Assembly: GCA_036971615.1 (NCBI GenBank)
Contig: JAYKKR010000005.1
Span: 1,364,001-1,428,000 of the forward strand
Source of the DNA: Amyloporia xantha
Taxonomy: Eukaryota > Basidiomycota > Agaricomycetes > Polyporales > Adustoporiaceae
Direction of reading: 5' to 3'
DNA: 64,000 nucleotides
The position numbers and the translations under genes are program-made. Shown here in pieces: positions 1 to 64,000 of this stretch (position 1 is the first letter of the stretch; each line of letters starts with the position of its first letter). Under the pieces are notes generated by a model. That model saw only the letters and a list, made by a program, of their open reading frames with translations, was not told the DNA's origin and did no database searches.

Positions 1-2114
1 CCGAGACTCGACAACACTGTAAAAGACCTCGGGTAATCCTGCCTCTTGAAGGACAGGTAGACACGTTGGCTCGTTGTGCACGAACGTCGCCATGATATTG
101 ATCGCTGCAGTTGGTGGCATCTAGCGCTCTGACTGGGAACGAAAACGACGTAGACTTACCGATAGGGAGAACACTCGGCCCAAATATAGCGCGGTTCTCC
201 ATGATCTTTTTGATAGACTTCAACAAGGAAGAGTCTAGCAGACCGCGCAACCCTTCTGCGGTTCCTGAGGATTGCATCATGCGGTGCATAGAACGCAAAG
301 TGTGCTTGAGCACAGCAGCCCTGGCAACTGAAAGTTTGCCTGCACGCCGGAAAATATTAACGACATGCGCTTTGTTTAGATCAACCAGTTACCCACCGTA
401 TGAAACCACGACCTCGGTAGAAGGGTCCTCAGTAGCACACTGAGCAAGATCTAACTCGACCTCGTACTGCCACCGTCTGTTAAGGAACGGACTGCATACA
501 GTTCATGCAAAGAGGCTTACCTCTATCCTGTCAACCAGGATTTCAACGCCGCGCGCATTGCAGAACAATTGGAAAGCATTGTTGAATCCGTAAAGCACAT
601 TGTCCAACAATTGCATCGTCTTTGACACTACATATAGCCGGTTTGGTAGCCGGTTCTCGATCACTTGAATCAACAGTGGCACCAAGCCTGCACCGACAAC
701 CATATTCCCGCCGGAAGAGTGTGTCGCCACAAAGGTGACAAACGAAAGCAATGCCTCTACGAATGCTTGCGGGAGTGTCGACGTCGGTTGCGCCACATCT
801 GCGACTGTCTTGCGTAACAATGCCATTAGGACGCCATGATTTACTCCAGCATTGACAGCGGTCAAGACATCCTGAACCTTGTTCCTGTACCGACCAAGCG
901 CATCAAGAGCTGCAATGGCGGCCGTCTGTATCTGCACGTCCACTCCACGATCCAATTGCAGGAGCTCCGCAATGTGAGAGACGAGATCCGGCTCGTGCAG
1001 AAATAGTGTAGACTGCGCTTGTGACTCAGTGTGAGTGTGACCAAAGATGGCCGTAGCAAGTAAACGGACGGTCACAAGCTTCTCGCGTTCGGAAGAATGC
1101 AGAATGTGGAGTGCTCGGGCGGTACGGATACGGGTCAGAAGTTCGAACTTCTCATTGTCAGGTACAGAATACGCGTCGATGGTGTCGGCGAGGATGTCCA
1201 TCGGCTCTCTGGTTTCGATGGTCTTGCTATCAATGTATATGGTGACGGCTCCCGAGGATGAGGCCGCCACAGTCGAGGTGGTCGTTGACGCTGCACCTAC
1301 CCTACGTGTGGGCGTCTGGGGGGCAGTCTCGGACACTTGCACTTCGGTGTTCGACGTTGGCTTGCTGGACGGAGACGTAGATGCTCCTTGCCTGTAGAAA
1401 GTGAAATTGACTTCCCGGGCTTCGTTGGGAAGCGCCTCCACCTGAGCCTTTCCCTTCTCAGAGACAAGATCCACTTGATTGATGTCGTACTCGCGAAGAT
1501 TGGGCCATCGTTTTGCGAGCGAAGTCAAACGTGGTGTAGATATGCTCAGTGCATGCAGCACTGCAGGTTGGGACGAGTATTGTTGGGCGGGGCGTAAGAG
1601 GAGGTTAAGAGCAAGAATCAAGACATCAAGGTCCGATGTGAACATCAGGCTGTTCAGTCGCTGTCGAAAGTAGTATAGTGAGAAGACTCCGACCAGTTAC
1701 AGCAGATTACTCACGTCATACGAATTGAATGTCTTTCTGTTGGTCGAGTTCTCGAGCAGCAGCCGCTCGAAGCGAAGAATTTCGCAGACAGTTTTTTTCG
1801 TAGCAGGAGTGAGGACATTGACTTGAAGTTTGTCAATGTCATAGTCACGAATGACCTCTTCTAGGATCGCGTCGAACTTGTTCAATACCTTGATCCATGC
1901 GTTGAGATCGGACCGAGGCCATCTCCAGGTATCAATTTGGCTGAGCACTTCGTGTAGATCGTCATCGGGTGTCTCCAGTAGCTTGTTTATGAGTTCAGCG
2001 ACCGGAGGTAACTAATCCATATAAGAATTGATTAACACTGCACGGGGGAAGGCTTGCTGCACCGAAAACACTTACGGGAGGCAAGGGCCTCTTCGATTTG
2101 TGTAAGATCCTCAT
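1..2114 (-). CDS. TOM1: TOM1/HUWE1-type HECT E3 ubiquitin ligase, N-terminal part (runs off the left edge)
   Basis: Giant HECT ubiquitin ligases of this family tag nuclear and ribosome-related substrates. Only the N-terminal armadillo-like region (DUF908 then DUF913) is here; the catalytic HECT domain lies beyond the left edge. Exons that keep frame are 2076-2114, 1715-2011, 521-1660, 397-466, 160-339 and 1-104 (continuing). The start MRILHKSKRPLPP is joined to LPPVAELINKLLETPDDD, the usual opening of fungal Tom1. Family landmarks are SQIDTWRWPRSDLNAW, TMQLLDNVLYGFNNAFQLFC near the end of the large exon, and FVHNEPTCLPVLQEAGLP in the last visible exon. The first exon is only 39 nt. Identification is by family recognition and is strong; the exon joins are my reading of splice sites. 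Confidence 0.93.
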
Positions 2115-2393
2115 TTCCGCGACAATAAAGTCGAGAGGGCAGATGATATATGCCCCTTTGTGATGCAAAGATCTGTTTGGAAAGCCCGACGGTAGGAGAT
2201 ATGATGAAACGCGAGAGCACACTGGACTATGCAGTGGCGGCAGAGACGGTACCGGTGCTTACGCGGAGGGGGCACAGGGCTCATCCACTATGGGAACTCT
2301 CCCACGCCAACAAGCGCGGGACGCGACAAGACGCGTCCGACGCGTCTCTATAATCCAATCTCGACGCGTCGCACCTGCTTGCTCGACTTCGAA

Positions 2394-3133
2394 ATGGGCC
2401 GCCACGCAGTCCAACAAAGAATAAAGGCAAACCCCTATAGTGATGAGGACGAGGACGCTTTGCAATCCGACTCTGAGCAATCCGAGCGCCCCTTGAAGCA
2501 GGCATCTAAACCCAGGAAGGTACGCATTCGCAACCCTAGTCTCGGTCCCAAGAGGAGGAGACTTATATTGGCCTAAAATGTTATCCTCTCTCCGCGAAGG
2601 ATAACAAGAAGAAACGGCCTGCTCAAGATGAGGAAGAGGGAGAGGAAGACGAGCCGATAGCTAAGAGGAAACGCGTGAGCAAGCCCAAGGTATGCAAGTG
2701 CCCCTGGCTTCAAGTAGTCGTGATCACAGCTGTGGATGCGGCAGTCGACCTCAAAGACATCACCAGATGAGGAAGAGAACGACGAGCAAACGCTGGAGGT
2801 AAAGGTGAACGACGAAGGAGAGAAGTACCTTGATCTGGGAAAGAAACGTCGTGCGACTGTCCGTACATTCAAAGGTATGTACATCACACTCGTGGCTAGT
2901 GCGCTAGTGTATGCTTAACAATCGCAGGCACCGTATTTCTTGACATCAGAGAATATTACGGGCAAGACGGTGATGAAAAGCCCGGTAAGAAGGGTGTCAC
3001 GCTTAGCCAGGACCAGGTCTGTCTCCCGCATCATGTTGGGGCTACATCATGCTAACCCTTCCGTTCGCAGTGGGCAAAGTTGAAGGAAGGTCAGGATGCA
3101 ATTGATACCCTATTCAAGAAAATGAAGAAGTGA
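2394..3133 (+). CDS. SUB1: SUB1/PC4-family transcriptional coactivator
   Basis: Single-stranded-DNA-binding coactivator of RNA polymerase II transcription, expected in the nucleus. Five exons keep frame: 2394-2519, 2600-2689, 2745-2874, 2928-3016 and 3071-3133, giving 165 residues. The first half is an acidic and lysine-rich low-complexity tail (SDEDEDALQSDSEQ, KRKRVSKPK). The C-terminal half is the PC4 domain: YLDLGKKRRATVRTFKG, then VFLDIREYYGQDGDEKPGKK, GVTLSQDQWAKLKEG and the ending LFKKMKK. The start was chosen at MGRHAVQQRIK because the upstream open frame lies in the shared promoter with TOM1, 280 bp away and divergent. Length and domain order are normal for fungi. Confidence 0.93.
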
Positions 3134-3447
3134 AGCGCGATCTTTCTCATCTTTCTCATCTATGCTTTCGTTGGCTAGTTTCATGTTCGTTCCAGAACTA
3201 TGTAATATTTAGTGTAATCAATAGCAGTGACATCTCTTTTGCAATGGAAACGCTGACTCGTGGTGAAGACCAAATCTTCACGCCAGTCCGGCAGCAGCTT
3301 TATGCGCACCCTGCAATCCACCCACGACAAGTAATCCTCGAACCCATGCCTTCGTTTTCACGAGGTATGCTTCCAGATCCATCCATGTCTCTGCAGCTCC
3401 TAGAGATCTATACATCTTCTGGTATCCCCTGGACGTACAACAGTTCA

Positions 3448-5831
3448 TCAGGATGCTACATCAGTTTTGGACCAATAAGGGACATACCACCATCCGCGGA
3501 AATAATCATACAGCAGGCCGAATGATAGCAAACCTCTCTCCCTCATTTGGAAGATGAGCTGCTGCCTTGTGTCTTCCCAGACAGCCCTGGTGCAATACTT
3601 GGCGGTCACAAGGAATACTCGAACCTGAATCATCTTTACAATCAGCTTATGCCAATGTGCCATGGAAATGTGCGCACGTTTGAGTGCGTCGTCGCGAGCG
3701 CACGATCGAGACTCCTGTAAACGATGGTCAATTCTGCGCACTGATAGCTTCAGGATGATGTCGCAAGCACCTGGTCAAATCGTTAAGTTTCAGTACCATC
3801 AATACCCTTCTTGGCACCCTCCTCAGCACGTCGAACACAGATAGCAGTAAACCCTCCTGTTCCACTACAGCCTTTCGTATAGCTTCCATCTCTTCCTCAG
3901 TCTGGAAAGTGAGATCGATCATGCTCGAGGCGCGTTTGAAGCTCCCATCACCGGACGCTTTATCAAGATCGGTCGCTGCATCTCGCAAGACTGCTCTTCC
4001 GGTGAGAGCAGCCTCGAACACCGGGTACTAAGCACAGAATCAGCCTTTTCTGTGTGGAAAGAGTAATATCGGGTCTTACAAGTTCATCGTCGATGTTCCC
4101 CACCAGTCGAGCATATTTTTTGCGGTCGGCTATCACAGCAGGGGTAGCGGGAGCAATTAAGGCCAGCCAGAACTTGCTATAGTTGATTCTCAGCTCTCTG
4201 TCTAGATCGAAATAAAGTCCGTGGTCTAAGAGAACAATCTCAAAATTATAAGGCGACTCGGAAGTGGGTGGTGCAGATCGGATCAGTAGGTTTCCTGAAA
4301 AAAAGTTCAGTTCGCACACAGAATGAAACACAACTCTATGCACCTGGATGAGGGTCCTGAACACATTCGAAAATATGATCATGTGAAAAGGATAGATATG
4401 AAGAATTGGTCTTACCGCATGGAACCAGCCATTCAAGTGAACCATTTGTCCAAATATTCGTGCCAATTCTACCGCAACTTTGTTCCTATCGATGTTGTTG
4501 TCCGACAGGTACGCCAGGTCGTCCACTCTGCCACCCTGAATAAACTCCATAATCAGAACTCTCTTGTCAGCGTACAGGACCTTTGCTGTTGTTAAATGAA
4601 GCTCAATGATATACCCAGTCTGAGAAAAATGATCCTCACGAATGTAGAGTGAAGTCCGGATCTTCTTAAACTCGTCGGCAGCACGCTCGCCATTGTCAGC
4701 TTCATGCTTGAAATCCATCTCTTTGGGCAAATTCTCACGCATTTCTTCGCCTAGCCAAGTGAACTCGAATTCAGGGAACCAGTGCTTGATCCATCCTGTA
4801 TGCATTGTGAATAATTTCACGTAGAAGGCAGAGAACACCACTGACCAAGTGAGACCTCAACCATCTCCATGTCAATTTCGCAGAACTCTGCGAGATGAGG
4901 ATGCTGAAGCTGTGATTTGATCTGGCTTGAGCTACGACAGGAGAATATGGGAATAGAACGAGGTACCTTGACAGCGACCCGCTCTCCCGTCTCCTTCCAT
5001 GTGGCAACATGTACCTGTGCAAGACTGGCTACGCCTATTGGTTCCGGGTCGAAGTCGTCAAAATATTCAGGTATCGGTCGACCTATATCCGTCATAAAGA
5101 GCTTCTCCACGTCCTCGTATGCAGTAGGTTCGCAGTTGTCTTGCAACGGACGCATCGTGCTCGTCCATTCAATAGGAAGCACTACACTACGCTCTCGTCA
5201 CATGTTCTGTATATCAACAATTTTGCAGAGCAGGTACACTCACAGTGAGGCTATATGTTGGCCAAGTTTGATGAAGATACCTGAAAGAGAGTAGTTGTGT
5301 CAGTACTTGTCAACGGACTCGACGTCTAATGTACCTCCATTAGCCAGGAGAGCTTTCAGAACTCTTTCCGCACTGCGTTTGTGACATCTTGAATATGCAT
5401 CCCGCAGTGCCTCGTCGGAGTCGTAGCTTTTGGCAAATGTGATTTTGTAGTCGATGGCTCCAAGAATCGCAGCCTCTGTGGAGTAAATCTATCAGTTTGC
5501 ACGATAGTAATGGTGTGGTTGCCCTTCTTGAAGGCGTACCTGCTACCCTCGAACATCTCACGACAGCGAGTGTAGTATGACGAAATGGCTGATTATATTC
5601 GTAGGCTAGAAAGCTAGCGCCAGAGAAGGCAACGAGAGTCGCAGAATAGATTAACCATGCTCTACTCCGGGGCGAACGGGATGCCTGATCATAAGCTGTG
5701 GTTGTGTGCGAACTAAGATGTCGACTTTGCAGTGGTCCCCGACTCGGAGTCGCAACGTGGATATGTAGGGTGTCTTGTGCAAAGAATTTGCGTGTTGCGC
5801 GCGATAAACGCTTACGACCAAGACTGAACAT
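3448..5831 (-). CDS. MCP2: ABC1/ADCK1-family atypical kinase, MCP2-like, mitochondrial
   Basis: Member of the UbiB/ABC1 atypical kinases, which in yeast Mcp2 act at the mitochondrial inner membrane in lipid homeostasis. Eleven exons keep frame (5540-5831, 5335-5475, 5244-5280, 4967-5186, 4846-4921, 4640-4795, 4416-4585, 4344-4356, 4080-4294, 3771-4027, 3448-3733), 620 residues. The arginine-rich start (MFSLGRKRLSRATRKFF) suits a mitochondrial presequence and is followed by a hydrophobic segment (IYSATLVAFSGASFLAYEY). Kinase landmarks: IFIKLGQHIAS (KxGQ), the alanine-rich-loop equivalent GVASLAQVHVATW, RVAVK, FTWLGEEMRENLPKE, LIMEFIQGG, DPHPGN and LLDHGLY in the DFG position. The DPHPG residues come from a 13-nt microexon. 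A convergent neighbour, SUB1, ends about 300 bp away. Confidence 0.92.
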
Positions 5832-7031
5832 GGATGCCAAAAAGACGTTCAGGTTGTTGTAGATGCCAAATAGCTAAAGACCTCTACGCTGCATCTGGTG
5901 CAATCACGGTGGGTGGAAACTGGCAAGCGACCTCAGGCAGCTGGCAATTGCAAGCAGCTGGAACGACACAGGCGCCCGATCGCCGGGTGTCCCTTCGATC
6001 CCCTCCGATCGCGAATTCCTAGTAACTAGTAGTAGCTAGTATGTTTCACCTCTTTCCTAGCTATGGAGTCCACACATGCACATGTGCTAAAGATGAATAC
6101 TGAATTACGATCGTCTCCTCACCCAAGCCCGCATTTTAGCAGCAGAGCTGCACGTCAATCATCGTTACGAAGTACACAAATAGAAGATTTTGCTGAGCTA
6201 TGTATATGGTCGTGCGTAGTCTCATCATCGCCGCTCTGGTAGTGGCGGGACGCTTACTTATTAGCCCACGCAGAATACATCCTGTCACGATGAACAAATT
6301 CAATGAATACTGAGGACTGTTTGCTCGTGATCCTCCAAGCCCTCAGTGTTCCCTTCTTCGTAGGTGTTGTATCATGCCTGGTAGTCGTCAAGGGATCTTT
6401 TATTTTCCGATTTGGTTCTTTTCGAATCGGCATGCTCCTCGCGACAAGGCTCGCACCATCCATCTGACATCTTTGAAATAATTAGCTTCTCCATCGGTGC
6501 GAGTAGAAGCATCCTGTTGGCATACTGCGCTCGTCCACATGCACCCTGGTCCAATATTGTCAACAGTGGGTCCAAGTTATCTCTTTTCCTTCCCACTTCG
6601 ACTGACATGCTGCAACAGATTAGTACCCCAAACCTTATGATGCAGGTCCATCATTGTCCGTGGGATGGATGGTGAAGGCACCACTTCCTGTCTTCGAGTG
6701 AACATCTTGTTGTAGGGTCCCCACGTTGTATCATTCCGGCGCAACCATGCCTAGATAGTACAGTCGCCGCCTACTATCATAGTATCGATACGCTCCATTA
6801 CGTTTCTCGAATGTCTGCATCAGTGACTGATTTCCCGAAGTATGTCCCAATACTCTCCCTTGCCGTTGTCTGCTGTAAATCCTCTCTTCTTTCATCATGT
6901 AACAGGACAAATGACAGCGGTCCCGTAATAGGTGATGTTCTTCCCATTCAACTTCTCGTGTCATTCTTAAACCGAAGGCATCGACTTAACCCGCTTCATC
7001 CCCGCTTCATCCCCATTGCACCAGCGTCCTC
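5832..7031. other. Gene-free stretch
   Basis: Upstream region of the MCP2-like gene (first few hundred bases) and the leader of the orphan ORF at 7032. Only short, unconvincing open frames are present. I see no transposon ends or RNA gene. Confidence 0.5.
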
Positions 7032-7751
7032 ATGGCATCTGCACTTTCCAGTGTATCTGCGCTTTCCAGTGCATCTACGCTTTCCAGTGCACTCGGCGTC
7101 GATTCTCGTTGCATCGTAACGAAGCTTGCGCACGCTGTTCACAGCGCAGACGATGCTTCTCGTGCAGCACCGGTCACTGCGATTGAAAGCTTCCAGGAAG
7201 TCGATCCTGAGATGCCTCTCATAAAATCCACTTTCGGCTTGTTCGCTCACCAATTCATCATCGCCACATTTCGAGTAAAACCCGCGGAACACCCCGACGG
7301 CATGCTCACATATATCCGCGTGGAGTTCGCGAAGTACTTCGAGGGACATGCCGTGAGGCAGTTCGCCACCCTCTCTGACGACCACGAGTCCCTGAGGTCG
7401 GGTGCCCGGGGATTGGGTCGGTTGGCATTAAGAGGGCAGCCTGCGCATACCGGGCCGTCTCTGGACTCGTTCGCGACCTTGCTGGAAATCGTATACGGCA
7501 GGACGCATCGCTACGATCTTTTCGCGCACAACTGCCTCTGGTTTAAGACCCTCCTCCTGTCGACCGGCCGCAAGTATGCAGAGCATTGGCTCGCCGGTTA
7601 CATCTTTCCGGATGCCCTCAGGAGATATGTGGGAGGCGAGGGCGATGCGGTGGCCTGCGCTACCGCGCTCAGAATCCCTAACCCTGCTGCACGGTGGTTT
7701 GGAGCCACGGGCACAAGGGTAATGAGGGCAACGCAGGCGTTTTTTTACTAA
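7032..7751 (+). CDS. Hypothetical protein, single-exon, 239 residues
   Basis: Not recognised. A single uninterrupted ORF, which is unusual here because almost every neighbour has several introns. The first 20 residues are a serine/alanine repeat encoded by three 18-nt DNA repeats, so the true start may lie downstream. The body has a plausible globular composition, with a segment FIIATFRVKPAEHPDGML and a later motif RYDLFAHNCLWFKTLLL. A histidine followed by asparagine-cysteine of this kind occurs in some papain-like or permuted NlpC/P60 folds, but this is only a resemblance. There is no signal peptide or membrane segment. It could be a lineage-specific orphan. Confidence 0.5.
   Translation: MASALSSVSALSSASTLSSALGVDSRCIVTKLAHAVHSADDASRAAPVTAIESFQEVDPEMPLIKSTFGLFAHQFIIATFRVKPAEHPDGMLTYIRVEFAKYFEGHAVRQFATLSDDHESLRSGARGLGRLALRGQPAHTGPSLDSFATLLEIVYGRTHRYDLFAHNCLWFKTLLLSTGRKYAEHWLAGYIFPDALRRYVGGEGDAVACATALRIPNPAARWFGATGTRVMRATQAFFY
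7035..7088 (+). repeat. Three tandem 18-nt repeats in the start of the orphan ORF
   Basis: Units of GCATCTGCACTTTCCAGT and close variants at 7035-7052, 7053-7070 and 7071-7088. They encode three near-copies of a six-residue serine-rich block and keep the reading frame. Confidence 0.9.
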
Positions 7752-8225
7752 TTTGGCGCCGGCAGCAGAGCGCATCGAAGTGCACGATGCAGAGATCTGG
7801 CAGATTTTGCAGGCGTGGAATCTTGAGGTGCAAGCGGCTGACTGAGGTACGAGCAGGCGATTTCCTTTGTATGTCCTATATCTGACAATCTTCTAGTTCG
7901 CATATAATAAATTATTGATTAAGCACTGGCTTTCAGCACGAGGCGCACGATCTAGAAAGCGGATGAGGGCATTAGCAATGCATCCCTAAAGGCGTTCAGT
8001 TGGTCTCTACGATTAATCATTGTCCTTTCGGTAAAGCTTCAGAAATCTCGACAGTGCATCTAAAACAACTGCTGGCAATGTAGTAGCAATGTGTCGAAAC
8101 TTATATACAAACATCCAAAATACATATGTCCGATTCCATGCTACAAAACCTGCGACGAAATGCGTTATGAGAGAGCACAGCACGACATGCACACAATACG
8201 TTATCGGAGTGTCTCGCATACAACT
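7752..8225. other. Intergenic, between convergent genes
   Basis: Presumed 3' untranslated regions of the orphan ORF (+) and the RabGAP gene (-). Nothing else seen. Confidence 0.5.
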
Positions 8226-10696
8226 TTACCCCGTGCTTGAACTACCTCTCTTGCTCATCAATCCCATAGATATACGATGAGAAGACATGGCGTCCTCGCT
8301 CTGATGCATCGCCTCCGCATATCTAGGCAAGGCGTATGGTCAGGACCCATGGGGCAAAAGAACGGTGGAAGGGGCATACAGCAGCTTGTATCTGACAAGC
8401 TCAGATTCGAGGTCTTCATGTTTGAGACGCGCCTTCACCAGTTCATTCTGCGTGTAACGGTCCGTTCGTTATATAGCTATCCGTACGGTGGTAATATAGA
8501 CATACCAGAAGCTCACAGTGCTCCGTATTCAGCTGTGCCAAACTTGACTCCAAGCTTTTCCTGAGTGCAAGAGATTATCAGTCTTCATCTAAGAAACGAC
8601 AGACGAGCAACTCGAAACGTACACTTGTGCTGACAAGTTGCGATTGCTATTTCGAAGCGCGTCCATTTCAATCGCGTGGGCGTTCCGTGTGCGGACGAGC
8701 TCTTCGTACTCCTGCGCATACGAGTCGAGCATGAAGGAGGTGACCTCCAACGCGAACGCGTCCTGAACAAACTGGTCGACGTTGTACTTGACCTCCCTCT
8801 TCTCGCTCTCCTCCTTAGTATTATTCGCATCTTTGGGTGGGAGATGATCCAGCTTGGAAATAATAAATGCCAGTAACACGAAGATAAGAGCGCCGATCGA
8901 ACTTACTTGGTACACATCGAACACCTGAGAGTTCAAAAACGACACGAGCTGGTCAAACTTCAACGAGAGTAACGTATCCTCGTTTTTGAGCAACAGAACA
9001 AGGCTGAAGGAGAACAGTGCTTCGATGCCACTCGCTAAGCAGTTGTCATATATTCGAAACACCACCTCCATGGGAAAACTGGCGTCTACATTCAAAAGAC
9101 AGTATGACCTCGCTGCGAGAGGCGCTCACCGATAGCTGAACATCGTCAAGAACCACTGCGAGCAGTACATGCTCGACTTGATTCCCTGTCGTAGGAAGTG
9201 CATATGTACTACTGGAGCCATCTCTTCAATCAAACGTTCGAACTGGCAATCCATAAATCAGGAAGATCAAAGCGCCAAGGTCTATGTATATACCTGAAAC
9301 TGGTAGCAACTTATTCAGCTATGAGGAGGATGCATAATAAATGGAAGAATGGGCTCACAAGTCGCAGTTGAAGTTTGGGCATCTCGGGCAAAAAATGCCC
9401 ACGTAGGTCGTAAGAATACATCAGTCTGACGAAGAGACAGAATGCTTCTTCGTCAGGCATCTATAGGTTTATTGGCACTTGTCCGCAAGGCGGAATATCG
9501 GACGGCTCGCTCACATATAGCAGTAATACAGCCGCTACAAAAGGCAACCCTTGGCAATATCCGACCTGTGTATCATATCTGTGGATATAATGAGTACGAC
9601 GAAAGCCTGCCATCGTCTTGGTACTTACAAAGAATAGGCTTTTAGTACGTTGAATAAATTCTCTTGACCAATTCCTCGTCCATCGGTGAAGGTAGCATGA
9701 TGTGGGAACGTCCTATATGCAAGCCCAATGTCACATTTCGTCCGTTGTGAAGTGAAACAATGACGAAGCGCGACTACCTTCCAAGATCCCGTGTAATCGC
9801 TTTCTCATGTGGACTTGTCTCTTTCAACAATCGCAAATAGGTGCTCTCCAACTCTGGATCCTTCGACGCGGTCCTAGATGTGCGTCAGCTCCTCGGCCGC
9901 AACAATACGACGCCACAGAGGCGCACTACATTAGCTGCCATATCATGCCCCGGATCGTCTTGGGTATGCCGCGCCCGATGGCCGTCGCAAGCTCTTGTGG
10001 GTGCTCAGCGGCAAACTTCTGGTAGTCTAGCGACTTTGCCTTGTTTGAGCGGTAAGACGCGTCAGGACAGAGAAGGCGCACCAGACACGACTTTTCCCCA
10101 GAAATCTTCAAGTAGCGGGTTGGTTGTTAACAACTTTAGTTTAGAAGAGAGTACAGCAACGCACCCCAGTCTACTGAATTCTCCTCATCGTCCTCTGACT
10201 GTTCCTGGACATCGTTCTGCTTCTGGGAGAACTCCTCCTGTATCTTGCGCTGACTTGCTGTGCTACTCCGCCGAGAATCATCGTCACGTTCGCCCTCCAG
10301 CTTAGACAGCATGAAAGGAACATTGGACGCCGAGAGGATGGTGGACGTGGACGGAGTTTTCTTGTGTCCACGGTTCACCACCGGAGTGGTCGGGTCCACC
10401 GTCCCCAAAGCAACCGTATTACGGCGATCGTCCCTCTCCCGCCTCGAACTGTCTGAACCCAGAGACAACCTCGCCGAGTCCAAGCTCTGGCGCGCACTGC
10501 TCAGTGCCACAGTGGAGAAACGTGCATCGTCTGTAATGTCGGATGCTGCGACTGATTCCCGTGCGAGAAAGCGGGCTTCTGGCTCCTTGGGTGACAGAAG
10601 GGCGTCGAGAGTGGGCGATGTCGCAGAGGTGAAAGGCGTCGGGGTGTGCGCCGCATCCTCTGAGTCGGCAAGATCGACGTGAAGCCCTTCAGACAT
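8226..10696 (-). CDS. GYP5: TBC-domain Rab GTPase-activating protein, GYP5/EVI5-like
   Basis: Stimulates GTP hydrolysis by Rab/Ypt GTPases in Golgi and secretory traffic. It begins at MSEGLHVDLADSEDAAHTP with a long serine-rich disordered region (10160-10696). The TBC domain spans about 9000-10110: RGIPKTIRGMIWQLM, then SPHEKAITRDLGR joined to TFPHH (catalytic arginine finger, about 9700-9790), ENLFNVLKAYSL and GYCQGLPFV (glutamine finger, near 9550). FPMEVVFRIYDNCLASGIEALF follows near 9050. A coiled-coil tail (QEYEELVRTRNAHAIEMDALR, HCELLNELVKARLKHEDLE) ends the protein, as in GYP5 and EVI5. Stop TAA at 8226-8228. At least eight short introns; I did not fix every junction. Confidence 0.9.
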
Positions 10697-11628
10697 AACA
10701 AAAGGTCTGCTGCAGCAGCAGAACGCAGTTGGCTAGGCAGCAGCAGCACAGTGGGGAAATATAAATGAAGCTCCCGAAGAGGTGAGTGTTTTCCACAGAC
10801 TTGTTCGTTACAACAGAAGATGTCGACGCCCGAGCGTTCCAGACTCCCGAGAAGAATCTTACGACGCCTCCCGATATCAATATAAGTAACGCAGACAGTG
10901 CCCGTGCTCGAGGCAGGGCCCAAAGCGACTGAAAGAGTCTGAGGACTTGGGGCAGAATGGCAGCCAAATTCGCAGGTAAAGATGGTTGTGCACCTCAATA
11001 AGACATGTGGGTGCTTGATAAAGTTCATCCGACATATGGTCTGTCCAGCTCAGGCGGTCGTTAACTCATGAATCCACCTGTCCATCGCTCCTCCAGGCTC
11101 GGCCATCCATCTCACGGTGTTTCAGGTTGAACAGGCACAGCTTCCAGCAGCAAGTACTATGTAGTAAGCACCCCATGTATAATAGCGATCGCGACATATT
11201 AGCAGACAGCAAGAAAGTGAATCGTTTAGTACAGCCAGCTAGGAACTCGAGCATTGACCGATGTCGTTAACGAAATGATCCATAAACAGCTCACAACGTC
11301 GACTACGGCCGCATGCCCCGCAATGATGCCGCTGAGCGGGTGATTTGCACTGACATAATAATGAGACTGAGTGATTGAGTGAGACGTCTGAGGACTGCTG
11401 CAGTCGACATGATGATGCACATGTCCTTTTGATCAGGACGGTGCCCGTTTGGTCCCCGATCCGCCGAGGGTCATTGATCGCAGTCCAATCGGCGAATAGC
11501 TCTTTATCTGAAGAACTTATCTGTGACCGACCTGACTGTGCTCCTGAGCGTGGCATCCCTATCTGAGCTTTATATAACATGTCAGCATGCGCTAGGTACT
11601 CCAACCGACACCTGTCCTCGTCGTCAAC
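10697..11628. other. Divergent intergenic region
   Basis: Promoter region shared by the RabGAP gene (-) and bleomycin hydrolase (+). Several short open frames on the minus strand have no recognisable features. A TATA box at 11571 serves the plus-strand gene. Confidence 0.5.
11571..11577 (+). promoter_or_regulatory. TATA box of bleomycin hydrolase
   Basis: TATATAA lies about 52 bp upstream of the start codon at 11629, a normal fungal spacing for a short leader. Confidence 0.6.
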
Positions 11629-13532
11629 ATGGGTGCCAACGCCTCCAAGCCCTCCGCAGCCCCGTCTCCCGCCCCTGCCTCCGTCTTTGACGAGAAGCGC
11701 TCGGCGGTAGACCACATCGCTGCCTCCCTCTCATCGCTGCACCTCCGCGCCGCAGCCTCCGAGGATGGTTCCCTGTCCATGGAGAACGTCCAGTCGTGGG
11801 AGGAGGAGGTCTCGTCCCAGTCGAAGCTCCAGCTCACCCGCACCGTCCTGCACCACACCAACATCCAGACGGCGTTCCTGAACCGGTCCGCCAAGATCGC
11901 GGATGCGCACGTCTTCAACACGCAGCTGGACTTCAAGACGAATCCCATCACGAACCAGAAGTCGTCTGGCCGATGCTGGCTGTTCGCGACGACGAATGTG
12001 CTCCGGTACAACATCATGAAGAAGCTCAACCTCGAGGACTTCCAGCTGTCGCAGGTAGGCGCCCAGATCAAATGCCCTCGAGAAATGTGATGGCATCTGA
12101 CCGCGCTGTCTAGTCGTACCTTTTCTTCTGGGACAAGCTCAACAAGTCCAACTACTACCTTGAGCTCTCTATCCAACATGCGGACCGTCCCATCGACGAC
12201 CGCATGGTCTTCCACACCTCCCAGGACCTTATCAGCGACGGAGGCCAGTGGGACATGGTCGTCAACATCCTAGAGGTATGTCCTCCTTCTCCCATCTCCA
12301 CACCCCATTGACCCCTCGCAGAACTACGGCGTTGTCCCGCAAGCCGTCTACCCCTGAGTCCCTTCATTCCTCCCTCTCCGGCCCCCTCAACACCGTCCTC
12401 AAGCGCAAGCTCCGCGAGCACGCGCTCATCCTCCGCACGCTCTCCTCGTCTCTCCGTGCAGACTCTGAGGCGCACTCCGAGGCGGAGATCATGTCGACAC
12501 TCCGCGCGAAGAAGGAGGAGCTGATGAAGGAGGTGTACACGATCATGACCGCGACGCTCGGCGTGCCGCCGATGACGGGCGAGAAGTTCGCATGGGATTA
12601 CTATGACAAGGACGGGAAGGCGGGCCGCTGGGAGGGCACGCCCATGGAGTTCTACAAGGCGTTTGCAAGCGACAAGTACTCGGTGCGTGTGCCTGGCTGC
12701 TTTGTTTGGCGGATGTGCGGCTGATCGTGTGACGTAGCCGTCGGACTCATTCTCCCTTATCCACGACCCGCGCAACGACTTTGGTAAGCTCTACTCGGTA
12801 GACAAGCTCGGGAACGTGTGGGGTGGCCGCTCCGTGCTCTGTGAGTTATCGGAGAATAAATACCGAAGTCCACAGCGTCCTGACCGCTATGAAAACTAGA
12901 CGTGAACACAGAGATCGACGACCTGAAGGACGCTGTTGTCAAGATGATCAAGGCTGGCCAGCCCGTCTTCTTTGGGTGTGACGTTGGTCAGAGCCTTGAC
13001 CGGGAGGGCGGCATCATGGACACGAAGCTTTTCGATTTCGAGGTTTGTCCTTGTTAAACACCGTCGATCTCCCGGCGACCAGAACTGACCACTACCTGCC
13101 GCAGAATGCATTCGACATCACCTTTGGCCTGTCGAAGGCGGACCGCCTCCGGACGAGTGAGTCCGCGATGACCCACGCGATGGTCATTTCGGGCGTGCAC
13201 CTCGACACTGCAGGCAAGCCCGTGCGCTACAAGGTCGAGAACTCGTGGGGTGACTCGTCAGGAGACAAGGGATACTATCTGATGACAGACGCATGGTTCG
13301 AGCAGTATGTGTTTCCGTATATTCAGATATGGCGAATGTTGATCACGCGGGCGTACAGATTCGTCTACCAGGTCGTCGTGCCGAAGGCTCTTGCGCCGAA
13401 AGAGCTCGTTAAGGTGTTTGAGGGCGGCGAAGCGACCCTTCTGCCCCTCTGGGACCCCATGGTATGCATGATATGACATTCCTCTTGATGGGTCACGTTC
13501 TGATTTTATCTCTGCAGGGTGCTTTGGCGTGA
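11629..13532 (+). CDS. BLH1: Bleomycin hydrolase (C1B cysteine aminopeptidase), with an apparent +1 frameshift
   Basis: Cytosolic papain-fold aminopeptidase that trims peptides and homocysteine thiolactone. Exons 11629-12054, 12114-12275, 12322-12682, 12738-12840, 12900-13042, 13105-13304, 13359-13461 and 13518-13532 join in frame except within the third. Catalytic cysteine in GRCWLFA, histidine in MTHAMVISGVH, asparagine in VENSWGD; the classic ending LWDPMGALA is split by an intron. The N-terminus MGANASKP fits an N-myristoylation signal. In exon 3 the frame reads NYGVVPQAVYP and then hits TGA at 12355-12357. One base must be skipped there to continue as ESLHSSLSGPLN, which is the conserved sequence. 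This is either an extra C in the run 12351-12354, a damaged allele, or recoding at CCC-TGA. Confidence 0.9.
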
Positions 13533-13788
13533 ACAATCTGCACAACGCTCGTGGTGCAGATTCGTTCGAGGTGGTAAAGAAGATCTGTACTACTACTTAC
13601 TATGTCGCGGAGACTTACGTCGTCGTATGTATGTGTCATGTGGTCAGGGTTTGACGCTTGTCAGTAATCGCGATGTCGGTGTGCTCGGAACGATTCTCGT
13701 AGACCGTGAGCGAGTTATGATATCGACATTGTGACTTCGGACAGTCCGTACAAAACTACTCAATCTTTTCTTATACCACTCCTCATCC

Positions 13789-15053
13789 TCAGTTGCTGAT
13801 GTCCTGCGTCAAAACGTAGCGGTACCGGACCTTGTTCTCCTTCACACCCTGCAGCGCTTTCTTGACGTCGCGCATCGGCATCTCCTCGATCCAGGGCTTG
13901 ACCCCCTTCGACCTCGCCAGCTCCAGCATCTCCATACATTCCTTCTTGCTCCCTACGGCGCTTCCTCCTATAAGGCAACCGTTCGGCGCCAAGCTGAAGG
14001 GATGAATCTCGGGCAGTGGGTTGTTCGAATCTGGGATCCCGACGGTGATGAATTTCCCGTGCACAAAGAGCATCGAGAGGTACGCGTCGAGCGATAGACC
14101 CGGACCGAACACGTCGCGGGTGGAGATGAGTAGGTCAAGGGTCCGAGTCAAAGGCTTGTGGTAATCCTGCCATGAAAAAAGCGTCTGAGATTCAACATTG
14201 CAGGCTACGAACCGTTACACGCCCTCACCTTCTCTTCGGTATTCACGATGTGGTCAGCACCCATTTTTTTGATATCTTCCATCTTGCTCTTGTCGTGGGT
14301 AAACGCATACACTTCAGCGCCCATGGCTTTGGCCCACAGGACTGCATAATGCCCGAGTCCACCGATCCCAATCACGCCGACCCTCTTTCCAGGACCCGCG
14401 CCGTGAGTCTTCAATGGGGAATAAACCGTCAAACCGGCGCACATCATAGACGCGGCGTCCTTAGATTCGATCTCGTCTGGAATTGGGAAAACGAACTGTT
14501 GGTGAGCACGGATCGCGGTCGAATATCCACCTTGAGTGGCGACGCCATCGGGATACTCGGAATTCTGTGGATCAGGACCAGCAGGCTTAATGCATACCTG
14601 GAAGACTGGCTATCAAGTTCAAAAGCACGCACGTAAGTCGAGATGCTCTTGGCGCAATAATTCTCATAGTTCGACTTGCATTCCCTGCAGCTGAGGCAGC
14701 TTCCGATGTGTGCGCCAACGCCGACGCGGTCTCCCTTCTTGATCTCAGTGACCCTGTCGCCGACGCGGGTTACTGCTCCTATAATCTCGTGGCCGACAAC
14801 AAGAGGAAGCCTGAGCTCGCCCCATCCCTGCGTGAGAGTATGCACATCGGAACCGCAGACCCCGCAGTGGGTGATGGCAATCTCGACATCGTCAGGCTCG
14901 AAGGTCTTGGGTTGGAAGGGGGTGACACTGAGTTCGTTCCACTTGGTACAGGCTGTGTCAGGGTGTGTACAGTCAGCCTTACACTTGAAGCTCTCTGTGG
15001 TCTGCAGACTGGCCTGTGAGTGCGTAGCCTTTGAATTCGACTTCAGCTGGCAT
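13789..15053 (-). CDS. Zinc- and NADP-dependent alcohol dehydrogenase, ADH6/cinnamyl alcohol dehydrogenase type (copy 1)
   Basis: Medium-chain dehydrogenase that reduces aliphatic or aromatic aldehydes with NADPH. Starts MPAEVEFKGYAL. Catalytic-zinc ligands lie in THCGVCGSD and GHEIIG; structural-zinc cysteines in CLSCRECKSNYENYC. The nucleotide-binding loop is GVIGIGGLGHYAVLWAKAMG. It ends RYRYVLTQDISN. Introns follow codons for STY and EEK, and the first intron (14953-15013) appears to start with GC rather than GT. A TATA-like stretch near 15107-15114 on this strand lies about 55 bp upstream. A second copy lies 1.7 kb away in the same orientation, so the pair arose by tandem duplication. 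The stop is at 13789-13791. Confidence 0.92.
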
Positions 15054-15667
15054 GAAGGGCGTTTGAGAGAAAGGGGGATGATCTCGCCCGGGAATGTTCA
15101 CTCGTCTTATATATACGTCTCTACTGTCTCGAGCGACGTCGACGCTCAGCCGACGATGACGTAGTACAGTGACGAAGGATGTCCGACTCTGAGAAGCCAT
15201 CAAACGAGACATACTATATCGGGCAACTTCCTTTCCTCTTCTGGCGAGGCTTGGCCCTTTTGTGGCGCTGTGCCACAGACACGATGCCCTGGTCGCCGTG
15301 AGCTACGGCCGTCACTACGCATAAGCTGTCAACGACTGCTGCTGGAGCTATAGCTATAGGCCTTCACGTGCACCTCAAGCCAGCTATCTTCTTTGTCTTG
15401 CAGCCTCCATTGCCAGTGAGACCGAGTTCTCACTGCAAATTCAATCCAAACAACGTTTGTGACGTCCAAGAAGGGATCATGCAGGAGGAATTGCGCCACA
15501 GTTCATCTGCTCAGCGTGCTGTGGTTCATCAAAGCGTGCTTCAAACATGTCTTGCACTGCGAATGGTCAAAGCGCAGGACAAAGCTCACACCGCTTGGAC
15601 AACAAAGGGGCCACTGGGCCACCGTGGCCCCTCCAACAATTAAACATCCGCAAACATGCGCCATACG
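15054..15667. other. Intergenic upstream of the foldback array
   Basis: Contains the ADH copy 1 promoter (minus) and, toward 15560-15667, the presumed promoter of the foldback array. A GC-rich short palindrome (GGGCCACCGTGGCCC) lies at about 15612-15628. Confidence 0.5.
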
Positions 15668-15675
15668 TATAAATA
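15668..15675 (+). promoter_or_regulatory. TATA box in front of the foldback array
   Basis: TATAAATA within CGTATAAATACCCC, about 120 bp before the first hairpin unit. No convincing protein-coding gene starts downstream, so it may drive a non-coding transcript. A near-identical box precedes the second hairpin-repeat locus at 38036. Confidence 0.55.
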
Positions 15676-15787
15676 CCCCATCTCACACCCACTTCTTAAC
15701 ATCAGTTCCTCCTTCGCCTCTTCAACCTCAGCAACGTCAAACTTGTTCACCGGTGAGCAAATTACACCCAATTTCGCCCTCACATAC

Positions 15788-16503
15788 ATGGACGTCCATT
15801 CATGCCTTCCCTTGACGATTGAATCAGGAAGTCAATCTTCCTAATTCCATCGTGAGGGGGAGTCATGGATGGACGTCTATTTTCACTTTTTCTTCTCGGG
15901 GCGTCCGTGTATGCCTTCCCTTGACGATTGAATCAGAAGTCAACCCCTCTGATTCCATCGTGACGGGGAGTCATTCACGGACGCCCCTTCTCTTTCGCCT
16001 CGCTGAGGCGTCAGTGCAAGTCTTTCCTTGACGATTGAATCAGGAAGTCAACCTTCCTAATTCCATCGTCAGGGAGAGCCCTCCACTGACGCCTCCTTTC
16101 CTTCACCTTTCACCTTCACTAGGATGTCCGGGCATTCCTTCCCTTGACGATTGAATCAGAAAGTCTGTCTTCCTGATTCACTCGTGAGGGGGAGTAGTGC
16201 GCGGACACTTCACCCCTTTCTGTTCCTTCTCTTTATTATGGTGTCTGTACACGCCTCTCCTTGACGATTGAATCAGGAAGTCAACCTCCCTGATTCCATC
16301 GTGAGGGGGAGTCGTGTACAGATGCTCTTTATTCTCCTTTGGCATTATCCACCGTGACATACGATTTGAACCTGATGAGCAGCTTGGCGGTGGACATTTC
16401 TCCTTCACATAGCGGCGTCCGTCTGGATCTTCCCTTGACGATTGAATCAGGAAGTCGATCTTCCTGAATCGCTCGTGACGGGGAGTTAGGCACGGATGCG
16501 CGT
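15788..16503 (+). repeat. Array of six foldback (hairpin) units, possible non-coding RNA locus
   Basis: Six units share an inner stem: CTTGACGATTGAATCAGGAA on the left and a complementary TTCCTGATTCCATCGTGAGG type arm on the right, with a loop of about 6 nt. Left arms start at 15811, 15920, 16027, 16143, 16260 and 16434, so spacing is about 107-117 bp (174 for the last). Outer arms of about 12-16 nt differ between units but remain complementary within a unit. Examples are GACGTCCAT with ATGGACGTC in unit 1, GGCGTCCGTG with CACGGACGCC in unit 2, GGCGTCAGTG with CACTGACGCC in unit 3 and CTGTACACG with CGTGTACAG in unit 5. Short open frames cross the array but change from unit to unit, so coding is unlikely. 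It lies between the two ADH copies. Confidence 0.8.
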
Positions 16504-16771
16504 CTGTTCTTTCATTACGCCGTATAGCAATTCATGGCCATATGAATGCTTTTCTTGCTTTGATTATTGTGTATGGAATCATGCGTGCTACGTATTTCAT
16601 TGCCTCGCCGCGTGTAAGTGCATAGATCTGCGCTTCATATTATTCCTTTCGGCACTGTCCTTATGATCAACATCCTGAGAGCGCCGGTCTACATACAATC
16701 ACATGCTTTACGATAAAACGGGCGTAATACATTCGGATTACAGTTCAGCTTGTGCTAAAGAGCTTCTTACC

Positions 16772-18018
16772 CTACTTGTCGATGTCCTGCACCAATACAT
16801 AACGATACCGCACCCGATTCTCCTTCAGCCCTTCCAATGCCTTTTTCGCATCCTTCATCGGGAGTGTCTCTATCCACGGCCTGACGTTCTTCGCCCTCGC
16901 AAGCTCAAGCATCTCCAAGCATTCCTTCTTGCTCCCAACGTGGCTACTACCGAGTAGCGCACCATTTCCTGCGAAGTCGAACGGATGTAGCTGCGGCAGC
17001 GGGTTGTCCGCGTTAGGAAGCCCAACAGAGATGAACTTGCCATGCACCCAGAGCATGGAGAGATAATCAGCGAGCGGAGTATCTTGGCTGAAGACGTCCC
17101 GTGTAGAGATGATAATGTCCAGTGTGTGCGCGAGGGGTTTGGCAAAGTCCTACGAAGAGGTGAAAACCATCAGAATTGGGCTGAGAAACGCTCACAAGAT
17201 GTTCATACCTTCTTAGTGACGTCTACAATGTGGTCTGCGCCCATCTCTTTGATGTCTTCGAATTTAGACTGGTCGTGCGTGAACGCGTATACTTCCGCGC
17301 CCATCGCTTTCGCCCATAAGACCGCATAGTGTCCCAAGCCGCCAATGCCGACGATGCCGACCTTTTTTCCTGGGCCTGCGCCATGCACCTTCAGTGGAGA
17401 GTAAACGGTCAAGCCTGCGCACAACATTGACGCTGCGTGGGCAGACTCGACCTCTTTCGGAATCGGGAAAACGAAACGCTCGTGCGCACGAATGGCAGTA
17501 GAGTAGCCGCCCTGAGTAACGACGCCGTCGTCGTACTCGCCGTTCTAGAAAAGAAGTCACAATTCGGGTTAGCGAGGTTATAAAAAATATCACAAGTGCC
17601 CTGCTCACGTAAGTTTCTATACTGCCAGGGCAATAATTCTCGTATTCTGTCTTGCAAGCCCTGCACTGAAGGCAGCTACCGATTTGCGCCCCGACGCCGA
17701 CCCTGTCTCCAGGCTTGAACTCGGTGACCTTGTCACCGACACGGGTAACCTTGCCGACGATCTCGTGGCCAGCCACCAGGGGCACCTTGGACTCGCCCCA
17801 GCCCTTGGGTGAGGGTGTGCAGGTCGGAGCCACATACGCCGCAGTGGGTGATAGCGATTTCAATATCTTCGGGCTTGAAAGTTTTAGGTTGGAAGGATAT
17901 GATCTTCAAATCGTTCCACTTCGACCGGTCTGAGGATATGTTTGAGTAGGAAAATGATAATATGGCGCATATACCCACCAGTGAGAGCATAGCCCTTGAA
18001 TTCGACTTGAGAAGGCAT
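16772..18018 (-). CDS. Zinc- and NADP-dependent alcohol dehydrogenase (copy 2), with an apparent single-base frameshift
   Basis: Paralogue of the 13789-15053 gene with the same exon layout: start MPSQVEFKGYALT, zinc motifs THCGVCGSD, GHEIVG and CLQCRACKTEYENYC, cofactor loop GIVGIGGLGHYAVLWAKAMG, end RYRYVLVQDIDK. All introns here are GT-AG. After SDLHTLTQ the frame breaks. Copy 1 reads CAG GGA TGG GGC; this copy has CAA GGG CTG GGG C, which needs one G removed (run at 17802-17804) to give GWGESKVPLV. Every other position is open and conserved, so either the base is an assembly insertion or the gene is very recently inactivated. TATA-like sequence near 18080 on this strand. Confidence 0.88.
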
Positions 18019-18876
18019 GGTTCGATGAGTGGGGGATGTGAGAAGAGAATGCTACGACTTAGCGACGAGGAGAGAGCCTCTTATACACCCTCATCTGTCG
18101 TGGTGATGAGGGGATGACGTATGCAAGATTGAGATGACGAGGAGGCGGCGGACGCTGAATGAAGGACAAGCATCATCTCGATGGTATTTTAGGATGCTGT
18201 TCAGAAGAAGGCAGGTCTTTTTCCTTTTAGGGTGACAGCTCGGCCGGCATCCAAAGTGGCGCTGTGGACCTCGGCAGCCTGTTACATACTGGTCAGATAT
18301 ATATCGCGAGTAGGTGCGCGTATGGATAAGTTGTGTGTTGAGATAATCGGCATCAGCTGCAGTCCGCTAACTAGAGCTAGTAGCTGATGTCCCTGGCGGT
18401 GGTGTTCGACCTGAAAGTAAGGCGGTCAACAAGGAGCAGTCGACCGTACCATCAGCAGAACACAGCGCACTGTGCCAATGAAACGCTTACGAAGTTTAAT
18501 TCCTGCCGTTTGGAGTGACAGATTCAAGTCCACTCCATAGACGGTACGGAACAGACGGCCAACCGAGGGACCTGGGCGCTGTGAATCAGTCAGTCATGGA
18601 GCCCCAGCATACCGCAGCGTATGGCTTTGCTAGCCTGTGTCAAGAGTGGCTACAGCACGGGCTATCTGAATACACGAAAAACGGATGCAGTCAAGGCGTC
18701 ACTCCGTGCTGAGCAATGTGCATTGGACCAGGAAGACGGCAGAAAAGCTCCACAGATTATTCCGCGGATTTTCCATAGCATCCATACACCCTATGTGTGC
18801 AAGGTGTGTTTTTAACTCGAAAATTGGCCGTTGAAGTCTGTGTACTGGTAACTGATCTGCAAGAGCCAAGTCATGT
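18019..18876. other. Intergenic
   Basis: Promoter side of ADH copy 2, then anonymous sequence up to the terminal repeat of the next mobile element. No supported gene. Confidence 0.5.
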
Positions 18877-19576
18877 CACAACGGGCATGGGCGCCTTTCG
18901 CCCCGACGTGGCAGGCTTGTAAAAAGGGAAAAATTGTCTTAAACCCGACCGTCTCTTAATTTGGATAGTCAGGTCAGCGATGGTTTAAATTACATCAACA
19001 TGAGTACCAGGATGCATCCGGCAGGAAGTCTGACTGAAACTCCGTTGCACAAGCCGGATCGGAGGTCTAAATTAATGGCGGTGCAGCAGACTGCAAGTGG
19101 TTTACCAGAGGCGCTCGAATGCAGTCTGATTGTTCTTTTAGTGACATCAGGCTGGGTTGTCGATGCGAAGGGTGAAGTTTGCCTGCAACACAGATACTGC
19201 TCTCATTTTAATCTCTTTCTTGCTGACCCATTCACGTGCAGCTGCACAATAGTTTATTATTTACCATTAGCCTGCATGGCAGCGTCGCAGCATAAAAAAA
19301 CTAAAAAAGCGATCAGTCCACACTAGAATACATCAGTCAAACTATTCAGAGCCTCCCGCATTCCTGTTAATTTAGACCTCCAAACTCCTGCTGCTTGACT
19401 GATGTCCCAGAGTATCAGTTGTCCTTTTTCTCAGCAAATGTCCCAGCACCGAGAGTGTAAATAATTAAACAACTACTAACCTGACTATCATAATTGGGTG
19501 GTGATCAGGGTTAAGACAATTTATCCCCTTTTACAATACTAACACATCAGGGTGGAAGGCACCAGTGCCCGTTGTG
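18877..19576. mobile_element. Non-autonomous terminal-inverted-repeat element, about 700 bp
   Basis: The left end CACAACGGGCATGG and the right end, read in reverse complement, CACAACGGGCACTGG begin an imperfect inverted repeat of roughly 200 bp. Shared internal blocks include AAATTGTCTTAA, GATAGTCAGGT and GGAGGTCTAAATTAA, in the same order from both ends. The central part is about 300 bp with no transposase. A possible 3-bp target duplication TGT flanks it. The superfamily is not certain. Confidence 0.75.
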
Positions 19577-19731
19577 TGTATGCAGTGGTAACCACCACCG
19601 AATGGTAGATTCGATCACGATGGTGATCGAGACACGCAGGCTCGGCAACATCACGTGTGCTCTTGTTCTTCACGTTTCGTTCCAAAGCCACACCTTCCAC
19701 TCAACTTGTAGCCAGTCTTAAAAGCCCGCAA

Positions 19732-21459
19732 ATGCCTCCTCGACGAATAGATCCCGAAATCGACGGGCATTCCGACTCGGACGTTGACATCTTTGACGAC
19801 TTTGACGAGGGGCTCCGCGGGAAAGGTAAGGGCAAGGGAAAGGCCATCGACCGGCGGAAGAAGGATAAGGGGAAAGGCAAGGCGAGCGAGGTGTGTTACA
19901 TTTGCCTCTATGATCCTGGGAGGTATCTCTTACGATAATGCTGAAATTGCGTAGCAACCGTACGCATGGGAAGCCTCATACACCAGGTCATGGGACACGG
20001 TGCAGGAAGATGAGGCGGGGAGTCTGCAAGGGGCAGTAGAGGATCTCATTGCTCGAGGGAGGCGCAGACGGTGATTTCACCTTCTTTATGTATAAACATG
20101 CGTCCTCATGACACCTGCACTCCTACGCCAGACTGCTCGCACCGGCCGCCGCCATTCGACGCACCATCATCCGCCACCTCGTTCTACTCCTCGACCTCTC
20201 CTCCGCAATGATGGACCGCGACATGCGCCCGACGCGCTTCGATCTCATGCTCCAGTATGCGCGCGAATTTATCACGGAGTGGTTCGACCAGAACCCGCTG
20301 GGTCAGATCGGCGTCGTAGGCATGCGAGGCGGGCTGGGCGAGCGGATAGGGGAGATGTCCGGTATGGTCTTTTTGCATGTGGCGTGCATTTAATACACCA
20401 TGCGTCCAGCGTGCTGACGATGTCAGGACATCAGGGAATCCACAAGAAGTATTAAAAGCGATCTCTGAGAGGCATAAATTAGAGCCCAACGGAGAACCCA
20501 GTCTACAAAATGCTGTCGAAATGGCACGAGCTAGTATGAGGTAGGGTCTTTAATAATTCCAAGTCCTTTTTTGCCTAACAGTCCCAGCCACCTGCCCATC
20601 CACTCCTCTCGCGAAATTCTCATCATCTTTGGCTCGCTGACGACATGCGACCCGGGAAATATACATGACACGCTCGACGACTGTATAAAGGACCGCATCC
20701 GCATCTCTGTCGTCGCCCTCGCCGCCGAAATGAAAATCTGCCGCGAACTCTGCGACAAAACTGGCGGTGGGTGGCCTTTCATTCCCTGCGTCTTTGAAGT
20801 GTTTTGCTCCTCACTCACGCTACACCAAGGTAGGCCAGTTCGGCGTGGCGCTCAATGAGGGACATTTCAAGGATCTGCTCTTCGAGGTCATCCCTCCGCC
20901 CGCCCAGCGTGCCGTCGCCCGCACGGCCGGGGGCCAGCCCGCGAACCCCGCCGCTGACCTGATGATGATGGGCTTCCCGACACGCCTCCCAGACACATCA
21001 CCGCCCAGTCTGTGTGTGTGCCACTCACAGTTGAAGAGCGAGGGCTTCCTGTGCCCGCGCTGCCTCGCGAAGGTGTGCGACGTCCCAACGGACTGCGACA
21101 TCTGCGGGCTCATGATCGTGAGCTCGCCGCATTTAGCGAGGAGCTACCATCATTTGTTCCCTGTGAAGGCGTACCAGGCTGTGTACGTGGTCTTTGTGCC
21201 TATGCGGAAGTGTCGCTGCTGATGGGTGATGGTGCTTCGCTCCAGAATGTCCCTTGTAGACACGCCGAACCCTGCACCGGGTTGTCATGGATGCGCAACG
21301 GTGTTCAAGGAATCGTCGTCTACCGCGGTGGGCAATGCTGGCGAGGGCATGAGTCCCCTTGGACGGTACCGCTGCCCGGAGTGCCAGAACGACTTCTGCG
21401 CCGACTGCGACGTGTTCGTACATGACGTCGTTCACTGTTGTCCAGGCTGTGGAAAGTGA
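19732..21459 (+). CDS. SSL1: TFIIH core subunit SSL1/p44 (GTF2H2)
   Basis: Subunit of transcription/repair factor TFIIH that activates the XPD/Rad3 helicase. Start [19 protein letters not shown], followed by an acidic and lysine-glycine tail. The von Willebrand A-like domain covers [69 protein letters not shown] and [14 protein letters not shown]. The C-terminal zinc-binding part has [21 protein letters not shown] and the final RING-like [20 protein letters not shown] ending HCCPGCGK. The acceptor for the NPQE exon is ATCAG before GGAATCC; an acceptor a few bases upstream would break the frame. Intron-rich; stop at 21457-21459. Confidence 0.93.
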
Positions 21460-21971
21460 CTGAGCCGGTCCTGTCTCGGTGTTAGGGTTTGGACGAATGC
21501 CGCACAGTATTTCGGGATTTCTGCGCTTTCCCGCCTAGTACACCCACCTCGATGTAGTAAGCTTTACCACAAGCGACCGTATTTTTGACATAGATTGCAA
21601 ATACCTGGACCGTTGAGGTAGTCTGCCAAGCCTGCGAAGCGAGAATAGTCTGAACTGGTAATTGAGATGACTTGCGCCCGCAATGCGGCTTTAGAAGGGT
21701 TAAATGGGCAAAAACATGGCGGAGACTACGTCCGTGATGCTTGAAACCAGTTACACCTGCTCGCCAATCCCCAAAGTCCACTTCGGTCCCGAGAAATTCT
21801 GCATACGCGCTGTATCTTAATCTGGTATATAGGGGTCCCTGGTATGACGAATAATTACGAGTAGCAAATGGCCAATCCGAGACGTCGCACAGTGCTGCAC
21901 GATATGTCCGCGAACAAAGGTTGCGCGCATAGCAATGAATCCGAGTCAATGTCGATAGCAGTCCTGCTGCA
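21460..21971. other. Intergenic between convergent genes
   Basis: 3' flank of SSL1 (+) and of the basidiomycete-type protein gene (-). An open frame continues on the minus strand past the last donor site, but it loses conservation and is read as intron and untranslated sequence. Confidence 0.5.
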
Positions 21972-23028
21972 CTACTCCATGGGATTTGTGCGACCGGCCT
22001 GGTGGGAAAGATCAGGATAGGCATGCTGGTAAAGGGTGCTAAGAACCTCACCTGAAGGTCACCACCTCGATCTGGCCCCTCGCTACAGCCGCACAACCAC
22101 TCTGTCCACCACCGCGTCTCCTGCGGCGGCGGCCCCTCTTCCTGAGCCGCGGAAACGACGGGCGGGAGCACTGGCTCTGGTGGTCGATTCGCATGGGGCG
22201 TTTCTGTCCGTGGTGGAGGTGTTCGTGGCGCAGGCAGCCCTAACGGCTGCGGTGGGGGAGGCTGATTTTGAGACGAAGATGATGCGCCAAGCTTGGGACG
22301 CTGCGCCGTGGGGGTCGTCGGCGACACCTCGTCCTGCTCCTCGGGCTCAAAGGGGTTCTTCGAGGTGGATGCGGCCATGATGGCGGATTGGTGATAGTCA
22401 TTCAGTGAGATCGTTGAACCGCCTGGTGTCAGGAAAGGGTTCTCTCCAGGCTCAGGGGACGGCGCAGGAGATATGGCGGGGCTACCCTCGATATCGTCTA
22501 ATGGCAAGGCGTCGTCGGCAGTCCGCAATGCGCGATGTGCGCCGCGGCCACCAAGCGCGGCCTGCTTGGCTCGACTGTTGGGCCACAACAGGCTCGCTCG
22601 CCGGGTGAAACCACCGACGAGGGAACGGTGAGCCACTGGCCGACGTTGCCGACTCGCGCGCTGCCTTCCGCCGCTCTCGCTCTGCAGTCTCCCATTTCCG
22701 CAGATTCTGTACGGACTATTAGCTCACCAATAGCATACGTGGAGGAGGTGCGACTCGCCTCTTCTATCCGCCGGGACTCTGCCTCCTCCTCCTGTGTTGG
22801 TGGGTAGCCATCCCCACCCGCACCCACGTACGTTTCCTCGTCGGCCTCGTCGGCCTCTTCCCCTCGCTCGTCTTCCTGAAATGTCTCCTGGTCGCTCTCT
22901 TTCTCTTTCCCCCTCCTCACACCTCCACTGCTGCTCTCACCAGATGTGCTCGCTTCGATCCATCCCCTGCTAATATCTTCTTCGTCTGGCGAAGGCGGTA
23001 AAGGAGGCAGAGGCGCCGCAGAGGCCAT
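21972..23028 (-). CDS. Basidiomycete-type protein of unknown function with an AGRTNPxE tail; apparent frameshift
   Basis: Unknown function; mostly disordered. It starts MASAAPLPPLPPSPDEED, has an acidic Glu/Asp stretch, a basic helix (NLRKWETAERERRKAARES), RRASLLWP, ENPFLTPGG, proline-rich segments, and a conserved C-terminal block WLCGCSEGPDRGG. A last exon then gives AGRTNPME and stop TAG at 21972-21974. From memory, this ending recurs in Agaricomycete proteins. The cysteines of WLCGC could be lipid-modified or bind metal, which is speculation. The helix frame and the following LVGGFTRRASLLW frame differ by one base, with no room for an intron; the extra base would lie at about 22621-22627 (run of G then A on the plus strand). 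Confidence 0.72.
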
Positions 23029-23440
23029 GGCCCAGTGCTGCGGGTCGTGATGGTCAAGGGGTGTGAGTGAACAAGGCCGTGGAAGTCGTCGAGCGTGTAA
23101 ATCACGCACAACCGAACAATGCCGCGGCGCTCGGTGCTCAATTTGGAAATTCTCTGCACCCGATCTCGGAACAGCCAGATCTCGACGAGCCTCTATAATC
23201 CTCCGGGGCCCTGCTCCCCGCTGAGTCATTCCAGATCTCGCAGTGCTGCTTCGTGGTGAATTGAAAAATTACAATATAATACAAGAAAATACAAAAATTA
23301 CACTTCGAGATCGTAGAAACGCAATTACAGGTCCGTTGTGACGAAATGTGATGTAGTTGGTGGAAGAACAGACTACAGATTTATGGAAAGGAGTCCATTT
23401 CATACTGACCACCAACATTATAGTTGCATCACACTCAGAA

Positions 23441-24860
23441 TTAACCAAAGCTCCGCTTGTCCCCCAAGCGTTGCATGATGAGACTATGGCGGCTACTCTC
23501 CGAGGAGTCGTCCACCGTACTGAAACGGAGCGCGCTCGATCTTGTCATCCCTGTCAGCATGGGCGTTTGCGAGTCGTCGTCGTAAACAGAAGAATCTCGG
23601 AACATTGGTGTGCTGCGAGCGCTCCTAGACGAGCCGAGTGCGAAGGATGGGATAGAGTCCTGTGCAACTTTTTGCATATCCAAGACGTTCTGGCGGAGGG
23701 CATTCTGAAAGAAGACGAGCATAAAAATTGATTTTTGCCGAGGGAACGGAATAGACGACATACCTGCTCTTGCCAATACTGCATGCGCTTGTCTCGCTCG
23801 ATCTCTCGTTCCTTCTTGTGGAAGAAAACCATACCTAAAAGGGTGGCAAGGATTCCTACGGCAGGCATTCAGTCGGTTGTTCATTCAGGCTTGCACCGAG
23901 AACATACCTCCGCACGAGCCAACTCCAACAATAGCGTAAACCCACGTTGCTACATGGGCAGGGGAATCCGTCCTAGCGCCGCAGACACCAGATGCGAGGC
24001 AATTGTATGTTGAACATCTGTTTCGATCACATCAGCCGGATGGGCGCTGCCAAGCTAGCGTATCTTACTCACTCCTTGTCCGCGTTGCATGCACTTCGGA
24101 TGGCCTTCGTCTGCAAACAGCGCAGCTGGGAACCGTCGCAATAGAGGCCGACTTGACAGTTATCCCTGCCGATCGGCGATGAACGGTGATCACGGCACAG
24201 CATCAGCAGGTACTTACCGCGACACAATATCGGCGTTCTCTGTGCCGTCATGGCCAAACGCAGAGAACACGGTGTTCTGCACCACACATGCCTCACCCAG
24301 AGTGGCGTTCGCCCACCTGAATGGGATAGTCAGCTACACGTAGAGACTAAATAATACGGCATGAATATCGACCCACATGCACACATTGTTTAGGCACACA
24401 GATCCATTGACGTTCAGACCAAGTCCACTATTATCTGCGAGTGTTTTGAAGCTGGGGGGCCCTTCGCACTGGTCTGTATGATATTTGATACATTTTAGCG
24501 GCCATTAAAAGAGTGGGATTGCGTACCGTCTCTGTTGAACTGGCAAGGGCTGCCTACGGACAGAACGGGCAAACATTGGCTCCCCTCGTCCGGACAGAAT
24601 TGAGCTCTTTTACACATCGGCGGAAGCGAAGATTCTGCAGTGTATCCGAAGGGGAATATGTCTTTTCTGCATCCCTTCAACTCGCAAATTCCAGAGGATG
24701 CGCAGTATGTCACGGAGTCGCATTCGGAGTAAAATTGATAAGTCCCGCGCTCCAGATGCTGATTATTGACTGAGCAGTTTCCGCCATGTTTGACGTCTCC
24801 AGCCTTCACGACGTAAAAGGCACAGGGGAAGAAAAGAAGGACCAGCGATGAAAAAAACAT
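23441..24860 (-). CDS. Secreted-type cysteine-rich ectodomain with one transmembrane segment (unknown function)
   Basis: Not assigned to a named family. Starts with a clear signal peptide (MFFSSLVLLFFPCAFYVVKAG). The ectodomain is rich in cysteines in regular spacing (GGNCSVNNQ, FYSECDSVTYCASSGICELKGC, CKRAQFCPDEGSQC, GSPCQFNRDG, GEACVVQNTVF, NCQVGLYCDGSQLRC). A glycine-rich hydrophobic segment around 23880-23950 (AIVGVGSCGG joined to GILATLLGMVFFHKK) is the likely membrane span. A basic-coiled stretch (KEREIERDKRMQYWQEQ) and a serine-rich cytoplasmic tail with possible phosphosites follow. Topology resembles fungal wall sensors, but there is no WSC motif. About seven exons. Stop TAA at 23441-23443. 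Confidence 0.78.
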
Positions 24861-26266
24861 GATTATGCCCGCCAGAGCCTGAGCCTTCGAACCGTTAAAC
24901 GGGGGATCACTCGAAAGCCAGTCTCCGAGAGCCTGCTATAAGTATACGAGGATATTGAAACAAGTAGTGAAACAACCAGCTTTAGGCGGGCGCGTCCGAC
25001 TTGTCCGAGGGCGCAATTACCACGTGCACACCCATCATTGGCATTTGGAGTTATAGCCACATGTAGCTGAAGTATTCTTACTACTATCTGACTACGACCA
25101 CCAGTGAAATGTTTACGGCGGACGCCTTCAGTTCGCTCCAGCAGACAAAGCTAAAATTTTAACGTCAGGAAATGTCAATTCGAAGCGAATTCAAAGTAGG
25201 TCAACAGAGATAAATGAAATGGAGCGGACTAGCTTGCTCAAGTGACGGGGCACACTTCAGACATAGACTCTGACCGCAGTACAAGAGAGAACTCACATAA
25301 ATCGCTCTCGGACATGCATCATCAATCCGGAGCGATTGCACTGTATCTCCGTTTAGGCCGCTTGCCGTTTAGTGCCCCCCGACATCGCTTTGAAACGTCA
25401 TGGATGGCTGACTTGCGCACGCCGAAGCCGTTGCCATATCGTGCAGGTACGTGTGGACCGGTCCAATGGGCTGTCAAGTAGAAAACGGCGTTCGAAGCTT
25501 CGGAGAATGCCAATTGTACACGCGATACGCACGGATTAATGAACCCAGAGGTAAGAGCTATTTTCGCCCGCATAATCGCAGTCAAGAGATCAGACACTCA
25601 GAGCATGCCGATATCAAGCCCTCGCCGTGGAACAGTCGTACAATAATTACATGACACCGGAGAAATGTACTGACCGCTGAGTAAGTCGTCGAAGGACGTT
25701 GGGTAATACAAGCCATGCACGGAACAAATACATCGCTAGGCCACACCGTTTGATGGCGCTATAAAGAGCATATACAAATGTAAAGTAACACAAAGGCGAC
25801 CCGGTGGATCGCTGAATCCTCTGTGGGATTGTAATCAGCCCGACCTCCCAGGAAGGCGGTCGAAGATATGGGGATAAGTTTCCACAATTATGCTACGATG
25901 TTCACCATGTTTAAACATCCAGCAGGTCGTAGAGGCACAAAAGTCGAGCGACATGTGTCAGATATCGACCAGATAACAGTTGACCTCCACACCTCTCCCA
26001 AAGAAGTATGACAAGCCCTCCACACTATCCGTGTGACATCCGGACTAAATCATTATCTGCAACGTTTACCGGCTGATACATTGAATAAAGTGCTTGCGGC
26101 GGCCAATGAGGGTGGGCGCAGCGAGCAATCTGTTCATCTCCCATGTACCACCGAGGACGGTATTCCTTGAGAGGACTGAGCGGCGCACAACATCCATGTA
26201 GGCGAAACTAGGACTACATAGTCAGGATGCTGCTTGTGACGCTTGCGAAAATATAAATAAATCATA
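24861..26266. other. Gene-free stretch of 1.4 kb
   Basis: Promoter side of the cysteine-rich membrane protein, then anonymous sequence with only short open frames. A repeat element begins at its right end. No gene or RNA supported. Confidence 0.5.
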
Positions 26267-27188
26267 AAAGAGTGGGAGGACAGGGGTATTGTGGCGCGCG
26301 TAGCGCGCGTGGAAACCACCTGGCACCCACGTTGGCCGCGTGGCTGCCATGCGACCGCAGGTCGTCCCATTAGAGTAGCTGCGCGCAGCGCGAGAATTGG
26401 CGGCGGGCTCCGCGCAGCGGCAGGGGGGTCCGCGGGGGTCTCCCCCGCGCAAGGATCAAAGTAAACTACATTCTTGCTGCAACGGGAACGGTCCTCCCAC
26501 AGGAGCTGTGTGCAGCGCGAGAGTTGATACCGGGCCCGGTGTCTCCCCCACGCAAGGATTCAAAAAATATAATACAGCATCCCCGTGGCAACGGGCACCA
26601 GCTCAGTGCAGCAGTCGTCCCATAGCTATAGCGTGCAGCACGGGCTCGCATCGGGTCCCCCTGTGCACTACTATGTCGGCTGCAACGGGAATCTGTGTCA
26701 GTGCACTTGCAGCGGGTGTCTCAGGATGACCAGCACAAGTATCCAGAAAATGGTAAACATATGATATGCCTGCTGCAACGGGAACAGGCACCATCGGGTC
26801 TCTCCCCTATGCGCTATGTCCACTGTGCATCAATGGGAACCAGCATCAGCACATTCTTTAATGCATTGCTCCGTGCAGTGTTTTTCCTTGCACAGGTATT
26901 CAAATTTAATTTAATTTAAAGTGTTGCTACTGAACGGAAAGGGGTGTCGGGCGTGAAGCACCCTCTTTAGTGCTGTACTTCCCCGCAACGGGAACGGGTC
27001 ACGGGCACGAAGTGCCCGTTGGTGGGCAAACTGGATTAGTGGATGAGACCTCAAATTCAAAGGTGCAAAGCACCTGCGTGGCCAAGCCACGGGTATCGTC
27101 ACTAGAAGACACTCCATTATAATTGTATTATCTGCATTCAAAGGCGCAAAGCGCCTTGCGTGGCAAAGCCACGGGTAAAGACGCTAGT
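26267..27188 (-). repeat. Dispersed repeat, copy A (about 920 bp), rich in mini-palindromes
   Basis: Shares both ends and internal order with the reverse-oriented copy at 56843-57632. One end carries a GC-rich block with GCGCGCGTAGCGCGCG and GGGGTCCGCGGGGGTCTCC. The other end carries short hairpins with small loops: GGCGCAAAGCGCC, GTGGCAAAGCCAC, GGTGCAAAGCACC and GGGCACGAAGTGCCC. In between, the motif CTGCAACGGGAAC recurs about every 60-150 bp (near 26479, 26590, 26686, 26776, 26986). No coding capacity. Strand is set so that copy B is plus. Confidence 0.85.
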
Positions 27189-27205
27189 TTGCACCTGCCT
27201 TGCGA

Positions 27206-28308
27206 TCATGTCTTACGCGAAATACCCCGAGAGATCCCGATCGCTCCAGATGATCGAGTCGATGCTGATGATGCTGGTCGGTTTGCTGCGGTTGTAGCGG
27301 CACCGCGTCCCCCGCGTATACCAGCAGTAGATGCTACAGGGACGCAAGAATAGTCGGTTCTCTACGAATTGACAAGAAGTTGAAGTAGCCTTACCAGCAC
27401 GTGCTCCAGCTCTCATTCCCCTCATGGAAGCCCTAGTTCCCCTCACTCCTCTGACCCCACTGCCTCTCCCTGCTTGCTTGGCTGCCTCCTCCCGGGCTTT
27501 CTCGAGCCTCTCTCGCTCTTCGCGCTCCTTACGGTCCTGCTCTTCACGCTCCAGTCGCTCCCGTTCACGCTGTGCGGCAAGAGCACGCTCCTCTTCCTCA
27601 CGATGAGCGCGTTCAATTGCTTCATGGTACTCACGCTCAATGATTTGTTCGTCCTGTTGATGTAAATAAACAAGAGGGCGACTCAGTGGACTGCAACAGC
27701 GTACCACCTCTGCCCCTTCCCACCGCTCGTCCGTTATCAAGCGTGCGATACTCTCCGACTTTGATAGAATTCTGACATACTTGTCGAGCAATGCACTCGT
27801 ATGTTCTAGTTGTGTTGCTACTCGCTTGAGGGCCACGCGGCTTAGGTTGTTCGCTAGGTGGCTATAAAGCACTGTTACTCACCTCAGTGCTAGACCTAGA
27901 TTCCTTTAATGCTTCCTTGTACACCTCAAACGCAGAGTTCAGCTTCTTCAATATGAAGAGATCGTGCTGCAGTTTTTCCTCTCGCGTTTTGGCCGCCAGC
28001 TTCCTTGTCTTCTCCACATCTTCTTGAGTCATTGTCTGGTCGAGCTCTTCGTCCGGGTCTGGGGCATACTCTTCGGCAGTACTTTCATCTGCGTAGCTCG
28101 GTTCTTGTGGACGCGGTTGGGCAAGCAGACTGAATTTTGGCCGGCGAGATGGCCCAGGGAGAGGTCGGTCGGGAAGCGATAGTTCAGAGAGAGACAGGTC
28201 GTCCCCGCCCGGACCTGTACGTGACGAGCTGGCACTGAGCGAGGACTCGGAGAGTAGGCGAGAGCCACTTGGAAATTCATTCAGCTCTGATATGTTGGGG
28301 GAGTCCAT
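27206..28308 (-). CDS. DUO1: DASH complex subunit Duo1
   Basis: Kinetochore-microtubule coupling component of the fungal DASH/Dam1 ring. Start MDSPNISELNEFPSGSR; a serine-rich N-terminal region is followed by the Duo1 helical core: EEKLQHDLFILKKLNSAFEV, YKEALKES, LEHTSALLDKYVRILSKSES and ARLITDERWEGAE. A highly charged Glu/Arg coiled coil and a glycine-arginine-rich tail (GSGVRGVRGTR, GIRGGRGAA) follow. The last exon ends RGISRKT with TGA at 27206-27208. Diverges from BRE1; the two start codons are 240 bp apart, so they share a promoter region. The repeat copy A ends only about 20 bp beyond the stop codon. Confidence 0.9.
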
Positions 28309-28549
28309 AGTGAGTGGCGGGACGAAGTGGCAAGTCAGTGAAGCCTCCGGAGAGAACGCGTCCTACCGCGACTCCCGCGCCGCGAACATGGGGGTCTTGC
28401 CACGTGCCCGTGTTTCTCAGCGGGCGGTTTACAGTCGGAGATTGAACAATTCAAACCCCTTCCAGGCCGCTCGACATCTTGCTCATTCTTCCAAGTCGTC
28501 CTTCACGACCGCATTCTTGTTGCGTGCGTTGTTCATTATTCCTTTCGCT

Positions 28550-31500
28550 ATGTCAGAGACGAAGAAGCGGCCACTTTCAGAGGATGCTGAGGAGCTGCGT
28601 CCAAAGAAGCGAGTTGTGAGCGACGACCATGACACCCCCCGTCATCTCAATGGCGTTGATTCACAAGTCGATGAACCGAGGGATGACCATAATTTGGAGG
28701 TGCAAAACCATGTTTGGTGTTAGGGTGCATAGGTCTGACTTAGGTGCGAGTGCAGATGTTCCGGAAAGATGCTATCTATAGGAGAATGAAGCACTACTCT
28801 CGCGAATACGAAAGGAGTGAGGCTAGAGTGGCCGAGTTGGAACGACGGCGAAGTACATGCGAGGCCGGCCTGGCTGCTCTAGAAGCGTGTTGGACCCAGG
28901 TACCGTGTCCGTTCAAGCTGCGTACGTCGTGATTGCTCATAAATATGTTAGATTATCAGTACCATACGTTCATTGGTGAAGCCTGAAGATCTGCCGCCAT
29001 TGGATGTGAATACCAACGGTAAGTACGGCATTTGATTGTAAGACGTTGGCCTAATGGTCGAGCCTCAGACTTGTTCGACTTGACCGCGCATGTTTCCGAT
29101 GATTCGGATCTGGAGTATGTGGATGCATTACGGAACAAGATGCACGCTACATCTGAATTAGTTGGTGCATTTGTTCGGCTTGGTGGACAGTCATCAGCCC
29201 CTCCAGTGAAGGATGAATTGTATCAATCCTGTCAGAAGACTCAAACTGAAGTCAGTCATCTGCAAGGTCACTTATTCTGCTGACTTACCCATCCAACCGA
29301 CAGTGCTCAACTCTACGCTCTGAGTTATCGTTGATGCGAAATAAGCTGCGGCATGTTGAACTTGAGCGAGACAAGTATCACGAGGATCTTGTTGCTGCCG
29401 AGAAGCGTTTGGATCGGTTACAGAGCAAGACTGTATCCAGTGTACAAAGTCAGCCACTGAAGACGGAGATGAAGGCAGAATCACCTCCAGACATGTCGGC
29501 CTCCCCAGCTGTGAGTGGTTCGGTCAATTGGTGGGAGTTCCGGACATTTCTGATCCTGAACATCGTCCTGACTATATACAGCAACCACTACCGGTTGCCA
29601 ATGGGTCTGATCCTGTGGATGACGATGACTGGCGGGAAATTGCACATTTACGCTACAAGCAGCTTGGAGAGCTCCATCACCAAAACACGATTCTGAGGAA
29701 CGACATCACGCGGTTGCAGTTAGAGGTACGCAGTCTGTGCTATTCATCTTCTCGTCGCTAATGCACCCATTTAGCTACGTTCTCCTTCAGAAGAAGTCAT
29801 CATCCACTCGTCGTATTACGAGGGGCTGAAAGGGTGGAATTCGGAACTCATAGCTGCTCAAACCGACCATCAAAACGAAATCAGTAAACTCAAGGCAGAG
29901 GTGGAGCAGTTGACAGTGGCGAGACAGTCCTTACACGATAATATTAATGTTGGTTGTTCAGTCCATCTGTGTTCGGCCAATTGACACTTTAATAGGGTGC
30001 TTCTGATCAAGCCGTGCAAGAACTCAAAACGATGTTGATCAAGAGGGATAATGAAAATGCAAGACTCCGTGAGCAGCGGGATCAACAGCTAGCGGAGCTC
30101 AATGAGCGCAAGCAAAAGGACCATGCAAGGCTGCAATCAGCTCATGAATACAGGACGCTTGCCGAGTCGCGTTTGGTATGTAGATATCTAGGCTTTGGAT
30201 CATGCATCAATGACTGAGATTACAGAGCAGGAGCGCATCAAGGTTCTCGTATCCGAGATTAGCAGACTGAAGACCCGCCTCGCCGCGAACATGGGGGACG
30301 AAGATTTGATGTCTTTTCTTTGGCAAGCGGATGCAGATTCTTCCGTCCAGTATGCCAATGATCTGAGGACAAGACTCGCGTAAGTTTGCACCACCACGCT
30401 GAGAACACAACACAATAATGTTATTCCCTGTCTACACTAGTACTGCTGACGATCGGATAAAAGCTTTCGAAATCTGCTTGTCTCGACTCAATCAAGATCA
30501 TCCAGACATTGCACAACACATCAGTTCCGAGAAGGAAGCTCGGGAACAGTTGATTCGATTGCAAAAACAGCTGGAGAAGTATCAGGCAGTATACGGCGAA
30601 GCATCATCCGTCCTCCCACCTAGTGCACAGGATTTATCCGAGCGGTTACAATCGAAAGAAAACGAGATACAGAAGTTGAGCCTGCAGCAGAAACAGCACG
30701 ATCAGGTATGTCGCTCTGGAGTATTGTGCTCCGTTTCTATGGGCCTTCATGACATACTCATTGCCTGGCAGGCCGAATCTGCCTTGTACGCTGAGTTGGA
30801 CAAGTTGTCTGCTGCATGGGAGACACTCGATCGTCAAGTCAAGAGTAAAGTTTTCGATTTGAGCACAATGGAGGAGCGAGTGACGAAGAGTGGCCTTGAC
30901 GTTTGTTTGTTTTCATCAACTAAATATAGTTTCAGCTGATGTTTCGGTATGTATCGACAGAAAGCCAAGTCAGAAAACAAGTACTACTCAGCGATGCGAG
31001 ACAAAGAGGCGGTTGAGACGGAACGCAAAAATCTTTCACGGAACCTGGAGAAGCAAGCCAAGAACATCGAGCGCCTAGTTGAGTCTGAGAAAATACTCTT
31101 AGAGCGAGGGGTAAGCTATTTTGTAACTTATATGTCCGACGTTCTCATAACCGCCATTGGCGTTGTGTAGCGTGAATTGGAGAAAGTGGTGTCACAGTAT
31201 AAAGCTGTAATCGACAAACAAATGTTGGAGTATAAGAACAAAGAGACCGAGCTTGCCGAATCGAAGGTTCGCGCGAATGCCGAGCATCGCCGCTTGCGTG
31301 AGGTATCCATATGCTATTCATCCACTTCATCTTATACGATACTGACTTCGTGCATGCACAAGTTCAATGCTAACTTACAAGCAATCCATCAAACGTTTAA
31401 TCGGCGGGAGGTCGAAGTCCGGGCCAAGGAAGAAGAGGTGGCTCGGTTGAAGAAGGAGGCCGAGCGATACGCTGCGAAGATGAAGCTTCAGTTGCAAAAT

Positions 31501-31840
31501 CAGAGTGCAAGCTCAAGTACAAGAGAGGCGCAGCTGCAGAGTGAGGTCGAGAAGTGCATGGTCAGTTGGCATTGTTCGCCATGCTCCGGAATCTAAAATA
31601 TCCGCACTACAGAGCATTTTGAAGTGTTCCACGTGCAAACAGAACATGCGCAACACGGTAATAACCAAGTGCATGCATTGTGCGTCGCTAGTTGCTCAGT
31701 CTTGTCGTCTTCAACTGATCTCTGTCTCAGCTTTTTGCAAGTCTTGTGTAGATTCACGAATAGCAACTCGTCAACGCAAGTGTCCTGCTTGCAATCTACC
31801 ATTTTCGCAGGGAGAAGTTCAGTCGTTGTTCTTCCAATAA
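28550..31840 (+). CDS. BRE1: E3 ubiquitin ligase BRE1 (histone H2B)
   Basis: RING ligase that with Rad6 monoubiquitinates histone H2B, supporting transcription elongation. Start MSETKKRPLSEDAEELRPKK with a nuclear-signal-like basic stretch. The body is a long series of coiled-coil exons (KDAIYRRMKHYSREYERSE, RNKLRHVELERDKYHEDL, EQERIKVLVSEISRLKTRL, REVEVRAKEEEVARLKKE) split by more than ten introns. The C-terminal RING finger runs over the last two exons: CSTCKQNMRNTVITKCMH, then FCKSCVDSRIATRQRKCPAC and NLPFSQGEVQSLFFQ, stop at 31838-31840. The zinc ligands are complete. Domain order and length match fungal Bre1. The exact joins of the middle exons were not all verified. Confidence 0.93.
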
Positions 31841-32912
31841 TTGACTCTTGTAGCAAGCTGTTTTCATATATGTTATTACTTTCGAACTTCTTTTGGTTTA
31901 TCCCGTTTGTATAAGTCCTTTGAATGCGTCACGTTCATTATCCTAGTACTTTCAATGATATTACTGCGATGTCCCGGCTGGCAAATAATGCAAATACATA
32001 CACATGCCATGGCTACCATCGTGCTGAGCATTAAAAACCTAGTTGCCTTTCGCAAGCTCGGACGACCACTGACCAGGGTCCAGGGACGACCTCATGTTCC
32101 ATCAGAAGCGTGGGAACGCGATTTGTCTACTTATATGTGAAAATTTCTCTTCTTCGACAGCCCTCCTCCCCGTCTGCTTCACAGTGCGAAGACCTTTGCA
32201 TGTTCTTGCTGGCTTCGATGCAGTGATTGTTATAGCATGTTTCAAGTCCGTTCTAGAGGTATCTGATAGCCGCCATATGACCTGGTTCGACCGCAGACCG
32301 GGTGTAATCAATGTCAGCCATCGGCAGTCCCGAAACTGGCTTCTCTGTTGGTATATGAAAGTGAGTTTTCAATCCCTCGTTCTGCTTGCAGGGACTTTTA
32401 CGTCTCCTTGTGATGACTACCTATCACATTATCAAGCTCAACAGTCTAATGGTTGACACGTCGACCAGTTGATGATTTGTTACTTCTGCAATTCTGAATC
32501 TTGTTTCGTTCGGCATCGCTTCCACTGGGACAGAACGAGTTACTGATTTTCCTGCCAGGTTTCGATGGCGCCGTGTGTAGGGGAAATTGGATGGTGTACC
32601 GGGGATATTTGTTTTCGAACGTCGTGTCGTGTCGTAGCGTAGATATGTTAGCTTCGCTATTGCAATTGCTCATAGATAGCTGTAATAAACATCGTTGCAT
32701 CCTCGCATGGTACAAACTAAGTTGTGGATACGCTGCATTATCTGCGCTCGCTGTTCATTACCAGTATCGCATGAACCAAGCTGTCCTTCCAAGTAATTGG
32801 TCTAATATTCAGACCCTACTTTTTCTCAATATAGATGATAGTCACGTATAAGCAGACCCATGAAGAATCGCGATTCGCAGCACCTCTATGCTGTTCCCCA
32901 ACCAGTGACTGA
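31841..32912. other. Intergenic, about 1.1 kb
   Basis: Between the 3' ends of BRE1 and the uS9m gene. AT-richer than the genes, with several short open frames that show no family resemblance. A small CGTGTCGTGTCG repetition lies near 32622-32635. Confidence 0.5.
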
Positions 32913-34113
32913 TCACCGCTTGACCCAAGTATACTGTGAACGATGTGAATCGGCATTGTTCGTTTGCAAGAGAGAAAAACGTCACGTACTGCTTTGCGAG
33001 CCTTTGGACGCCCAGTCTTCTTTCTCTCGACCATACGTGGATCGCGCCGCATGAGCTTCGCTAAATTTGGTGTGGGCGGGATGAATTTCCGCTTGTCATT
33101 AAATTTGCATGTGAGACATACCTTTGCGTAAGAGGGGCTCGACATCTGAAGCATGGGCGGCGAGTGCTTTCGCAATACCTAGGCTGATAGCACCGCTCTG
33201 GCCCGTGGTTCCACCGCCTCTTACGAGGGCAAACACATTATATGCGCCAACGAGACCGGCGATCTTAAACGGGCGGACGACGCGTTCACGATCAGCAGGA
33301 ATTGGGCTAGAAGAGAAAGTGGTAAGCTCCATCTGCGTAAGAAGAAGAGCCTACTCACAAATATTGTGAGAGTGGGGTGTTATTAATGAGAATGTTAGTG
33401 GTCGTAACTTTTACGGGAGTGAGAGCGCTATCGTCCATGGCCGAAGTGACGGTTGACGACAGCGGTGGTAGAGATTCTGACTGGACCGCCGTCGCTGCTG
33501 AGGGTGTCCATGCGTCTACAGGAACGTCCTGTTTCTGGACAGGGATGACCCACACGCGAGCCGTGCTCTCCTTTCGCCGACCTATCGTGTAGCTGCGACC
33601 GTATTCGTCAAACTCCACAGGTTTTCTCCGGCCACGAGCAAGGACTGCTTCCTTATTCTCCCGCTCAAAGATTTCGAGAACATTTGCGACCCGGGCGGCC
33701 AGTGCGTCTACTCCCGCGACGTCGGCTATGCGCCGATAGGCGTCCAGCTGGTTCAGTAGTCCAAGCAGCCGGCGATAGCGTGAAGTCGTGAGGGGTGCAT
33801 TCAGCATTTCTGTGAGACCATCCTTGGTCAACCATACGTGCTGGCCGGGCGGAACAGCCTGGCGGGCGAAGGAAGGCAGGGGGAGGAGCTGCAACGTCTG
33901 GAGGGCAGATCGCGTGTGTTGAATGGCGGTCTCGAGCGCATTTATCTGGTCGAAATAGGCGGCACGGCCAGTATAGAAGTTGGGAGACTCGGGGGCCAAT
34001 ATCCGTGGACTTCGTCTATTGACGACGTGTTCGAGGGAGGCCGGGGGAACATACATTGTAGAGTATGCGCGACTCCGAAGAGCCGCACCCACTATACTCC
34101 TAGATAAGTTCAT
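32913..34113 (-). CDS. MRPS9: Mitochondrial small-subunit ribosomal protein uS9m (MRPS9)
   Basis: Component of the mitochondrial 37S/28S ribosomal subunit. The start [20 protein letters not shown] is a typical mitochondrial presequence; an upstream in-frame start at 34200 is less likely. The fungal-type N-terminal extension includes [31 protein letters not shown] and [12 protein letters not shown]. The uS9 fold is spread over later exons: [79 protein letters not shown] tiny last exon gives the universal ending YTWVKR, with stop TGA at 32913-32915. Confidence 0.92.
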
Positions 34114-34456
34114 GCTGTCGGCGTCGGGGCGAGGGAGCGTCTGGCACGGTACAGTGTACACGGCGTTGCCAGTGCGCTGCAGCGAGCGATCGGCGGGCAA
34201 TAATTTCAGGTCAAGCTATAGAACGTGACGTGAATGAACTTCCTGTTTTGGATGGCAATGTACGCCGTCATACAGTATACTGTGCACGCCCGCCTTCGCA
34301 TTCGAGTGATTCGACCGTGACATCTCTGGGTGGCTCTGGGAATCTGGTATTCCTTCCTATTTTGTGTGGTATTTCACGACGGCCACGTAGAAACAAATTG
34401 TAACCGGAACACGCTACACTTCAACGTGTCAGGCTATTGTACCAACCCACAGGACC

Positions 34457-37400
34457 ATGGCCTCGACTGAACAGAACTTCTCAGGTGCTCTGTCGACGTG
34501 GAAAGGTATTGTCGTGTGTCCATCACACTCCTCATATACGTTAACGTGTCCTGCAGACATTAACTTGTCTGAGCTTCAGAAGACACTGGACGCCCAAGGG
34601 ATCGAGCTAGTAGAAAACCAGAAAGAAAGTGTAGTAGGCAGAAAAGCCCTCGCCGACCGTACCAAAGGTAACACACGCCTTTGTTCCGCTTTCACTAATA
34701 GTTTGCCAACCTCATACTGCAGAGTTCAAGAAGATCTCGGACGAGGAAAAGCTAAACGCTTTCAAAAGCTTGCTCAAAGGTTTGTTCCATGTTTCGTCTC
34801 TGATTGACATTGCATCATGTTGAAGATACAACTTCTCATACAGCTTACCAGTCTGAGATTGATAGCCTTACTAAACGTTCCAAGACCGCTGAGAACGCTT
34901 TTCTGAATGTCTACAAGGTTCTCGCTGAAGCCCCCGATCCCTATCCGCTTCTGGAGGCTGCCGTCGTTCGTGGACCCTGCTCTTGTCTTGTGAATTTCTC
35001 CTGCTAATCTTGAGGCTGTCTTTGGTATCAGGACCAGACGGTAAAGGTCGCGGAGGCACGCGAGCTCGAGGCAGAATTACAACGAGTGCGAGACGAGAAT
35101 GCTGAGCTGCGCAGGCGTGTCAATGAATCTGCCTCCCTTGAGGCTTCCAAAAAGAAGGCAGAGACGCGGATTGAGCAGCTCGAGCAAAAGGTTTGACGTC
35201 CTGTGTCCGCATTTCAATGTTTCATTGACAGGTCTCCGGCTACAGATGGAGGAGATGATTCAGGAGAAAGTCACACAGAAAGAGAATGAGCTCAACGCTA
35301 CTTATGACGAGAAAATGCGGAATTATGAGGAGCGGTATGTACATAATTTTGATCATTTGCTTCATGTTCTCAACACATCTTCTGCCGATAGCGAGCAGGA
35401 TCTTCAGCGTCAAGTAGCCCTCACTAAAAGCCAGCTTCGGGATCTTCGCACGTCGAATGAATCGAATCAAGCTAAGCTTCTAAATCAGACACAGCGTCAG
35501 GGTGAGGCTTATTGCGATGCACTCTTTCAACGTGATTAACTTACGCATTATCCGTGCGCAGATCAAGAGGTTGTGGCGAAGCTGACTGAACTTGACATGA
35601 TGGTTGCCGACCTTGAACAGGCTAACAGCCGTGTCGCCACTGTTGAGCGGCGGAATGTACGTCAGTATGCTTGGGCATCGGTGACGCAGTTATTAAATAT
35701 CATGAACAGGAACTCTTGCGTGCAGAGATCGAGGCCATCAGGAGCGGCAATGAGCACGCAGATCGGTGAGGCCTCTCTCGCGTGCCGTTCATTCCGTCTA
35801 ATGTGTGCCATTCCTCACATCTGCGTTTTCTAGTGTGAAGGAACTGGAGTCCAAGATCACAGAACTAGAAACCGAGACTGATCGTCTCTCTCAAGCGCTG
35901 GAAGCACAGAAGACAGCTACTGTAGACGCGCAGGTAGCGGCTGCAAGGAAAGTAGAGGAGGCTGCAAGAGAATTGCAGAGGAAGGTAGGTCTTGTGCCTT
36001 CTTCGAACTTCCAGACTTGTGCTCATTAGCTCCCGTATCTATGTCAGTCTAGCGAGGTAGAACAGCTGAAGCAGAAACTCAAGCAATACAATGACTATGA
36101 TGAAATCAAGCGAGAATTGGAGATCATGAAAGTGAGCATCGCTGTATACGTTGTATCCACTACACGTTGATGACATTGGTTCAGTATGTCGAGTTTGCTG
36201 GATTGGAAGAAGATGTCGATAGCGAAGGAGTTCAACTCAACGGCAATGGTGGTGCGCTGGGCTTGCATCTCCCCGATCCGAATGCAGATAAGGCGAATGC
36301 GCAGCGTGGGAAGTCTCTCGAAGTCCTGCTAGCCACGAAGAACAAGCGTATTCTGGAGGAGCTCACCAAGTTCAGAGTACGTACAGATCCTCTGCATGGA
36401 AGCACATACTTGAATATACCCTTCATAGATCCTGCATGGAGAACTGGAAGCGTCCCTGCAATCCACACGAACTGATCTGGCTTCCACGGAGCTGGAGCTT
36501 GAGAAGCAGAGAGCGCTAAACGATAAGCTTGAGAACGATCTGCTGCAAATGGACCAGCGCAAGTCCAATGGGGACCTCAACGGCACCTCCAGCACTGCCG
36601 AGTTGAGTTCCATAGAGTCGGCGGACGTCCTCGCAGGGCTTGAACTAGGAAAGAAATCTGGCGTAAGTCACTTAACACGTTGTCTCACTGTCCCGTGGTT
36701 GAGAGAGTTTCCAATATTATGCAGGGATCTTCGGCAAGGACTACACCCATTCCATTCGCACCTTCCGCCGACACGTCAATCTTGCCGATAGTAACAAGCC
36801 AGCGAGATCGATTCCGGCAGCGAAACGCTGAGCTGGAAGAGGTTCGTGTTTTGCGTACGTCTGAATTCGTGATAAGTAATGTCACGGAATGCAGGAATTA
36901 CGCAAGCAATTCAACGCTATTTCCGAACTCCGTGCTGAGGTTGGTGTTATAACGCATAGCGATACATGGTTTGGGATTTTGATATTTGCATGCATAGGTC
37001 AAGAGTCTCCAAGCGGACAATCTCAAACTTTACGAGAAGGTTCGTTACATGCAAAGTTATCGGGAAGATGCAGCCGTGAGGCCTTCTACACTGGATCCTA
37101 TACCCTCGAGTGGTGTAGGGCGCGCAGACGACATGAGTATGTACCGCGCTAGATAGTGAGTAAATTTTGCAAGAATCATATTTTATCTGCTGATGTATTA
37201 TTTATCAGTGAGGAGGCCATGAATCCTTTCCAGGCGTTCCGCGGAAGGGTGAGTAACGTCCTCTCTATCTTTGAGATGTTGTAGTGACGCACCGATATTG
37301 GCCCACAGGAAGCAACACGGGCTTATGAATCTTTAAATCCGTTGGAAAGAGGCGTCTTGGTGCTCACGCGGGCTATTCTTGGTAACCGACGCACACGGAC

Positions 37401-37515
37401 TGCTTTCATTTGCTACGCTATTTTTCTTCATTTGCTTGTCATGTATACCTCCTATGAGTGTACAGCATCTTCTGGTTCGCGGCTACAACGACAACCTAGT
37501 CCCTACGGTTCCTAA
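34457..37515 (+). CDS. COY1: CASP/COY1-family Golgi coiled-coil membrane protein
   Basis: Golgi golgin of the CASP (CUX1-derived) family acting in retrograde intra-Golgi tethering. Starts [16 protein letters not shown]. Nearly the whole length is coiled coil ([79 protein letters not shown]). The CASP C-terminal domain has [59 protein letters not shown] and [19 protein letters not shown]. It is followed by a single tail-anchor-like membrane segment, [20 protein letters not shown], and a short lumenal end. About fourteen introns. The stop TAA at 37513-37515 is read through an exon that needs no further intron. Confidence 0.92.
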
Positions 37516-38035
37516 TAGGCAGGCGTATTCAGGACTTAATGCTCTCAGTTTGATTATGCACCTCTACTTGGACTTTGGATTTTCAGCTGAATCGGATTTC
37601 CCTTCATTCTCTACTCATCTCGCTTTCGTTATGTAAATCGCCAGGAGGACAAGCTTGATCGAGTACAATGAATGCATTCACTGGTCTTAGCATGTCCCAT
37701 CAGCTGAGAACGCCAGAATTGAGTGGGTGCGTGTTCCGTCCAAATCCCTATTCGCCAGCTTCGCGCTACATTACCTTATCATTCTCACATATTTTGGGTT
37801 TCAGCATTGGCAACCGTAAATATAACTCCGAGAGTAAAGGATTCGTGCTTGCTCCTATTTCGCTGCTTTGTTCGAATGATCTCCTAAACCCTTTATCTCG
37901 AACCGTGACGGTCAAAGCATCGCACCCACATCTTGGAAACTTAGAGGCGTGGGCCATGCTGCTTTGTTGTGGATCCTTTGTTGTGGATCTAGAACCATGG
38001 GCCGCCTGTGCACAGCCCGACCACAGCACCTTGCG
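37516..38035. other. Intergenic leading to the second hairpin-repeat locus
   Basis: 3' flank of COY1, then a presumed promoter region. Contains a direct repeat CTTTGTTGTGGAT (about 37962-37990) and GGTCAAAGC at about 37909, also present upstream of the first hairpin array. Confidence 0.5.
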
Positions 38036-38043
38036 TATAAATA
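38036..38043 (+). promoter_or_regulatory. TATA box in front of the 68-bp repeat locus
   Basis: TATAAATA in the context GCGTATAAATACGCC, close to the CGTATAAATACCCC box at 15668. No recognisable protein gene follows. Confidence 0.5.
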
Positions 38044-38335
38044 CGCCTCGCCCTTCACCGTTCCATGTCCAATCAACCCCTGCCTCTCGCCCTTCCCTTC
38101 TCTTGCCATTCTTGTCATGATTGATACGCTCTTAAGTGGTTCGCCACCCTACACCATACAACTCCATATCGCTAGGAACACAACCTCGTCCCCATTGTTG
38201 CGAAGACTGATGATGTGCATGGACTGCGAATCTGCAGACCGAAAGCCGGGGTGTTAAACACGTAAGTTTCTGGTCCAGGTGCAGATGACCTGATCTTATA
38301 TTTATAAATCTCTAGCTCCCCGTGGCCACGGCGTA

Positions 38336-38595
38336 GAGCACATATTCTACACCTCGTATCTCGTGCGAGTGTGTTCGTGTAGCTTCTCCACTGTCACGAC
38401 ATGAAGCACATATTCTACACCTCGTAACCCGTGCGAGTGTGTGCGTGTAGCTTCTCCACTGTCACGACATGAAGCACATATTCTACACCTCGTAACCCGT
38501 GCGAGTGTGTGCGTGTAGCTTCTCCACTGTCACGACATGAAGCACATATTCAACACCTCGTATCCCGTGCGAGTGTGGTTCCTGGAGCTTCACAT
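38336..38595 (+). repeat. Four tandem units of about 68 bp with hairpin potential
   Basis: Units begin at about 38336, 38403, 38471 and 38539. Units 2 and 3 look identical; units 1 and 4 diverge slightly. Within a unit, GAAGC pairs with GCTTC, CTACAC with GTGTAG and CTCG with CGAG, leaving a small loop (TAACCCGTG) and a bulge. The spacer CTCCACTGTCACGACAT joins the units. No sustained open frame. A possible non-coding transcript driven by the TATA at 38036. Confidence 0.75.
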
Positions 38596-38599
38596 ACGG

Positions 38600-39602
38600 A
38601 TGTCCACAACTGAGAATGCGGATTGCAATTCCCTGCCGACTCCTTTCCAAGGCATTGGCAGGGAATCCTCATAATGATGTATCAACTATGGCAACTCACA
38701 GCAGCTGGTGTTGAGACCACATCCTCAGGATTCGCGAGGCTTTCACCGAAGAAGGCGCATCTGATGGCCGCGCGTTGTCGGTTAGACCCTGTCTGCTCCT
38801 CCGATATAGCCCAATGGTCAGGCTCTGCCCATACTGCACCAGATGCATAAATAGTCCAGCGCACTGACTGAAGGGAATGGTACTGGAAACCTCGTATCGG
38901 CTGCAAACAGAACACTCAGTGGGTCCAAAATTGACGTGGGGAGTCTGGGCGTACAAGCGCGGTGACGACTGGATTCACGTCGCCAGTTCCTTCCGTAAGT
39001 CTGTGACTTGCTCAGCTATCCTGCCATGTCTCACATTTGCGAATCCTTTGGCCTAGATCTACGCCAACATGTCAACAGGCAGGGACGGTCACCATTCCAA
39101 TGAGAACCTAGCAAGCGAGTCCGTATGGAACTGCACCACTGAGACGTTACTCTTCCGACTGCAGTATCTACATCGGGATTGACCACCTTGCTCTGCTAAT
39201 CGTCTCATCGCAAGAGGTCAAACTTGGGTCAAAACACACTACATCCGCCCAGGCCCAACCCGGTTGGTAACACTCGCAGCAGGGAGTCCCCTGTTTAGAG
39301 TGATAGCAGCCGTATCGGGAACTGGATTTTATCTGCTTGCAGTGTGACTCACAGTAATACACCGTTGAGTAGTCATAATATATTTCTTCGACTGCCATCA
39401 TTTCGTTCTATCCGAATAACCAAACCTCAATGCGAACTGAATACTGGGGAAATATTGAGGGAACACACGTCATGCTGAGGCTCACACCGAACGCACTCGG
39501 TGCAATTCCAAGCCGTTGCTCTGAAAATCCACCGTATTTCGCGCCAGAGTGTGCTCGTGGGAGAGGTGATGCATCCCTATTAGTCTTGATTCGACGGTAA
39601 TA
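38600..39602. other. Intergenic, about 1.0 kb
   Basis: No supported gene. A minus-strand open frame at 39168-39401 has eight cysteines but lacks a signal peptide and was not accepted. Confidence 0.45.
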
Positions 39603-41121
39603 TCATACTTTTAGATCGTCCGGCCCAATTAAGGGCGCCGAAGAATCCAGGTCCTCTATACTCCACTTCGAGCGTAGTTCGATAGTATAGTCGTCCGTTT
39701 CTCCCGCAAGAAAACGGTGCATTGAAGCCCAAGCAATCATGACTGCGTTGTCTATGGAATTTTTAGATCACTAATCGTGCATAAGTAAAGGCCGAAGGGC
39801 GTACCAGTACACAAAGACGGAGGAGGGAAGATGAGCGATATAGGTGCGTCCGGACTTGCTTTGTCCAGACATACCCGCAATCTGGGCTGAGATGATTAGG
39901 TGGGCTCCGAGTACAAGATTGTCTTCTTCATACCTTTCTCTCAAGTAAGTGTTGCTCGCCACGCCACCGCTGACGACGACATGGCCGATAGGAATACCTT
40001 GCCGCTGGCATAGCTGCAGCCCAAGCGACAGCTTCTCCTCCAGCTGACCTATGGCATTCTTCTGAAACGCAGTCGCAAGTGCATGTTTCGTCCGCTCATC
40101 GATGACACCGTTCCTTGCGTGAAAGAAACGTTCGACGGTGGAGTGCAACCCTGTGTACGAGAACGCCAGCCGTCCACGCATGGGCAACGGAATATGTGGT
40201 GTCTCAAGTTTTCCTAATCCATTCTGACTTTCAGATGCATCTAGCGGTCCAGTTGCGCAGAACTGCTCAAGGGCAGCACCGGGCCCGTGCGCGGACCAGG
40301 GAAGAGCGAGCATGCGAGACACCTTGTCGAACGCGCGACCGATGCTCTCGTCGAGCGTCGTCGCGAGTGTGCGGAATGTGCGTGGGGAGGTGGCGAGCAG
40401 CAGAAGCGTGTGACCGCCAGAAACGAGCAGAGTGAGGAATGGGAAGGCAGGAAGAGATTCGACGGGTGTGGTGAGGAAGGGGGTCAGGGCATGCGCTTGC
40501 TGGGATTACATTGGTCAGGAGTACAAGCGACCATCGTGGGAGACATACCATATGATGCACCCCGACAAGGGGCTTATTGAGTGCTGCTGCCAGCGTTTTC
40601 GCGGCGTTCGAGCCGACGCTAAGACAGCCAGCAATACCTGATGCGCATACAATTAGCGTATTTTGGGACAATAAAGAGGGATCATACCAGGTCCTTGGGT
40701 GAAGGCGATCCCGTCTACATTATTTACTGACAAACCGGCGTCCAACAATGCTTTCTGAACGGCGCCTGGCTGGAGTCATGGTAAACTCTAGCAGAAGGAA
40801 CTACTGTAGGCTGCTTACCATGTTCCGCTGGTGAGCTCCTATGGCGACGTAGGGATGTATGCCTCCATATGACTCATGGCTACCGTATACACGGGTCAGA
40901 CAATCATTTCTACATTATCTACTGTGTACTCACTAACTGTCTTGTCGTACCACGACATTGGAGAGAATATGTCGGTCCGAAGTGACTACTGCAGCGCAAG
41001 TGTCATCTGCGGAAGACTCGATCGCGAGCACGGTGAAATATCTGCGACATATGACGCGTGGATAGAGGTTTCTACATGTCAGAGTCCGTTGAATTGTGCG
41101 GGTGCTGAGGATGCCATACAT
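39603..41121 (-). CDS. QRI7: Mitochondrial tRNA threonylcarbamoyladenosine synthase subunit QRI7/OSGEPL1
   Basis: Transfers the threonylcarbamoyl group to A37 of ANN-decoding tRNAs in mitochondria. The arginine-rich start MYGILSTRTIQRTLTCRN suits import. ASKHA/Kae1 landmarks: VLAIESSADDTCAAVV, SYGGIHPYVAIGAHQRNM, NVDGIAFTQGPG, IAGCLSVGSNAAKTLAAALN and GVHH joined by splicing to MQAHALTP (metal-binding HxxxH). TLLVSGGHTLLL, GRAFDKVSRML, HVVVSGGVASNTYLRE and DNAVMIAWASMHRFLAGETD follow. For the junction before the last part, an acceptor ending GCAAG at about 39843 gives SPDAPISLIFPPPSLCTDNA. End GPDDLKV, stop TGA at 39603-39605. All expected motifs are intact. Confidence 0.92.
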
Positions 41122-41395
41122 CCGACGCTGAGGTGAAGGTGAATACCCTGTGAGAATTTCAGGAAGTTATCATCGAGGTTGTCATCAAAACTAACATATA
41201 TACGAAATTCGGCAATATTTCTGGTGGAAACTGCGCCCAAAATGCGCGACCTTGATCAGGTGTCGGTCCTTCCGACGGACCCTCTCAGTGGTTGTTTTGT
41301 GCACTCTGTTCTGTCTCTCCTCGTCTCACCGTCGTCTTTGCTTCTTGGCCCACACCTTACCTGCTTAGGGAACGATCTGTGGTTAGGTGGTGGCA

Positions 41396-43602
41396 ATGGT
41401 CGGCGGTCACACTCGGCGGTCTTCACAAGACGGGTCTGCGTTCAGTAGGACACCGGGCAGGCGGCGTTCGTCAAGTCAGGGGGACGAAACGCCACGAGCA
41501 GGACTACTCCAAGGCGCCAACAGCGCCGTTCATATGGACAATAGCGCTGGCCATGTGGGCGCTGAATCGCATTCGTCAAGACGGCTCGGTTTCCTGCCAG
41601 AAAAGCTATTGTCTTCCTCTTCAGGAGGATCCTCTGCACAGCGAACTTCCCCCGCCGGATTGCATTTGCGCACACACGTCCGCGCAGAGTCTGCGCTGAA
41701 CGGCATCTCTCGGGAATCTACAGCGTCTCCTACTCCTGCAATGGCTTCGACTTCCGGCCCGCAGAAGGGGCACACTTCACCTACCAAGGTAAGCATCTAA
41801 AGTCTGGCCAGTAGCCAGGCGTGTGCTGGTCATTACCGCCGCATGTGTGTGAACGTCCGCGGTAATGAGCACTGCACCTCAGGCTGCCGTGGGACCCTAT
41901 CAATAAGAAGCCATCTAAGTTCACCCTTGTCCCTCTCTCCGTCTCTATGCTCCTCAATACCCTACCAGGCCTCATCGTCACGTACATATGACTCTAATCT
42001 TCGTAACTCGCGAGATGCATCGGCTAGGAAACCTTGCACACTCGCACTTGCCTGCGCTCGCGCCCTCGCTTTCAGCGACCTCGCAGTCCGCAATAGCGCA
42101 CACGATAGCTGCACCATCGATACCTAACATCACCTCCGGATCGTCGGGCGACCCTTGGCAATCACTCCATGTCCATGTACTGCCGTTATTCAACGGCGAG
42201 CCGCTGCGAGTGCCTATGTGAGTGCGCATTGCTCTGTCAAATCGATGTGCATGTGTTCTACGGCGTGGCATAGAGAAGACCTGAACCAACTGGTCAAACG
42301 CCACATCCAGGCAGTAGTGTCGCAGTCGCCGCCCAAGGCACTGGCACTGCTCGAGCATGATGCGTCCGAGCTTATCGCCTCAGGAATGGTCACACTCAAT
42401 GCCAAACTGACGGAGATCGAGGACGAAAAGCTTGTCGGACGTGTAGTTGAGCTGTGGGGCTTCTTTTGGGACCAGGTGCTGCCGTATGTTGAAGGGGTAC
42501 GCGATTCGTGACCTATCAACCGGGTGCTCTAGTCTGACACGGTCCCAGGCCTTGCTTCCCTTACAAACAGAACCGTTACTCTCGTCACTCTATCGCGTAC
42601 CTAAATCACACAAACCCAACTCCTCCCCTATCTCAGGGGCAAACGGCAAGGGCTCGATATCATCCCTTATGTTACAGTCGACATCGCAGATTGACGTGCG
42701 GACGGTTGCCCTGCAGTCGTTCCGCGATCACGTCATTTTACCTGCCTCTCCGCGCATGTACGCTCGGCTTCTCGCGACAAAAGAAGATCCATTCCCAGAA
42801 AGCCCGATTTCGCAGCAGCCACGACTACAGCAGATGTACGTTCAACCGCGAGAATTTCTCAACGATACAGCATCACATCTGACACTTATCGCATACAGGC
42901 TACTCGTACTTGTCTCCCAACGTTCTCATCGCCCAATATCCTTCTCTCTCACATCGCCTCCTCCGCAACCTACTGCGGGCGAAGCTGCTGTCCAGCACCT
43001 TCTCCGGGTCGTCCGTGTGCCTCTTGTCCAGTCTGTTCGTGGCTCCCACCGTCCGAACGGTGCACCGTCATTCCTTTCTGCGGGGCAACCGCGGGATCGT
43101 CGAGGGCGGATTGCGCAGAAGCACGAGCGACAGGACAGTGGTGCCCGACGAGACAGCATTGGTGAGGATGATGTGGATACCTGGGCGGAGGCATCGCGTA
43201 CCGCTACACCACATGTGGGCTATAACCATTTGAGGCAGCAGGATAGGGAGTTCTTGGATTCGCTCAGGTGTGTGTTTTCCTATACCTTGTCAAAATGACA
43301 ATTGCCCGTCCCTTTCTCGCTGTTGTATTCGTGTATTTCAAATCGATTCTTACTAATACACGATCGCAGGAGTCCTGATCCTGAAGCAGTCGGTGGCGGC
43401 TGGGGTCTGGGCGCTGGGAGTGAAGAGAAGAAGGCCGAGGAGGAAGACGAGGATGAGGGAATGGATTGGGATCAAGCTCAGGTACGTGCGAGAAAGAAAA
43501 GGCACTGTACCGTTTACTCAACTGTGTCTATCGTAGGCGGTGGTCGAACGGATGGTCGGTATGAACGCCCCCCAGGATACCCGCAGGCGTATAGCCGTTT
43601 AG
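41396..43602 (+). CDS. HbrB-domain protein, probable TORC2 subunit (BIT61/PRR5-like), with an apparent frameshift
   Basis: HbrB proteins are TORC2 components. The start MVGGHTRRSSQDG opens a serine-rich disordered exon (to 41788). The HbrB domain follows: MHRLGNLAHSHLPALAPSL, WQSLHVHVLPLFNGEPLRVP, EDLNQLVKRHIQAVV, EDEKLVGRVVELWGFFWDQV, LPYVEGALLPLQTEPL, VRTVALQSFRDHVILPASPR, and after another intron MLLVLVSQRSH and FSLTSPPPQPTAGEAAVQHL. The C-terminal exons give SPDPEAVGGGWGLG and VVERMVGMNAPQDTRRRIAV, stop at 43600-43602. Exon 2 enters as SSSRTYDSNL in one frame but must continue as VTREMHRLGN in the next; removing one T at 42000-42001 restores NLVTREM. Confidence in the family is good, in the shift moderate. 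Confidence 0.82.
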
Positions 43603-44588
43603 ACCCAATACAAACCAGACAGACTCGATGTTCGTCTGATTGTGCGCTTTCACTCGCGGTTTTGCACCCGTCGGACGTTCTGTATGTTAGTCACACCATC
43701 AACTGTAACTTTTGTATCTCTATAGGATTGCGTTCTGTGACTTCACTCGTTCCCCGCATTCATCGTCTTACTACTGAGAATGCACGATCAGTATACATAC
43801 TGCTACTACTCCTGAATTGACTCTAGGCTTGGTTCAGTCATGAAAGCATGTTTCCTGATGGATTCATCCGCATAAGCCTGGACACTGCACCAGACCGCCT
43901 AGAGAAACGATGTGAGTTATGGTGCGTCCGTACCCTGAATTCGGAGTTCTACCAAGCGATTGAAAGATAAGTAGGGCCTCGAACGTATTAGACCGCGTTC
44001 TGTTTAGAACACGAGACCGCTCATGATAGTGGCGCAGAGCGCGCCGGAGTTTGGTAGAATCATGATCTCGATGCAGAAGACAGGAAGCATGCGGTCGCTA
44101 TCAGACTTCTCCACCTCGACGCGTCTGGAAATATGTTTCCGGGCGACCGCATCAACACCGATCTTGCCATCACCATCTGGGCCAGATTTGTACCCAAAAT
44201 GCAAAATGGCAGATGATATGAGAAGTCGTGGCATAAGTCGTGAGCGTCGTCATGTATCTACGCTAAGCATACAACAAACGAGAAACTGATATACCGCGGT
44301 ACAGCAAGTACTATACATCGTATCCTGGTACAACAAAGTGCCCCCCAAAATGTTCCAGTGTCCTCTGCATAGGGTATCCATTTCATACAAGTGGTATGCG
44401 CGAGACGTCCTACCCGGAAGGAAGATAAAATGCGAAACCCCTACTACTTCTGAATATCGACCGTGATTGCTGCCGATTTCGGGACCGTGCGCGAAGCGCG
44501 CTCTTGCAAGAGGCCCCATTCTACCCACCAGTCATCAGCTGCCTCCTCTGGGTCATATGAAAACACAGTCCTGATAGCCTGTCATGGC
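43603..44588. other. Intergenic between convergent genes, about 1 kb
   Basis: 3' flanks of the HbrB gene and of monooxygenase 1. An open frame extends past the HbrB stop in another phase (to 43820) but has no conserved character. Confidence 0.5.
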
Positions 44589-46389
44589 TCATGAGCCGCC
44601 GCCTTTTCGCCGTCGCATACCATACAAGGCTCGACGCACCTCCTCAGTAAACCTGTTAGAAGCAGCATTATCCATGTGTTCGACAGTGGTTTTCAGATAG
44701 CGCGCCTGTTCCACTCCGGCTGGCACGCCCATTGTGATCGGATTGACCCGCTGTACCTGTTGCACTTGGGCTATGCGCTGGTTGCGCTGCTCAGACAGCG
44801 CGGAAAGGAACCCTTGGATCTGCTCCTTACGGTGGAGGTGGTGGAATAGCCGTCCGAGCATCATACCGTCTTCCGCTGCCAAGCTGAGCGCATACAGATT
44901 CCCTGCCTGAAGAGGGAGGACGCTACATGAAACATATAATTACGGCACGTATAAGACTCACAGTGAGCGGGTGTGCGGTCTCCCCGATGATCACGAGAGG
45001 GCCGCTTGGATGCACCCAGTCCTCAAGATGGGGTTTGTCCGTGACAGGAACAGCTATAATTGTGTGCGCCAGCTGTGCCAGTTTGCGCAATCTTTGGCGA
45101 ATGAACGAGCCCGTGAGTACGCTACCTTTGAGGTGAAGGACAGATTTACCGTGGCTCGCATCCTGCCAACGCTTCAAGTAGCTCGGCAGAGTGAACAATT
45201 TGTTTGGTGGCGACGCTTGCTTTGTCCCTCGGCGCGTAGACGTGTATCGAGAACTCGTGCTCAGTCTGTACTCCCGCGTGACACCTGGCATCGTGAAAAA
45301 TAAACGTGCGACTGGACTTACGGCCAAGAATCCCATGACCCCGAACGAATCACCGTACCAGACAGAAACCGTGCCGTCCTGCTTTTGAATGAATAGCGTG
45401 TTGCAGACATGTCAGAGAATCCGTGATGCGACTTACCTTATTGGTGAGGAATTGGGCTAATGTAGGATCTGATGTCATCTCAGAAGCCGGGATGATAGTG
45501 CTGAACGCGAAACACATGTCAGAAGACACCAATCCTCGCAGTATGCACGGAAGCCTACTTGTACATCATGACATTCTTGTAAATCTCGCGCTCTGCCTTG
45601 CCGAGCAGCGTCCTGCGGGTCAGAGAATTCAGCGTACCATCGGCACCGACAAGAACGTCTGCGTATATCTCTTCGCCGGACTCAAGGACTACCGAAGGCT
45701 TTTGCGGCCGGACGTGGATAGCCTTGACTTTAGCAAGGGCCCGGATACGTGCGCCGTGCTTGATGGCGCTTTCGTACAACACCCTCCGGAAATCGCTGTA
45801 CTGAACATGGAACGTCAGGCAGAGCGGGCATGGGAGATCTGAGAAGACATACGTGCATTGAAAGGAATTCCCCCCCACTTTCCGTTCGAAAGTCGTCCAC
45901 CCATTCCCCGCCTGCCGTCGCTCGTCCTGTGTCATCTGTGCACAGGAATATATCATGTGCCACGGAACACGCCAGTCAAAGGAAATAGCCCTCACAGCGT
46001 ACGAATTGAACAAACTGCGACACGACTGCAGATTTCTTCAGGCTGTCCTCCATACCCCACTGATAGAAGATCTTGACCATATTCGGCGCGAGTCTGCAGC
46101 CGCCTGCGAGCCGTGTCTATAAACACGGGGCATGTTCGACAACCATATACTTGTGTATAGTACCCAAGGAGACGTACGTTATTGAAGTCGTCATCTTGCT
46201 CGAGTAATGTGACGCGGTGACCCACTCGTCGGAGGGCGATCGCAGCTGTGAGGCCTGCGACGCCTCCACCGATGATCACGAAGTCAATAATCAGAGAGTC
46301 ACGCAGGGCGGGCTGTTTTCGAGCAAGATGAACGTATGAATAACGAGCCCTCATTGCAACTGAGCTCAAAAGCTCTTCACACATACCAT
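44589..46389 (-). CDS. FAD-dependent monooxygenase, salicylate-hydroxylase-like (copy 1)
   Basis: Class A flavoprotein monooxygenase that would hydroxylate an aromatic substrate using NAD(P)H and oxygen. The FAD Rossmann motif DFVIIGGGVAGLTAAIALRR lies near the start. Then GGEWVDDFRTESGGEFLSMH joins YSDFRRVLYESAIKHGARI, with the DG motif VLVGADGTLNSLTRRTLLG, WYGDSFGVMGFLA and the GD-type motif VIIGETAHPLT, in which the usual aspartate is glutamate. The C-terminal helix region is AAEDGMMLGRLFHHLHRKEQ. The best start is a lone ATG (46387-46389) followed at once by an intron, joining PALRDSLIIDFV at 46312; the divergent paralogue has the same layout. It ends RRRKGGGS, about 60 residues shorter than copy 2. 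Confidence 0.88.
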
Positions 46390-46994
46390 GGTGGATGGTC
46401 TGGCAATGTGAATACGGGCAAATCAAAGGCGGGAGAAAGGGACGAGAATTTAGGATAGAGTCAAAGCGCGGGCCCGCCGTCTCGTGTATGATACTTGGGC
46501 GGGCATGATGCCCAGCTGCCTCGAGGCAGGCGTTTGAATATTCCCAGAAGAGGCTGGCCCGCTGCTGCTACGATCGACGTCGACGAGTCAGAAGATCAGA
46601 CCCGCGGTCAGGCACGCGCGCGCCAGGGTCCTCTATCACTCCGATCTTCTGCGAGCCCGCACTAGCGGGCGCGAGATTTCTGGGGTGCATAACTTGATGC
46701 ACCAAAAGAAACACACACGGGAGGTAAGCCTCAAGCTCCCCGCTTTTCCCCCTCTCCCTGCTGAAAGATCCCACCCGCCATGGAACAAATGGAGCGATGT
46801 CTTAACTTGTCGTAAACTGGAAAATGGATCTGGATTTGAGACCATCACAGAAAGTAGCGTAGGTAGTCTCCTTTCAACGGCCTCGTGAGCGCAGCGTGAT
46901 ATGACTATCATTCGAGACAAGACCCGTGAACACAAAACACTGGCTCCACAATAAGCAGCGAGGCAACTTGAAGTTTAACATGATAGCGCCAATA
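46390..46994. other. Intergenic, promoter side of monooxygenase 1
   Basis: GC-rich stretch near 46470-46640 with partial palindromes, then anonymous sequence up to the TA dinucleotide that precedes the next MITE. Confidence 0.5.
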
Positions 46995-47412
46995 AGATAG
47001 GCCCAAGTCATTCTCGACTACTTCACGTGACCTGTGGCTGTCACGCTTACACCAGTTTGGCAGAGAGAAAGTACGAAAGAATCAAAATGTGAAGTCAAAG
47101 GACATTAAATAAAATTCGGGTACCATCAGACTGGGTGGAAATGTGTTCTCTAAAGATTGATGGTGACCGAATTGCGAATAAGGGCCTCCATCCAACGCAA
47201 TAGGATCGCGAGCTGTCCGACCTTGCTGCTTATGTAAGCTGCATATATGAGAATAAGCCCTTTGTTGCGACTCAAAATCAGCTTTTTACCACCATAACTA
47301 CTGCATAACTACCCGTTATCATGTAAATAGGCACGAGACAAATAGTTATCCTGGCCATGCACGTGATTGTCACATCGTGACCATAGTAGTCGAGAATGAC
47401 TTGGGCCTATCT
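46995..47412. mobile_element. Tc1/mariner-like MITE, 418 bp
   Basis: Perfect 28-bp terminal inverted repeats beginning AGATAGGCCCAAGTCATTCT, flanked on both sides by TA (46993-46994 and 47413-47414). No transposase inside. TA duplication and size fit a Tc1/mariner-type miniature element. Confidence 0.9.
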
Positions 47413-47414
47413 TA

Positions 47415-48264
47415 AGAGCTTACTAGCTGATAGCGGAACAGTAACGTTCATTTTTGGCATAAGACACGAATGATTGACAGATTACTTCAGTAACAACACC
47501 AAGAGACCTTTCAGGTTAAACACACCACGAGCTTCGAGCGCCAGATATCCGGTTCAATGAGCTGCCAAATACGGACCGAAGGCCCGCACTTATCGGCCGG
47601 TCTGGCCGAGGTCAAATTCAAAGTCGAACAAGCTTGAAGACATGATATTCATTTTTCTGCTCGAAATTATTCACCGTGCGTGAAGCCATCTGTGAATGGC
47701 CTCTGGCATCCAAAGACCCGCTTGCGCTGAACACATCCCTGTAATAATCAGAATTAGACATTTAGGTTGGCCCCGATATCGCGTCGCATCTGAGCGTCTT
47801 CCTTGGTCGCCAATCACCGCTGACTTTGATCGAGGACTGGATTGAGTTAGTCGCGTTACGAGCGGCCACCGTATGCTATCGTCAACGTCGTGTCCCTCGG
47901 CACTCGCAGCTATGAGCCGCAACATTCACGTACGGATCCTCCAGAATGCCCCTATCCGCCTTCAGGGCCCGCGGTATACGGAAAGTCACAGGGCCAGGAT
48001 GTCGACATGGCCGGGCCCGGAAGGAAGGAAATCGTCGAAGGCACTTGTCAAATGCGGCATGGATCATTTCTACTGTAGGCACAGAAATCACAGAGCCGAT
48101 CGTGCAGAACGAGCTACCGGAGACCTTTTTTTGTCGGAAGCAACCACGTGTGAGCCGCCACCAATGTGACCCGCACTTATACTCCTCACACTCGTTCCCT
48201 CCCCGCGACGTTCTTATCCTTCCCACTACCCGCCCTTTCGAGTGTCTGCGACGTGTATGATAGT
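47415..48264. other. Intergenic, promoter side of monooxygenase 2
   Basis: No recognised gene. Short open frames on both strands between 47670 and 48230 overlap each other and look non-coding. Confidence 0.5.
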
Positions 48265-50261
48265 ATGGTATGGCGCCATGCGGCTTGTCTTTTCACTAAG
48301 ATCGGGGGCACTGATCTCTTCAACCTGCTAATCAGCGTGCTCCCGAATTCTTCCCTGTTGACTTTGTGGTCATCGGAGGAGGTGTAGCTGGCCTCACCTC
48401 TGCGATTGCGCTCAGTCGAGTGGGACACCAGGTGACAGTCCTGGAGCAGGCGAATGATTTTGACGAGGTCTGTGTCGCACTCGATGACTTCACGACACAG
48501 TGATTCTGAAGACTGGAGGCGCAGACGAGGTATGCAGGGGGGTGCCGCCTAGCTCCCAATATGACGCGAGTGTACTATCGGTGGGGCATGGAGGAGGGCC
48601 TGAGAAAGATCAGCGTTGTCGCGAGATATGTCCAGTTTGCCCGTTGTGAGTAATGGCCCCGGTCGTCATGTCCCACGCGAAGGACCAAGTTTAAAGGACG
48701 CGACATCTAATTCCATAGACGAATCCGGCGCTGTCTCTGCCAAGGGAGAGTGGGTGCATGATTTCAAGGTCGAAAGTGACGGCGAATTTCTGCAGATGCA
48801 TGTGAGCCGCAGTCACCGGGTTCGCGTGCGGGGTAACCCTGACCGGTCTGCATTTGCTACAGTATGCCGACTTCCGAAAACTGCTGTACGACGCTGCTAT
48901 AAAAGCAGGCGCCATCATCCGCGGAAACACCAAAGTCACCGCCGTCAACATCCGCCCGGAGCTGCCATCTGTGACCCTCGAGTCCGGGGAGGAGGTCGTC
49001 GGCGACGTGCTGATAGGCGCAGATGGCAGCAACTCGATCTCGCGCAGAATCATGTTCGGCGAAGCCGACAGCCTGACGCGGAAGAACATCGTGATGTACA
49101 AGTGAATCGCTTCCCTCGACTCTGCGCACGGGACGTCGCTGACGGCTCTGCACATTATTCAAGTGCAGCCATTCCCACGGAGAAGATGGCTGCAGATCCG
49201 GAGTTGGCCCATTTAATTGCAGTAGACGTAAGCGTAAGAGGGGGAAATTGACGCGTCTGATTTTACGTTGGGCTGAATTTTTTTCCTTTCTTTCTTCCTT
49301 TCAGCAGGTCGGCATGGTCGCGTCGTGGTTCGGCGATGGCTTCGGTGTTATGGGATTCCCTGCCGTACGTATAATATGCCGCAATATCCGTCACCATGAA
49401 GTATAGATGACCAATGAAAAGCGGCTTAGATGCGCAACGAGTATCATCTGCATGTATACACCCCGGAGGAGACTTCGATGCCATACCCAATTTCGAACGT
49501 TGACAATGCTCAGCTAATAGACGCCATGAAGGACTGCGAACCACGGTATAAGGTTTTCCACTGTGCCACGACACAATGACTCTGACGCTCCTGTTCCCGC
49601 AGCCTGCGCAAGATTGCAGAAATGGCGGAGTGTGTACATGCGTTACCCGTTGTGGAGCGGCCACAGCTCGATGACTGGTTGCACGAGAATGGCCCTTTTT
49701 TGGTGCTTGGCGAGGCCGCACACCCACTCACTGTAAGTCATGGCCCTTCTCTATGTAATTACCCCGGGCCTCACGCGGAATTTTGTGCACAGGTAGGGTC
49801 GATCTACGCCCTCAGCATGTCCGCCGCAGACGGTATGATGCTGGGCCGTCTCTTCCATCATCTGCGCCGCAAGGACCAGATCCCCGTCTTCTTATCCGCG
49901 CTGTCGGAGCTGCGCCACAAGCGCATCGCCCATGTCCAGGAAGTGCAGAGTGTCAATCCGGCGGCGATGTCCATGCCGGCGGGGGTAGAGCACAAAGGCG
50001 CGCTGAAGGCAGCGGAGGCGATGGGGGACGGCTCTGCCTTGACTTTGACACAGGAGGTCAGCTGTTTCTTTTTTTGTCGTTGCAATTCAGCGGGATGTTT
50101 ATGACGATATGGAGCAGGCGATCCGAGTCGTGTTTGCGTATGACCCAGAGGACGAGGCCGACAACTGGTGGGTGCAATGGGGCCTCATGCAGGAGCGTGC
50201 TGCCAGCTTGGCGCCCCTCACGTTCAAGGTCGCTATCGACAAGCAAAAAGAACAAACCTAA
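48265..50261 (+). CDS. FAD-dependent monooxygenase, salicylate-hydroxylase-like (copy 2)
   Basis: Paralogue of the 44589-46389 gene, divergently arranged. A lone ATG (48265-48267) is followed by an intron and joins RAPEFFPVDFVVIGGGVAGL. Further landmarks: RVGHQVTVLEQANDFDE, TRYAGGCRLAPNMTRVYYRW, EWVHDFKVESDGEFLQMH, YADFRKLLYDAAIKAGAI, VLIGADGSNSISRRIMFG, SWFGDGFGVMGFPA, HLHVYTPEETSM, FLVLGEAAHPLT (glutamate again in place of the usual aspartate) and SAADGMMLGRLFHHLRRKDQ. The C-terminus extends beyond copy 1 with VYDDMEQAIRVVFAYDPEDE and ends AIDKQKEQT, stop at 50259-50261. Probably cytosolic; the substrate is unknown. Confidence 0.88.
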
Positions 50262-50504
50262 GATTAGTGCCAGCTCCATTATCATTTCCGAGTCTTCGGC
50301 CACGCTGATAGCATGAGCCCTGTATCACGTCCATTGTAACGGTCTTCATGATTTCATTGTTCTACTAGCATTATCCGGACCTATGCATGTCTCATACCCT
50401 CTCTGACTCATTTGTTTGATCATAATTCTGTGGTCCTGGGGCGCATATATAGCAGTGTTGCCGGTGAGGAGTCATCCATCTCGCCAGCTCCCGCGTGCCT
50501 GTCT

Positions 50505-50991
50505 TAGTCTCGGACCAGACCCCCACGGCCACCCTAAAAGGGAACCCGTCCGTGAGGGTCTGGTCCACTTCCAGCCACTTTAGAGGGGTTATGCGTCTCC
50601 CCTAAGCGCTCGCTTCCTGTACGCCCGGCGTTTGTACCTCGACGCCATCGCTAGTAGTCCCTCTCGGCAGTCTTTTCGTCTTATTAATATATTGTACTGC
50701 TATACTATAATACACGGCTATGCTACTAGGACAGCCCGCGCCAGTTTCGTTGAGCTCTATGACCATGACGAACTGGAGGCCGTCAGTTCTGTCGGCCCGA
50801 CCAGCTCTCCTACGACAATACCTGCGGATGTCGACAGTTCGCCTTCGAGGGGGGTTTTCAGACATATATGAAACGAGTGTGGACCAGCGCTTAGGGGAGA
50901 CGCATAACCCCTCTAAAGTGGCTGGAAGTGGACCAGACCCTCACGGACGGGTTCCCTTTTAGGGTGGCCGTGGGGGTCTGGTCCGAGACTA
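50505..50991. mobile_element. Mutator-like (MULE) miniature element, 487 bp
   Basis: Terminal inverted repeats 50505-50610 and 50886-50991 are identical over 106 bp by eye and start TAGTCTCGGACCAGACCCCC. A 9-bp target duplication TGCCTGTCT occurs at 50496-50504 and 50992-51000. Long repeats plus a 9-bp duplication are the MULE signature. The 275-bp core has no transposase. Identity of the arms points to a recent insertion. Confidence 0.92.
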
Positions 50992-51732
50992 TGCCTGTCT
51001 CGTCCTGATCGATCTGCGCATTTGGGCCTCGGTGCGGTGCAACTCGTTCAGAATCGCATATTCGGCATATGGCATCAACTGCACGACGATCATGTTAGGA
51101 ACAGTGCCTAGGGCAATACTTACTGTATTGGAAATGACCGGAGCCAGACCTGGCCGGCGACTTAGCACGCGGGGTGTGACAATAATCGGGGGTGCGAGAA
51201 CTGGGTATACGGGTCCAGGCATGAACGAGGAGCTTGATCAGCAGTGGATATCGAATCTGCGAATAGAATTCTCCAATTGCAAGGTCCGTACCAGGCTATG
51301 TGTGAGAGATATATGACTTTCTCCCGGTAGCTATAGCCAAAGATGTTGATAATTCAGGGAAAAGAATGCGCAGCTTCAAGTTACAGTATATACAAAAGAA
51401 CTTGAAAGCGCATCCAAAAATTAGTGACGCGAGGAAGACTCGATCATGCGATGGGATTGTTCCAATGCGGCGGCGGCACATGATGGATATTATACATACT
51501 TGCTACTTGAGACAGACGCAATATGGTGGTACCTGAGAGTACTGTAGGCGGCACACAGTTGGCGCAAACTCTAATGCACGAGCTACAATCATAACGCCTC
51601 TCATTATCCGAAAAGGGTTCCCGAGTCAATAAATGTAGTCATGATGCTCCGACGATGACCCGCTTCGAAAGGATTGTCTCCACGGATAGAGTCAGGCCAT
51701 AGCGACCGTCGAAAGAGAGCAACGGCGACATA
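50992..51732. other. Intergenic remnant
   Basis: Short open frames on both strands at 50989-51316 are not supported. The 3' flank of the following hydrolase gene begins near 51640. Confidence 0.45.
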
Positions 51733-53339
51733 CTAGATAATGGATGAAAGAAACTGGACGGTTCGGAGAGGTTGGTCCCAATGGGGCTGCAAGGATGGGT
51801 GAGAGAGCTGCGCTTGATATAATGTATTAAGAAGACAGCGTACAAAGTGATTCGCATTTTTCATCCTTATTACTTCCACCCTTCGGGCACCGGTAGGCCA
51901 TGACTGCTGGACCATTCTTGCCAAATGCCATGCCCCTAGAAGCGCCTCTCCAACAGACATATCACACCACACCAGAGTGACGCGCAACTCTGGCCAAATG
52001 ATCGCGTCATGCAGTGCCCGGCACACATTCTCGCTGTACACCGAACTATCGATCCTTGACATCGGTATATGGGCAGCAGAAGCACCGCCCCAGTCTGTAA
52101 CCGCCCCAACTTCAGCTGCAGACATACGGTCAAGTGTGGGCTGCTGATGCGGAGGCGGGTCCGCGATCGATGTCTGCACCAGCCCTGCGAAGAAATCGTC
52201 CTGATCCAGCGTCGCAAATGAAGATAGGAGCGAAGGAGAATGAGAAAAATAGCCCGACACCCAGTTGGAGAATATCTCTGGTGCTTTCTCAGGAGGAATC
52301 GTGGTGTCGCGAAGCGGACCATACGTCTGCTCCAGTGAAGGTGGAGGAATACCAAACACAGGATATGACGGATCTAATGTTATGGGATGTCCCTAGTCAA
52401 TCCATGAGTAATGCTCAGATGGACATACCATATATTACAATAGACCGCAGATATGTGTTCAATAAATCCTGGCTCCCTTTGGATAGACAGTCGGCGTGCG
52501 CCAGGAGAGACAGTAGTGCAATTTCCCGATGACCAGCCTAGGATGGATAGTCCACCCGCAATGCGATCACCATCAGCATGTGTGGTAGAAGGAGCTTTCT
52601 TCGGAATATTTTCATTGCGAATGAACCATTCGAGAAAAGTTGCGATCTCAAGCCCACGGTCTCGGATAAATGAAGCCTGGCTTTCTCTATCCGCGTACAG
52701 AGCATCCCGCTCTTCTAGGGAGAGACGAGTGGAGCCTGGGTAGTGACGCAAATTGATGGCGACGAGACGGAGATTATTCTCGGCCGCGAAAGCGAACAGA
52801 GGCCTAAAGTTACCTGAGAGAAGAAAATCAGGGCATCATCAGCATCATAATTTGTTCCTCATCGGGGCCGAGTAGATAGACGGAAGCTGTTAACTGCTTG
52901 ACCTCAAAAGATAGACTACTCTGCGTGGACGCGCAGCGACATTTCCGGTCAAAATGCAGGTGGTATGATGTCAGTGGTCAGTGTGTTGATGCAGTAGAGA
53001 AGAAAACTCCGACTGCGCATGAGTCTCTACGTCCCGAGCAACGATACAGTTGAACCAGATCATGGTCTGTAGACAACCCAAGAATACGATACGACGTAAC
53101 CCAGCACCAGCACTGGCGAAACAGATCACAAGATGCCATGTAAAGCAGATTGTGAATACTGTGCATAAGGTAATACCCCGCAAAACTTTCACGGGCACAC
53201 TTAATCAGAAGCACTCACCGGAGTGAAAAATCGTCCCGTGGATAAGGACCAGAGTGGCATATGTAGTCGCTTCACGAGGAGGACCACTATCCTCATAGTA
53301 GAGTTGTGTGCCCTTGTCGTCAACTGAGGCCAGAGGCAT
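51733..53339 (-). CDS. Alpha/beta hydrolase fold protein (copy 1)
   Basis: Serine hydrolase, probably an esterase or epoxide-hydrolase relative; the substrate is unknown. Starts MPLASVDDKGTQLYYEDSG, then the oxyanion strand ATLVLIHGTIFHSG. A long intron (about 400 nt, unusual here) precedes NFRPLFAFAAENNLRLVAIN and LRHYPGSTRLS. The nucleophile elbow is LGWSSGN. Cap-like regions include PPPSLEQTYGPLRD and NWVSGYFSHSPSLLSSF. The late catalytic histidine lies in NANHF joined to PHWDQPLRTVQFLSSII at the end, stop at 51733-51735. A close paralogue lies at 62405, running off the right edge. Confidence 0.87.
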
Positions 53340-55166
53340 CGTACAGATCCAGAGCCCACAGCGTCTCCGGAACGCAGGGACTTTTATAGCCTTATCGATC
53401 CTGGTACCATCTTCCCGGAAATCCAGTCAAGGACCAACTCGGAATGCCGTGGGAGCCCTGTGCACTGAGGGCAAGAAGGAATGTTCGGACTCCGCATATT
53501 CATCGAATACAGTCTGAACTGGTTAAATATGCTGAGCGCCGGACATGCTACGGAAACATAGAATGCTCCTGGGTCTTCAGCCAATCAGCGAGCTCTATTG
53601 ACGATATCAGGCGACAGCACATTTTGGCCGGAAATTTAACCTGCTCTGCCCGTATTTACATGCCTTTTCGGAGCACGAACATTGTTTATCGCCCCCAGTG
53701 GTGAATGCCTTGCTGTGTCGTTGGAGCCAAAAGTGGTTAGAACACCACAATGGAACCCATATGACATCCAGTCCCCAGTTTATAGCACCAACAAACTACG
53801 ACACGCACATGATGAACCAATAGCGGCCGCAGAGTGCATAGGGGCGCCACAACGCCCACTTCGAAGCAGAGTGTGGGATTGGATTGACTAATGAACGAAT
53901 GGTGGCGCCTACTTGCTGACCCGGTCATATATCACAAACCTTGTGTCTCCTGAATATGCAATGTTCTTCCGGATCCGAAGATCAGAGACTCCACATGTTT
54001 AGAAGGATATTTCATAGATAAATTGCGGCAACACGAACCTTGATAGTATGCATGCCATTAGCAGTAGAAAGAGTACACGCCCGTCATAGCTAACTTCCAT
54101 TCATTTCGAGAAGTATGTGTGAACATGAACTTTGGCAGAGCATGCAGAGTGGTTACCAGATGCTACATAACCATGGGTTATTATGTCCACAGCTCGCTCA
54201 CAATGCGTACACGTAGGATGTGTGGACGGACGCTCGCTGACCGATGTACTTGAAGGGAAGCGCTCTCCCCAGGTCATCATTCTCCATCTCGATGTTTATC
54301 ATACGATCTGATGGCGAGACTGGTACCTGAGCGAGAAAATATAAGTCTGATCTTGAGCTTGGGGACACCTCCATGAAGTAAGTGCAATGCCATCGTATAA
54401 GGGCTGGGCGTGCCCGCACCACTCGTAATGAGTTGTCCTTAATATCAAACTTTGGACATGCTGATACGCTGTGAAGTACCCGCTCACGTTTAACAGTGTC
54501 AGCATGCCTGAATAGGTTGGCGGCTCCGAGTCTGCAATCTGTTCACACGGGACTAAGTCAACCGGTAAGAATAAAAGGGAAGAAGACGTCCATACCGGTG
54601 GTCGTTGGTGGACACCAATTGACGGGTCAGTCACCAGTGCGAACGCGCGCGAGGAAAACGCGTGACGTCACTGTGACTGGACGCGTTTCAATTGGACGCG
54701 CACTCACTCATGTACAGTCTCATACGGGTTTGAAGGTCCCTGGTGAGAGCTCACTTATGGTCACTACTGGCGTTCTGGAAGGGTTCTCTATTGTATGCGT
54801 TACTTTGATAACTACAGGGCCGTCCTCCATTTGCGTTCGTTTTTCTCACCTAGAGAACCATTACGCCCCCACGGCGCAGAACCGCTGCCGCGACACCCTA
54901 GAGGTGGCGCAGCCTGGCCGAGTACGATCCAGGTCATGATTGCTCGCTATATATACGGTACAGGTAGTGAGAAGGTTGCCAAGAATACGGGTCTAGTGAT
55001 AGTACAGTGCGATTCCAGACGTGAGCGTAGGATAGCGGTGAAAGCGGAGATAGCGCGATGTGATGGTCATACAGGGTAAGATAGTAGAAAGACAACGACT
55101 CACTATCGAAATGTACATAATAAATGGACTTACGAACCAGTCTACTTCTCAGATGGGATATTCTCT
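53340..55166. other. Gene-free stretch of 1.8 kb
   Basis: Promoter side of hydrolase copy 1 plus anonymous sequence. The longest open frame (54496-54939, plus) has no recognisable features. I found no terminal repeats. Confidence 0.45.
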
Positions 55167-56393
55167 TCATGGCTCGTCGCTCAGCTCGCCTTCCTCCTTT
55201 TCCTCCTTAGGCGGCTTCGAGTCGCCAACGAGGGGTGTCACGTCCATTGCTTCACCCTCCTCCGCGTCGTCCTTCTCCGGCTTTCCTGCATCGCCAAATT
55301 CGACAGGCTGCCCAATAGTACTGCTGTCCTCCACAGTGACAGGCGGTACATCTGCAGCTTCCTTCTTCTCTCCGCTGCCGGTAGCATCGGACGCCGCGTC
55401 CTGGCTGCGCTTCTCCGCCTTCGCGCTACGCGTGCTCCTCGTGTTCGCAGCGACAGATCCGGAGGTGGACGTATTGGTCGAAGCGCTCGCGTTCGAGTTC
55501 CGTCTCCTGTTCGTGCTTGCGCGCGACTTGCGCGTCCGCGCGCTGCGTTTCGGCTCCGGTACTGGAGCCTCTGCAGCCGGTGTCTCTTCAACCTCTGCCT
55601 CCGCCCCGACCTCTGCTGCCTCCGCTTCCGCCACAGCCTCCGCCTCCGCCTCGCCGGCCTCCACAACGGGCGCAGCTACCGTCGCGCTCACGAGCGGAGA
55701 TGCGACAAGAGGCGTCGTATTCGCTGTACCCCGCGTGTTCCTCGTGCGCTTAGCTGGTGGGGGATACACCCCGTCCGTTTCTTCCGGCTCCTGCCTCCTC
55801 CGCCTCTTCGTTCCCGCGCGCCTCTTGCGCGGGCTGCTCGGCCGCTCCTTCGCGGATGCCTCTTTCGCGCCCGCATTCGTCGTCACTGTCACAAAGACCA
55901 CCGGTGTCCCGGCGCGCTCGACGTCCTCCACTCCCTCGCGCTCCCGATCGCGCACCTTCGCCGCGGGCCGCCGTGCACGGGACGACGAGCGACGACCGGA
56001 ATCCTGGGGTTGGTCTCCCGCGTCGTCGATTGTGACACGATTCGGCAGCCCGAACACGGCGGGGTCGAGTTGAGGGAGAGAGAGCGCAAGCTTGCCCATC
56101 GGGTGGTACAACGGCAGTGGCGGTGCCTTTCGCAGCTTCTGGCGCATCGCGTCAACGTCACTTCTGGATAGCGACGCGTCTCCGCTGCTGCTCGACGTGT
56201 GTGACTCTGCGCGGGAGGCCACTTGTGGGGGCTTCCCAGGGACGTGCGGACCTGCGTGCACGCCTATTGAGCTCCGGATTACTGTGAGATGCATACAACG
56301 CTTTTTACCTTTGGCCAGTCGATCTGCAGGTGCGTGTACAGTAGGAGACTTGTATGTTTGTACCGGCTTGCGACGGATGGTTGACGTCGCCAT
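55167..56393 (-). CDS. Disordered, probably nuclear protein of unknown function
   Basis: Function unknown. The start MATSTIRRKPVQTYKSP was chosen over an upstream in-frame start because it begins a well-formed segment. A short in-frame intron (about 56254-56308) joins ADRLAKG to PHVPGKP. The ordered part is small: SRSDVDAMRQKLRKAPPLPL, HPMGKLALSLPQLDPAVFGL. The rest is low complexity: Arg/Ser patches, KRRRRQEPEE, PPPAKRTRN, a long Glu/Ala/Val run and SARTRKSRASTNRRR. It ends EEKEEGELSDEP. Multiple basic clusters suggest nuclear localisation and nucleic-acid or chromatin contact. The opposite strand also has a long open frame (55060-56073), a by-product of GC-rich repetitive codons. Confidence 0.7.
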   Translation of the reverse strand: MATSTIRRKPVQTYKSPTVHAPADRLAKGKKRCMHLTVIRSSIGVHAGPHVPGKPPQVASRAESHTSSSSGDASLSRSDVDAMRQKLRKAPPLPLYHPMGKLALSLPQLDPAVFGLPNRVTIDDAGDQPQDSGRRSSSRARRPAAKVRDREREGVEDVERAGTPVVFVTVTTNAGAKEASAKERPSSPRKRRAGTKRRRRQEPEETDGVYPPPAKRTRNTRGTANTTPLVASPLVSATVAAPVVEAGEAEAEAVAEAEAAEVGAEAEVEETPAAEAPVPEPKRSARTRKSRASTNRRRNSNASASTNTSTSGSVAANTRSTRSAKAEKRSQDAASDATGSGEKKEAADVPPVTVEDSSTIGQPVEFGDAGKPEKDDAEEGEAMDVTPLVGDSKPPKEEKEEGELSDEP

Positions 56394-56842
56394 TGTTGTG
56401 GCTTCGGTTAGTGGTGGTCGGGAGTTGTGTTTGCTGATGCAGTCTGTATCGAGGTGGCGCGTTTCAACAGACACTTTAGTATCGACCAGTCTTGCAAATT
56501 GTGCTAGATGAATCTGCACGACGTCGTCAGCAATGATTTGACGACTCGTCAGCCTTTAGTAGACGGGGAAGGTGGAGCAGCGAGCTGTTACAAGGTCTAC
56601 TCGGCGTTGGAAGTAGAAAGGACACGTACAATATGTATCCAAAAGGTTTACGGGTCAAAGGCCAGTCTAACAGCAGAAGTTTGGGATGGCCCCGTCGGTG
56701 GATGGTGGGACTCTGAGCTCGGCCTCTGAGCTTGCCCTCGAGGCCGCGTTCAGACCCGTCGGCCACGCGGTTATCTTATCTCCGCAAATAAGGATCTGCT
56801 GCCGCGGCCCGACTCGGTGGCCTTCTCGGTATCTTTACTTAG
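56394..56842. other. Intergenic
   Basis: Promoter side of the disordered-protein gene, up to repeat copy B. Nothing else seen. Confidence 0.5.
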
Positions 56843-57632
56843 ACTAGCGTCTTTACCCGTGGCTTTGCCACGCAAGGCGCTTTGCGCCTTTGAATACAAA
56901 TAATACAGACAGTTATAATCTATCTTCTAGTGACTTTACCCGTGGCTTCGTCCCGGAGGTGCAAAGCACCTCCAATTCAAGTTGGAAGAAATATATTTAG
57001 TAGGAATGATTCAAATTTAAATTACCAATGGGCACTTTGTGCCCATGACCCATGCCCATTGCAGAGAACTTTTCCGTTCCACTGAGCCGGGTGCCCGTTC
57101 CCGTTGCAGTGAGAAAGTGCCAAATCCCGTGCTGTGTGCTATATGCACGACCTATGCCCATTCCCATTGCAGTGGGCATGCTGCATTTTTGCTCTAAATG
57201 TTTTACCTTTTTGTGAATATCTGCACCTGAGGTTGACCTGAGCCCGAGGTCCGTTCCCGTTGCAGTGGGATTTTACCCGACGCGAGCCCAGTGCCAAATC
57301 CCGTGCTGTGCGCGGCGGAGGCTGTAGGCAGGACCTATGCCCGTTCCCGTTGCAGTAGACACGCTGTATTTTTCTAAACATTTTATCTTGTGAATTTTTG
57401 CGCCTGCCCGTTCCCGTTGCAGAGGGATTTTACTTTGGATCCTTGCGCGGGGGAGACCCCCGCGGACCCCCCTGCCGCTGCGCGGGGCCCGGCGCCTACT
57501 CTCGCGCTGCGCGCAGCCACCCTATGGGACGACCCGCGCTCACATGGCAGCCACGCGGCCAACGTGGGTGCCAGGTGGTTTCCACGCGCGCTACGCGCGC
57601 CACAATGACCCTGTCGTCCCACTCTCTTTAGA
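56843..57632 (+). repeat. Dispersed repeat, copy B (about 790 bp), rich in mini-palindromes
   Basis: Inverted relative to copy A at 26267-27188. Starts ACTAGCGTCTTTACCCGTGG and ends near TCGTCCCACTCTCTTTA. It carries the same mini-hairpins (GTGGCTTTGCCAC, GGCGCTTTGCGCC, GGGCACTTTGTGCCC). The 15-nt motif CCCGTTCCCGTTGCAG, or the variant CCCATTCCCATTGCAG, occurs near 57104, 57160, 57250, 57342 and 57407. The GC-rich end block has GGGGGAGACCCCCGCGGACC. No coding capacity. Confidence 0.85.
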
Positions 57633-59043
57633 TTCTTGCAGTTGGGACTCCCATGCAGCTACCTCGAGCTCTACTGTGAACCTGTGATATCGTGCTCTTC
57701 TCGCAGACTATGGCGTAAACGTACCGACATTTCTCTCAGTGCTGGATCATTAAATCTGGAGATCGTACTTAAGATGCGACGTATACATCGATTATCTTGC
57801 ATACCAACGTTGTCGAGGGAAATTTGGTCATAGTCATGTTGCCGCCATGGATTGTTTCTCATGACAGCTTCACTTTCTCATTTTGGTTTTGAAATGTAGG
57901 AAGGATGGCACAATGACGCGGCAATTGAAAATATGGAATTTCGCGATGCTCATTCTACGGCATGCGGATACGTTTTTTGAGCTGTCAAACATACGAGCCA
58001 CCAACTTATCACGCCTGACAACGATCCAAGCATAGCTCTATTAACAAGGTTTAATTGGGATCACGAAAGGGGGTCTTTTCCAGACAGATCTACTTATGCT
58101 GGCGAGGTAGAGGGCCCTCAGGGAAATAAACTACTCTCCACACCTGCGTTCGAGTCTCTATATCTGGACGTTGCGCACGCTAGGACTCATGTTCTTACAG
58201 ACCTTCATTAACACTTTCAGATAAGAATCTGATGAGCACTTATGCGACTCTTGCCGGATGCTCTGAAGTCGGACGCTTCATAACCTCATTGAACGTTTTA
58301 TAGGCAGGTATATCTGACAGCTCTCTAATGGCTCCACAGCGTGACGCATATACAGTTCGCTCGGAGTAGAAGGCTCCTGAACCATCCGAAGGCATGTCAG
58401 ATCCATCGCTGGACAAAAGCGATTTAGACGCGGGAACACTGACATTTTCTAGTATTCTTCATTATAAATGTGAAGTTTCTTCATGCCATTCTTGCCGGAC
58501 AGCTCTATATTCTGTCACTGTACGGATAAGAAGCGGACAGGCTCAGACAGGAGACGCAGCCATGGGCCTCTACGCCGAGCGGCGGGGATCAGTGAGTTCT
58601 AATTTACTTGTTTGCTTCACATTTTGTGTTACTCTGCGACAGCTACTAGCCGTCCCAAACACTCGCTCCCATTGTTGAGTAACGTTTGCGATTCATTATT
58701 CACCGTATCAGGGAATTTGGAGAGAAAACATGTCGAAAACACTCATGTTCATTTCAACTGAACTTCAGTTCCAACCGCCGGAGCATGTTTTTACTATGGA
58801 TCAGGAGCTTTAGATTCAGGTACAGGCACAGGTGTACAGAACTCTATGTCATGTCAAGAATCGAGAGCTCTATGGGACATTCGCCTTTCACGGAAGTCGA
58901 GTGTGAGAAAGTCGACTTATCAGCCTTGCCCATGTGCCAGGACACATTCTATGGCACATAATCGGCAGATTGAGATGGTTGACAGTATATATATTCTGAA
59001 GCCTCGCTGGAAGCTGATGCACATCCCATTCACAAGCATCCCA
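57633..59043. other. Gene-free stretch of 1.4 kb
   Basis: Between repeat copy B and the short-chain dehydrogenase. Only short open frames; none supported. Confidence 0.45.
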
Positions 59044-60092
59044 ATGTCCTCGTCTAGAATTTGGTTTAGTGCGTGTTACTCCATTTTCTTTTGAACTTGA
59101 TTTGTTGATCTCCTGTGATTCCAGTCACCGGATCATCGTCGGGCTTTGGGCGGCATGTTACTGAACTCGCGCTGGAGAATGGTGACATCGCGATTGCGAC
59201 GCTCCGCAATCCCGCAGCACTCGCAGATCTCACAGCGAAGTATGACTCCGATAAGCTTCTAGTCCTCAAACTCGATGTCAGCCAGCCCGAAGAGATAGTC
59301 CAGGCATTTGCTAAGGCTGAAGAAACGTTCGGGAGAATCGACGTCGTGTTCAATAATGCCGGATACGGGCTGATGAGCGAAGTTGAAGGAACGCCGGACA
59401 GCGACGCTCGTGAAATGTTCGAGGTGAACTTTTGGGGGGCGGCTAACGTCAGTGGAGAGGCAGTTCGGTTCTTCCGAGAAGTGAACAAGCCTGCTGGAGG
59501 AAGACTTCTTCAGGTCTCCTCGGGAGGGGGTGTTCAGGGTCTTTCTGCACTGGGTTACTACTGTGCTAGCAAATCTGGTATGTCCTTTCGCTACGCCGAT
59601 GGTTTGGTTACTGGTGTTGATTATCTGCATTAGCACTTGAAGGTCTAACGGAGGCGCTCGCTGCTGAAATGCGACCTGAATGGAACATCAAGGTGAGCTA
59701 AGCTACATAGTTACTTAATATGAGCAGGTTAACAAATCTCCCACCGCCAGATAGTCTTGCTCGACTTAGGTGGCTTCCTTACCAATGCTGGCCGCAACAT
59801 GATACGGACACCTCCCCATCCCGCTTATATCGATCCTGTATCGAAGACGGCGACCGCGCGGAACTATCTGCAGGTCAACCCAAGGATGCCTGGTGATGCT
59901 AGGAAGGCCACGTCCGCAATCTACCAGGTTGCGGCGCTTCCCAATCCGCCGTTCAGATTCCCACTGGGCAAGGATGCTCTTGAGGCTATGAAAAAGAAGG
60001 GGGAGAGTCTGATCGCGGCCGCTGAAGATAACACCTCGTGGTCGGAGGGACTAGAGCTAGACATCAGCGAGCTTCGGCGTCTCGTCGCCTGA
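59044..60092 (+). CDS. Short-chain dehydrogenase/reductase
   Basis: Classical SDR using NAD(P)H; the substrate is unknown. Short first exon MSSSRIWF, then ITGSSSGFGRHVTELALENG (TGxxxGxG cofactor motif), VLKLDVSQPEEIVQAF, DVVFNNAGYGLMSEVEGTP (NNAG), NFWGAANVSGEAV, LLQVSSGGGVQG and the catalytic YYCASKSALEGLTEALAAEM (YxxxK split by an intron). The C-terminal substrate region includes LLDLGGFLTNAGRN and ends LDISELRRLVA, stop at 60090-60092. Three short introns follow GT-AG rules. No signal peptide. Family recognition is firm. Confidence 0.9.
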
Positions 60093-60490
60093 TACAAAAT
60101 TCAGCACGCAAGATCTACGTGTTGCTAGGTGGTCATGATGATGAATACTTGCAATGTCTTGTGTGTCCTGGGCCGGGCTATATCGGCATCACTTCTGTAT
60201 GTCTGACTTCGAGATATGTCTCCTCCTTTTGAATTTTACATTGTCCTGTGATGTATTGTCAGCGAGAATGCGCAGCGCTACCATCACGGTGTGTTGTCAA
60301 CTTCTCATGCCCAGACTGGATGACCATGTTACGTGAGTCAAAGTTGATATTACAGCACACTTGACCACTATGACCATGGCATCCGTCACAAATACACCGA
60401 GAGACGAACTAATTATCATGAAACGCTACTGATACAAATAGAGCAAAATTTGGACATCCGTCCCCGTGGAAGAATGAATCTTCAATCATA
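60093..60490. other. Intergenic between convergent genes
   Basis: 3' flanks of the SDR gene and of the Con-6 gene. Nothing else seen. Confidence 0.5.
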
Positions 60491-61045
60491 TTACACAGCA
60501 CCGTATCCTTTGAGGTACTCCCTAGCATGTTGCTTAGCAGCCTCGGATACGCGAGGATCTGCAACAAAATGTTCGTCACTTGTCTCAATTGCGTTGATAG
60601 ATATCGACTAACTGTGCAACGCAGCTTTGTACCCAGCAAGGACACGCTTCTCATGCTCGTCCTCAGAAACGTCGGGATCCCTTTCGACGGTGTAACCGGC
60701 GGCTTCGAGCACCTCTTGAGCGTGCCGCTTTGCCTCGTCGGAAGTGCGATCATCTGGGCGCAATCGATCAGTACCTACCAACGGGCATGCACGGTACGCA
60801 ACAGACGTACTGTTTAGGGTCGCCTTGTAACCACCAAGAACGCGATTGGTATCCTGTCCCGTAGCAGCGAATTCTGGAGAAGTGCCAACCTCCTCTGTTG
60901 TACCCAAGCCGTCAAGTCTGTCCGCAGCACGCTCCTTGGCCTCTTCAGAGACGTTCGGGTTGTGAATCGCAGCTTTCAGGCCCGCAGCAACGCGGTTCGG
61001 GTCCTTCTCTATCCCGATAGTACGCGTCAGAAACACGTCAAGCAT
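60491..61045 (-). CDS. Conidiation-specific protein 6 (Con-6) family
   Basis: Small hydrophilic Con-6 repeat protein; relatives are induced in spores and stress, and the biochemical role is unclear. Con-6 units: DPNRVAAGLKAAIHNPNVSE (first), TNRVLGGYKATLNS with TSDEAKRHAQEVLEAAG (second), and KRVLAGYKAALHS with DPRVSEAAKQHAREYLKGYG (third). Units are joined across short introns, so exon and repeat boundaries coincide roughly. It starts MLDVFLTRTIGIEKDP; the first dozen residues are not typical, so the real start could use an unseen upstream exon. Ends GYGAV, stop TAA at 60491-60493. A TATAAATA box lies about 135 bp upstream. Confidence 0.85.
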
Positions 61046-61178
61046 TTACGTTATATTTACCGCTGTTGTATGCCATATTAAATATGCAATTATGGTGGAA
61101 GTGCACAGTGGTTGGTGGAGCTTAAGATAACGAGGGGGCTGAAGTCTTGGAAGACACCACCGTGGAATTCGCCCTCTT

Positions 61179-61186
61179 TATTTATA
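61179..61186 (-). promoter_or_regulatory. TATA box of the Con-6 gene
   Basis: TATAAATA on the minus strand, about 135 bp upstream of the predicted start codon. Confidence 0.55.
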
Positions 61187-62404
61187 CCCTCTGATGAGTC
61201 ATGACTGTATTGAAGTGGGGACCCTGGTGGCACTGTGGAGAGATCTCGCGCGTGAGCCATTGTGGTACGTGTGGAGACGTGGGGTCAACGTCAGGTCACG
61301 AGATCGCGTCGTAGATCGCGATTTCCATAATGGGAAATCTTACGAGGCGCCAGATCTCTCAGCTGAGAAGACCCTATCGTTCCCCTTTTGACGACGATTT
61401 TAGAGCGCAGTTTCCCTCAGTATATTCCTCAAACTCACCATCCTTGAAACGTGATGAAAGGCATGCAAATGCAGATAGCTGCCTATCAAGTTTCAGCCAC
61501 GGACTGAGCGCCGTGCTATTCGCTGACGTGTTCCTGTAGGAAATGCATATATGTCACAGAAGACTAGACTCGCTTTCCACAGCTATCTTCAGCTTGACTG
61601 TATCTGGCAAGCTTTTAATGGCTTACATCTCGTAAAGATTAGTACCACGTGCTTCTTTGTTCACATGGTCAGATTGTAGGCGCGAAGGCAGCAACTTGGT
61701 TCGGACGCCGTGGCTGCCGCTCAAGCCTCACATTGTTTCGGTCTACTCAACTTCCTCATACTTTCAAGCGCTTATATATCCGCAGCTCCATATCTTGAGA
61801 CTTGGGCTCTCTATTGCCGACAATGCAGAAACTCTAAACTGCGTAGATGATGGTCAAAATTCAAGCGTGCACTATCTGATCCTGCAACTACAATCGTGCA
61901 ATGATGGGAATTTCTTATCATTTCATAGAGCACAGGGAACGAGGATAGAGTATGCAGAATTTATTTTTGCAAACAGCTCTAAGGATAGAAGCAGATCTAC
62001 TCCGACGTCTACAGGTGTGCACAAATTTAAATATCCATGTCCTGTCCCAACTGAGACGCTCTATGACTTCACTATTTATGACTTCACTATTTATGGAGAT
62101 CTCCTAGACTGAATGAATGCAACAATGTCCGAGGAAGCTATGGTGCACACGTTGTTAATGCTTCAAATTGCACAAGTGACCTGTATCAGGGTCTGCCAAA
62201 CGGCACTCAGGTACGCTGAGAGACCACTAGGGCACCCATCGGCTGAGACACCACTAGGGCACCCATCGGCTGAGACACCACTAGGGCACCCATCGCCGAT
62301 GAGATGCCTTCAATCAGGCTCCTGAAGACGCCACTAGTATGGCTGCAGCTATAAAGTCCTCAAGCTCGAGTATTATTCTCACAGCTCGATACTCCGTCAA
62401 CAAT
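61187..62404. other. Intergenic, 1.2 kb, with small repeats
   Basis: No supported gene. Contains a direct duplication TATGACTTCACTATT (about 62062-62093) and the 27-bp tandem repeats listed separately. Confidence 0.5.
62215..62295 (+). repeat. Three tandem 27-bp repeats
   Basis: Units 62215-62241, 62242-62268 and 62269-62295, each GCTGAGACACCACTAGGGCA followed by CCCATCG; unit 1 differs by about two bases. They lie about 110 bp upstream of the hydrolase copy 2 start codon. Confidence 0.9.
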
Positions 62405-64000
62405 ATGCCTCTAGCCCCAGTTAATGACAAAGGCACGCAGCTCTACTACGAGGATAGTGGCTCTCCCCCTGGATCGGGGACATATGTCACCCTTGTGCTT
62501 GTTCACGGGACGATATTTCACTCCGGTGAGTACTGGCAATCAAATGCACGTGTGTATAGGCTATGGGGCCTTTCTTCATACTCTGTATTATTATGGGGCT
62601 TTCCTCTTATCTTGTGTTACTTCAATCAACTTTGGTACTGGTGCTGTGTACCACCATGGCGTATTCCGGACAGACCTCTGGTATGTCCCGCGGTCAACAT
62701 TTTCATATACTGCGACTCTTCGATGCATAAGGCTTATGCTCTCTATGCCAAGTGCAGCTAACGTCGTACTAGGGTGACTATGGGGCCCGTGTGTCGTGAC
62801 ACTACGTACTCTCGGTCTTCTTATTTTCGTCCAAGCGATTTTCATAGCCTCATCGAAACCTTCGTATTTAATTCTCGGGCACCTGCTTGCTACTTTTTTT
62901 ATCAAGGACAGCTTCGAACCAGACTGCTGCATTGATTTCTGACACTCTGGTTTTCGTTATAGGTAATTTTCAACACCTGTTCCCTTTTGCCGCCGAGAAC
63001 AATCTCCGCCTCGTTGCTGTCAATTTGCGCCACTATCCGGGCTCCACCCCTCTCTCTCCCGAGGAGTTAGCCGCTCTCAAGTCAGATGCAGAGAGCCAGG
63101 CTTCGTTTACTCGCGACCGCGGACTTGAAATTGCAGCTTTCCTCGAGTGGTTCATTTACAAAGAGAACATTCCAAAGAAAGGTCCCCTTACGAGTCGCAC
63201 TGACGGTGATCAAATCGAGGGAGGGCTCTCTATCCTTGGCTGGTCATCGGGAAATTGCATTACTCTGTCTTTTCTGGCGCACGCCGACGGCTTGTCCAAG
63301 GAAAGCCAGGATCTATTGAACGGGTATTTGCGGGCTGCTGTCATCTATGGTGTGTACTTACAAGTGTTGTGCCGCGATATGGTAATAACTCCTGCGACCA
63401 TTAGATCCATGCACGCATGCGTTCGGCGTTCCTCCCCCTTCACTCGAAGAATTGTACGGTCCTATAGGCGATCCGAAGGTTCCTCCTGAGGAAGTAGCGC
63501 AGGTCTTTTCCACCTGGGTGTCAAGTTATTTTATTCATTCTCCTTCGGTCCTGTCTTCGTTCACGTCCTTGCCCCGGGACGAGTTCATCGCCGGACTATC
63601 GCATACGTCAATCGCCGATCCGGGTCCTGATCAGCAGCCCACGCTTGAGCGCATGTCTGCGGCTGAGGTTGACTCGGTTACGGATTGGGCGGGCGCTCTC
63701 GACGCGCACATACCGATGCTGAACGTGGACCGTTCAATCTACAGCGAGAACATGCGCCGCGCCCTCCATCAAGCGACCGTGTGGCCGGACTTGCGCATCA
63801 CTCTGGTATGGTTCGATCTGTCAGTTGGAGAAACGCTTTTAGCGGCATGGAGTTTGGCGAGGATGGTCCAGCAATCGTGGCCTACCGGAGCCCGGCAGGT
63901 CGATGTGAAGAGGATGGAGAACGCCAACCACTTCGTGAGCCGTATCGTCAACTCTTCATATTGCGTGTTCTCAACGGTCTATTTCTCAAGCCGCATTGGG
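62405..64000 (+). CDS. Alpha/beta hydrolase fold protein (copy 2), 3' end off the window
   Basis: Close paralogue of the 51733-53339 gene with the same exon plan. Starts MPLAPVNDKGTQLYYEDSG, then TLVLVHGTIFHSG, a long intron of about 440 nt (to 62962), NFQHLFPFAAENNLRLVAVN and LRHYPGSTPLS. Nucleophile elbow LGWSSGN, then AFGVPPPSLEELYGPIGD, WVSSYFIHSPSVLSSFTSL, HTSIADPGPDQQPTLERMS and ENANHF at 63934. There a donor site begins an intron; by analogy the final exon (with the catalytic histidine region HWDQP) lies just beyond the window. An intron after VIY (about 63351-63408) is also present. Function presumed esterase-like. Confidence 0.85.

What the first reader, a model, noticed from the sequence alone, without database searches (positions are those of the whole stretch)
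15788..16503. TATA-led array of six foldback units whose outer stems covary
Seen directly: six units share a constant inner stem (CTTGACGATTGAATCAGGAA with its partner arm), while the outer arms differ between units yet stay complementary within each. Unit 1 pairs GACGTCCAT with ATGGACGTC, unit 2 GGCGTCCGTG with CACGGACGCC, unit 3 GGCGTCAGTG with CACTGACGCC, unit 5 CTGTACACG with CGTGTACAG. A C-to-A change in the left arm of unit 3 is matched by G-to-T on the right. Units 4 and 6 pair more weakly. Paired changes suggest the hairpin itself is maintained, as in a polycistronic small-RNA precursor with variable payload arms on a fixed scaffold. An alternative is a tandemly amplified foldback element with arm-to-arm gene conversion. 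It lies between duplicated ADH genes behind a TATA box.
Basis: partly seen in the sequence, partly recalled or inferred. Interest (0 to 1): 0.87.

Follow-up and report, generated by a model that had tools for sequence, protein, structure and literature searches.

The report
Fungal microRNA-like hairpin array with targets
Six repeated RNA hairpins in a fungus share a nearly identical 22-letter arm that is complementary to a site found 130-175 letters after a TATA-like promoter box in twenty mostly dissimilar stretches of the same genome, so they likely form a microRNA-like switch that would act on those predicted transcripts together with a second hairpin gene.

Summary
In detail: six foldbacks at 15788-16503, each far more stable than shuffles, outer stems covarying, behind one TATA box between two ADH genes. 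The interpretation needs turning round: the payload is likely the constant inner 5' arm, not the variable outer arms. The predicted guide UUGACGAUUGAAUCAGGAAGUC is complementary to a 20-nt site (M1) in 21 examined units on contigs C3/C49/C60 of the same genome; a TATAAA (18) or CATAAA (2) box lies 132-174 nt upstream in 20 of 21, against 0 of 12 stray matches. In 18 of 21 a second motif (M2) follows 530-1524 nt downstream. M2 with up to 2 mismatches occurs 36 times genome-wide: 35 on these contigs, and once as the complement of the 5' arm of another TATA-led hairpin (C34). The next C34 hairpin matches a third site (M3) with a TATA box in 7 of 8 clustered copies and 0 of 9 strays; the one after it gave no such family. 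No shared protein was found in the units. Best reading: a fungal two-site microRNA-like system resembling plant TAS loci. Pairing is well supported by sequence; processing, cleavage and secondary siRNAs are inferred. No small-RNA, expression or cross-species data were available.

The parts
15668..15675 (+). TATA box (TATAAATA) of the array
   Evidence: Only TATA[AT]A on the + strand between 15109 and 16700; 120 nt before the first hairpin
15700..16550 (+). predicted single primary transcript with six hairpins (ends inferred)
   Evidence: All six hairpins in the MFE structure, z -17; longest open stretch on this strand 71 codons
15788..15880 (+). hairpin unit 1
   Evidence: -61.0 kcal/mol, z -11.4
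15898..15987 (+). hairpin unit 2
   Evidence: -58.9 kcal/mol, z -9.3
16005..16095 (+). hairpin unit 3
   Evidence: -57.4 kcal/mol, z -10.3
16122..16211 (+). hairpin unit 4
   Evidence: -53.3 kcal/mol, z -7.9
16240..16326 (+). hairpin unit 5
   Evidence: -56.4 kcal/mol, z -9.8
16412..16503 (+). hairpin unit 6
   Evidence: -49.2 kcal/mol, z -4.7
15812..15833 (+). predicted 22-nt 5' arm guide, unit 1 (UUGACGAUUGAAUCAGGAAGUC)
   Evidence: complementary to M1 sites; position; ends inferred
15921..15942 (+). predicted guide, unit 2 (one base shorter after CAG; A at position 17)
16028..16049 (+). predicted guide, unit 3 (same 22 letters as unit 1)
16144..16165 (+). predicted guide, unit 4 (A at position 17, pairs with the U found in 17 of 21 sites)
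16261..16282 (+). predicted guide, unit 5 (same 22 letters as unit 1)
16435..16456 (+). predicted guide, unit 6 (same 22 letters as unit 1)

Best explanation
The array is a TATA-led run of six hairpins whose near-identical inner 5' arm is complementary to a site (M1) near the predicted start of about twenty other transcription units, and it is likely the precursor of a 22-nt microRNA-like guide that would direct Argonaute to those transcripts. A second, unlinked TATA-led hairpin gene (C34) has a 5' arm exactly complementary to a second motif (M2) 0.5-1.5 kb further down most of the same units. Inferred mechanism: Dicer cuts both precursors; the two guides bind and probably cleave each unit RNA at M1 and M2; one of the several RdRPs likely copies the stretch between the sites and Dicer makes secondary siRNAs from it, so that the diverged middle of each unit would be the real silencing payload, as in plant TAS loci. 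Shown: hairpins, covariation, complementarity, order and spacing of M1 and M2, TATA spacing, no shared protein found, Argonaute, Dicer and RdRP genes present. Inferred: transcription, processing, the exact guide ends, cleavage, secondary siRNAs and what they would hit. I put guide-site pairing at about 0.8 and the secondary-siRNA step at about 0.45.
For: Hairpins and covariation. Guide arm near-invariant, star arm variable. M1: 42 genome hits at up to 3 mismatches, 9 in the array, 21 on C3/C49/C60, 12 elsewhere; reversed-pattern control 2. Of 21 M1 units in fetched stretches TATAAA lies upstream in 18, CATAAA in 2, none in 1, at -132 to -174; same test on the 12 strays 0 of 12; background 4% for TATA[AT]A, 7% for the wider set. 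Shared 11-mers in at least 5 of 14 units were only M1 and M2 (23 words; 0 in 20 resamples). M2 downstream on the same strand in 18 of 21; upstream 3, opposite strand 2. M2 at up to 2 mismatches: 36 hits, 35 on C3/C49/C60, 1 in the C34 hairpin, which folds at -44.0 kcal/mol, z -5.0, with a TATA box 126 nt before its first paired base. Further prediction met: the complement of the next C34 hairpin's 5' arm has TATAAATA upstream in 7 of 8 clustered copies and 0 of 9 strays. 9 of 210 unit pairs are similar outside the motifs. In the two most diverged pairs compared M1 keeps 20/20 and 19/20 and M2 17/18 and 16/18, against 82% and 68% in the middle. Argonaute (6 places), Dicer dimer domain (3), RdRP (7), places grouped by me.
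Against: No expression, small-RNA, degradome or cross-species data. 3 of 21 units lack M2. One diverged pair (C3_271222 and C49_65397) has M1 17/20 with the middle at 90%. M3 units showed no second shared site in the stretches fetched. The third C34 hairpin gave 23 hits besides itself (control 2), on many contigs, with TATA[AT]A upstream in 0 of 23 and the wider set in 1 of 23: no family for the arm tested. The M3 string alone is not above its control (18 against 16) and the eighth clustered M3 copy (C14) has GATAAATA, not TATA. Hairpins also fold on the other strand, some as well or better. The first ATG after the box is in one frame with M1 in 13 of 20 units and with M3 in 7 of 7, which hints at a short translated peptide. 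A 3.7-kb stretch over two units matched only C3 and C49 at E 0.001, so no target of secondary siRNAs is known. The arm asymmetry is only p 0.03.
Confidence: 0.5

Rival explanations
1. Ordinary microRNA-like silencing: the guides pair with M1, M2 and M3 as above but simply repress families of short-ORF genes; there are no secondary siRNAs. The site sits in the first codons of a short, fast-evolving protein, as some plant microRNAs sit on coding motifs of gene families (recalled).
For: First ATG is 22-118 nt upstream of M1 and in frame with it in 13 of 20 units, and in 7 of 7 M3 units examined. M1 units with no M2, and M3 units with one site in the stretch fetched, exist.
Against: Best spliced frames are 14-184 aa and unrelated over 25 units tried, counterparts included; substitutions between copies show no consistent codon phase and several indels are not multiples of three; 0 of 10 unit-region ORFs passed a Pfam cut-off. 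M1 also keeps most synonymous positions (column counts). It leaves the fixed order of M1 and M2 unexplained.
Confidence: 0.32
2. The hairpins are siRNA precursors of another kind or protein-binding RNA elements, and M1/M2/M3 are promoter-proximal or RNA-binding motifs that share sequence with them for another reason.
For: M1 and M3 keep a narrow distance to the TATA box, as a downstream promoter element might.
Against: Three motifs are each complementary to a hairpin 5' arm, from two loci on different contigs. M2 is not at a fixed distance (530-1524 nt from M1). At guide position 17 most sites keep a U, which a G in the guide tolerates as G-U in RNA.
Confidence: 0.1
3. A tandemly amplified foldback element with arm-to-arm conversion and no RNA function.
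For: Head-to-tail units 107-174 nt apart.
Against: No other copy found in the genome; G-U 16 against A-C 2 in the outer stem; complementary sites on other contigs with promoter spacing.
Confidence: 0.03

Closest known systems
Plant TAS3 / two-hit tasiRNA loci (PMC6572396, passages read)
   Same: Transcripts without a recognised protein that carry two small-RNA sites flanking a variable middle; short ORF near the 5' site (PMC12127299, passages, reports small ORFs on TAS RNAs); RdRP and Dicer genes present.
   Different: Two different guides instead of one; 18 two-site units in the stretches fetched; the middle is mostly not alike between units; the 5' site is conserved at guide positions 10-11, whereas the 5' site of Arabidopsis TAS3 is reported as not cleavable. 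No secondary siRNA shown.
Fungal microRNA-like RNAs (milRNAs), e.g. Coprinopsis cinerea (PMC6145500, passages) and the 2022 re-analysis (PMC9757828, passages)
   Same: Hairpin precursor in a genome with Dicer and Argonaute genes.
   Different: Six head-to-tail copies of one guide, and a large set of near-perfect sites. The words cluster, polycistron, phasi and tasiRNA do not occur at a word start in the main text of PMC9757828.
Predicted phasiRNA loci of Sclerotinia sclerotiorum (PMC10544508 and PMC6315951, passages read)
   Same: Claim of secondary siRNAs from fungal RNAs.
   Different: There the loci were called from reads by phasing tools and the passages I read name no trigger hairpin with its site; here triggers and sites are visible in the genome but no reads were seen.

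Membership tests
microRNA-like precursor (milRNA) | stable single hairpin with the guide in one arm | tested here: met
   6 of 6 units, z -4.7 to -11.4
microRNA-like precursor (milRNA) | guide arm more conserved than star arm and stem base | tested here: met
   inner stem 2 against 11 minor-letter cells; outer stem 25 against 25; p 0.03 only
microRNA-like precursor (milRNA) | precisely cut guide and star reads with 2-nt overhangs, Dicer-dependent | not testable with these tools
   no small-RNA data
microRNA-like precursor (milRNA) | complementary targets above chance | tested here: met
   21 clustered hits, reversed pattern 2 in the whole genome; box upstream in 20 of 21 units, 0 of 12 strays
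TAS / PHAS two-hit locus | two small-RNA sites flanking the siRNA-producing stretch | tested here: inconclusive
   M1 then M2, same strand, in 18 of 21; that the middle makes siRNA is untested
TAS / PHAS two-hit locus | one and the same miRNA at both sites (TAS3 and miR390) | tested here: not met
   two different guides from hairpin loci on different contigs
TAS / PHAS two-hit locus | noncoding precursor | tested here: inconclusive
   no shared protein found, no codon phase but an ATG in frame with the site in 13 of 20
TAS / PHAS two-hit locus | RdRP-dependent phased siRNAs | not testable with these tools
   RdRP domains at about 7 places; no reads
Rfam families | match above gathering score | tested here: not met
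   0 in the window
foldback / MITE element | dispersed copies | tested here: not met
   all 7 matches to unit 1 lie within the array

The most novel reading that the evidence does not exclude
Fungi evolved their own two-hit tasiRNA system: two unlinked hairpin genes, one a six-copy array, feed two guides to a large clan of fast-diverging noncoding transcripts whose middles are RdRP-copied into secondary siRNAs, and a neighbouring hairpin drives a second clan with a single site.
Probability: 0.4. Interest if true: 0.95.

Novelty: new variant of a known kind. Interest (0 to 1): 0.86.

Why it matters
Clear, conserved targets are hard to name for fungal microRNA-like RNAs (my reading of the passages, which rest on predicted targets). 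Here triggers and sites identify each other from the genome alone, in a form that one small-RNA and one degradome library could settle. If the unit RNAs make secondary siRNAs, trigger-and-amplifier silencing, known from plants, would have a counterpart in fungi with its triggers in hand.

Tried and rejected
Rfam at relaxed threshold: 7 matches up to E 10, best E 0.1, all below their gathering scores; taken as chance. Variable outer arms as payload: not supported by anything found, but I did not search the genome for complements of the outer arms. Protein-coding units: 10 ORFs in or near units gave nothing above a Pfam cut-off and a spliced-frame search gave short unrelated frames. Third C34 hairpin: one arm tested; 24 hits (1 is itself) against 2 for its control, spread over many contigs; none of the other 23 has TATA[AT]A in the expected range, 1 has CATAAA. 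Relatives elsewhere: the M1 19-mer in GTDB genomes gave 4 bacterial or archaeal hits, about what my own estimate of chance gives; M2 in IMG/VR gave 2 (no chance estimate made). I did not read those six loci. The guide and site strings occur in 0 papers of the held library. The one protein search did not name the organism.

Full report
Observation. The six foldbacks are real and not a chance product: for each, 0 of 200 shuffles fold as well, the whole 851-nt stretch folds with all six hairpins, 8 of 39 stem pairs changed on both sides while staying paired, and in the outer stem G-U pairs (16 cells) far outnumber A-C mismatches (2), which suggests that pairing is kept in the + strand RNA; the inner stem shows no such preference (5 against 6), and units 2 and 3 fold at least as well on the minus strand. 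One TATAAATA box (15668) precedes unit 1 by 120 nt and none lies between units. ADH_N domains lie on each side on the minus strand.

Which arm matters. In the inner stem the 5' arm is almost invariant and the 3' arm is not (2 against 11 minor-letter cells, p 0.03), the usual sign of a guide and its star. The outer arms vary equally on both sides (25 and 25) while pairing is kept: likely scaffold, not payload. Four of the six predicted 22-nt guides are identical; units 2 and 4 differ near position 17.

The sites. I searched the genome (46.8 Mb, 60 contigs, unnamed) with the reverse complement of the arm. Of 42 hits at up to 3 mismatches, 9 are the array itself (6 guide arms, 3 star arms), 21 lie on contigs C3, C49 and C60, 12 are scattered; the reversed pattern gives 2. 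C49 carries counterparts of C3 units (five pairs compared, 94-99% alike in the middle) in inverted order, so it is probably another haplotype or a duplicate; the 21 hits are therefore not independent. In the stretches that I fetched (C3 25-55, 270-290, 322-352 and 366-376 kb; C49 and C60 pieces) one search counts 21 M1 units with up to 4 mismatches: 17 on C3, 3 on C49, 1 on C60. I left out the C49 counterparts of C3 units from this count, but C49_65397 is still 88% like C3_271222. A TATAAA box lies in 18, CATAAA in 2, none in 1, 132-174 nt upstream. The 12 scattered matches have neither in 0 of 12 exceptions, that is 0 of 12 carry a box; random positions carry one in 4% (TATA[AT]A) or 7% (wider set). 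Column counts over the 21 sites follow the guide UUGACGAUUGAAUCAGGAAGUC: positions 2-16 are kept in 18-21 of 21; position 17 is U in 17, a G-U pair with four of the guides and an A-U pair with those of units 2 and 4; position 1 is kept in 16.

The second site. Eleven-letter words shared by at least 5 of 14 units were only M1 and a second motif, M2. M2 follows M1 on the same strand at 530-1524 nt in 18 of 21 units, against 3 upstream and 2 on the other strand, which may be neighbouring units. Genome-wide, M2 with up to 2 mismatches occurs 36 times: 18 on C3, 16 on C49, 1 on C60, and 1 on C34; a further 34 hits with 3 mismatches are scattered (reversed pattern 20). At C34 the sequence is one arm of a hairpin; on the strand that has a TATA box (C34:383136, 126 nt before the first paired base) the 5' arm reads UAUGGAGAUGUGGUACAAG, the exact complement of M2. 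The other strand folds somewhat less well there (-38.4 against -44.0). So a motif found in the units led to a second hairpin gene of similar build.

A prediction tested. Further along that strand of C34 lie two more hairpins (z -5.8 and -5.1). The complement of the first one's 5' arm has 18 hits (control 16), so the string alone proves nothing; but of the 17 besides itself, 7 of the 8 clustered ones on C11 (6), C13 and C14 have TATAAATA 121-141 nt upstream, the C14 copy has GATAAATA at -109, and the 9 scattered ones have none. Two of the eight are near-identical duplicates and two more share the same variant string. The second hairpin gave 23 hits besides itself (control 2) but no TATA family: 0 of 23, or 1 of 23 with the wider set.

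What the units are. Outside the motifs 9 of 210 unit pairs are alike. Between copies substitutions show no consistent codon phase and several indels break the frame, Pfam finds nothing above a cut-off in 10 ORFs of the unit regions, and spliced frames are short and unrelated. Yet the first ATG lies just upstream of the site and in frame with it in 13 of 20 M1 units and 7 of 7 M3 units examined, so a short translated frame over the site is likely. TAS RNAs of Arabidopsis also carry small ORFs (PMC12127299, passages). That the sites are kept while nearly all else drifts argues that being targeted is useful to the units (inference).

Mechanism. Argonaute, Dicer and RdRP domains are present. The arrangement fits a two-hit trigger (PMC6572396, passages), so I commit to a TAS-like reading at 0.5, with plain repression as the main rival. 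Nothing here shows transcription, cleavage or secondary siRNAs.

Known or new. No paper in the held library has the guide or site strings. phasiRNAs have been predicted from reads in Sclerotinia. Literature searches on fungal phasiRNA, secondary siRNA and milRNA listed no fungal locus with named trigger hairpins and two sites, as far as the listings and the passages named show; the lists were capped. The organism is not identified; DUF6535 and a fungal kinase family near the units suggest a basidiomycete (recalled).

Noticed in passing
G000 C3:288162-289346 (-), 339377-340327 (+), 370880-371596 (+), 325755-326444 (-): Four of the ten longest ORFs in the fetched C3 stretches are DUF6535 proteins; the last three lie 1.7-1.9 kb upstream of an M1 unit on the same strand.
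   Followed up: partly
G000 C34:382310-382211 (-): Third hairpin of the C34 locus (z -5.1) with no TATA-led set of complementary sites for the arm tested.
   Followed up: partly
G000 C60:262947 (+) and C60:270692 (+): An M1 site and an M2 site on the same strand 7.7 kb apart; possibly one unit split by an insertion or two decayed units.
   Followed up: no
window 56681-56780 (+): Another strong single hairpin (-55.6 kcal/mol) found in the window scan.
   Followed up: no
window 16349-16393: The spacing between units 5 and 6 is about 60 nt longer than the others and the spacer holds CCACCG...CGGTGG; it folds no better than shuffles (z 0.42).
   Followed up: partly
window 38337-38577: 68-bp tandem repeat, 3.5 copies, 97% alike.
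   Followed up: no
G000 C3:45003-49211 (-): Copia-type retrotransposon ORF of 1403 codons near the unit at C3:51434; observed only.
   Followed up: no
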